37,816 nucleotides of DNA from the NCBI GenBank assembly GCA_021162935.1, contig JAGGXR010000097.1, positions 1 to 37,816 of the forward strand. The letters run 5' to 3'. Position numbers and translations under genes: made by a program. Positions within the stretch are counted from its first letter, which is position 1. Each line of letters begins with the position of its first letter. A model generated the notes under the pieces. That model was not told the DNA's origin and made no database searches. It was given only the letters and a program-made list of their open reading frames with translations. This DNA comes from Deltaproteobacteria bacterium. GTDB taxonomy: Bacteria > Myxococcota_A > Polyangia > HGW-17 > SLPX01. This document shows positions 1 through 37,816 of this stretch, in pieces.

Positions 1-2
1 CC

Positions 3-308
3 CACATCACCATTGCGGCCAATCCAGGAGATGTCGTAATTATCGATGACGAGGGAAACACGCCGGAATGGGAGGGTGCCTTTCAGGCGGAGGGGAAGGC
101 CTTTTTCGATATCTACGATATCGAGATTTGTTTGGACCAAAAACGGGCGAAGTTAAGGTGGAACCTGGCCAGAGAGATAAATAATCGATGCGCCGCATCA
201 ACGCCAATTCTTCTGGATCCTGGCCAACTGGCTGGTAGTACAGGCTCGAGCGGCTCACACCAAGCAATTCGCACTGTTTGCGTATGGCAAGTGAGACCCG
301 CGGCCTGA
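3..308 (+). CDS. 3' end of an unidentified gene, cut by an IS remnant
   Basis: An open frame enters from the left edge and runs to a TGA at 306. Its first 45 or so residues look like natural protein (for example AANPGDVVIIDDEGN and AFQAEGKAFFDIYDI). From about position 137 the frame runs through the antisense of an IS3-type remnant, so the last 57 or so residues are probably not original sequence. I do not recognise the family. The likeliest reading is a host gene whose 3' end was replaced when the element inserted; chance readthrough is the alternative. Confidence 0.4.
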   Translation, partial: HITIAANPGDVVIIDDEGNTPEWEGAFQAEGKAFFDIYDIEICLDQKRAKLRWNLAREINNRCAASTPILLDPGQLAGSTGSSGSHQAIRTVCVWQVRPAA

Positions 309-478
309 TGAGGGCCCGGCGTTCCTTCATCGGTATGGACCGAGCCCTTGTGATAAAAAATCCCGCTCTACTGTTAGCTCCCCGATCTTTTTCAGCAACT
401 CGCCTTTGCGCTCCGACGTCCCCTCCCCAGACCCGCTGTCTTTGTCGAACACCAAGGCCCCGCCTGGAGGCCCGATAT
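137..478 (-). mobile_element. Internally deleted IS3-family element remnant
   Basis: On the minus strand the stretch holds the end of an OrfA-like reading frame, the start of an OrfB-like frame in ATGA overlap, and then abruptly a terminus-like sequence (GGTCCAAACA near 137-146). The IS3-type arrangement of orfA followed by overlapping orfB in another phase is recognisable. Most of orfB, including the whole DDE catalytic domain, is missing, so the element cannot move itself. The left end of orfA is also absent, next to the following gene's leader. The boundaries are inferred from where the similarity fades, not from intact inverted repeats. Confidence 0.6.
150..470 (-). pseudogene. IS3-type transposase orfA/orfB fragments
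   Basis: The orfA part (about 327-470) ends with residues close to the classic IS3 OrfA C-terminus (SERKGELLKKIGELTVERDF). OrfB starts at the ATG at 330, whose ATG overlaps the OrfA TGA. Its first residues include RKQCELLGVSRSSLYYQPV and then ALMRRID, the usual N-terminal helix-turn-helix of IS3 OrfB (HTH_21). After MRRID the frame jumps into non-transposase sequence at about 190, so roughly 230 catalytic residues are lost. It is a dead remnant. Confidence 0.65.
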
Positions 479-533
479 GATAAAATGGTCGGGCCGTTGG
501 GATGGGAACCCGACCGTGAACGAGGAGGCCGTC

Positions 534-2132
534 ATGCGTATTCGTCTCTTAGTGGTTCTTTCGGCGATCGTTATCGCGCTTCTCGTGGGTTTGGGCTGCG
601 GGGACGACGACTCCGGCGGAAACAACCAGACCAGTACGAACACGAACAACAACGCGAACACGAATCAAAACACGAACCAGAACAACACCAACGTCAACAG
701 CAATGTCGATCCCTTGGACTCCGGGTGTCCCGGGCGTTTGGATCCTGTGGCTCCGGCCGGAGAGCATGTGGTGGTGGGAAGCGGCGACTCGGCGAGCTGT
801 GACGAGGCCACGTTGCAGGCGGCGGTGGCCGAAACGAACGCCGCCGAGAACGGGGGAACGATCACCTTCAGCTGCGGAGGCGAGCACACAATTACCCTGA
901 CCGCGCCCCTCCAGGTCACCGCTTCACTCATCGTGGACGGGGAGGATCTCATCACGCTGTCGGGCGGGAATGTCACACGGATCTTCGACCTGGATCACTA
1001 CGTGGAATTCGTCGTCCAGCGGATTATCCTGACCGAGGGCAACACCGAGGAGTCGGGAGCGGCCATCCACCATCCCTGGTACGGGACCCTCTTAGCCATC
1101 GACACGACCTTTGTGGACAACCACTGCACGAGCACCGAGGGCGAGATCGGGGGCGGGGCCATCTTTGCGGGCGGGCTCGAGGAGGCGGTGATTTCGGGAT
1201 GCCTCTTTGCGTCCAACAGCGCCTCCAACGGCGGAGGCATCTTGAACCGCGGATCCACACTGACCGTGGTGGACACGCACTTCATCGGCAACTGGACCAC
1301 CAGCAGCAACGAGAGCGGCCAGTACGGAAACGGCGGCGGTCTCTACATCGACGGGATGAACTACGATGTGGACGGCGACTTCCACCTCTGCGGCTGCGTG
1401 TTCGAGGCCAATCACGCCAATCAGCACGGAAGCGCGCTCTTCGGTTACTTCTACGACGGAAGTCACGCCTACATCGATCGCTGCCTCTTCTTCGAAAACG
1501 AGTTCGACTCGAGCCCCACCGGGGGCGCGGGCGGGCTCTACCACCAGGGCGACAACGTGGGCCTCACCCTCACCAACTCCACCCTGGCCGACAACCGGTC
1601 CGACAAGCACGCAGCCGGTCTCTTCGTGGGCTCCGGGTCCGCTCCCTCGGTGGTGGTCAACTGCACATTTGCCGGAAACATCGTCCCCGAGGTGGGCGCA
1701 GCGGTGTTCAACGGGGCCTCGGAGATCGACTTTCAGCACTGCACCTTCTACGGTAACGAGGCCGACTACGGCCCGGCCATCTTCAAGGGTGAAAACGCCT
1801 CCATGTCGTTGACGAGCTGCCTTTTTGCCTACAACTATTCGCCCAACCAGTACAGCGCCTATGCCTGTCACGCAACCCTGGGCGACGGCGGGGGCAACTT
1901 CCAGTGGCCGGAAATAAAGGACAGCGGCCACGACGACAACCCGTGCGCCGCGGGCATCACCTTTGCCGACCCGCTCCTGGATCCCCTCGCAGACAACGGC
2001 GGGCCCACGCCGACCATGGCCCTCGGCTCCGGAAGCCCGGCCCTGGGCGCGGCCACGAACTGCCCGGCCACGGATCAACGGGGCGAGGAACGAGGAGAGC
2101 CCTGCGACTCCGGTGCCTACGAGTCGCCGTAG
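534..2132 (+). CDS. Surface lipoprotein with parallel beta-helix and choice-of-anchor Q-type C-terminus
   Basis: This 532-residue protein starts at the ATG at 534, behind GAGGAGGCC. An in-frame upstream start at 477 would put 19 residues before the signal peptide. The N-terminus is a lipoprotein signal (MRIRLLVVLSAIVIALLVGLGC, lipid Cys at 22). A long Asn/Thr-rich linker follows (about residues 28-58), typical of surface lipoproteins in this group. The body has repeated short beta-rungs (GGGILNRGS, GGGLYIDG, GGAGGLYHQG, AGLFVGSGS) as in right-handed parallel beta-helix / Pmp-like proteins. The C-terminus (DPLADNGGPTPTMAL..SPALGAA..DQRG) matches the choice-of-anchor Q type often attached to such helices. 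It probably sits on the outer surface. The ligand or substrate is unknown. Confidence 0.8.
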   Translation: MRIRLLVVLSAIVIALLVGLGCGDDDSGGNNQTSTNTNNNANTNQNTNQNNTNVNSNVDPLDSGCPGRLDPVAPAGEHVVVGSGDSASCDEATLQAAVAETNAAENGGTITFSCGGEHTITLTAPLQVTASLIVDGEDLITLSGGNVTRIFDLDHYVEFVVQRIILTEGNTEESGAAIHHPWYGTLLAIDTTFVDNHCTSTEGEIGGGAIFAGGLEEAVISGCLFASNSASNGGGILNRGSTLTVVDTHFIGNWTTSSNESGQYGNGGGLYIDGMNYDVDGDFHLCGCVFEANHANQHGSALFGYFYDGSHAYIDRCLFFENEFDSSPTGGAGGLYHQGDNVGLTLTNSTLADNRSDKHAAGLFVGSGSAPSVVVNCTFAGNIVPEVGAAVFNGASEIDFQHCTFYGNEADYGPAIFKGENASMSLTSCLFAYNYSPNQYSAYACHATLGDGGGNFQWPEIKDSGHDDNPCAAGITFADPLLDPLADNGGPTPTMALGSGSPALGAATNCPATDQRGEERGEPCDSGAYESP

Positions 2133-2259
2133 ACGGCCAAGCGACCGCCCCGGCTACCCGACAGGAGCGACAAAGCCAGGCGGGATGGATCGGCGTTCCA
2201 GATGGCAGATGTATTCTGACCAGCCTCCTTACCTGCATGGTGGATGGGTGCGGTGGGTG

Positions 2260-2339
2260 GCCGTGGCGTCATGCAGCCGTGGCGTCATGCAGCCGTGGCG
2301 TCATGCAGCCGTGGCGTCATGCAGCCGTGGCGTCATGTG
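2260..2339 (+). repeat. Five tandem copies of a 16-bp unit
   Basis: The unit GCCGTGGCGTCATGCA is repeated head to tail: four exact copies (2260-2323) and a fifth that diverges in its last two bases. The unit length is not a multiple of three and the repeat lies between two convergent stop codons (2132 and 2377), so it is non-coding. There are no spacers. The remaining bases of this 244-bp gap show no gene or clear terminator. Confidence 0.95.
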
Positions 2340-2376
2340 GCGTGGGGCGGGATGGTGACGGGGAATGGTGGGCGTG

Positions 2377-3948
2377 TCAGGCGTCGGAGGATTCTGAGTC
2401 CGCGGTGCTCTTTTGGAACTTCTTGATGTAGGTGATGAGGTCTTCGAAGACCGCGTCGGCCTCCATGTCCTGGCCCATTTCATGGCCGGATCGTTCGTAC
2501 CAGGAGATGTCCCGGTGTTCGGACGAGACTTTTTCGTAGATGATGTTCGCGGCAACCGGTTTGACGATCTGGTCCTTTTTGGACTGGAGGATGCGGATGG
2601 GCACTGTGATTTCGCTCAGCCGTTTCTCGATGGCCTTGGCGTATCGGTAAAGGGATGCAAAGGCATCGGTGGCGAATTTGGGGTAGTTTTCGCCAAGAAC
2701 TTTGCGGCTCTCGTCGTTGAACGAGTTGGGGCTCGGCCAGTAGGGCACGACCTTGGCCAGGATGGGCGTGAGCACCGAAAGCGGGTCTTTGAACTTGAGG
2801 GCGGCGGCCATGGTGGCGACGCCAGCGATCTCGTCCGGGTGGTTCATGGCCAGTTCCAAGGTGACCAGGCCGCCCATGGACAGGCCCACGACCACGACGC
2901 GGTCCACTTCTTTGGCCAGGTCGAGTAGGGCCTTTTCCGCGTCTTCGTACCAGTCTTTCGACGTGGTGCCCTTCATGTCCTGGTAGCGGGTTCCGTGGCC
3001 GCGCAGCAGGGGCATCCGGTACGGGATGTGTTCCTTTTCCAGGTAGGGAATGAGCCCATCGACGCACTTGAGCGACGAGGTGAACCCATGTAGGAGCAGG
3101 ACGCCGATTTTGTCATAGGTCGGCCAAGCTGGGCGTGGAACAGTCATTGATATGTACCCCCTCTTGTGGTCCACCATGGAGGAGATGGTGGACATGAGTT
3201 CGTTGGTCAGCCGCCGGACCGTCGGGTGGTCCGGAGTCTCTTCGTACTCTTCGTACGAGAGCGGTTTTCCAAATTCGACGGTGATGGGAGTATCGCCTGG
3301 AGGTCGCAGAATTTCAAGTTTTGGATAGACCTCGGGAGGAAATGCCTTGCCGGTTCCCGAGATGCCCACTGGAATGATGGGCACCTTGGCGGCCAGCGCG
3401 AGTCGGACCGCTCCGGTCTTTCCACGAAGCAGGCCGGTTTCAGGTTCGACAGCGCTGCGAGGAATGTCCTCTTCGCCCGGAATCGTGCTTTCTGGGAAGA
3501 TCGCCACGAGCCAGCCCTCCTGCAACCGGTGGGTGGTCAGGTCCAGGGCCTGCTGGTCGCCCGTCCGATTCAGGAACACCGAGTCGCTCAGGTCGATGAG
3601 GTGGCGGAGCACCGGCCAGGTCCGGAATTCTTCCTTGGCCAGAAAATGCACGTGACGTGGGCAGGAAGCAAGCAACACCTGGACGTCGAGCCAGCTTTGA
3701 TGGTTGCAGGCCAGCACGGCGCCGCCGGCCTCGGGGATGTTTTCCAGGCCTTTGATTTCGAGCTTGTTGGACATCTCGAAGTTCTTCCGCGTCGTGGCCC
3801 GGACCGTTTCGTAGACGCCCTTCTTGAAGGGGGCATAGAGGCCTGCGACCTCCATGGTTTGCTTGGTAAAGCCCAGCGTCCTGTCCAGGGGGCCCATGAC
3901 GGCAAAGGCAATCCTTTCGCGTTCTGCCGTATTCGCAAAGTCGATCAT
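2377..3948 (-). CDS. Bifunctional 1-acyl-glycerol-phosphate acyltransferase-like / alpha-beta hydrolase fusion
   Basis: This is a 523-residue protein with an AAGGAGGT ribosome site 6 nt before its ATG. Residues 60-255 form a PlsC-type acyltransferase: NHQSWLD gives the H83-x4-D88 catalytic pair, FPEST (151-155) replaces the usual FPEGT, and PVGISGTG follows. Residues 275-515 form a serine alpha/beta hydrolase: LLLHGF oxyanion region, GLSMGG nucleophile elbow (S357), probable acid D459 (SKKD) and H489 (RSGHEM), close to the carboxylesterase / monoacylglycerol lipase type. One polypeptide could therefore both attach and release acyl chains, for example in phospholipid or lysophospholipid turnover; this role is inferred. 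No signal peptide is seen. The gene stands alone and converges on the beta-helix gene. Confidence 0.85.
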   Translation of the reverse strand: MIDFANTAERERIAFAVMGPLDRTLGFTKQTMEVAGLYAPFKKGVYETVRATTRKNFEMSNKLEIKGLENIPEAGGAVLACNHQSWLDVQVLLASCPRHVHFLAKEEFRTWPVLRHLIDLSDSVFLNRTGDQQALDLTTHRLQEGWLVAIFPESTIPGEEDIPRSAVEPETGLLRGKTGAVRLALAAKVPIIPVGISGTGKAFPPEVYPKLEILRPPGDTPITVEFGKPLSYEEYEETPDHPTVRRLTNELMSTISSMVDHKRGYISMTVPRPAWPTYDKIGVLLLHGFTSSLKCVDGLIPYLEKEHIPYRMPLLRGHGTRYQDMKGTTSKDWYEDAEKALLDLAKEVDRVVVVGLSMGGLVTLELAMNHPDEIAGVATMAAALKFKDPLSVLTPILAKVVPYWPSPNSFNDESRKVLGENYPKFATDAFASLYRYAKAIEKRLSEITVPIRILQSKKDQIVKPVAANIIYEKVSSEHRDISWYERSGHEMGQDMEADAVFEDLITYIKKFQKSTADSESSDA

Positions 3949-4017
3949 TGGTGATACCTCCTTCTGCCAGACGAGGGGCCCCCTGCGGAGGACGGTCCCT
4001 TACCTTTGCTATTTTGA

Positions 4018-4046
4018 AGTATGGCTGTAATGACGCATTGTGTCAA
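4018..4046 (-). promoter_or_regulatory. Sigma70-type promoter for the acyltransferase-hydrolase gene
   Basis: On the minus strand TTGACA (4046-4041) is followed after 17 nt by CATACT (4023-4018), about 70 nt upstream of the ATG at 3948. The -35 is a perfect consensus. The rest of the 334-bp gap to 4282 shows no gene. Confidence 0.5.
4031..4045. promoter_or_regulatory. Palindrome over the -35 box, possible operator
   Basis: TGACGCATTGTGTCA is a near-perfect 15-bp dyad (one mismatch) that covers the -35 hexamer of the minus-strand promoter. A related sequence, TGACGCGTCGTGTCG, lies at 4146-4160 on the same strand. This fits a repressor binding two sites between the divergent genes, but no regulator is identified. 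Confidence 0.3.
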
Positions 4047-4282
4047 GACTCGTTTTCGGGCGGCCGATTTGGGGGAGGGTGGGCCGGTTTGTGGTGGTCC
4101 TTCGGTTGCTGTGGTACACAGGATCGGCAGTGACAGACGATGAAATGACGCGTCGTGTCGAGATCACGAACGGGACAGTTGAGGCGAAGCGAGCAGGCTG
4201 ATCAGGCGGCAAAAATAGCGCCAAAGGCCACAGGGGCGATAGCCCGTACGTGGCTTGATTGTGACAGGACGAGGGAGCAGGG

Positions 4283-5077
4283 ATGCACGAATCATGGAAT
4301 GACCGACGGGATGACCGAAGGAGATGCAGGGAATGGACCGAGCCTGTGCTGCGGGGCGTTCATGGCTCGGCAGTGGAATCGGTCCTGGGCCGAGCCGGTG
4401 TGGTCGGGTTCCTTTTTGCGATTGCTTCCTGCTGGACGGGCTGTGCCAAGGAGCACCGTGAGGCGGATCGTGCGAAACGGTCCAAAGCTGCACCAACCGG
4501 AGGCGAAGCGCGAATCGTACGATCGGTCGATGCCGGCGGACCCGGTGCCCACATTGCCGACGTTCCGGTCGGCGGACCAGGTGCCCCGGCCGGCTCCCGT
4601 TCGGCCAGGCCAGTCGTGGACTGGACGAACCAGCAGCCGGTTGGGCGAGACGACCCGAAGTTGATGTCCCTGGGCAGGGCGCTGCTCCAGGCGGTCTCCA
4701 CGGGCCAGGTGCGATCGGTGGATGCGTTCTTTTTTCCGTTCGAGCCGTTTTTGCGGCTCAAGCAGGCCCGCAATCCGTCGGGCTACTGGAAGTTTTTGCA
4801 CCGGGTCTTTTTGCGGGACCTCCAATCGTTGCATCGCCGACGGCGTGCCTGGCAGGGGGCAACCTTCGATGGATGGCGTCTCGACCGGCCGGTCTGGGTG
4901 CGTCCGGGGCGAGAGCACAACTACATCGGCTATTTTCGTCTGCGTCATGCCAGGCTGTTCTTTCGCCAGGCGGGTCGTCGCCATGTTTTGGTTGTGGATA
5001 CCATGATTTCGTGGCAGGGCCACTGGACCGTTGTCCACCTGCGGCCAAACGTCGGCGGTCGCCTGCGGTCACGCTAG
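4283..5077 (+). CDS. Putative lipoprotein of unknown function
   Basis: This reads as 264 residues from an ATG behind GGGAGCAGGG. A hydrophobic segment (about residues 38-49, VVGFLFAIAS) ends in an IASC lipobox, which would put the lipid Cys at 50. The n-region is unusually long, so the true start may be further in; the GTG at 4373 is one candidate. A low-complexity Ala/Gly/Pro linker (about 65-110) is followed by a compact, Arg- and aromatic-rich C-terminal domain (about 120-260) without a family I recognise. The gene lies divergent from the acyltransferase fusion and 148 bp before the TonB-dependent receptor. The high Arg content matches other envelope proteins here. The coding call rests on lipobox, length and position. 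Confidence 0.55.
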   Translation: MHESWNDRRDDRRRCREWTEPVLRGVHGSAVESVLGRAGVVGFLFAIASCWTGCAKEHREADRAKRSKAAPTGGEARIVRSVDAGGPGAHIADVPVGGPGAPAGSRSARPVVDWTNQQPVGRDDPKLMSLGRALLQAVSTGQVRSVDAFFFPFEPFLRLKQARNPSGYWKFLHRVFLRDLQSLHRRRRAWQGATFDGWRLDRPVWVRPGREHNYIGYFRLRHARLFFRQAGRRHVLVVDTMISWQGHWTVVHLRPNVGGRLRSR

Positions 5078-5151
5078 AGTCCGGCAGGGGTGAAGGTGGC
5101 GCTGCTGAATTGTTGGCCGGACAAAGGCAATGGAATTTTTTCGTGGTCCAC

Positions 5152-5181
5152 TTGGTTTTTGCACCAATAATCGTCTATCAT
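5152..5181 (+). promoter_or_regulatory. Promoter for the TonB-dependent receptor
   Basis: TTGGTT (5152-5157) and TATCAT (5176-5181) are separated by 18 nt and would give a leader of about 38 nt to the start codon. No Fur-like inverted repeat was recognised in the leader. Confidence 0.5.
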
Positions 5182-5225
5182 GATGCCCCGCGAGGTCTTC
5201 AGATGCCATCCCGACGCACGAGGAG

Positions 5226-7646
5226 ATGATGGCCATCCGTAAATTGGACAGCACCAAACGGGCCGGAATTCTGTTGGGCCCGACATCGCTTGCAGGTCTG
5301 ACCGCGGTTTGCTTCGGTCTGTTCTCCCTGGCGTCTGCCGCCCTGGCCCAACCGACTGCTCGGGCGTCTTCTTCTGGAACCGACGGGGCCCACGGGAACG
5401 ATACGGTCGCTGCCGGCGATGCCGGTGCCGGATCGTCCGCTGCCGGTGCAGCGGACGCGAGGCCGGGTTCCTCGGCGAAGCTGGGACACAAGTCGAGGCA
5501 AAAATCGCAGACGAAGCACAAGTCGACGCAAAAGGCGCAGGCGAAGCGCAAGTCGAGGCAAAAGTCGACTCACCGGGCGGGCCGCAAGACATCGGCGGCG
5601 CTAACGGCACTGGTGCCGATCCCGAGCGCCTCGTACCAGACGGTGGTGGTGTCGGCTCTGCGCCCCGAGACGAACCTGGAGAGCCCCAGGTCGGTGGACC
5701 TGGTTACCCGATCTCGCATGGACCAGTTGTCGTCCCAGTCCACGCCCGGGCTGCTTTCCCAGGTGCCGGGCGTGCTCGTCCAAAAGACGAATCACGGTGG
5801 GGGGTCGGCGTTCATTGGCGGCATGACCGGCCAGCACGTGCTCTACCTCATCGACGGCGTGCGTTTGAACAACTCAACGACGCGTTATGGACCGAATCAA
5901 CTCTTGAACACGGTGGATGAATTTTCGTTGGCTCGGGTCGAGGTGCTGCGCGGGCCAGGTTCCATTTTGTATGGATCGGATGCGCTGGGAGGCGTCATTT
6001 CCCTCGTGAGTCGCAGACCTTCGTTCGTGCCTGGCTCTTTGTGGCGTTGGGGTGGGACCGCGGTGGGCCGATTCGACTCGTCGGACCTGAGTCAGAGTTA
6101 CGATGCGGCTGTGTGGGGACAGTACCGTCGCGTGTCGGCCTTGGTGGGCGGGTCGTTCAAAGATTTTGGCAGCTTGGTCGGTGGTCGGGGTATCGGGCTC
6201 CAAAAGTGGACCGGGTACAGCGAAGGCGACTGGGACGGTGCGGTGCGTATCTGGTTGGGCGGGCGCTGGTTCCTCAAAATGGCCACGAACAGCGTGCGCC
6301 AGACGGACGTCCCCAGGACGGACAAGTGCAGCGACACGGACTACCGCTACTATCGCCACCAATTTAGAGACGTGGTCTATGCCAAGGTGACGGGGGGCGC
6401 GGGCAAGGCGCTTGATCAGTTCGACCTGACGGTGTCGTTTCAAAACCAGCGCGAGTTTCGTCAACGGTATCGCATCGACAGGGATCGCCTCGAAAACGAG
6501 TTCGACCAGGTCGGCACAGCGGGTCTCGGCTTGGTGGCCGTCACGGATCTGGGACGCTATTCCAAACTGACCTATGGGATGGACGTCTACTACGATTGGG
6601 TCCACAGCACGGCGAATCGGCAGGCCCTTTCCACTGGGGCGGTGACTCCCATGGATGGCGCCTCGTTTCGGGGTCGTTTCGTGGACGGATCCCAGTATCT
6701 ACAGGGCGGGGTCCTGCTCACCGACGAACTGCGGCCCTGGCACTGGTTCATCGTGCGTTTGGGCGGCCGGATCGCCGTGGCGCATGCATCCATTCCCACG
6801 GATCCGTTGGCTGCCCAGTACGGCCTGGCGGCATCGCCCATCCGGGCCACTTTTTGGGGGCCGGTGGGCGGCGTGAACCTGGAGTTTGTGCCCTGGAATC
6901 CGTTGCGTCTCATTGCTTCGGTGCAGCAGGGGTTCCGCGCGCCAAACTTGGACGACTATTCCCATCTCGGCTCCGAGGGCGGCGGGTTCGACGTGCCCAG
7001 TCCGGATCTGCACAAGGCCGAGCGCACCACGACCCTCGAGGTTGGGGTGAAGCTTGGTCTGCCTCGGGTCCAGACCTGGCTGTTTGCGCATTACAGCTTC
7101 CTGCGCGGCTTCATCTCACGTGCCTACACGGGCGACGAGGTGGATGGAGAGCCTGCCACGGTTCGGGTCAACGCCTCGTCGGGCTTTTTGGCAGGAGTGG
7201 ACGCCTACGGTCGAGTCGTGCTGGGCAGGGGATTCGACCTGGGAGCCTGGATGTCCTGGACCAGGGGTGACCTGTCGGGGCTGTTGGGTAACTCGGGTAC
7301 GCAGCCCATGCGGCGGATTCCGCCCCTCCAGGGGTTGGTTCGGGTGGGGTATCACTCTAGGGACGGCCGCTGGTGGGCGGCTGCTATGGTGCGCTGGGCC
7401 AAGCGCCAGGACCGTCTAGCGCCTGGAGACTTCAACGACAAGCGCATCTGTCCCAACGGTCCCGATAATTGTGCCGGCACGCCTGGTTTCGGTGTGGTGA
7501 GCCTGGCAGGCGGTGTGCAGCTCAATCGGTTCGTGGACCTGACTCTGCGCGTGGAAAACTTGGGCAATACGCCGTACAAGTATCATGGATCGGGCGTCTA
7601 CGGGCCTGGCCTGTCGGCCATCGCCCAGATCAGGGTCAGGAAGTAG
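5226..7646 (+). CDS. TonB-dependent outer-membrane receptor
   Basis: This 806-residue protein carries a Sec signal peptide that would cleave after ALA (residue 41). There are two adjacent ATGs (5226, 5229) behind GAGGAG; the second has the better spacing. Between signal and plug lies a Lys/Arg/Gln-rich stretch made of three 10-residue repeats (88-117). The plug starts near residue 138 (QTVVVSALRPE, possibly containing the TonB box) and shows the typical LLSQVPGVLVQ, LIDGVRLNN, VEVLRGPGSILYGSDALGGVI pattern. The beta-barrel follows and ends with ENLGNTPYKYHGSGVYGPG..IRVRK, a normal receptor terminus. Such proteins import siderophores, cobalamin, metal chelates or sugars using TonB energy. No transporter or regulator sits beside it, so the substrate cannot be told. 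Confidence 0.93.
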   Translation: MMAIRKLDSTKRAGILLGPTSLAGLTAVCFGLFSLASAALAQPTARASSSGTDGAHGNDTVAAGDAGAGSSAAGAADARPGSSAKLGHKSRQKSQTKHKSTQKAQAKRKSRQKSTHRAGRKTSAALTALVPIPSASYQTVVVSALRPETNLESPRSVDLVTRSRMDQLSSQSTPGLLSQVPGVLVQKTNHGGGSAFIGGMTGQHVLYLIDGVRLNNSTTRYGPNQLLNTVDEFSLARVEVLRGPGSILYGSDALGGVISLVSRRPSFVPGSLWRWGGTAVGRFDSSDLSQSYDAAVWGQYRRVSALVGGSFKDFGSLVGGRGIGLQKWTGYSEGDWDGAVRIWLGGRWFLKMATNSVRQTDVPRTDKCSDTDYRYYRHQFRDVVYAKVTGGAGKALDQFDLTVSFQNQREFRQRYRIDRDRLENEFDQVGTAGLGLVAVTDLGRYSKLTYGMDVYYDWVHSTANRQALSTGAVTPMDGASFRGRFVDGSQYLQGGVLLTDELRPWHWFIVRLGGRIAVAHASIPTDPLAAQYGLAASPIRATFWGPVGGVNLEFVPWNPLRLIASVQQGFRAPNLDDYSHLGSEGGGFDVPSPDLHKAERTTTLEVGVKLGLPRVQTWLFAHYSFLRGFISRAYTGDEVDGEPATVRVNASSGFLAGVDAYGRVVLGRGFDLGAWMSWTRGDLSGLLGNSGTQPMRRIPPLQGLVRVGYHSRDGRWWAAAMVRWAKRQDRLAPGDFNDKRICPNGPDNCAGTPGFGVVSLAGGVQLNRFVDLTLRVENLGNTPYKYHGSGVYGPGLSAIAQIRVRK
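5487..5576 (+). repeat. Three 30-bp repeats encoding a basic linker in the TonB-dependent receptor
   Basis: Three in-frame units encode HKSRQKSQTK, HKSTQKAQAK and RKSRQKSTHR. They lie between the signal peptide and plug, in the periplasmic N-terminal extension where a signalling domain or linker is sometimes found. The divergence among units suggests an old duplication kept for its charge. Confidence 0.85.
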
Positions 7647-7690
7647 CCTCCGCTCCGATTGTCGTGTTTTTCGACCGGGGATCGATTGGC

Positions 7691-8449
7691 CTACTCAGCG
7701 CTCTGAGCCGATTCGTTGGGATGACTGGACGCCGGGCTCGGGGCCTTGATGGCGAGGGTCAGGGCGTTCGTGGGACAAACCTGGATGCATTCGAGGCAGC
7801 GTGAGCAGGTGTAGTAGGACGACGGGTTGATGCCATCCTTTTTGTAGAGTGACGTTTCCGGGTTGAACTTGGTGATGTAGCAGGCCTTGTCGCACAGGCC
7901 GCAGTTCACGCAGGCGTCCTGCTTGCGGCGCACTTTGAACAGACTGAATCGGTTCAAGAAACCCGAGATCCAGGCAATGGGGCAGCCGAGCTTGTAGTAC
8001 ATGTACAGGTTGCTCTGTGCCTGGGGACCGGCCCCCATGATGAGGTCCATCATGAGGCCGATTGGGCACATCCATCGGCAGAAGAATTTGCCCAGGATGA
8101 CGCCGAGCAGGCCGCCGGCCAGGATGAGGATGCCGAGGCTCACCCATCCGTTGGCCAGGGCCAGGTACACGGTGGCGCCAAAGGCGACCTGGCCGATCCG
8201 ACGCGCCGAGATGATGCGTTTGAGAAACGTGCGGCGGCGCTTTTTGGATGTTTTGGTCGGCGTGGCCGGGTTGGCCTGATTGGCCTGATTGGCCTGGCTG
8301 GCCGGCGTTGCGTCGGACTCCAGCGCTGACGGCTCGGTCGTTGGAGCGGTCTCGTCTCTTGACTGCCGGCCCGCAGATGTCTTGCGACCTGCCTCGCGGT
8401 GTCTGGCGCCTGTCTTCTTGGCGCGTTCCTTTTGACTCTTTCGTCCCAT
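7691..8449 (-). CDS. Membrane-anchored polyferredoxin (NapH/NosR-C-terminal-like 4Fe-4S protein)
   Basis: The 252-residue protein opens with a basic, low-complexity N-terminus (about 1-75) that includes a QAN repeat. Two membrane segments follow (about 82-125, ending LLGVILGKFF), then the membrane-associated CRWMCPIG motif of NapH / NosR / YccM polyferredoxins. Two 4Fe-4S motifs follow: CVNCGLCDKACY and CSRCLECIQVCP. It has half the usual number of membrane helices for NapH. It likely passes electrons from the quinol pool or a flavoprotein to a periplasmic partner; no such partner is adjacent. It converges on the TonB receptor and lies 159 bp downstream of the lipase gene, perhaps in the same transcript. 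Confidence 0.8.
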   Translation of the reverse strand: MGRKSQKERAKKTGARHREAGRKTSAGRQSRDETAPTTEPSALESDATPASQANQANQANPATPTKTSKKRRRTFLKRIISARRIGQVAFGATVYLALANGWVSLGILILAGGLLGVILGKFFCRWMCPIGLMMDLIMGAGPQAQSNLYMYYKLGCPIAWISGFLNRFSLFKVRRKQDACVNCGLCDKACYITKFNPETSLYKKDGINPSSYYTCSRCLECIQVCPTNALTLAIKAPSPASSHPNESAQSAE

Positions 8450-8608
8450 GGTGGGTCCCTTGTGATCGAGGTATTTCGTTCGGTTAGAGTCCCTGAGGGG
8501 CGAAAACGACGCAAGGCCGCAGAGAAAAACATCGACACGCTCCCATTGGGAGCATTGGCCGGGGCCAAACTTCTGGGCGATTCGGTCGCAGGGTGGACGA
8601 TCGTCGGG

Positions 8609-10090
8609 TCAGTGGCCCGAGGCGGCCAGGTTTTTGGCCACGGATAGATAGAAGTCGAGGTGGTGGAAGTTGGGACCGGTGACCCCGAAGAGTTGTCCCA
8701 CCTCGTCGAAGTGGTCGGCCGGAAGCAGACCACGGAAATCGCCCCACTTGGCGCTCTCCACGGGCACGATGCCGTCGTTGTCTCCGGCGTTCAGATAGAT
8801 GAGGTCGTAGCTCCAGCGGATCTCCACGTCACAGACGTCGCCGCAACGGACCCCGAGGGGACAGGTCAGGCCCGTCCAGGAGATGTAGGTGACCCTCGGG
8901 TCGTTTGGGTTGGCCGGGTTGAACTCGTTTTGGACGAAGTCGGTGGTCATGGATTTGAACGCGGCCTTGGCGTCGGACCTGCTCTGGACCGTGGTGGCTC
9001 CCAGCAGGTTCAACAGGAAGTCGAGGGCTTCGTCGGTGGGGCCGGGCAGGTCCCCCATGGCGATATCGGCGATAGGCGTTCCGTGGTGGGGCGTGGCAAT
9101 GGTCACGAGCGCCGAGACGCGGTCCCCGAAGCCCAAGGTGGAGATGAGCCGTCTGCTGTCCAGCCCGCCCTGGCTGTGGGCCACGAGGTTCACCCTGTCG
9201 GAGTGACTCTCCCGCAGGAAGTCGAGGACCTCGTCTTCGAGTTCTTCGGACCGGTACTTGACCGAGTTGTATGGGTCGAGGTTGGCCGTGTAGACCAAGA
9301 AGCCCGCCTGTTCCAGGGCGTCTTTGACTCCGTAGAAGTAGACGAGCGGGCCCACCTGGTCGAATCCGGTCCATCCGTGGACCAGGACGATGGGGTATCT
9401 GGTCGTGACCAGTTCGCAATGGTCCAGGCAGTCGATGGCCAGGCTGTAGGTCTCTGTGGCTTCTGGATTCGAGGTTGCCACCAGGAGCACGAACTCGCCC
9501 GATCTGGATGGCGTGAAGGTCATGTGCCGCACGGCCATGCCGCCTGGGTTGGAGAGGCTGGCCAGGGGGGCGGTGAGTTCGGTGGCGTCGGGCAGGGTCA
9601 CCGAAGCCTGCATATGATGCAGTCCCACCACGGACAGGGTGACCTGGATCGTGGAGCCGGCGGCAGCAGAAAAACGCCACTCGTCTTCGGTGCAGGGGGC
9701 ATGGACCAAGTCTCGCACCTCGGTGTCCACGGCCAACCGACCTCGCTCGACGCGGGTTCTCTCATCGCTGTTGCACGATGGCCCCGCGTCGGTGGCATCC
9801 TTGGTCGTGCCGCCGTCGCCAGGAGAGGCGTCGGTCCTGGCGTCCGCGTTGCCGGTGTCTCCGGCTAGGCTATTCGCGTGGCCGCCGCAGGCCACAGGCG
9901 CCATCACGATGGCCATGAGTAGGGACAGGCCCACAATCTTGTCGTCAGGCCAGCGCCCGAAGGAACGGTCAGGCCTGCGCCGAAAGTGAGGATTGACGCA
10001 GCGGTTTCTGGATTGGGAAGGACCGTCGGTCGGCAATCCGGCTAGCCCGTGGGTCCGGAAACCAATCGAAGAAGAGAAATACTGCGGCAC
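8609..10090 (-). CDS. Family I-like triacylglycerol lipase / esterase lipoprotein
   Basis: This reads as 493 residues from a GTG; a later start is likely, because the hydrophobic signal (LSLLMAIVMAPVAC, lipid Cys 68) sits far in. An Asp/Thr/Gly linker and a beta-sandwich-like pre-domain (about 105-225) precede an alpha/beta hydrolase. Visible hydrolase features are LVHGW (oxyanion), AHSQGG (nucleophile S306), TPHHGTPIAD, NDGIVPVESAKWG (acid D439) and DHFDEVGQLFG (catalytic H460). These last motifs are hallmarks of Burkholderia/Pseudomonas-type true lipases. The elbow has AHSQG instead of GHSxG. It is probably membrane-tethered and degrades lipids or esters outside the cytoplasm. No dedicated foldase (Lif) gene is nearby. 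Confidence 0.85.
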   Translation of the reverse strand: MPQYFSSSIGFRTHGLAGLPTDGPSQSRNRCVNPHFRRRPDRSFGRWPDDKIVGLSLLMAIVMAPVACGGHANSLAGDTGNADARTDASPGDGGTTKDATDAGPSCNSDERTRVERGRLAVDTEVRDLVHAPCTEDEWRFSAAAGSTIQVTLSVVGLHHMQASVTLPDATELTAPLASLSNPGGMAVRHMTFTPSRSGEFVLLVATSNPEATETYSLAIDCLDHCELVTTRYPIVLVHGWTGFDQVGPLVYFYGVKDALEQAGFLVYTANLDPYNSVKYRSEELEDEVLDFLRESHSDRVNLVAHSQGGLDSRRLISTLGFGDRVSALVTIATPHHGTPIADIAMGDLPGPTDEALDFLLNLLGATTVQSRSDAKAAFKSMTTDFVQNEFNPANPNDPRVTYISWTGLTCPLGVRCGDVCDVEIRWSYDLIYLNAGDNDGIVPVESAKWGDFRGLLPADHFDEVGQLFGVTGPNFHHLDFYLSVAKNLAASGH

Positions 10091-10169
10091 GAGAACCTGG
10101 ACCTCTCATCTGGTGACACCCAACCATCGTAGCGCCTTTTTAGCCTGTTTGGGAAGTAATTCTTTGTCA

Positions 10170-10198
10170 TTGCACTCCATCGGGCGATCGCCTATCAT
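10170..10198 (+). promoter_or_regulatory. Promoter for the PpiD-like gene
   Basis: TTGCAC (10170-10175) and TATCAT (10193-10198) are separated by exactly 17 nt. The leader to the ATG at 10343 is about 140 nt. Confidence 0.55.
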
Positions 10199-10342
10199 CC
10201 CCCTCCGTTTCAGGCAGTTTGCAGAAGCGGTCGAAAAAGAGGTGGGCCGCTGAGTTCGTGGAGAGCGCCAAGCAGACTGCGCATGGTGCATGCGCCGCAG
10301 TGGGCGCGTTGCAGATCATTTGACAACGGAGGTATCGCACCG

Positions 10343-12157
10343 ATGCTGGGTTCGCTACGTCGAAAATCCCGGTCGTTCATCGTCTGGGTCGTGTTTGGAT
10401 TTCTCATTGCCGTGTTCGTGATCGGGTTCGGGACGCCTGCCTCGAACAAGCTATCCTGCGGCAACCAACATGCCGTCGGCAAGGTCGGGCATTATGAACT
10501 GAGCAAGGACGACTATCAGTATGCGTTTCGACTCGTCATGCGTGAAGGCGCTCCGCCGACGTTGAAGGCCTTCATGCTGGACATGCTGATCCGACGCGAG
10601 ATCCTGGTCGAGGAAGCCAAAAAGCTGGGCTTCCAGTCTGCGGTGACTTCAGACGATGCGGCGGACGACCCGGACGTGGTCAACATGATCACGCATCGCA
10701 AGCTCCTCGTGTTGGGCTACGAGCGGGATCTCTTTCAACTTGGCGGATGGCCGGCGATGCGTGGTGCAAAGGGACGATATCACGCCTCGAAGGATTTCAA
10801 CTACGAGCATTTCAAGAAGTGGGTAAAATGGCGTCTCGGCCTGACGGTCGTCAAGTTCATGCAGGAGCAGCAGCGTGAGCTGCTCGCCAAGCAGATGTCC
10901 GACACGATCATGGCGTCGGTGCTGATCTCGAATGCCGAAGCCAGGGCCATGTATGAGGAGCGGCACACGAGGCTCGTGCTCCAGACTGCCGTGTTCGAGC
11001 GGTCCAAGTACGAGAAGAACGTGTTCGCCACGGGCTCCGAATTAACCGCTTTCCTGGCGGACAAGAAGAATGCGGATAAGGTGGCCGACCTGTATAAGAC
11101 GCGCTATGCGGACAAGAAGGATTTCGCCGATCAGCGTCGGGTCCGCCATATCCTGTTCAAGGTGGACAAGGCGGCCGACAAGGCCAAGGTCGAAGAGGTT
11201 CGCCGTGTCGCCATGAGAATGGCGCGCCGCCTAACCCCGGCGACCTTCGCCCAACAGGCGCAGACCCTCAGTCAGGACGATGCCTCCAAGGGTTCGGGCG
11301 GCCTGCTCGGTTGGGTCGCGCCCGATGATCTGACCTTTGGCAAGCCTTTCGCCAAGGCCGTGTTCGCCTTCAAGGACGGCACCGTGTCCGCCCCGATCCG
11401 TTCGGATGCCGGTTGGCACATCGTGCTCGTCGAGGGTCGGCGCAAGGGAACCTGGTCCCTCGAACAGGCACGCCGTTTCATCGCTTATGACATGGTCGTA
11501 TCCCAGAAGGCCCTCACCATGGCGCGCTCCCTGGCGGATCAGTCGTACCATCGCCTCAAGGTCGGTGCGTCGCCCGACGTGGTCTTCGCAAAGGACGCAG
11601 CAGGCGATGCCGGCAAGACGGCCGCAGCCTCGGGGGCAGCCAAGAAGCCCGCAAACGGCGCTGTGGCATCGGCGTCGCCGGCAGCTCCGGCTGCACCTAT
11701 GCCCGAGTTGCACCAGGTCACCCTCACTCGGACCACCACGGCCGTCGCCGGCATGGAAGAGGTCCAAGACCTCGTGCATCGTGTGTGGAAGCTGACGGAC
11801 AAAGACCCGCTCATCGGCAAGGTGATCGAGATCCGTAGGGGCGGCAAGGTCGCCGCCTTTGGGATCGTGCGCCGCAAGCAGCTCACCAAGCCAGACTGGA
11901 AGGAATTCCAGGCGCAAAAGAGCGAACTCATGGCGCGCTACCTGCGGACCAAGCAGGAGGACACCCTGAATCGTTGGGTTCGCGCCAAGTGCGACGCCAT
12001 GGCAGCCAAGGGTGAGATCGAAATCGCTCCGAACCTCAGGACCATCAAATACTATCCCAAGGGACAGCACGGCGAAGAAGAGTCCAAACCGATCACCATC
12101 GAGTATCATTACTGCAAGCAGCTTCCTCAGCACGCTTCGGACACCTTCGGTCAGTAA
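10343..12157 (+). CDS. PpiD-like membrane-anchored peptidyl-prolyl isomerase (parvulin/SurA family)
   Basis: This 604-residue protein starts at the ATG at 10343, which has an ideal GGAGGT 9 nt upstream; the in-frame start at 10283 lacks this. MLGSLRRKSRSFIVWVVFGF followed by about 12 hydrophobic residues is a single N-terminal membrane anchor, as in PpiD. A SurA-N-like helical region (about 40-240) precedes a parvulin (PpiC-type) domain at about 262-366 (RRVRHILFKVD, then KGSGGLLGWV and SDAGWHIVLVEGRR). An Ala/Pro-rich linker (about 415-450) leads to a C-terminal domain that may be a second, degenerate chaperone part. The protein would help fold envelope proteins in the periplasm, which suits a genome full of lipoproteins and beta-barrels. 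Confidence 0.88.
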   Translation: MLGSLRRKSRSFIVWVVFGFLIAVFVIGFGTPASNKLSCGNQHAVGKVGHYELSKDDYQYAFRLVMREGAPPTLKAFMLDMLIRREILVEEAKKLGFQSAVTSDDAADDPDVVNMITHRKLLVLGYERDLFQLGGWPAMRGAKGRYHASKDFNYEHFKKWVKWRLGLTVVKFMQEQQRELLAKQMSDTIMASVLISNAEARAMYEERHTRLVLQTAVFERSKYEKNVFATGSELTAFLADKKNADKVADLYKTRYADKKDFADQRRVRHILFKVDKAADKAKVEEVRRVAMRMARRLTPATFAQQAQTLSQDDASKGSGGLLGWVAPDDLTFGKPFAKAVFAFKDGTVSAPIRSDAGWHIVLVEGRRKGTWSLEQARRFIAYDMVVSQKALTMARSLADQSYHRLKVGASPDVVFAKDAAGDAGKTAAASGAAKKPANGAVASASPAAPAAPMPELHQVTLTRTTTAVAGMEEVQDLVHRVWKLTDKDPLIGKVIEIRRGGKVAAFGIVRRKQLTKPDWKEFQAQKSELMARYLRTKQEDTLNRWVRAKCDAMAAKGEIEIAPNLRTIKYYPKGQHGEEESKPITIEYHYCKQLPQHASDTFGQ

Positions 12158-12407
12158 CTCCAACCCCTTCAACCGGGAAAATCGTTTCTGGTTCAGCCGG
12201 GAGACAGTCTTGCTTCGGCCAGGATCCCCAACCCGTTCATCCGCGGCCGTACGCTCTTTGATCGAGAGACCAACCAGCTTTGGGTGGGGCATTGCACCCG
12301 AAAGGGAGCGATCTTCCTGACCTCATTTGGGGCTTTGTTCGTTCGTTTGGAATGCAAAGTTATGGCGGGATTGTTGCTTTGGCGGGTTGTTTTGTTTTGA
12401 AAGCGTT

Positions 12408-12430
12408 TTTTTTGTGCACTGCACAAAAAA
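12408..12430. promoter_or_regulatory. Perfect TTGTGCA/TGCACAA palindrome, upstream operator candidate
   Basis: Two 11-bp arms (TTTTTTGTGCA and its complement) flank a single C. The palindrome lies just upstream of a possible -35 box (TTGACC, 12436). Its core TTGTGCA-N-TGCACAA recurs 34 bp downstream. Being centred on 1 nt, it suits a protein dimer site better than an RNA hairpin. The rest of the 385-bp gap from 12158 shows no gene. Confidence 0.65.
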
Positions 12431-12435
12431 TGCAC

Positions 12436-12462
12436 TTGACCCTCATGTTGAGACGACATAGT
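12436..12462 (+). promoter_or_regulatory. Weak promoter between the paired palindromes
   Basis: TTGACC (12436-12441) and CATAGT (12457-12462) are 15 nt apart; ATAGTT would give 16. The spacing is short, so the call rests mainly on position: the two related palindromes bracket it. Confidence 0.3.
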
Positions 12463-12463
12463 T

Positions 12464-12482
12464 TGTTGTGCGTTGCACAACA
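12464..12482. promoter_or_regulatory. Second TTGTGC/GCACAA palindrome, downstream operator candidate
   Basis: TGTTGTGC and GCACAACA flank GTT. It would overlap the expected transcription start of the phasin-like gene. Sharing TTGTGC/GCACAA with the upstream palindrome suggests one regulator bound at both. TGC/GCA-rich palindromes before phasin genes are the type of site bound by PhaR-like repressors; the match here is by general resemblance only. Confidence 0.6.
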
Positions 12483-12542
12483 TGCCGCCCGAAAAAGAGC
12501 GGTCAACAAGGCCCAAGGCCTGGAGGGTGAAAGGAGTTTATT

Positions 12543-12836
12543 ATGGCAACAACGACGAAGAAAGAACACGAGAACACGACGAATCAGTGGTGGGACGCCA
12601 TCAAGGCGTACAGCCCCGAGGAGTACCAGGGTTACTTCCGGCAGTGGTTCGATGCGGTCGAATCCTACCAGGATCAGGTCGTGAAGTTCCACAAGACCTT
12701 GGTGGAACGAGCGGAGGAGGCCTGGGACGAGTCGTATAAGCTGACCCGCGAGGGCGTCAAGCGTTCGGTGGAGTTCATGAACACCGTGCACGACATGACC
12801 CGTTCCCAGATCAAGCAGATGCGTGACCATCTCTAG
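12543..12836 (+). CDS. Phasin-like small amphipathic helical protein
   Basis: This 97-residue protein has AAGGAG 7 nt before its ATG. After a Thr/Lys/Glu-rich start, residues 15-97 read as nearly continuous amphipathic helix (FRQWFDAVESYQDQVVKFHK, then ERAEEAWDESYKLTREGVKR), with no Cys or Pro-rich break beyond residue 25. Size and pattern fit phasins, which coat polyhydroxyalkanoate granules; a generic coiled-coil or apolipoprotein-like protein is the alternative. It is monocistronic, flanked by long non-coding stretches, and preceded by two palindromes typical of tight repression. No PHA synthase gene lies in this window. Confidence 0.6.
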   Translation: MATTTKKEHENTTNQWWDAIKAYSPEEYQGYFRQWFDAVESYQDQVVKFHKTLVERAEEAWDESYKLTREGVKRSVEFMNTVHDMTRSQIKQMRDHL

Positions 12837-12946
12837 GAGTTGGTGGCCCCCTTCGGTTTCGTTTCCGCCGTTCGTTGGTCCTTCATCGAAATCTCGATTT
12901 TTTTCTCCATGAGACCAGTAGGCTTGGTTGCAGGGTCGTTCTCCCC

Positions 12947-12975
12947 TTGCCCAAGGGCCGATTCGTACTTACATA
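12947..12975 (+). promoter_or_regulatory. Promoter candidate for trxB
   Basis: TTGCCC (12947-12952) and TACATA (12970-12975) are 17 nt apart. This would leave a leader of about 205 nt that contains the CGACAC repeats. No gene is seen between 12837 and 13184. Confidence 0.4.
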
Positions 12976-13027
12976 GGATTGGTACGCATCGGCACGACAG
13001 ACTCCGTCCGTGATCCGGACCGGGTTT

Positions 13028-13084
13028 CGTGGCCGACACACCGTGTCGATGCACCGTGGCCGACACAACGCGGTCGATGTGTCG
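13028..13084. repeat. Direct repeat with CGACAC/GTGTCG dyads in the trxB leader
   Basis: CGTGGCCGACACACCGTGTC (from 13028) recurs imperfectly 27 bp later as CGTGGCCGACACAACGCGGT (from 13055). The first copy holds a perfect dyad, CGACAC-ACC-GTGTCG (13034-13048). The second pairs CGACAC (13061-13066) with GTGTCG (13079-13084) across 12 nt. A further GCACGACA (12992-12999) is complementary to TGTCGTGC (13080-13087). This could be a multi-site operator or a folded leader RNA. Confidence 0.55.
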
Positions 13085-13184
13085 TGCAATCAGAGCGGAA
13101 ACGGAAACTCTCGTCACCTGCGTGTACGCGGATGGTCCCGCCGTCGCAGGCGCATCCCGGGGCCTGTTGAATTGGAGGAACGAA

Positions 13185-14132
13185 ATGGCAGAAAACACCC
13201 ATCGCAAAGTCATCATTTTGGGCAGTGGTCCGGCAGGATTGACGGCAGCCATCTACACGGCGCGTGCCCAACTCGAACCGCTCCTCATCGAGGGGATGGA
13301 ACCAGGCGGCCAGCTCACCATCACCACCGACGTGGAAAACTTCCCCGGCTTTCCCGAGGGCGTTCAGGGCCCCGAGTTGATGGACAAGGTCCGCAAGCAG
13401 GCGGAACGGTTCGGCACCGAATTCGTCATGGGGTACGTGGACAAGGTGGACCTGTCGAGTCGGCCCTTTACCATCAGTGCCAACGCAGGCGAGTTCACCT
13501 GGACCTGTGACACCCTCATCGTGGCCACCGGTGCCTCGGCTCGTTTCCTCGGCATGGAGCAGGAACAGCGCTTCATGGGCAAGGGTGTTTCGGCCTGCGC
13601 CACCTGTGACGGGTTCTTCTATCGCAATCAGGAAGTGGCCGTGGTGGGTGGCGGCGACACCGCCATCGAAGAGGCCCTGTTCCTGACCCGGTTTGCGAAC
13701 AAGGTGACCATTATCCACCGTCGCGACGAATTGCGAGCCTCGAAGTTCATGCAGGAGCGGGCCAGGGCGAACGAGAAGATCCACTTCAAGTGGAACTCGG
13801 TGGTGGACGACATCCTGGGTGACGACGTCAAGGGCGTGTCCGGCGTCATCTTGAAGGACACCAAGACCGGCGAGAAGAACGAACTGCCCTGCACCGGCTT
13901 CTTCTTGGCCATCGGCCACAAGCCGAATACCGACTTCCTCAAGGGCCAGATCGACATGGACGAGCAGGGCTACATCATCGTCAAGCCAGGAACGAGACAA
14001 ACGAGTGTCGAGGGCGTGTTCGGCGCTGGCGACGTGGCCGACCGGGTCTACCGCCAGGCCATCAGTGCTGCCGGGACAGGGTGCATGGCTGCCCTCGAGG
14101 CGGAGCGGTACTTGGGCGAGCACGGCGGCTGA
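13185..14132 (+). CDS. trxB: Thioredoxin reductase
   Basis: A 315-residue flavoprotein with GGAGGAACGAA directly before its ATG. It has the FAD-binding ILGSGPAGLTAAIYTARA, the active-site disulfide CATC (C138-C141) in SACATCDGFF, the NADPH-binding VVGGGDTAIEEALFL followed by HRRDELRAS, and the C-terminal FAD motif GVFGAGDVAD. Length and order are those of low-molecular-weight bacterial thioredoxin reductase, which reduces thioredoxin with NADPH. No thioredoxin gene is adjacent. The CATC motif, G-rich loops and HRRxxxR set make the call secure; HRR supports NADPH rather than the ferredoxin-dependent type. Confidence 0.96.
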   Translation: MAENTHRKVIILGSGPAGLTAAIYTARAQLEPLLIEGMEPGGQLTITTDVENFPGFPEGVQGPELMDKVRKQAERFGTEFVMGYVDKVDLSSRPFTISANAGEFTWTCDTLIVATGASARFLGMEQEQRFMGKGVSACATCDGFFYRNQEVAVVGGGDTAIEEALFLTRFANKVTIIHRRDELRASKFMQERARANEKIHFKWNSVVDDILGDDVKGVSGVILKDTKTGEKNELPCTGFFLAIGHKPNTDFLKGQIDMDEQGYIIVKPGTRQTSVEGVFGAGDVADRVYRQAISAAGTGCMAALEAERYLGEHGG

Positions 14133-14141
14133 TCCTTCCTT

Positions 14142-14318
14142 GTTCTCAAACGAGTGATTGCTGAGGGGAACTCCGTCGTGCTACCGTGCCGGCAGAAGTG
14201 GCCTGGATACGAATATTGGGCTGGTATCGATATCTTCAGGCGCGATGACGGCGCCAAGATTGACGAGCAGGACGTGCTTTAGGTGATACCAGAGCAGTCT
14301 GCGAACAGGAATTTGAGT
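14142..14318 (+). pseudogene. Decayed SnoaL-like / NTF2-fold gene, 3' fragment with in-frame TAG
   Basis: In the same phase as trxB and just after its stop, the frame reads VLKRVIAEGN, then QKWPGYEYWAGIDIFRR, then DGAKIDEQDVL and TAG. If the TAG (14280) is read through, VIPEQSANRN follows. This order matches the C-terminal half of SnoaL-like (polyketide-cyclase-type, NTF2-fold) proteins, which typically read WAGIDIFR..DGKIVEHWDVLQ..P..SANxN. The stop replaces the family's Gln codon (CAG to TAG), and no start codon or first half is present. It is a truncated, inactivated gene in otherwise empty sequence; nothing else was recognised between 14318 and the promoter. Confidence 0.6.
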
Positions 14319-14372
14319 GCCGGTCGGATTCCGAGGCTCCTCCTGGTTTTTGTCTCTTGGGTTCCGATGGAT

Positions 14373-14401
14373 TTGTTTTGTTTCGTCGTTTGTCGTACTA
14401 T
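14373..14401 (+). promoter_or_regulatory. Promoter for the cysteine-rich lipoprotein
   Basis: TTGTTT (14373-14378) and TACTAT (14396-14401) lie 17 nt apart in an AT-richer patch, with a leader of about 125 nt. Confidence 0.5.
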
Positions 14402-14534
14402 AACAGAGCAATTGGACGGTGGTTGGCTGAGGAAAGCACGTTCAGGAGCCATCAATGGGGTGGGTGACGGAAGGCAGGATGTGACGTTTGGTTAGAGATA
14501 CGAGATCGAGATGCATCAATTTAGGTTGGAATCA

Positions 14535-15863
14535 ATGAACGGAACGAGGATTTTGGCGAGGGCGTTGTTGCTGTCTGTCGTGGTCGCTGGCGGTTGCACC
14601 ATGGATTTTCCCCGGTCCTGGTGGGACCGTCCCTGCGGCAACGGTGTGCTCGACGAGGGCGAAGCCTGCGACGACGGAAATCAGTCGTCGGCCGATGGCT
14701 GTTCGAACCAGTGCCAGGTCGAAGATGGGTGGCATTGCGATGGAGAGCCGAGTGCATGTGCGGCGGATTGTGGGGACGGCAAGGCCGTGGGCACCGAAGA
14801 GTGCGACGATGGGAATCTGGCGAGCGGCGACGGGTGCGACATCCACTGCAAGCAGGAAGATGGCTGGGTCTGTGCAAATTCGGCAGATGGTCCGTCGGTC
14901 TGTGAGTCAAAATGTGGTGATGGTTTCATCAGGGCCGATGAGGTCTGTGACGACGGCAATACCGACTCGGGCGACGGTTGTTCGGCGAATTGTACACTCG
15001 AGGACGGGTGGACCTGCGACGACAACGAGCCCACCGTTTGCCAGCCTATTTGCGGCGACGGCAAGAAACTCGGCAACGAGGCCTGTGACGACGGCAATAC
15101 CGACGACTGCGACGGCTGCGCCGGGGACTGCAGCCACGAAGACGGCGTCTGCGGGGATGGCTACAGGGACTGTGGAGAGGCCTGCGATGACGGCAATACG
15201 GTGTCGGGGGACGGATGCCACGAGGATTGCAGCGCCGCGGATTGCTCGAACGGTTCTGTGACCGACTGCAACGCAGCCACGAACATCGCTAGTTCGGCAT
15301 TCGTGGACCCAGAGCCTCCTCCTGGATTCATCGAATGCGCTGGATTTCAGAATACTGCTGGAGACGACGTGGACAAGAACTGGGAGGTGAATTGTCTCGG
15401 TCATGATTGGATTCTGAGGATTCGGTACTGGGATACCAACACCGATCCATGGACCCTTTTGGGCGATGCCATCCTGAGTCCCGCCATCACGGCGGCATAT
15501 AACCAGGAGACCTTCGATGCCTCGAATCAGGGTGGAACCGAGGGCATGCTGGCGGATCAAGGCGTGGTGCTCCTCGAAGACGATCCCGCAGGCACCCAGG
15601 TTTCGAACGTGAGTTGCGATACGGATGGAGACCAAAAACCAAACTATGGTGCAAACGACCTGTACTTTGCCAATTCCACGAACACGAAGAACCTGTTTGT
15701 GTGCAGCGCGGAGGACGACCTCGTCGATGGCAATGGTCAGATCGTTCATTTGTGCGGGGCGGACCAGGAGTTGCTCCTCTTCAATGCGTCACTTGGGCAT
15801 TGCGCCCAGGATCCGGGAACCTTTACTCACCTTGCGATTGCCATATACTATCAGCTCCAATGA
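14535..15863 (+). CDS. Lipoprotein with Myxococcus-type cysteine-rich CDDGN repeats
   Basis: From the ATG at 14535 the protein has 442 residues and a clean lipoprotein signal (RILARALLLSVVVAGGC). An in-frame ATG at 14511 adds eight residues. About residues 30-240 hold tandem units with the pattern CGDGxxxxxExCDDGNxxxxDGCSxxC, the DUF4215 / myxococcal cysteine-rich repeat, ending near DGCHEDCSAADC. The remaining 190 residues form a separate globular domain (DKNWEVNCLGHDWILRIRYW onward) that I do not recognise. The repeats are disulfide-rich, probably calcium- or matrix-facing stalks on secreted proteins. Repeat units are also close at the DNA level (GACGACGGCAATACC recurs), suggesting recent unit duplication. 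Confidence 0.85.
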   Translation: MNGTRILARALLLSVVVAGGCTMDFPRSWWDRPCGNGVLDEGEACDDGNQSSADGCSNQCQVEDGWHCDGEPSACAADCGDGKAVGTEECDDGNLASGDGCDIHCKQEDGWVCANSADGPSVCESKCGDGFIRADEVCDDGNTDSGDGCSANCTLEDGWTCDDNEPTVCQPICGDGKKLGNEACDDGNTDDCDGCAGDCSHEDGVCGDGYRDCGEACDDGNTVSGDGCHEDCSAADCSNGSVTDCNAATNIASSAFVDPEPPPGFIECAGFQNTAGDDVDKNWEVNCLGHDWILRIRYWDTNTDPWTLLGDAILSPAITAAYNQETFDASNQGGTEGMLADQGVVLLEDDPAGTQVSNVSCDTDGDQKPNYGANDLYFANSTNTKNLFVCSAEDDLVDGNGQIVHLCGADQELLLFNASLGHCAQDPGTFTHLAIAIYYQLQ

Positions 15864-15917
15864 CGTGAACTCAGAGACGAGACGAGGTTCTATGCATCGA
15901 CCCGTTGGGAGCAGGAG

Positions 15918-17780
15918 ATGACCAAGCCGCCGCCGATCCCTCGAGCGGGAAAACCAGAGGCAGGCGAGTCCGGGGACGAGTCCGGGCGGGCGGTCGTGCG
16001 CGGAAATCAGCAGGGCACTGGAGCAGGAGGGGCATCGGGCGGCTCGTCGGAAGGTTCTAGCAAGAGTCGGGCCAGCACGGAGTCCGTGCTGTCGTCCAAG
16101 GATGGAGGGGCTGGGAGCGGGCGCCGTAGCGGCTTATCCGGAGGGACGCCGGTGAGAACCGGACCGAGCGGTGGAAACGGCAAGTCCAAGGCGGTGGGCC
16201 CTTCGGGGCGTCTCCGTTCGGGCAGCTCTTTTCGTCCCATGAAGAACTCGCGGAGCTTCGGTCGCTTTCGGCTTCTGATGGAGATGGCAAAGGGCGGAAT
16301 GGCGACTCTGTATCTGGCCAGGCTGTCGGGACCGGAGCAGTTCGAAAAGCTGCTCGTGATCAAGAAGATTCATGATCATCTCGCCGAGGAAGATGAATTC
16401 GTTTCCATGTTTTTGGATGAGGCTCGGATCACCGCCCTCATCCATCATCCAAACGTGGTGACCATTTTCGACATGGGCCAGGTGGACGGTTCCTACTTCA
16501 TTGCCATGGATTACGTGCATGGCGAGAATATGACCGCCGTGCTGCGCGCTTCGGTCCGGCAGAAGAAGCGTTTCGGTTGGCCCTATGCCGCCCGGATCGT
16601 GGCAGACGCCGCTGCCGGCCTCCATGCCGCCCATGAACTCCGCGGCCCGGACGGCCGCCCCCTCGGGGTCGTGCACCGGGACGTGTCTCCTCAGAACATC
16701 ATCGTGTCCTACGACGGGAACACGCAGGTCGTGGACTTCGGCATCGCCTATGCCGCCGAACGGATCACCCACACCACGGCGGGCACCCTCAAGGGGAAGG
16801 TGGCGTATATGTCGCCCGAGCAGACGGTGCGGACGGAATTGGATCGTCGATCGGACATTTTTTCGCTCGGCATCGTGCTCTACGAGTCCGTGTGCCTGAA
16901 GCGCCTTTTCAAGGAGGACTCGGAGGCGGCGGCCCTCATGCGGGTTCGAGAAGCCGACGTTCCCAAGCCTCGGAGCATCCGACCGAGTATTCCGCCGGAG
17001 CTCGAGGCCATCATCCTCAAGGCTTTGGCCAGGAAACCCGACGATCGATTTTCCACGGCGCAGGCGATGGCCGAGCGGCTCAATCGTCTGCTCGTCAAGC
17101 ATGGTCATGTGGTGGGACAGCCCCAGATCGCCAAGTTCATGGATGGGCTCTTTTATCAGAAGAAAAAGCTGAAGGACGAGCAGATCCAGCAGGCCCTCAA
17201 GTCGGTCAGTGACCAGCCCGAAAAAGGGTTCGGCATGGCCGGCACGAGCACGAAGTTGGAGGCATCCCTGCCCTCCGAGACCTCGATCGGGACGACCGCT
17301 CACGGGCAGAGCCTCGGCAAACCCTTGGTGGCTGCCGCGGGCCTGCTTGCCGGCGGTCTCGTGATCCTGGCGGTCGTCCTCGCGCTGCGTCATCCTTCGA
17401 CGTCCAGCAGGCGAGCCCCGCCGAACAAGACACCGGTTCAACAGGTCACGCCGGCGCCCATGTCAGATCTCCGGCCCAGGCAGGTGCGTCGGGACGCCGC
17501 CGTGCCCAAGCAGGTGACGTTGAGAGTGATTGTTCGGCCTGAGCGTGCCCGCGTCGTGGTGCTGTTTCGGGGTAAGAAGTATCCTGGTTCGGTTTTTCAG
17601 ATTTCGGTGGACCGGTCGGAGAAACAGGAACTCGTCAGAGTGGAGGCGCCGGGGTTCAAACCGGAGACGCTCACGCTGGTTCCGACCGAGGACAAGGAAG
17701 TGATCCTGGCCCTCAAGCCTCGCCGTAGGGTGCGCAGACCGCGGCGGTCCAGGGGAGACGGGCTTCCTGACCTGCCGTGA
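15918..17780 (+). CDS. Membrane-anchored serine/threonine protein kinase
   Basis: A 620-residue protein; GGAGCAGGAG lies directly before the ATG. A Gly/Ser-rich N-terminal extension (1-110) precedes a Hanks-type kinase domain (about 113-395): glycine loop MAKGGMATLYLA, ATP lysine K149 (VIK), HRDVSPQN with catalytic D255, D273-FG, and SPE for APE. The VHRDVSPQN loop is characteristic of myxobacterial kinases. One membrane segment (about 468-489) follows, then a C-terminal domain (about 530-605) that looks PEGA-like (VIVRPERARVVVLFRGKKYPG). The kinase faces the cytoplasm. The next gene also carries a PEGA-type domain, and together with the glycosyltransferase they may form one transcription unit. 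Confidence 0.93.
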   Translation: MTKPPPIPRAGKPEAGESGDESGRAVVRGNQQGTGAGGASGGSSEGSSKSRASTESVLSSKDGGAGSGRRSGLSGGTPVRTGPSGGNGKSKAVGPSGRLRSGSSFRPMKNSRSFGRFRLLMEMAKGGMATLYLARLSGPEQFEKLLVIKKIHDHLAEEDEFVSMFLDEARITALIHHPNVVTIFDMGQVDGSYFIAMDYVHGENMTAVLRASVRQKKRFGWPYAARIVADAAAGLHAAHELRGPDGRPLGVVHRDVSPQNIIVSYDGNTQVVDFGIAYAAERITHTTAGTLKGKVAYMSPEQTVRTELDRRSDIFSLGIVLYESVCLKRLFKEDSEAAALMRVREADVPKPRSIRPSIPPELEAIILKALARKPDDRFSTAQAMAERLNRLLVKHGHVVGQPQIAKFMDGLFYQKKKLKDEQIQQALKSVSDQPEKGFGMAGTSTKLEASLPSETSIGTTAHGQSLGKPLVAAAGLLAGGLVILAVVLALRHPSTSSRRAPPNKTPVQQVTPAPMSDLRPRQVRRDAAVPKQVTLRVIVRPERARVVVLFRGKKYPGSVFQISVDRSEKQELVRVEAPGFKPETLTLVPTEDKEVILALKPRRRVRRPRRSRGDGLPDLP

Positions 17781-17908
17781 GGCGGGGGCCTCAGTGGCGA
17801 GGTGCTCCCGTGCGACGATCGCTCATTGGGGTCGACTCTGGTCGACGCGAAGGTGAGTGTGGTCGAAAGAGTCCGTATGGACGACGCGATGCAAGGAAGA
17901 GACGATCG

Positions 17909-18973
17909 ATGTCCAAGAGATGTTTGAACGAATTGCGGCCACTCATGGCGGGATTGATTTCCGCCACGGTCATCCTTTCGGTTTTGCTGCAGGGGCCTTC
18001 GGCGGGAGCGCTGGCACCAGTGTCGTCGGTCGGCACTGGTTCCAGCCCCGGGGCCGAGTCCGTCGCCGAAAATCGTCCCAAGGCCAGGAAGTTGTATGCG
18101 CGAGGCAAGCATCTCTTCCGCCGACATCGTTATGCGCAGGCCCTGGACCTGTTCAAGGATGCGTACCGTTACTGGCATCGGCGGGAGATCAATCTTTCGA
18201 TTGCATTGACCTACGCGAAGCTGGGTAATGCGGTGCAGGCGGTGACCGCCCTGCGCCAGTACCTGGCCAAGGCCACTGATTCGGAAAAAAAGCGTTTACC
18301 CAGCCTGCTCAAGCAGGCCCAGGGCGAAGTCGGGGTGCTCGTGGTGACGGTTCCGGATGCCCAGGCTGACATCATGGTCAATGGCCGATCCGTGGGCCAC
18401 TCCCACATCGAATTAGTGGTCGAACCGGGCCAGGTGGCGGTGGAGATTCGACTCGATGGAAAGACCGTGGCCCACAAGGTGGTCGATGTCCTCGCCGGGA
18501 CCGAGAAGGTCTGGGAACTCGCTGAGATGGCCAGGCCTCCTGAGTCTCGGCACCCGCGCGTCGTGCACGGTCCAAATGGATCGGGCACGGGCGCCAATCA
18601 GGGCCATGGTGGGACTGGGTCGATGACGACTCCGCCGAAGCAGGGGTTGGGCCGTCTCCACTGGGCCTATTTCGTCGGAGCTGCTGCCCTGGCGGTTATC
18701 GCCGGCGCGGCGGCGGGCGGCCTGGGCGCGGCGACGGCCAAGACGCATGACGACTACAAGGCGCATCCGTCCGAGAGTCTCATGAAGAAGGGCAATGCGT
18801 ACAAGCTCGGGACGAATATTCTGATCGGCGTGGCGGCTGGTGGAGCCGCGGCCGCGGTTGTGTTGGCGATATTTACGAAGTGGCACCACAAGGAACGCCA
18901 GGGCCGTCGGATCTCCATCGTTCCCGTGCCCACCCTCGGCGGGTTTGGTCTGACCTTCGAGTATCGACGATAG
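17909..18973 (+). CDS. TPR/PEGA-domain envelope protein with two membrane segments
   Basis: A 354-residue protein. The start at 17909 has AAGGAAGAG 7 nt upstream and gives a Sec-type signal (LMAGLISATVILSVLLQGPSAGA); the open frame reaches back to a GTG at 17777 overlapping the kinase stop. After the signal, about residues 55-135 are a TPR-like unit (KARKLYARGKHLFRRHRYAQ, then NLSIALTYAKLGNAVQAVTA). A PEGA domain follows (about 145-205: VVTVPDAQADIMVNGRSVGH). A Gly-rich linker leads to two membrane helices (about 248-275 and 302-325). This architecture is common beside kinases in myxobacteria and probably serves as an envelope scaffold or sensor. It sits 128 bp after the kinase gene. Confidence 0.8.
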   Translation: MSKRCLNELRPLMAGLISATVILSVLLQGPSAGALAPVSSVGTGSSPGAESVAENRPKARKLYARGKHLFRRHRYAQALDLFKDAYRYWHRREINLSIALTYAKLGNAVQAVTALRQYLAKATDSEKKRLPSLLKQAQGEVGVLVVTVPDAQADIMVNGRSVGHSHIELVVEPGQVAVEIRLDGKTVAHKVVDVLAGTEKVWELAEMARPPESRHPRVVHGPNGSGTGANQGHGGTGSMTTPPKQGLGRLHWAYFVGAAALAVIAGAAAGGLGAATAKTHDDYKAHPSESLMKKGNAYKLGTNILIGVAAGGAAAAVVLAIFTKWHHKERQGRRISIVPVPTLGGFGLTFEYRR

Positions 18974-19062
18974 CCATCGTGGCGGCTCGGGAGATCCGTC
19001 TTCCTCGAACGGTCGATTTCCCGGCGAATTCGAGTGAACCCACGACAGGACGACGACCATCC

Positions 19063-20265
19063 ATGCGCATTGCCTGCATTTCAGACGACCGGTACCCAAC
19101 GGCGAATGCGAACACCCAGCAGATCGTCAAGACGGCAGCCGCCCTGGCGAGGCGGGGCCTTGACGTGGATCTCGTGCTGCCCAGGCTGTGGGAGACTTTG
19201 GGCCAGGACGAGGCGCGGCGGCGGCAGAGTATCGAGCAGTACTACTCGGCTCAAGGTCCTTTCGGGCTGCGACAGATACTGTCTTGGATGCCGACCCCTT
19301 TGCGGTTCCATAAGTTTTCCCACGGAATCGTCGGGCCGGTTGTGACGGGCCTCGACCAGTACGACCTCGTCTACACGAGAAACTTCCTTCCTGTGCTCGT
19401 GGGGCTGGCCACGGGACAGCGGGTCATGTTCGAAACCTATCGGCTCCTGGGCCGTCAGTATCCGGCACTCAAAGACTCCATGCGTCGCGTTGGGGGGCAC
19501 CGGAATTTTTTGGGTGTCGTGGTGCATTCGGATTTGGCGCGGGACGTGATGATCGAATCAGGCGTTCCGGCCGACAAGGTCGCCGTGATCCACAATGGGT
19601 ACGACCCGTCGGACCTGGAGCCCCGGCTGACCAGGGCAGAGGCGCGTCGCGTCGTTTCCGAGCGTACCGGTTGGGCCCTCGAACCTGAGGCCAAGATTGT
19701 CTGCTACACCGGTCGCATCGATCCGGACAAGGGTATCGACGTGGTGCTCGACATGGCGGCTCGCAGCCCCAAGGTGACCTACCTGTTCGTGGGGGCGACC
19801 AATCGTCGTGGGCAGGGCTGGCTCGATCGAGCCTGCCTGGCTCGTGGTGTGACCAATGTGCTGCGGTCTCCCAGAGTGGATCCGAAAACCCTGGCGGCCT
19901 TCATGTATGCCGCCGACGTGCTCATCATTCCGCCCACCTGTGGCCCTCTGGTCAAGAAGGGCAACACGGTCCTGCCCATCAAGACGTTTTCATACCTGGG
20001 CGCTGGTCGTCCGATTTTGGCGCCTGACCTGCCTGACACCGCCGGTCTGCTCCAGAACGACGAGAACGCCGTGCTCGTTCCGGCAGACGACTCGGACTGG
20101 GCCGTTCGGGCACTCCTCGATCTCCTTGCCGATTCGAAACGTTGGATGCGGCTTGCACAGGGGGCTGGGCGTAGCGGCGAGGGCCTGACTTACGATGCCA
20201 GGGCAGAGCGGTTCGAGGCCTTCATGCGCGAGCGCCTGGCGATCGCCTCGTCGGTTCGGCCCTAA
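19063..20265 (+). CDS. GT4-like (GT-B fold) glycosyltransferase
   Basis: A 400-residue protein that starts MRIACISDDRYPTANANTQQ, a typical GT-B N-terminus with the short glycine-poor loop. The C-terminal donor-binding half begins near residue 205 (IVCYTGRIDPDKGIDVVLDM) and includes HNGYDPSDL, IIPPTCG and IKTFSYLGAGRPILAPDLPD. The position that is usually Glu in the EX7E motif (FEYMAAG) is Ser here (FSYLGAG), so donor binding may differ. It would transfer a sugar in the cytoplasm to a glycan or lipid; no further polysaccharide genes are adjacent. It lies 89 bp after the PEGA protein. The ribosome site is weak (AGGA about 13 nt upstream). Confidence 0.85.
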   Translation: MRIACISDDRYPTANANTQQIVKTAAALARRGLDVDLVLPRLWETLGQDEARRRQSIEQYYSAQGPFGLRQILSWMPTPLRFHKFSHGIVGPVVTGLDQYDLVYTRNFLPVLVGLATGQRVMFETYRLLGRQYPALKDSMRRVGGHRNFLGVVVHSDLARDVMIESGVPADKVAVIHNGYDPSDLEPRLTRAEARRVVSERTGWALEPEAKIVCYTGRIDPDKGIDVVLDMAARSPKVTYLFVGATNRRGQGWLDRACLARGVTNVLRSPRVDPKTLAAFMYAADVLIIPPTCGPLVKKGNTVLPIKTFSYLGAGRPILAPDLPDTAGLLQNDENAVLVPADDSDWAVRALLDLLADSKRWMRLAQGAGRSGEGLTYDARAERFEAFMRERLAIASSVRP

Positions 20266-20330
20266 CCGAGAGGCTTGTGGTCAGCTCCCATCGGTTTGCT
20301 CATTTGGACTGCCATCGCGAAGGATACGGA

Positions 20331-22379
20331 TCAGATCTTGACCGAGTAGACGAAGCTTGCCTTCGGGCTGCGCAGGATGCGCTCCTTGATCAGGTCGAAT
20401 GGCAGCATCTTGCCGTCCACGAATTCTTTGATGAGACGAAGCGCGGCCGCCTTGTCGCCTTTGGCCTTGATCTGGCCCGCCATGCGCATGAGTTTTTCCA
20501 CCGCTGCCGGGAATTTGTCGAGATGCAAGGTGAAGACGCCGTGGTCTTTGCCGTTGGTCGCTGCGCCCTTTGGATCGAAGTTGATGGCTCCCTGCTTCAT
20601 GAGGAAGCCGACCTGGATGGCGGCGAGTTGGCTATACGGCTTCGACTTGTGGGTCGAATCATACATGCCGCGCGAGATGTGGCCCAGGCACCACATGAAG
20701 TCTTTCACAAAGGATCCGTCGACTTGCTGCTGGCTGATGAGCTTTTTTTTGAGCAGGTACGACAGGAAGTACAGAGCGCCGGTCTGGGCCTTGAGTTCTT
20801 CGAGGGTCGTGGCCAGGGGACCACCGAAGATCTGCGGAGCGGTCTTGCCCTTCACCTTGTACTGGTGTGCCGGTCCCAGGTTGTGGGTGGACTCGTGGAG
20901 GATGGTGCTCAGTTGGTCGAGGCCCTTTGCTTTTGGATAGAACTTCATGGAGGCCGCGTCCAGAACGGATCGGGCGGTGCGTCGAGCGATGGTTAGGCTG
21001 TCCGCGTCGGTGTACAGGTTCGTCATGGCCACGGTACGGCCGTGTCCCTTGTTGGCGACTGGGCCCCAGTTGGGCAGGCTCTGGCCGATGGTGGCGCCGA
21101 ACGGGCTGCGGTCATTGCCAGCGTTGATCACGATGTCGATGAAATCCGGCAGGTGGAAGGCCACCTTGCGCGCGGCATACGGCTTGCCAATGAGCTTTGC
21201 CAGCGTGTTTTCCATGTCCTGGCGCACGCCGCTCAGCTTGGACTGCCAGGTCAGGGCGCCGTTGTTGATCTTGGCGAGGGTCAGGTGGAAACCAGCCTTC
21301 CGGCTGCAGGGATCCCAATAGACCTCGTCGGGAGCCACGCGTAGGTACCACTTGGAGTTCGTGGTGTTCATGGTCGCCCAAGCCTCGTCCGCACCCAGCC
21401 AGTTGTTCGTTCGGAACGATTTGGCTGCCGCCTTGAGGTAGGCCACGAGCGCCTTTTCCTTGCCGTTTTTGTAGGAGGCCGCAGCAGCGTCCAATTCTTT
21501 GGCCACCGCGTTCATGAGCTTCGGGTAGGCCTTGTTGTAGGGCACCGCCACGAGCTTGCTGCCCTGCTTGCGAACCACCACAAAGGGGGACATGAGGGTC
21601 TTGGCGTCCTTGCGAGCTGCGAGCTTCGTGCAGAAGTTCTTGTCCTTCTGGATGTCGGCTGGATAGATGCCTGCGACCGGATGATCCACGCCTGCAATAG
21701 CCGTGCACTTCGGATACTTCGGCGACTTGGGGCCCTTACACACGGGCCCCCAGTTCCGTCGGAACAAGCTGGCACTGGCCGAATCGTCCCGCGGGATTTT
21801 GCTCTCCAGACCGTAGATGCCGAGTTGCTTTTTGTGGAGGCGATCGATGAAATTGGCCGCGACCATCATGTGGCGCACGAACGCGCGGTCCTGGGGATCT
21901 GCCTTGGTCAGGTCCGTGTATACCAGGGTTGGTCGGCCCTGATCCAACTCCTTGCGCACGTTGAGACGGCGATCCCGATCCGCCGGATTCTTGCCCAGGT
22001 TCGGTCTCTTCGTGTCCTGCACGAGGCGCGAGTAGGTCACCGGGAACGTGGAAACGAACGCTCCGTTTTTCACGTAGACCGGATGGTGTGGGTAGAACAG
22101 CAGGCTGACCAGCTCGTCCGGATCCAGCTTCTTGTTGTGGTTGCTGTCATCCGCCCAGTAGATGCCCAGATTGAGCCGCACCGCCGCCTGATTGAACTGC
22201 ATGCGTGTAAGCTGTCCGTAGGCCCCTGTGCTGTGGGGGCCGATCGGCCGTTTGATCTGGCCCTGATGCGTTTTGCCCTGCTCTTTGGGCGCGCCGCCCG
22301 AGGGGCCCGTGTTGTCCTTTGTCTGTTTGCCGCATGCAGCCATTGCCATCACCATCATTGCGATCCCGAGACGCTTCAT
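20331..22379 (-). CDS. M49-like (dipeptidyl-peptidase III family) zinc peptidase lipoprotein
   Basis: A 682-residue protein; the ATG at 22379 has AAGGAGGT 8 nt upstream. MKRLGIAMMVMAMAAC is a lipoprotein signal with lipid Cys 16. The zinc site is visible as HESTH (H495, E496, H499) and, about 30 residues later, EELKAQ (E528 likely the third ligand), matching the HExxH...EExKA layout of bacterial M49-like peptidases, where LHE.xHxLGP and IEEAKAD occur. Classical DPP III has the longer HExxxH motif, so this belongs to the shorter-motif branch. It would cleave peptides at the membrane surface. It converges on the glycosyltransferase gene with only 65 bp between stops. Confidence 0.75.
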   Translation of the reverse strand: MKRLGIAMMVMAMAACGKQTKDNTGPSGGAPKEQGKTHQGQIKRPIGPHSTGAYGQLTRMQFNQAAVRLNLGIYWADDSNHNKKLDPDELVSLLFYPHHPVYVKNGAFVSTFPVTYSRLVQDTKRPNLGKNPADRDRRLNVRKELDQGRPTLVYTDLTKADPQDRAFVRHMMVAANFIDRLHKKQLGIYGLESKIPRDDSASASLFRRNWGPVCKGPKSPKYPKCTAIAGVDHPVAGIYPADIQKDKNFCTKLAARKDAKTLMSPFVVVRKQGSKLVAVPYNKAYPKLMNAVAKELDAAAASYKNGKEKALVAYLKAAAKSFRTNNWLGADEAWATMNTTNSKWYLRVAPDEVYWDPCSRKAGFHLTLAKINNGALTWQSKLSGVRQDMENTLAKLIGKPYAARKVAFHLPDFIDIVINAGNDRSPFGATIGQSLPNWGPVANKGHGRTVAMTNLYTDADSLTIARRTARSVLDAASMKFYPKAKGLDQLSTILHESTHNLGPAHQYKVKGKTAPQIFGGPLATTLEELKAQTGALYFLSYLLKKKLISQQQVDGSFVKDFMWCLGHISRGMYDSTHKSKPYSQLAAIQVGFLMKQGAINFDPKGAATNGKDHGVFTLHLDKFPAAVEKLMRMAGQIKAKGDKAAALRLIKEFVDGKMLPFDLIKERILRSPKASFVYSVKI

Positions 22380-22610
22380 GACCCGGTACCTCCTTGTTGT
22401 CGAGTCGCACAGCCTGGACAGTAGTTCGTTTGCAGGGCGATCGTATTTTCGGCGTTTGAGTAGCTCGATGCAGCGCCGACTCGACGTCCTGTGTTTTGGG
22501 CGTCTTGCCGGCTCACCGTTTCGACGGCGCATCGAGGTATCGATCTTTGCTCGTCGCTCGTCCTGCACGAATCTGGTCTGCCTGTGCGGCCCGAAGGTTC
22601 GTTTGGGTCA

Positions 22611-22639
22611 TTTTTAGGGCGTTGGGACGGAAAATACAA
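22611..22639 (-). promoter_or_regulatory. Possible promoter for the M49-like gene
   Basis: On the minus strand TTGTAT (22639-22634) and TAAAAA (22616-22611) are 17 nt apart, about 230 nt before the ATG. The long leader makes this tentative. Between 22380 and 23098 the only recognisable content is this and the toxin remnant that follows. Confidence 0.3.
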
Positions 22640-22697
22640 GACCAAGCACGACAGAGCTATCCATGTCACGTTGGCCTGAACTCTCTGTGGTGATGCG

Positions 22698-22928
22698 CTA
22701 CGGTTTGTTCAGCACGTCGTGCGTCCCGATGCGTCGCCCGATGATCACCTCGTCTCCCCGTTGAAACGTGATGCGGTATCCTCGAACCACACGGATTTCG
22801 TAGTGAACGAACAAATGTGCGCGGATCGCCGCGGTCTGCCGACAGTCCGGTGTCGAGACAAAGCCACGTGTGGCTGTCGAGTTGTGGCTGTGCGCGTGTC
22901 GTGTAGACATCGGTGTCCTGTTGGCCAA
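22698..22928 (-). pseudogene. RelE/ParE-like toxin, C-terminal fragment
   Basis: The last 40 or so residues of this frame (EIRVVRGYRITFQRGDEV, then GRRIGTHDVLNKP) have the C-terminal signature of RelE/HigB-superfamily mRNA interferases, where IRVxxxYRITF is followed by RIGTHD. The preceding residues are unlike the family and I found no continuation in other frames, so the N-terminal half seems lost. No antitoxin frame is seen on either side. It is most simply a decayed toxin-antitoxin locus; a short divergent protein cannot be excluded. Confidence 0.45.
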
Positions 22929-23098
22929 CCACTACAGGGCAGGGGGCAAGAACGGAAGGGCTGTGCGCAGAACAGGGGGAACGATTCATCTCGAAGTCGA
23001 TGTGAGGGTCGTGGATCGACCGTGGTCAGGGCTCGTGTTTTTTTTGGGAAACGTTTTGGAGGCAGAGGTGAAGGATCCAGGTGCAAAGACGAAGTCGT

Positions 23099-23749
23099 TT
23101 ACAGGGTCTGCATGACTGCGAAGCGTGAGTGGGACCAGACGGGGCGCCGAGCGTCGGTGATCTTGTGGTGCTGCCGTCGTTTTTGGAGTCGGCGCTTCCA
23201 TGTCTTGGCGGCGCGGCCTCCATGTTTTGGTTTTGCGCCCGGACCGAGCCGGATGCAGGAGCGATAGGTTTTTGTGGTGGTGAAGCATCGGTGCCTCGGA
23301 TCGGCGCTGTTCGTGGTGGAGGCGTGTCTGCCGTGCGCCATCCGTCTGGTTCGTCTGGTTCGCCGCCTCTGTCCCCGTTCGATTCTGTGCCACATGCGGG
23401 CGAGGGCGTTGAGGGCATGAGAGCGCACCCGCGGGTCCTTGGATTTGGCGGCTTGGAGCAGGGCGGGAACGGCTTCCGGCCCGAGATCTTCGAGAGCAGA
23501 GACGGCGGAAGCCCGAACCCTCGGATTCCGGTCATGGATTCCCTTGGTCAGGGTGGTCAGAATCTGGGCCTTCATTTGGGTGACTCGATGCCCCGTGGGC
23601 TGTGACGCCGACTGAGCCATGGCGGGTGTGGATGCGAACAGTGCCAAGGCGAGGGCGGCGACCCAGGCGATGGCGCTTGCCGGCAGGAGGCCGGGGCGCC
23701 GTGGTTTCATCCAAGAGCTGTTCATGAGTGCGTTCTTCCATTCGTGCAT
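23099..23749 (-). CDS. Exported HEAT-repeat protein with basic tail
   Basis: A 216-residue protein from the ATG at 23749, which has AGGAGA 7 nt upstream. An alternative ATG at 23866, also with a strong AAGGAG, adds 39 polar residues before the signal peptide. A Sec signal (AIAWVAALALALFASTPAMA) is followed by two HEAT/PBS-lyase-like units (NPRVRASAVSALEDLGPEAV and DPRVRSHALNALARM). After about residue 120 the sequence turns Arg/His/Thr-rich with no known fold. It is probably a periplasmic protein-protein interaction module. The tail could be natural or the result of a frame change; no other frame offers a better continuation. Confidence 0.6.
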   Translation of the reverse strand: MHEWKNALMNSSWMKPRRPGLLPASAIAWVAALALALFASTPAMAQSASQPTGHRVTQMKAQILTTLTKGIHDRNPRVRASAVSALEDLGPEAVPALLQAAKSKDPRVRSHALNALARMWHRIERGQRRRTRRTRRMAHGRHASTTNSADPRHRCFTTTKTYRSCIRLGPGAKPKHGGRAAKTWKRRLQKRRQHHKITDARRPVWSHSRFAVMQTL

Positions 23750-23866
23750 GGTGATGTCTCCTGATACTTTTGGTTTGTTCATTGATCGTTCGGTGGGTTG
23801 CTGCGGTCCTGTCTGTTGCTGTGGTTCGGTCGATCGTTTCGGTTGATTCGTTGGTTGTTCGTTCAT

Positions 23867-24256
23867 GGCTTGCACTCCTTGCGATCGTTCGTGCCGTGCT
23901 GTTTGCGTTTTTGTTCTTATGGTTGTGTCGACCTTTCGTCGGTTGTTGGTGAAAGGATAAGCATGGACCGTGCCATGACTGTTTGGACGGCAACGGCAAG
24001 GATTTCGCCGCGCGGAAGGCACGTAGGTTGCGGTGGCGCAAACATGCTGTTCAAGGCGATTTGCGAATGGGTTGGCTGGTCGTCGTTGTGGGACGACATC
24101 CAGGTTGATGCGATCCTTTTGCGGCAGGGGACGACGTGTTGGCCGGCCTGTGGCTGTGCCATTGTGGCGCACGGACGTGCGAGGTCCGCGTCAAGATGAC
24201 GCGGCGAGGGAGACGGCTGTTGTGGCGTCGTGGAGAGACAGCAGGGACTGACAGAC
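23867..24256. other. Stretch without a recognised gene
   Basis: Between the HEAT-protein start region and the AIM24 operon terminator I see no convincing reading frame on either strand, no RNA gene and no clear promoter. Open frames here are rich in Arg, Ser and Pro in several phases, as expected for random GC-rich sequence. Confidence 0.5.
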
Positions 24257-24283
24257 AAAAGGGGTGGGCCGGAGATCGGCCCA
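24257..24283 (-). terminator. Intrinsic terminator of the AIM24 operon
   Basis: Reading the minus strand, TGGGCCG pairs with CGGCCCA across a 5-nt loop (24283-24265), followed by CCCC and TTTT (to 24257). It begins 12 nt after the last AIM24 gene. Confidence 0.6.
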
Positions 24284-24295
24284 ACTCTTTGGCAA

Positions 24296-24979
24296 TCAGT
24301 TGTTGTTGCGTTGGACTTTGCGGAACGGGTGGAGGAATTCGGCCAGACTCGTGGGACTCCTGGTCTGGAGCCAGACCGTGCCCTGGCCAGTGAACTCCGC
24401 GACGATGCCTTCACCGGAGAAGAAGAGCGACTTGATGCCGCCTACCTTGCGGATGCTGTACTGGGTGGTCTCGGGGAACGCGACGATGTGGCCCGTGTCC
24501 ACGATGTAGGTTCCGTCTACGCGAACGGGGTGGACCGCGCCGTAGGCCGATAGGAACACGTCGCCCGGTCCGGTGGCCTTGAGCAGGAAGAGGCCCACGC
24601 CGGAGAAGAATCCGCGTGCGCCGCCCCACTTGCTATCGAGCTGGACTGATTCGGTGGAGCAGATGAAGGCCGTGGACATCATGTACAGGACCTCACCTGG
24701 TTGCAGGGTGGACTGGATGATGTCGCCTGGTGCACCGGCGGCGAACTGGATGCGTCCCGGTGCGCCTTCGGGCCAGTAGGTGTTCTGGAAGAAAGACTCA
24801 CCGCTCAGGAGCTTGCGCTTGAGACCTTTGAGGATGCCGCCACGGGACGATGTCTTCATTTTCATGTTGCTCGACATGCCGACCATAGCGCCTGATTCCG
24901 CGACGAACTTTTCGTCCGGCTGCAGGTCTACGGTGAGCATGGCGAATTCAGGGGCTCCGAATATGTTGTACTGTGGCAT
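24296..24979 (-). CDS. AIM24 / TIGR00266-family protein, third of three
   Basis: A 227-residue protein with GAGGAGGT 6 nt before the ATG at 24979. It shows the family pattern throughout: LQPDEKFVAESGAMVGMSSN, the positively charged LKGLKRKLLSGESFF, the GDI segment, FFSGVGLFLLKATGPGDVFL, and the IVDTGHIVAF hallmark followed by VGGIKSLFFSGEG. AIM24 proteins have a beta-roll fold of duplicated halves; the bacterial function is unsettled. It lies 11 bp after the second paralogue and is the most divergent of the set (SGVG replaces GGEG). No signal peptide, so cytoplasmic. Confidence 0.9.
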   Translation of the reverse strand: MPQYNIFGAPEFAMLTVDLQPDEKFVAESGAMVGMSSNMKMKTSSRGGILKGLKRKLLSGESFFQNTYWPEGAPGRIQFAAGAPGDIIQSTLQPGEVLYMMSTAFICSTESVQLDSKWGGARGFFSGVGLFLLKATGPGDVFLSAYGAVHPVRVDGTYIVDTGHIVAFPETTQYSIRKVGGIKSLFFSGEGIVAEFTGQGTVWLQTRSPTSLAEFLHPFRKVQRNNN

Positions 24980-24990
24980 TTGGGACCTCC

Positions 24991-25677
24991 TCAGTTCCGT
25001 CTCGGGGGAAGCATTTGACCGACGCTGGTGCCGAATTCTTTCGGGTTGCGGCTCTGGATCCACAGCCGGCCCTGGCCGTTGAATTCACAGACCAGGCCTT
25101 CGCCCGAGAAGAACGTGGAGTACCACCCGCCAACACGCTTGATCTTGAAATTCAACGACGGCTGGAAGGCCACGATGTGGCCCGTGTCCACCACGAAGGG
25201 ACCGTTGATGTCCAGGGCGTGGATGGCGCCGAAGGCGTTGAACACGACTGGCCCGGTGCCTTTGGCCTCGATCATGAAGAGCCCCTCGCCGCCGAACAGG
25301 GTCTTGAATCCGCCCCACTTCGTGTTGATTTCGATGTCAGGGGATGAGCACATATACGATGTGCCCTGGATCACGAGCGATTCATTGTTGAGGGCCGTCT
25401 GCTCCACGTCTCCAGGCAGACGCGGTGCAAAAGTCACTTCGCCCGGTGCTTGGTCGGCATGGAACGTGTTCATGAAGAACGATTCCCCCATGAAAACCTT
25501 TCGCGCCAGGCCCTTGAGCAGACCTTTGACGCCCTTGCCATGAGTGGCCGACGTTTCCATGCGGACGTGGGTGTTCATGCTGACCATGGCGCCGCTTTCG
25601 GCCCTGATGGATTCACCGGGCTGAAGCTGACAGATGGCCAGTCCATACGATGGTCTGTATTCGATACTGATATTCAT
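24991..25677 (-). CDS. AIM24 / TIGR00266-family protein, second of three
   Basis: A 228-residue protein with AGGAGA 6 nt before its ATG. It carries the same order of motifs as its neighbours: LQPGESIRAESGAMVSMNTH, GLARKVFMGESFFMN, WGGFKTLFGGEGLFMIEAKG, VVDTGHIVAF and FSGEGLVCEFNGQGRLWIQ. It begins 16 bp after the first paralogue's stop, which indicates one transcript. The spacing, length and motif order point to tandem duplication followed by divergence. Family members can form homo- or hetero-oligomers, so three subunits acting together is a fair inference but is not shown here. Confidence 0.92.
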   Translation of the reverse strand: MNISIEYRPSYGLAICQLQPGESIRAESGAMVSMNTHVRMETSATHGKGVKGLLKGLARKVFMGESFFMNTFHADQAPGEVTFAPRLPGDVEQTALNNESLVIQGTSYMCSSPDIEINTKWGGFKTLFGGEGLFMIEAKGTGPVVFNAFGAIHALDINGPFVVDTGHIVAFQPSLNFKIKRVGGWYSTFFSGEGLVCEFNGQGRLWIQSRNPKEFGTSVGQMLPPRRN

Positions 25678-25693
25678 GTTTGTCTCCTATGCC

Positions 25694-26392
25694 TCACGCC
25701 GGCAGAATTGGGGTCAACCAATGAACGAGCTGTCCCAGGTTCCTGGTCTGGATCCACAGCTTGCCCTGGCCGTGGAACTCACAGACGAGGCCTTCGCCTG
25801 AAAACAGGGTGCTTTTCCAGCCGCCGACACGCTTGATCTTGAATTGGAGGTTGTTCTGGAACGCCACGATATGGCCCGTGTCCACGATGTAGCTTCCGTT
25901 CACGTCGATTTCATAGATGGCGCCGTAGGAGTTTACCCACAATTCGCCGTCGCCCGTGGCGCGGAGCAGGAAGAGCCCCTCGCCGCCGAACAGGCTCCTC
26001 AAGCCGCCCCATTTGAGTTTGACCTTCACGTTTCCGGTGGACGCAAGGAACGAGGTGCCCTGGATGATGATGTCCTGGCCTGGCACCACCTTGTGCTGGA
26101 TGATGTCGCCGGTCATGGCGGGCGCTACGTAGATTTGGCCTGTTTGGCCAGTCGGTGGGCTGTAGCGGTTGATCATCATGGTTTCACCGCCGAGCAGCTT
26201 GCGGAAGATGGCCACGAAGAAATTCCACATTTTTCCAAAGAATCCACTCGAATTCCCGTTGAACATGGTTTTGATCTTCATGCCGTGGGTCATGGCGACC
26301 ATCGAGCCTGCTTCCACGTCGATGGACTCGCCTGGCTGCAGGGTCACGATAGCCATTGCATAGGATGGTTTGTAAAGTATCTGGTGTTGCAT
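25694..26392 (-). CDS. AIM24 / TIGR00266-family protein, first of three
   Basis: A 232-residue protein with AAGGAGGAGG 8-10 nt before its ATG. It has LQPGESIDVEAGSMVAMTHG, an inserted aromatic stretch (FFGKMWNFFVAIFRKLLGGE) that is more hydrophobic than in the other two copies, LFGGEGLFLLRATGDGELWV, IVDTGHIVAF and GEGLVCEFHGQGKLWIQTRN. The insert could contact a membrane. It is the first gene of the three-gene operon driven from the promoter at 26554-26583. VCEF.GQG.LWIQ is shared with the second copy, so these two are closer to each other than to the third. Confidence 0.92.
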   Translation of the reverse strand: MQHQILYKPSYAMAIVTLQPGESIDVEAGSMVAMTHGMKIKTMFNGNSSGFFGKMWNFFVAIFRKLLGGETMMINRYSPPTGQTGQIYVAPAMTGDIIQHKVVPGQDIIIQGTSFLASTGNVKVKLKWGGLRSLFGGEGLFLLRATGDGELWVNSYGAIYEIDVNGSYIVDTGHIVAFQNNLQFKIKRVGGWKSTLFSGEGLVCEFHGQGKLWIQTRNLGQLVHWLTPILPA

Positions 26393-26423
26393 CGAGCTGG
26401 TCCTCCTCCTTGGGGGTCAATAA

Positions 26424-26441
26424 TGCGGGCCGGTTCCCGCA
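26424..26441 (-). promoter_or_regulatory. Hairpin upstream of the first AIM24 ribosome site
   Basis: TGCGGG and CCCGCA flank a 6-nt loop about 15-20 nt before the AAGGAGG of the first AIM24 gene. It could influence translation. The dyad is short and its role is a guess. Confidence 0.3.
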
Positions 26442-26553
26442 ATCGGTTTGCTGTTTCGAACGGGTTCGTTATACGGAAGGTCTGTGCGTTCCTCCCCTGC
26501 GACCGCTGGACCTCCTGAGTCATCACTTGGCTGCGCAAAAACTCGCCTCTGCA

Positions 26554-26583
26554 AAGATAGGCCGATTACATGTTTTGAGTCAA
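26554..26583 (-). promoter_or_regulatory. Promoter of the AIM24 operon
   Basis: On the minus strand TTGACT (26583-26578) and TATCTT (26559-26554) are 18 nt apart in an AT-rich island; the leader is about 155 nt. The remaining sequence from 26584 to 26907 shows no other convincing feature. Confidence 0.6.
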
Positions 26584-26907
26584 GAATAATCAGTAGCAAA
26601 GCGGGCATGGGTCGGGCGTTGCAGATGAATCATTGTCGCAAGCCTGCAACATGACCACGAGCATTGCCGTTGAGACCACCCAAGAAAATCCAGAGTTCAT
26701 GAAGTGTCCGGATGCCCACATGACACAGGATGCCTGAAGTAACGGATGACAAGGCGCTGCAGAGAGGCTAAACTGCGTCGCATGATCGGTTGGGATCACT
26801 CGGTTTGGTTCGCGCGAGCCTTGGACGGCAGGTCTGTTGGAAGGCCGGAGCGTGCTGTCGAGAGTCAGAGAGCGAAAGGGCGGTGCATCGGTTCGTCCAG
26901 GCGATGG

Positions 26908-28059
26908 ATGACTGTGGTGGTGGCCCTTTGGTCGCTCGGCGGCGGCTGGGCCTGGGCCGGACCGGTTGGCGCGGATCCAGGCGGCCTGCCGGATCGTACC
27001 TGGATGGGCGTGGGTCTTCCTGCTGCCTGGACGCCGAAACTTCCCGCCTGTGCGGCGAGCCAGATTCCTACCCCTCGTCCAATGGCGCGGCCTGCGCCTG
27101 CTTCTCACGAGACGCTGTCCGTGAGACGGGTTGCCAAGTGGAAAGCGGCCGGGTTCGATCTGGATCGGGTGCTGCGCGCTCGGCCGGCCCAGGCAACCTG
27201 GGTGACGAGCGAGGACCAGTGCCTGATGGAACTGAAACGGGTTGGGGTCCGATTCCACCGCACCGGTCCGGTACATGGCATTGCCAATCCCATCATTCTA
27301 GATGGGCCGCTCGCTGGGGTGCGCTACCGTTCCATATACAAGAGGCCGGCGCTCATGGATTGCCTGCTCGCACTGGCTCTGTATCGAGCAGGCCCAGTTT
27401 TCTTGGCGGCCGGTTTCGACGAGGTCCGTTATTGGGGTTTCTACAGGTACCGGAACGTGGCTGGGACGCATCATCTCAGTCGCCATGCTTTCGGCTTGGC
27501 CGTGGACGTTTCCGAATTGGCAGGTCCCGGCGGGTTGCGGGCTCGGGTGTTTCAGGATTGGGAGCGTTTTTCCGGGCGTGCGGGCCGTTGCGTGGGACCG
27601 GTGCGATCCGTGCTCGCGGCACGGATGCGCGCCGTGATTTGTCGCATCGAAGAACTCAAGTTGTTTCGACGGATCCTGACCCCAGATTCGGATCATGCCC
27701 ACCGGGACCATTTTCATTTTTCGGCGGCCAGGATCGGGGAGCATTGGACGAGGCATCACTACGCGGGTGGGCCGTACCACCGGCGCAGCCATCGACGGAT
27801 CCATTGGCGGCATCGCAGGCGGCGGCATGGAAACGCCCGGCGATCGAATAGAGCCAGGCGACGCCGGAGCGCGAGGTATCCTGCGAGGGCCAGAGGTGGC
27901 CGCCGTCGGGCGAGGGAACGAGGTCATGGTCGAAGGAGGCGTGTGAGGGGGCGTCAGCGTCGTCGCGGTACGGCGCGGAGTCGTCGGGATGCTCAGAAAA
28001 GACGTCGGGCGCGTCGCCGTCGAACGAGGCCGACGAGGCCGAGCAGTCCAAGGAAGTAG
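26908..28059 (+). CDS. Extensin-like (peptidase M15-like) exported protein with Arg-rich tail
   Basis: From the ATG at 26908 the protein has 383 residues and a signal peptide (MTVVVALWSLGGGWAWA). The frame opens to 26746, but those 54 residues look non-coding. The core (about 75-280) matches bacterial extensin-like C-terminal domains of the M15 / D-Ala-D-Ala carboxypeptidase fold: SRHAFGLAVDVSE carries a zinc-type H-x6-D, and DHAHRDHFHF supplies the second His cluster. Such proteins probably act on peptidoglycan. The last 90 or so residues are almost entirely Arg with Gly, Ala and His, and may bind polyanions. The 3' end overlaps the convergent CHAP gene by 67 bp. Confidence 0.75.
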   Translation: MTVVVALWSLGGGWAWAGPVGADPGGLPDRTWMGVGLPAAWTPKLPACAASQIPTPRPMARPAPASHETLSVRRVAKWKAAGFDLDRVLRARPAQATWVTSEDQCLMELKRVGVRFHRTGPVHGIANPIILDGPLAGVRYRSIYKRPALMDCLLALALYRAGPVFLAAGFDEVRYWGFYRYRNVAGTHHLSRHAFGLAVDVSELAGPGGLRARVFQDWERFSGRAGRCVGPVRSVLAARMRAVICRIEELKLFRRILTPDSDHAHRDHFHFSAARIGEHWTRHHYAGGPYHRRSHRRIHWRHRRRRHGNARRSNRARRRRSARYPARARGGRRRARERGHGRRRRVRGRQRRRGTARSRRDAQKRRRARRRRTRPTRPSSPRK

Positions 28060-29249
28060 AACAGCCAGGGGGCATTGCGGTCGTGATTGTGGGCGTCGTG
28101 GCCGGCATTGAGCCCCATGGACGAGATGCTTTGGCAGGCGCAGCCGCCCCGTACGTGGATGGCCGACAGGGAGCCGTCGTGGCCCGTGGCGGCGTCTCGG
28201 CCATGGTTACCGTCCGAGCCGAAGGCGTCGTCGTCCGAAGATCCATCGGATAGAACAGAGCGGTCGGCGCTTCCGTCATTCTGCACGGATGCGTCGGTGC
28301 CGCAGATGCCGTTTTCGTCGGTCTGGCCGTCGCAGTCGTTGTCCAGATCATCACACATTTCGTCAGATGACTGGGTGGTTTGTTCACAGGTCAGGTTTCC
28401 ATTGATACAGCGCCGGATGCCGAAGGAGCAGACGCCCTGCTGGCCCGTGTCGCATTCTTCGTGGCCGCCTCCCGGGTCCGGGCCCTGGCAACTCGACCAG
28501 TCTCCCCACTGGCACTGGTTGTCGCAGGTGCGTGCGGTGGTGCCGCAGTCGCCGCAGTTCTTGGAGTCCTGCTGGCCCTGGGCGCAGATGCCTTCGCCCG
28601 AGCAACTGGACCAGTCGTCCCAGTGGCAGCCGTCCGAACAGCCTCTCGTCTGGGTGCCGCAGTTGCCGCAGGATTGGGTTTGCGTGTCGCCCGATCCGCA
28701 GGGGCAACCGGCCCGAACGATGAAGCCCTGACTGAACCAGTCGGACGAGTAGGTGTTCGGTCGATACCCGTCGTTGCAGCCCGAGCAGCAGTTCATTTCT
28801 CGGACGTCGATGTTCGTGCCATTGACCGAGGTGACCCAGGCCACGTGGCCATAGGTGCCGCGGTTCGCGCATGCGATGCTGTCTACGACCGGCGTACTTT
28901 GCACCGTGTAGTTCGCATCGTTCGATGCGTTGGGGGCCCAGGTGTTCGCATTGCCCCAGGGCGGTAGGTGCACGCCCCATGTGCAGCAGGCCATGTTCCA
29001 GGCGCCCCAGGTGCAGTTGCCGGCATTTCCTCCGCCGTTGTCGCAGCAGGGATAAGGGTTGCTGCCGCCGCATTGGCAGTCGTCTGTTTCGCCGTCGCAT
29101 TGGTAGACGGCCCGGGCTGGCGCCTGCCAGGAGACGAGGGCCACGAGCAGCACGAGCATCGACATGAGGCGGCGGGCGATGGGCCGTGGAGCGCTGAAGA
29201 ATCGCAGCATGGGGCGGTCATGCTTTGGCTCGTGACGCATGGCTTTCAT
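27993..29249 (-). CDS. CHAP-domain surface protein with MopE motif and MYXO-CTERM-like tail
   Basis: A 418-residue protein with a signal peptide that cleaves after ARA (47). Residues 60-160 form a CHAP (NlpC/P60-type) amidase/peptidase domain: the likely nucleophile C79 in GNCTWGAW and H135 in YGHVAWVTSV. Cysteine-rich repeats follow (SCGNCGTQTRGCSDGC and two similar units, each ending WSSC). Next comes a MopE-like CDDLDNDCDGQTDENG, an Asp/Ser-rich stalk, and a C-terminal GGCACQ, then a hydrophobic helix (WLFYFLGLLGLVGLV) and an Arg cluster, the layout of MYXO-CTERM sorting signals. It is therefore probably a surface-attached cell-wall hydrolase. Its ATG lies 3 bp after the stop of the upstream lipoprotein gene, so the two are coupled. 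Confidence 0.85.
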   Translation of the reverse strand: MKAMRHEPKHDRPMLRFFSAPRPIARRLMSMLVLLVALVSWQAPARAVYQCDGETDDCQCGGSNPYPCCDNGGGNAGNCTWGAWNMACCTWGVHLPPWGNANTWAPNASNDANYTVQSTPVVDSIACANRGTYGHVAWVTSVNGTNIDVREMNCCSGCNDGYRPNTYSSDWFSQGFIVRAGCPCGSGDTQTQSCGNCGTQTRGCSDGCHWDDWSSCSGEGICAQGQQDSKNCGDCGTTARTCDNQCQWGDWSSCQGPDPGGGHEECDTGQQGVCSFGIRRCINGNLTCEQTTQSSDEMCDDLDNDCDGQTDENGICGTDASVQNDGSADRSVLSDGSSDDDAFGSDGNHGRDAATGHDGSLSAIHVRGGCACQSISSMGLNAGHDAHNHDRNAPWLFYFLGLLGLVGLVRRRRARRLF

Positions 29250-29252
29250 GGC

Positions 29253-29963
29253 CTAACGAGCCTCCTTCTTCATGGTGATGGATGAGAGCATGCGCCTCGT
29301 GGCTTCCATGGCGACTGGGTCGAAGCCATCGGTGCAGATGGCCCGAAACACGAGCCCGTCGAGGGCCATGAAGAGTTCCATTCTGGCTGGGGCCTGGGGG
29401 CTCGGCTCGGTGAGCGCCTCGATGATTTCGTTCTGGCGGCCGTTTCCCCGTTTCACTGGGCGCAACGTGAGTGCTGCATCTGGATTCATCGCTTTGGCGT
29501 AGCGATCGAACCAGGTTTTCAGATTGAGTTTTTCTTCGTTGCGCCAGACCTGGAGCAGGATGTCGGCCCGGCCCGGCTGGGACGACACGGTTTCTTCGCT
29601 GAACTGCCTTGGGCTCGCCACTTTTTTGCGCGCCGTGTTCAACCAGTGACCAGCGGGCAGGGAGAACGCGTAGCCGAGGATTGTCGAATGGAAAATCTGA
29701 CAGGAGTTTCGTTGGACATCGGATGGTGCACCCTGTTCGTCCGGCTGTTTGTGTGCCTGAGATTTTGTGGGCGAAGTCAGGGCTGCAGGGCTGGTCTCCG
29801 TTGTGGATGCACCCCCGCCCTGGTCGTTTCGGCAGGCAGGCAGCCACGAGCAAACGGCCGCTGCCACCAGCATGGAGCGCCATGGGATGCAGGCTCGGTG
29901 GCCTGATATGCGCGGTACGACCATCATGCCGGAAATGATATCATGGAATGGTTGGTCCGTCAT
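29253..29963 (-). CDS. Lipoprotein coupled to the CHAP surface protein
   Basis: Up to 236 residues; starts at 29963, 29927 or 29924 are possible and none has a strong ribosome site. The hydrophobic MLVAAAVCSWLPAC places the lipid Cys at about residue 44 of the longest form. After a Thr/Ser/Gln linker, about residues 85-236 form a soluble domain (ILGYAFSLPAGHWLNTARKK, DILLQVWRNEEKLNLKTWFD, then EALTEPSPQAPARMELFMAL). It resembles small periplasmic DUF-type domains, but I cannot name a family. It is translationally linked to the following CHAP gene, so a shared envelope role is likely. Confidence 0.65.
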   Translation of the reverse strand: MTDQPFHDIISGMMVVPRISGHRACIPWRSMLVAAAVCSWLPACRNDQGGGASTTETSPAALTSPTKSQAHKQPDEQGAPSDVQRNSCQIFHSTILGYAFSLPAGHWLNTARKKVASPRQFSEETVSSQPGRADILLQVWRNEEKLNLKTWFDRYAKAMNPDAALTLRPVKRGNGRQNEIIEALTEPSPQAPARMELFMALDGLVFRAICTDGFDPVAMEATRRMLSSITMKKEAR

Positions 29964-30123
29964 CTGGGAATGGCTGCGAACCTTTGGAAATGGGGAGATT
30001 GGGTCGGGGGACCAGAGGATGTTCGTGGAGGATCCGGACAGAAATCACCATGACAGTCTGCTGTTTTGTCTGGAAGTTTTTTGAGATTTCAGCTACACAC
30101 AAAAGAAATGACCGCAAGGGTGC

Positions 30124-30148
30124 AATCGGATTCGATCCGATTTTTTTT
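30124..30148 (+). terminator. Terminator-like hairpin and T-run directly before a ribosome site
   Basis: AATCGGAT and ATCCGATT pair across TCG (30124-30142), followed by a run of Ts to 30148. The next bases, GAGGGG, are the ribosome site of the small gene at 30160. This is either an attenuator in that gene's leader or a terminator that happens to abut it. Nothing was recognised from 29964 to 30123. Confidence 0.55.
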
Positions 30149-30159
30149 GAGGGGTGAAC

Positions 30160-30429
30160 ATGAGTGACGTGGATGTAATCGAGGAATTCAAGGAGTACGT
30201 TCGTAGGTTCGATGAAGCCTTGGGGGTGAAGGAGTTCGGGGAGTACGGAACCTGGAACGGGAAACTCGTCAAGAAACTCAAGTATGACGAGTTCGTGGAC
30301 AAGTGGAAAGAGTATAAGAAGTTCGATGCTTTGTACCAGGGCATCCTGGAACGTGGGGACACGGTGAACGATATCGTGCTCAAGACCCTTCGGGACTACG
30401 CAGCCGAATTGCTCATCGTCGTGGAATAG
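30160..30429 (+). CDS. Small acidic helical protein of unknown function
   Basis: An 89-residue protein; GAGGGG lies 5 nt before the ATG at 30160. It is rich in Glu, Asp, Lys, Tyr and Phe (VIEEFKEYVRRFDEALGVKE, then YDEFVDKWKEYKKFDALYQG), has no Cys, and is predicted by eye to be mostly helical with a short hydrophobic end (AAELLIVVE). No family is recognised. The unusual hairpin in its leader and its lack of an overlapping alternative frame support it being real. It lies 357 bp upstream of rnfA. Confidence 0.55.
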   Translation: MSDVDVIEEFKEYVRRFDEALGVKEFGEYGTWNGKLVKKLKYDEFVDKWKEYKKFDALYQGILERGDTVNDIVLKTLRDYAAELLIVVE

Positions 30430-30786
30430 TCTGGAATCGTCACAGGAAGAGCCAGGGGCGAGGTGGCGTCGGCATCATTTTCAGTCGACGTTACCACTGG
30501 TTTGGTGTCTGTGAGCAGCCTGGTCGTTTCGCTGTCCGCACCGTTTGACCCATGGGCGTCTTGAGTCGCAAACTGGTGCGATTGTCTTGTAAAATGGTCA
30601 TGGTGGGCAAGATGGCCCTATGAAAACGCATGCAACGCGGCCGCAATCCACGAGGGGACGTTTCATCGGCATGAGTTGGCCAATGTGTGTGCGTATTTGG
30701 GCAACATAGGACTTGCTTTTTGCCGTTTCGCGATACAGTAATGCCGCGTTGAGGCTGGCAAAGAGGTGCCGGCAAGGAGGCATGTG
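30430..30786. other. Non-coding stretch before rnfA
   Basis: No gene is seen on either strand. A weak promoter-like pair TTGCTT / TACAGT (30714-30740, 15-nt spacer) lies about 45 nt before the rnfA start and is the best candidate for driving the operon. AAGGAGG (30775-30781) is the rnfA ribosome site. Confidence 0.35.
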
Positions 30787-31365
30787 ATGGAATATCTGGC
30801 GCTTGCCATCAATGCGATGCTCGTGGGCAATCTCTTGCTTGCAAAATTCTTGGGTATCTGTCCCTTCCTTGGAGTATCGAAGAAGCTGAGCACCGCGTTT
30901 GGCATGGCGGCGGCAGTGCTGTTCGTCATGACCCTGGCGTCTCTGGTGGCATGGGGCCTCTACGCAGGTCTGCTGGCTCCCTATCATTTGGAGTATCTGC
31001 GGACCATCGCTTTTATTTTGGTGATTGCGGCGCTGGTGCAGTTCACCGAAATGGTCATTCAGAGGCTGTCTCCCGTGCTCTATGACGCACTCGGCATTTA
31101 CCTGCCGCTGATCACCACCAACTGCGCCATCCTGGGCGTGGCGGTGCTCAACGTGGACGCGAAGCGCACATTTCTCTCCACGGTCGTCTACAGTGTTGCC
31201 GCGGCGGTCGGCTTCGGGCTGGCCCTGCTTCTATTCGCCGGCATTCGTGAGAGACTCGAAACTTCAAAGATTCCAAAGGCGTTCGAAGGTGTGGCCTCCG
31301 CCCTGGTGACGGCGGGTATCCTGTCATTGGCATTCATGGGATTCGCCGGTCTGGTTCCCAACTGA
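30787..31365 (+). CDS. rnfA: Rnf complex membrane subunit RnfA
   Basis: A 192-residue, six-helix membrane protein with AAGGAGG 6 nt before its [23 protein letters not shown] and the paired half-motifs GICPFLG (C25) and TTNCAILG (C113) are typical: these cysteines and their RnfE partners hold an iron-sulfur cluster inside the membrane in the Rnf/Nqr family. RnfA is the first gene of the operon and one of the two channel-forming subunits through which electron transfer from ferredoxin to NAD+ is linked to Na+ or H+ movement. Length is normal. Confidence 0.96.
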
Positions 31366-31398
31366 TTTTCCTTTGTGTCCATTCTGGGAGTTGTGACC

Positions 31399-32379
31399 AT
31401 GGGTTTTGCATTGTCCGTACTCATATTGGTAGGCCTGGGAGCTTCTGCCGCAGCAGGGCTCGCCTTAGCCGATCGATACTTTGGGGTGGAAGAGGATCCC
31501 CGTCTGGACGCCTTGTCGGATGCGCTTCCGAATGCGAACTGTGGAGGCTGCGGCTATCCGGGATGTCGTGCTTACGCGCAGGCGCTGCTGGCAGGAGAAG
31601 ATATCACACTCTGCGCGCCTGGCGGCAATGCTTCGGTCCAGCGGATTGCCGAAATTCTTGGCACCGAAGCTGTTGCCGTGGTGGAGCGGGTGGCGATCGT
31701 CAAGTGCGCCGGCACGGCCGCCGTGACGAGCAATCGGGCCAAGTATTTGGGTATCACGGACTGCGCTGCTGCAAACCTGGTGGCGGGCGGCCCTGCCGAG
31801 TGCCCCGACGGGTGTCTCGGTCTGGGAAGCTGCATTGCCGCATGTGAATACGATGCCATCGAGATCCGAAATGGTGTGGCGGTGATCCTGCCCGAGCGTT
31901 GCATCGGTGACGGCCTGTGCGTCAAGGCCTGCCCGCGGCATCTCATCGAACTGGTGCCCAAAGACCGGAAGGTGCATGTCCTGTGCAGCAACCACCAGCC
32001 GGGCAAGGAGGTCCGCAAGATCTGTTCGGTGGGCTGCACCGGCTGCAAGCTCTGCACCAAGACGAGTTCTTCGTTTACCATGGATGGCGATCTGGCCATC
32101 CTTGGGGACGAGGTGGACGAACGGGCAGCAGAGGCCGCCTTGGTCTGTCCCACGGGCACGATTCTGGATCAGAACATGTTCTCAGCTCGGGAGTTGGTGT
32201 TCGATCCGGAGGCGCGTCGCCGGCTCAAGGAGCGGCAGGCCGAGTACAAGAAGCAGCAGCGGGAAGCCAAGAAGAAGGCTGCCGCTGCCAAGAAGGCCGC
32301 CGAGGCGAAGAAGGCTGTCGAAACGAACGAGCCGGCCGATGACGCGGACCACAAAGACGAACAGAAGGTGACGTCATGA
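31399..32379 (+). CDS. rnfB: Rnf complex ferredoxin-like subunit RnfB
   Basis: A 326-residue protein from the ATG at 31399 (GGGAG 8 nt upstream); a GTG at 31375 is in frame. One N-terminal membrane helix precedes the Rnf-specific cluster NANCGGCGYPGC...C (C48, C51, C56, C72). Additional Cys groups in the ferredoxin part are CPDGCLGLGSCIAAC, RCIGDGLCVKACP and CSVGCTGCKLC, enough for at least two more clusters. RnfB takes electrons from reduced ferredoxin. The last 60 residues are a Lys/Ala/Glu-rich, probably coiled tail not present in short RnfB proteins. The stop overlaps the rnfC start (ATGA). Confidence 0.95.
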   Translation: MGFALSVLILVGLGASAAAGLALADRYFGVEEDPRLDALSDALPNANCGGCGYPGCRAYAQALLAGEDITLCAPGGNASVQRIAEILGTEAVAVVERVAIVKCAGTAAVTSNRAKYLGITDCAAANLVAGGPAECPDGCLGLGSCIAACEYDAIEIRNGVAVILPERCIGDGLCVKACPRHLIELVPKDRKVHVLCSNHQPGKEVRKICSVGCTGCKLCTKTSSSFTMDGDLAILGDEVDERAAEAALVCPTGTILDQNMFSARELVFDPEARRRLKERQAEYKKQQREAKKKAAAAKKAAEAKKAVETNEPADDADHKDEQKVTS

Positions 32380-33734
32380 GACGGGTGACCTTTTCGGGTG
32401 GTGTGCACCCCGAGTACAACAAGAACTTGGCATCGCAGGCGGCCATCACGGACGCGGCGTTGCCTGACCAGGTGGTGCTGCCCTGCAGTCAGCACCTCGG
32501 TGCCCCGGCTAGGCCCGTGGTCGCCAAGGGGGATCTGGTCAAAGTGGGTCAGGTCGTGGCCGAGTCCGGCGGGTTCGTGTCCGTGCCCATCCATGCAACG
32601 GTTTCGGGCAAGGTGGTCGAGGTGGCGGGCCGTCTCCACCCGACGGGGGTGATCCAGCCGGCCGTGGTCATCGCCGCGGACGGCAAGGACGAGTGGGTCG
32701 AACTCGACCCCATCGACCAGCCGTTGGAAGCGGATCCGGATGTTCTCAAGGAGCGGGTGCGCGCAGCAGGCGTGGTCGGTCTGGGTGGTGCGACTTTTCC
32801 CAGCCATGTGAAGCTGTCGCCACCCAAAAATAAGCCCATCGATCGGGTGTTGCTCAACGGTGCGGAATGCGAACCGTACCTGACGGCCGACGATCGCCTC
32901 ATGCGCGAGGAGCCCGAGCGGGTGGTCAAGGGCTTTCGGATCGTGATGCGTATTCTGGGCGTGTCTCAGGGCAGGCTCTGCATCGAGGACAACAAGCCCG
33001 AGGCCATGGCGGCCATGCAGAAGGCGGCCGCCGGGATCGACGGCGTGGAGGTGGTGGCCCTGGCGACGAAGTATCCCCAGGGTGGTGAGAAGCAGCTCAT
33101 CCAGGCGGTGCTCGGGCGCCAGGTTCCAAGCGGCGGCCTGCCCATGGATTGTGGTGTGGTGGTGTTCAACGTGGGAACCTGCGCGGCCATCCACGATGCG
33201 GTCTATCTGGGCCGACCCTTGGTGGACCGGGTTTGCACGGTGACTGGTCGGGCGGTGGCGCAGCCGTCGAACATGCGGGTCCGTCTCGGGACTCCGGTGG
33301 CGTCTTTGTTGGAGCAGGCGGGGGGCACCACGAAGCAGGCGGGAAAGGTGATCCTGGGCGGCCCGATGATGGGGCTCACCGTGCCCAGCCTCGATGTGCC
33401 CGTGATCAAGGGCACGAGCGGCGTGTTGGTGCAGGCGGCCGACGAGGTGGTCGAAGAGCCGTACCGGGCCTGCATTCGTTGCGGCATGTGTGTTCGGGTC
33501 TGTCCCATTGGGTTGACTCCAAACGAGATGGGATCCCGGGCCGAGATGGGCCATTGGGAAGAGTTGGATGGGCTCGACGTGATGGATTGCATCGAGTGTG
33601 GAAGCTGTGCGTATGTCTGTCCGGCGTACCGGCCCTTGGTGCAGTTCTTCAAGTTGGGCAAGGCGCAGGTTCGGGTTCTGCGCCAAAAACGCAAGGAAGC
33701 AGAAGCCGAGGTCCTGCGTGCGGCCAAGGCCTAA
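32376..33734 (+). CDS. rnfC: Rnf complex NADH-side subunit RnfC
   Basis: A 452-residue soluble subunit that starts in ATGA overlap with rnfB. A biotinyl-lipoyl-like beginning (KVGQVVAESGGFVSVPIHA) leads to VGLGGATFPSHVK and LLNGAECEPYLTADDRLM, the NADH/FMN-binding signature shared with NuoF-type proteins. An SLBB-like part and two 4Fe-4S motifs follow: CIRCGMCVRVCP (from C366) and CIECGSCAYVCP. RnfC is the site of NAD+ reduction. Length is near the family norm, without the very long C-terminal repeat tail of gammaproteobacterial RnfC. Confidence 0.96.
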   Translation: MRRVTFSGGVHPEYNKNLASQAAITDAALPDQVVLPCSQHLGAPARPVVAKGDLVKVGQVVAESGGFVSVPIHATVSGKVVEVAGRLHPTGVIQPAVVIAADGKDEWVELDPIDQPLEADPDVLKERVRAAGVVGLGGATFPSHVKLSPPKNKPIDRVLLNGAECEPYLTADDRLMREEPERVVKGFRIVMRILGVSQGRLCIEDNKPEAMAAMQKAAAGIDGVEVVALATKYPQGGEKQLIQAVLGRQVPSGGLPMDCGVVVFNVGTCAAIHDAVYLGRPLVDRVCTVTGRAVAQPSNMRVRLGTPVASLLEQAGGTTKQAGKVILGGPMMGLTVPSLDVPVIKGTSGVLVQAADEVVEEPYRACIRCGMCVRVCPIGLTPNEMGSRAEMGHWEELDGLDVMDCIECGSCAYVCPAYRPLVQFFKLGKAQVRVLRQKRKEAEAEVLRAAKA

Positions 33735-34086
33735 CCCGGCGTAGCCGGAACCATTCGGGTTCCGGCTACGCCGGAAGCTATGAGCTGGTAGCGGTCAACA
33801 ATGAGCTCAGAGTCCGGATGGAAGAGACGGTGGTGCGCGCTCTTGTTAGAAGCGAACACCCAAAAGCGAACAGCTTTGATATCATCTTGCGCACGATTTG
33901 GTTGATAAGAGACTAAAGCCTGGATTGTTGGACCGGACATGCAGGCCTTGCCTGTGCAGAGCGTGTGTGCGCAGGAATTGCGCATCGAGCGCCTGAGTGA
34001 GCTGAGCAGGCGCTGGGATCCGTAGCACGGAGATCAGCCGCATGCGGCGCTGACGCATGTGGAGTCGTTGACGGAAAGGTGTGATT
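33735..34086. other. Hairpin-rich, gene-free insert between rnfC and rnfD
   Basis: All other rnf junctions are tight: an ATGA overlap at three of them and a 33-bp gap at rnfA-rnfB. Here 352 bp without a convincing gene hold several dyads: a 17-bp hairpin at the rnfC stop, CAGGC/GCCTG at 33942-33954, AGCGCCTG/CAGGCGCT at 33988-34014, and an imperfect TCAGC..GCTGA palindrome at 34034-34053. A 33-residue frame ending FDIILRTIWLIRD near 33916 is too short to call. Confidence 0.6.
33736..33774. repeat. Perfect 17-bp inverted repeat just after rnfC
   Basis: CCGGCGTAGCCGGAACC and its exact complement flank the 5-nt loop ATTCG, starting 1 nt after the rnfC stop codon. No T-run follows, so it is not a typical intrinsic terminator. 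Its perfection and GC content suggest a REP-like element or an RNA stem protecting the upstream message. Confidence 0.9.
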
Positions 34087-35382
34087 ATGGCCGAGGCTCA
34101 CAAGGACAAGCCTACCGACAACACGGCTGGAGAGACGGGCGCGTCGGCTGCTGGTGCGGTACGACCTGGAGCAGCGGACGAAGGCGCCGCGTCGTCTCAG
34201 GGCCGGACAGCCGCTTCTCAGGGCCGCAAGTCGGATCAGGGGCGGACAGCCGCTTCGTCCCTGTCCAATTCGTCGGCCAAAGAGCCGACGTTGCTGATGC
34301 CGGAGAAGCTGGCGATTTCGAGTTCTCCCCACGTCCACGGGCCGGACTCCATTGCGAAAATCATGTGGACCGTGATCGCCTGTCTCGTTCCCGCGGCGGC
34401 GGTCGGGATCTACCGGTTCGGTCTGGATGCGGCGGTCGTGCTGGCCACGACCACCGGTTCGGCCATCGTGTTCGAGGCGTTGTTCCAAAAAATGGCCGGC
34501 AAGGAGGTGTCCGTATCCGATGGGTCGGCCACTCTCACCGGCCTGCTGCTGGGCATGAACCTTCCGGCCGGAACCCCCATTTTCATTTGTGTGGTGGGCA
34601 GCCTCGTGGCCGTGGGACTGGCCAAGGCCGTGTTCGGCGGGTTGGGGTACAACCCGTTCAATCCGGCGCTGACCGGGCGCGTCTTTTTGCTCATCGCCTT
34701 TCCCGTGGCCATGACGACCTGGCGACTGCCCCAGCAGATGAACGCCCACGGTCCGAAGAAGCAGTACTACGGTATGAGCACGACCTGGAGAGACCAGGCG
34801 GGAAAGAGGCTCGAACAGAAGCATCGCAATGTGAAGAAGGTGGATGTGGTCACGGCGGCCACGCCCCTTTCCGCCCTCAAGGAAGGCTGGAAGAAGGGCA
34901 CGGCCGCACTGATCACCCACACGGATCTGCTGCAGGGGGACCGGCCTGGCTCCATTGGTGAGGTGTCAGCCATCGCCCTGCTCTTGGGTGGTCTCGTGCT
35001 CCTTCTCATGGGCTACATCACGTGGCACATCCCGGTGGCGTTCTTGGCCACCATGGGGGTGGTCGCGGCCATTACCCATGGGATCAATCCGCAACGGTAC
35101 GCACCGCCTTTGTTCCACGTCCTTGCGGGAGGCGCGCTCATTGGGGCGTTTTTCATGGCGACCGATTACGTGACGTCGCCGACCTATCCGTGGGGCAAGA
35201 TTCTGTTCGGCGTGGGCTGTGGCCTCATCACGATGATCATTCGTTTGTGGGGCGGCTACCCCGAGGGGGTGAGCTTCGCCATTTTGCTGATGAACTCCGT
35301 TACGCCGCTCATCGATCGGTTCACCCGTCCCCGTAAGTACGGATTGAAGCTGTGGTCCGGACCGCAGGAGGATGCGTCATGA
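34087..35382 (+). CDS. rnfD: Rnf complex flavinylated membrane subunit RnfD
   Basis: A 431-residue protein from the ATG at 34087 (AAAGGTG upstream; a GTG at 34081 is in frame). The first 70 residues are a polar extension with a repeated QGRTAAS / QGRKSDQGRTAAS element not usual for RnfD. The membrane domain begins near SSSPHVHGPDSIAKIMW. T259 in DVVTAATPL is the likely covalent-FMN threonine (family pattern Dxx(S/T)GAT; the Gly is Ala here). C-terminal helices include INPQRYAPPLFHVLAGG and FMATDYVTSP, typical of RnfD/NqrB. RnfD carries electrons through the membrane toward RnfG. Its stop overlaps the rnfG start. Confidence 0.95.
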   Translation: MAEAHKDKPTDNTAGETGASAAGAVRPGAADEGAASSQGRTAASQGRKSDQGRTAASSLSNSSAKEPTLLMPEKLAISSSPHVHGPDSIAKIMWTVIACLVPAAAVGIYRFGLDAAVVLATTTGSAIVFEALFQKMAGKEVSVSDGSATLTGLLLGMNLPAGTPIFICVVGSLVAVGLAKAVFGGLGYNPFNPALTGRVFLLIAFPVAMTTWRLPQQMNAHGPKKQYYGMSTTWRDQAGKRLEQKHRNVKKVDVVTAATPLSALKEGWKKGTAALITHTDLLQGDRPGSIGEVSAIALLLGGLVLLLMGYITWHIPVAFLATMGVVAAITHGINPQRYAPPLFHVLAGGALIGAFFMATDYVTSPTYPWGKILFGVGCGLITMIIRLWGGYPEGVSFAILLMNSVTPLIDRFTRPRKYGLKLWSGPQEDAS

Positions 35383-36194
35383 GCGAGATTGTCCAGACCA
35401 ACGGAGACGAGGTCTCCCAGGACGGAGGGACGCTGAACCATGTGGGCCCGAAGGCGCCCGAAGCGGTGGTCCAGCCTCGATGGAAGCTCATTGTGGTTTT
35501 GACGGGCGTGTGTCTCGTTGCCGGGGTGGCCCTGGCAGGCGGGCACATGCTGACCCACGATCGGATCCTCAAGGCGCGCCACGAGTTCAAGCTGTTGTCG
35601 GTGAAGAAGGTCCTTCCCACGTGCGATAACGATCCGGGCGGGGACCATGTCGAGGTGGCGCTTCCTGGTGGAGGAACGCTTACTGCCTTTCGCTGTCGCC
35701 ATGGCGGCAAGGTCGCGGCGGTGGCCTATTCTCTGGATAGCAAAAAGAACAAGCACTCGCCATACGGCGGGGTCATCGAGGTTCTGGTGGGCGTTACGAG
35801 GAAGGGGCGGATCGTCACGAGAAAAGATGGGCGCGTGGGCGTGCTCATTCTCCAGCATTCGGAAACGCCCGGACTCGGAGCCAGGATCGAGGGCAAGAAG
35901 TTTCGGGGCAACTTCATGGATGCGCATCACCTTGGTCGCAACCTGACCGCCCAGGACATGTCGTGCGATCAGGCCGGCCACTGCGCCAAGTGGGTGGTGC
36001 GCAAGGATGATCCGAAGGGGTTCGTAGACGCCATCTCCGGGGCCACGATTTCGTCTCGGGCCACCACCGAGGTGGTGCATCGTGCGCTTGCGTACTTCAA
36101 CGACCAGAAGGTGCGTCAGGCACTCCTTTCCACGCGACCGACCGCCAGCGGCGCCGGCGGTGATGCGCGTTCCGTCAGGGAGGTTGGCAGATGA
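35379..36194 (+). CDS. rnfG: Rnf complex flavinylated periplasmic subunit RnfG
   Basis: A 271-residue protein starting in ATGA overlap with rnfD, with GGAGGA upstream. One membrane helix (about 36-56) anchors an extracytoplasmic FMN-binding domain. The flavinylation motif DAISGATISS places covalent FMN on T223, and HSETPGLGARIEGKKF is the conserved ETPGLG segment of the family. A 35-residue hydrophilic N-terminus precedes the helix, longer than average. A flavinyltransferase (ApbE) would be needed; none lies in this window. The next gene starts in ATGA overlap. Confidence 0.95.
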   Translation: MSEIVQTNGDEVSQDGGTLNHVGPKAPEAVVQPRWKLIVVLTGVCLVAGVALAGGHMLTHDRILKARHEFKLLSVKKVLPTCDNDPGGDHVEVALPGGGTLTAFRCRHGGKVAAVAYSLDSKKNKHSPYGGVIEVLVGVTRKGRIVTRKDGRVGVLILQHSETPGLGARIEGKKFRGNFMDAHHLGRNLTAQDMSCDQAGHCAKWVVRKDDPKGFVDAISGATISSRATTEVVHRALAYFNDQKVRQALLSTRPTASGAGGDARSVREVGR

Positions 36195-36892
36195 GCAGGG
36201 CGCGAGACGAATTTCTGAAGGGGTTCTGGAAGGAAAATCCCACCATGGTGCTCGTGTTGGGCATGTGTCCAACCCTGGCCGTCACCACGTCGGCGTTCAA
36301 TGGCCTGGGCATGGGCATTGCCACGATGGTGGTTCTGGTGGGCTCGAACGTGGTGGTGTCCTTGATTCGAGGCATCATTCCCAAGAAGGTGCGGATTCCC
36401 GCCTACGTCGTGGTGATTGCCACCTTCGTGACCCTGGTGGACATGAGCCTTGAAGCCGGCATGTACAACCTGCACCGGAGCCTTGGGCTCTTCATCCCTC
36501 TGATCGTGGTAAACTGCATCATCCTGGGCCGGGCTGAGGCCTTTGCTTCCAAGAACAGCGTTGGGATGTCGTTCTTGGATGGACTCGGGATGGGACTCGG
36601 CTTCACGGTGACTCTGTTCGTGCTCGGCGCGTTTCGAGAAATCCTGGGCAACGGCACGGTCACCGCGTTTGTCTACCAGGACACCATCGTCCAGTGGCAC
36701 CTGTACAGCGGCGCCGGTGTCCTGCACAAGACCCTCGTGTTCATCCTGCCGCCTGGTGCGTTCTTCTCCCTCGGCATCTTCGTGGCGGTCATGAACGTGA
36801 TCAAGACCCGACGCAAGCGCCTCGACCAGGAGGCCCTCGACAAGGTGAACGAGGCGTCTCGGACCGCTCCATCTCTGCAGCAGCCTGCCTGA
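36191..36892 (+). CDS. rnfE: Rnf complex membrane subunit RnfE
   Basis: A 233-residue, six-helix protein that starts in ATGA overlap with rnfG. It mirrors RnfA: KENPTMVLVLGMCPTLAVTT (C26) and PLIVVNCIILGRAEAFA (C109) supply the other two membrane cysteines. A basic/acidic cytoplasmic tail (TRRKRLDQEALDKVNE) closes it. It completes rnfABCDGE, the order found in Gammaproteobacteria. A small GC stem follows the stop (36901-36917) but lacks a T-run. Confidence 0.96.
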   Translation: MSRARDEFLKGFWKENPTMVLVLGMCPTLAVTTSAFNGLGMGIATMVVLVGSNVVVSLIRGIIPKKVRIPAYVVVIATFVTLVDMSLEAGMYNLHRSLGLFIPLIVVNCIILGRAEAFASKNSVGMSFLDGLGMGLGFTVTLFVLGAFREILGNGTVTAFVYQDTIVQWHLYSGAGVLHKTLVFILPPGAFFSLGIFVAVMNVIKTRRKRLDQEALDKVNEASRTAPSLQQPA

Positions 36893-37133
36893 CGTTCGGC
36901 AGGCCCTGTGGGGGCCTTGGTGGTTCGAGCATCGTCGAGTCTCGGACGCAGGGGCGAAGGAGTGATCGAGCAGATTGGATGTCATGTGTCGGGCTGCGCA
37001 TCTGCCTGAGACGCCGCTTTTGCATGGAGTCAGCATTCTTGCTCCCTGGACCGTTCATGTTACCATGGGGATAGGAAGTGTCGGGAGGCAGGCGGCGGCC
37101 GTGAGAGTAACACATGGTCTGGAGAGGTGGAGC

Positions 37134-37816
37134 ATGAATCCAACAACGTGTCTGGTCGATGGTCTGTTGAGCAGACGGAGAGACGCGTCTGCCAATGAGG
37201 GATCCGCCTGCGGCACAGGATTCCGGTCAGCTCGTCTTTTCGTGGGGCGGTTCGTCGGGGCGGTCCTCGGGCTGCTGTTCACTTTTGGAATCGGAGGTTG
37301 CGGCAGGGAAGAGAACGTGCCCTTTGACGTGGATGCGGGCATGGACTCCGGGCATGTAGATGCGCAGCCCGGCCAGGACGTGCGGATCGATGGGGCGAGC
37401 CAATGCAGCGACGGGGCCACCCGGTGCGTGGGACCGGACCTGCAACGATGTGAATCGGGCGCCTTCCAGAAGGCCGAGTCCTGCACCTATGGATGCAGTT
37501 CGACGCCGACGCCACATTGTGGTACGCCCGTGTTTTCGAATGGCGTGCTCATCGACGACATGCAGGGTGCGACCGCCTCGGTGGACCTGGGCGGCAACCG
37601 GTACGTCATCGATACGGATAGTGGGCAGATCACCGGGCAGGGGGCGCCTGCACCAGGCACGTACAGCTCCAGGCTCATTGATCGTGAGGACCAGGGGCTG
37701 CCTTCGATTCTCATCCTGTCCTTTGCGAATCTCAGGATCCGATCGGGGACCCGCGTGGCCGTGACGGGGTCTCGGGTGTTGGCGCTCGCGGTCCGCGATA
37801 CCCTATCCGTCGAAGG
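37134..37816 (+). CDS. Start of a surface lipoprotein, continues past the window
   Basis: The open frame starts at the ATG at 37134 (GGAGAGGTGGAG just upstream) and is still open at the last base (227 codons). A hydrophobic VGAVLGLLFTFGIGGC is the lipoprotein signal, with an Asp/Gly-rich linker after it. A short Cys-containing module follows (CSDGATRCVGPDLQRCESGA, then SCTYGCSS), which is common in myxobacterial surface proteins. The last residues (SGTRVAVTGSRVLALAVRDT) resemble the start of beta-helix-like repeat domains in such proteins. The complete product cannot be judged. Confidence 0.75.
   Translation, partial: MNPTTCLVDGLLSRRRDASANEGSACGTGFRSARLFVGRFVGAVLGLLFTFGIGGCGREENVPFDVDAGMDSGHVDAQPGQDVRIDGASQCSDGATRCVGPDLQRCESGAFQKAESCTYGCSSTPTPHCGTPVFSNGVLIDDMQGATASVDLGGNRYVIDTDSGQITGQGAPAPGTYSSRLIDREDQGLPSILILSFANLRIRSGTRVAVTGSRVLALAVRDTLSVE

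Follow-up and report, generated by a model that had tools for sequence, protein, structure and literature searches.

Predicted PhaR operators at the presumed promoter of a phasin-like gene in a probable Myxococcota lineage

The control of phasins by PhaR was elucidated in alpha- and betaproteobacteria. The classical targets of this regulator are phasin genes (PMC12542648, PMC12849132). For S. meliloti PhaR, the motif WNWD2NYGCRNYGCRNH2WNW has been described, which includes an R-N-Y centre, and the phaP1 promoter, containing TTATTGTGCACTGCACAAATT, is efficiently shifted by PhaR in vitro (PMC12542648). A TGC-N3-GCA core is common also to PhaR of R. sphaeroides (PMC3206438). Among the papers of the literature collection searched, none joined Myxococcota, polyhydroxyalkanoate and phasin. 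The locus presented here lies in a window of 37,816 nucleotides, the whole stretch of DNA analysed, from a bacterium of this little-studied lineage. A protein encoded at window positions 14511-15863 contains five copies of the Myxococcus-type cysteine-rich repeat TIGR02232. This is the chief indication of the lineage and makes Myxococcota a likely, though not an established, assignment. The neighbours of TrxB in named genomes were mostly alphaproteobacteria, a comparison in which no synteny was used.

Two palindromes of one core are present in the sequence, as a preliminary description had claimed. The predicted operator O1 (12408..12430, without strand) has the core 12412-12426, TTGTGCACTGCACAA, that is TTGTGC-ACT-GCACAA, with T/A arms; the predicted operator O2 (12464..12482, without strand) has the core 12466-12480, TTGTGCGTTGCACAA, that is TTGTGC-GTT-GCACAA. 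O1 is a perfect inverted repeat with 11 bases on each side of the centre, while O2 pairs at positions 2-9 from the centre. Both have the R-N-Y centre, and the AT-rich arms are strongest in O1. O1 and O2 thus show the TGC-RNY-GCA core palindrome with AT-rich arms by which PhaR operators are recognised. The two centres are 54 bp apart, and the 15-bp cores are separated by 39 bp. When the extended palindromes are considered the gap is 33 bp, which corresponds to the 34 bp given at first. In the whole assembly of 5,126,809 bases (5.13 Mb), exact copies of TTGTGC-N3-GCACAA were found at O1 and O2 only, and copies with one mismatch were at background level (three, versus two for the reversed-pattern control). 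Given the base composition, chance alone would yield about 0.06 single RNY-centred sites per genome, and close pairs at about 6e-8. A shuffle test in which 43 of 100 shuffles reached two matches tolerated two mismatches, thus its figure is inapplicable to two perfect copies. The relaxed pattern TNNTGCRNYGCANNA occurred in this genome at 34 places, versus 15 for the control. A wider regulon in this genome was rejected, since exact copies are limited to this pair and, among the matches listed, the only relaxed close pair was again O1/O2.

The central 15 bases of TTATTGTGCACTGCACAAATT from the S. meliloti phaP1 promoter are identical to O1. A weight matrix was derived exclusively from S. meliloti sites at promoters with efficient PhaR binding. 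In the window it ranked O1 first with 28.75 bits and O2 second with 16.70 bits, followed by a third site with 11.79 bits. The maximum in 20 Markov-simulated windows was 16.68 bits. Judged by these sequence scores, the match of O1 to the PhaR matrix is decisive by itself, whereas O2 alone lies at the limit of what chance yields in a full window; its weight comes from its position.

O1 is located upstream of the presumed -35 element and O2 spans the presumed transcription start. The presumed promoter on the forward strand (12436..12464) consists of TTGACC (12436-12441), a 17-bp spacer and TAGTTT (12459-12464) and agrees with the consensus in 8 of 12 positions. A consensus scan for sigma-70 promoters yielded none above the threshold, with TTGACC/TAGTTT scoring below it, so that this promoter position, read from the sequence, is plausible but not established. 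If it is right, the O1 centre would be near -52 and the O2 centre near +2. The repressor layout seen in the preliminary description thus stood insofar as the palindromes bracket TTGACC/TAGTTT and their positions fit this promoter, while the promoter itself has the weaknesses just named and the gene behind it is phasin-like rather than a curated phasin. An AAAGGAG sequence, read as the ribosome-binding site (12530..12536, forward strand), precedes the ATG by 6 bases. Being a perfect inverted repeat downstream of a SurA-like gene (10283-12157), O1 may also be seen as an RNA hairpin or terminator of that gene and not as an operator. This is extremely improbable: on both strands the bases after the O1 hairpin are A rather than T, a terminator scan detected none, and the O1 core recurs elsewhere at phaR and phasin-like promoters. 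O1 as terminator was therefore rejected.

The presumed regulated gene (12543..12836, forward strand) encodes an all-helical protein of 97 amino acids. A single-sequence AlphaFold2 model predicted helices at residues 6-21, 25-59 and 69-96 with a mean pLDDT of 81, and the helical hydrophobic moment exceeded that of 99% of shuffles. The protein is thus small, helical and amphipathic, as phasins are. Searches against Pfam and NCBIfam revealed no family above cut-off, and the curated phasin families PF05597, PF09361 and TIGR01837 were unmatched. BLAST detected no relatives of the protein in 59 related genomes, a profile search in the order matched only the protein itself, and a fold search against the PDB gave no significant match. 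A profile was constructed from nine small open reading frames linked to sites in other genomes, leaving the window protein out; the window protein scored 18.9 bits with it, while none of about 2000 shuffles exceeded 11.6 bits. In hhalign the probability of a match to the site-linked small proteins was only 44%. The protein is best called phasin-like, on the basis of our own profile, the predicted fold and the context; the earlier naming of the gene as phasin-like holds on these grounds and finds no backing in the curated phasin families. The missing family match and the low hhalign probability would also suit another granule-associated or PHA-related helical protein under PhaR control that is no structural phasin. 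We regard this as unlikely in view of the small, amphipathic and helical character of the product, a profile match far above shuffles and the classical role of phasin genes as PhaR targets. Binding of the 97-residue protein to granules may be expected.

A search with PF07879 (PHB_acc_N, cut-off 25 bits) revealed two PhaR-type proteins in this genome, PhaR1 on contig C81 (L011:13384-14106; 95.5 bits) and PhaR2 on contig C107 (92.3 bits). PhaR2 spans positions 3-107 of the 107 positions of TIGR01848. Both proteins missed the equivalog cut-off of this model (109.45 bits; PhaR1 86.1, PhaR2 93.1) and are therefore called PhaR-type, not certified PhaR. In the search for a PHA-binding domain in PhaR1 and PhaR2, no Pfam domain besides PF07879 appeared at E 0.01 and no PHA-binding model matched. 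Contig C168 carries a cluster in the order phasin-like gene, phaJ-like gene, phaE and class III phaC (L014:132-3425). Its PhaC scored 494 bits with TIGR01836 (cut-off 365), and PhaE 134 bits with PF09712 (cut-off 25.7) but 115 bits with TIGR01834 (cut-off 155). PhaC adjoins PhaE, as is characteristic of class III PHA synthases. A second PhaC-like protein is encoded on contig C108. Absence of a PHA synthase or PhaR homologue from the genome was the first of the conditions that the preliminary description set against its own proposal; as the genome encodes two PHB_acc_N proteins along with PHA synthases, this objection lapses. The pha cluster on C168 starts 131 bp from the contig end, thus the assembly lacks the operon promoter and any operator that it may have. 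No good site was present at phaR1, phaR2 or the PhaC gene on C108. Autoregulation of phaR1 and phaR2 was rejected with best upstream scores of just 4.4 and 5.5 bits in the S. meliloti matrix.

Across the class, TTGTGCRNYGCACAA had 58 occurrences, spread over 45 of the 290 genomes searched, and the reversed pattern had four, in three genomes. Twenty-nine site loci were sampled from these matches together with 107 control loci. A PhaR domain was encoded within about 1.5 kb at 18 of the 29 site loci and at none of the 107 controls; these 18 loci belong to 11 genera, with six loci from one genus. A small phasin-like open reading frame was close to the site at about 14 loci, mostly starting about 65 to 170 bp away, a count that is partly circular because nine of these frames built the profile. 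The PhaR count is free of this circularity. Often the order was phaR, site, phasin-like gene. The expected recurrence of the motif was thus observed class-wide, beside phaR and phasin-like genes, and did not extend to this genome, where the perfect motif occurs nowhere else, its own phaR genes included. Of 379 genomes of the phylum searched with a strict paired-site pattern, only two gave a match: this genome and one other, where the match was to a tandem repeat. In that repeat of 69 bp (G179 C126:488-914; L028, L030-L034) each unit contains TGTGCTGCGCACA, and the paired pattern is matched by repetition only. In one genus (g273; L156-L160, L162) phaR is adjoined by two perfect sites that are separated by about 1017 bp; one of the two is located some 130 bp upstream of the gene for a protein that starts with MFIGDWMRRGAQYWPD and looks like an acyl-CoA synthetase.

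Motif identity by itself names no protein, and the TTGTG...CACAA half-sites resemble those of Rex, so that another dyad-binding regulator, e.g., of the Rex, GntR or MarR kind, may be thought to read the palindromes. Rex sites have 8 bases between TTGTG and CACAA, whereas the spacing is 5 here. The motif moreover accompanies phaR in at least 11 genera, and it is also present at clade-B phaR loci that were selected on the protein alone. Such a regulator is therefore very improbable.

Trees divided the PhaR proteins into two groups: clade B holds PhaR2 and every site-linked PhaR, clade A holds PhaR1. The alignment columns were few and the PhaR2 branch long, thus the exact placement of PhaR2 inside clade B is uncertain. 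A protein match alone, irrespective of the motif, served to pick 13 loci with a second PhaR copy. Ten of these 13 clade-B loci had a site of at least 16 bits no farther than about 3 kb away, in most cases a short distance upstream of phaR, while such a site was absent from all 29 clade-A loci (L115-L143; best score 12.8 bits). Seven further PhaR loci in the order (L187-L193) fell on the clade-A side and had no 16-bit site, the best score being 14.7 bits. Of the 12 other genomes of the order, not all of them complete, only two yielded a PhaC. Clade-A PhaR is widespread, has no PhaR-like site by its gene and occurs even in genomes of the order lacking detectable PhaC. Clade B alone goes with the sites, which makes PhaR2 (C107) rather than PhaR1 the predicted binder, as far as sequences can tell. 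The sites may still be PhaR operators that are read by PhaR1 (C81, clade A) or by both paralogues, as the PHB_acc_N domain is intact in PhaR1 and its most conserved part is common to both proteins. The 29 site-free clade-A loci and the clade-A PhaR in genomes of the order without detectable PhaC or site render this quite unlikely. We tentatively put forward, as a real possibility, that PhaR has split in this lineage: clade B would keep the classical PHA-sensing phasin circuit with a conserved operator, and clade A would read a different site and serve another regulon.

O1 and O2 are thus likely to be operators through which PhaR, most probably PhaR2, controls the phasin-like gene behind them, and they would be freed by PHA granules. 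In the absence of PHA, PhaR, most likely PhaR2, would occupy O1 and O2 and block RNA polymerase. Once granules form, PhaR would be pulled onto the polymer surface and the operators freed, whereupon the phasin would be made and the granules coated. Binding, repression and release by the polymer are assumed here by analogy to R. eutropha and S. meliloti. Computation showed the two sites and their agreement with characterised PhaR sites, the genes for PhaR and PHA synthase, and, across the class, that the motif is linked to clade-B phaR and to phasin-like genes. The PhaR-type repressor named as the expected binder in the preliminary description is supported by the PHB_acc_N proteins, by the match in site sequence and layout and by the recurrence in the class. 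A near letter-for-letter operator in a probable Myxococcota lineage implies that the recognition code of PhaR sites was kept very long. The motif offers a route to phasins overlooked by curated families, and the clade split tells which of the two PhaR paralogues to test.

As O1 and O2 match known PhaR sites, it is very probable that the known circuit of phasin control by PhaR is at work in this lineage, and the case is a well-supported new instance of it. The single perfect operator pair and the lack of visible phaR autoregulation depart from the best-studied cases. Autoregulation of phaR is known from Ralstonia eutropha (PMC3570403) and was not seen here. PhbF of Herbaspirillum seropedicae shares the TGC-N3-GCA core and represses phaP1; unlike here, its consensus TG[N]TGC[N]3GCAA lacks the full TTGTGC arms, and it binds eleven promoters and is autorepressed (PMC3206438). 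The R. eutropha phaP1 promoter has degenerate palindromes and a further site predicted within the gene, but, like here, one PhaR site is directly upstream of the -35 element and another around the transcription start (PMC12849132). S. meliloti PhaR (AniA) controls a regulon of about 50 promoters, compared to one perfect pair here, and its sites are spaced by 18 and 28 bp, compared to 54 bp here (PMC12542648). The likeness of its phaP1 and phaP2 promoters to the present locus includes the same 15-mer TTGTGCACTGCACAA, the YGC-RNY-GCR core, the AT-rich arms and the occurrence of two sites within a phasin promoter (PMC12542648).
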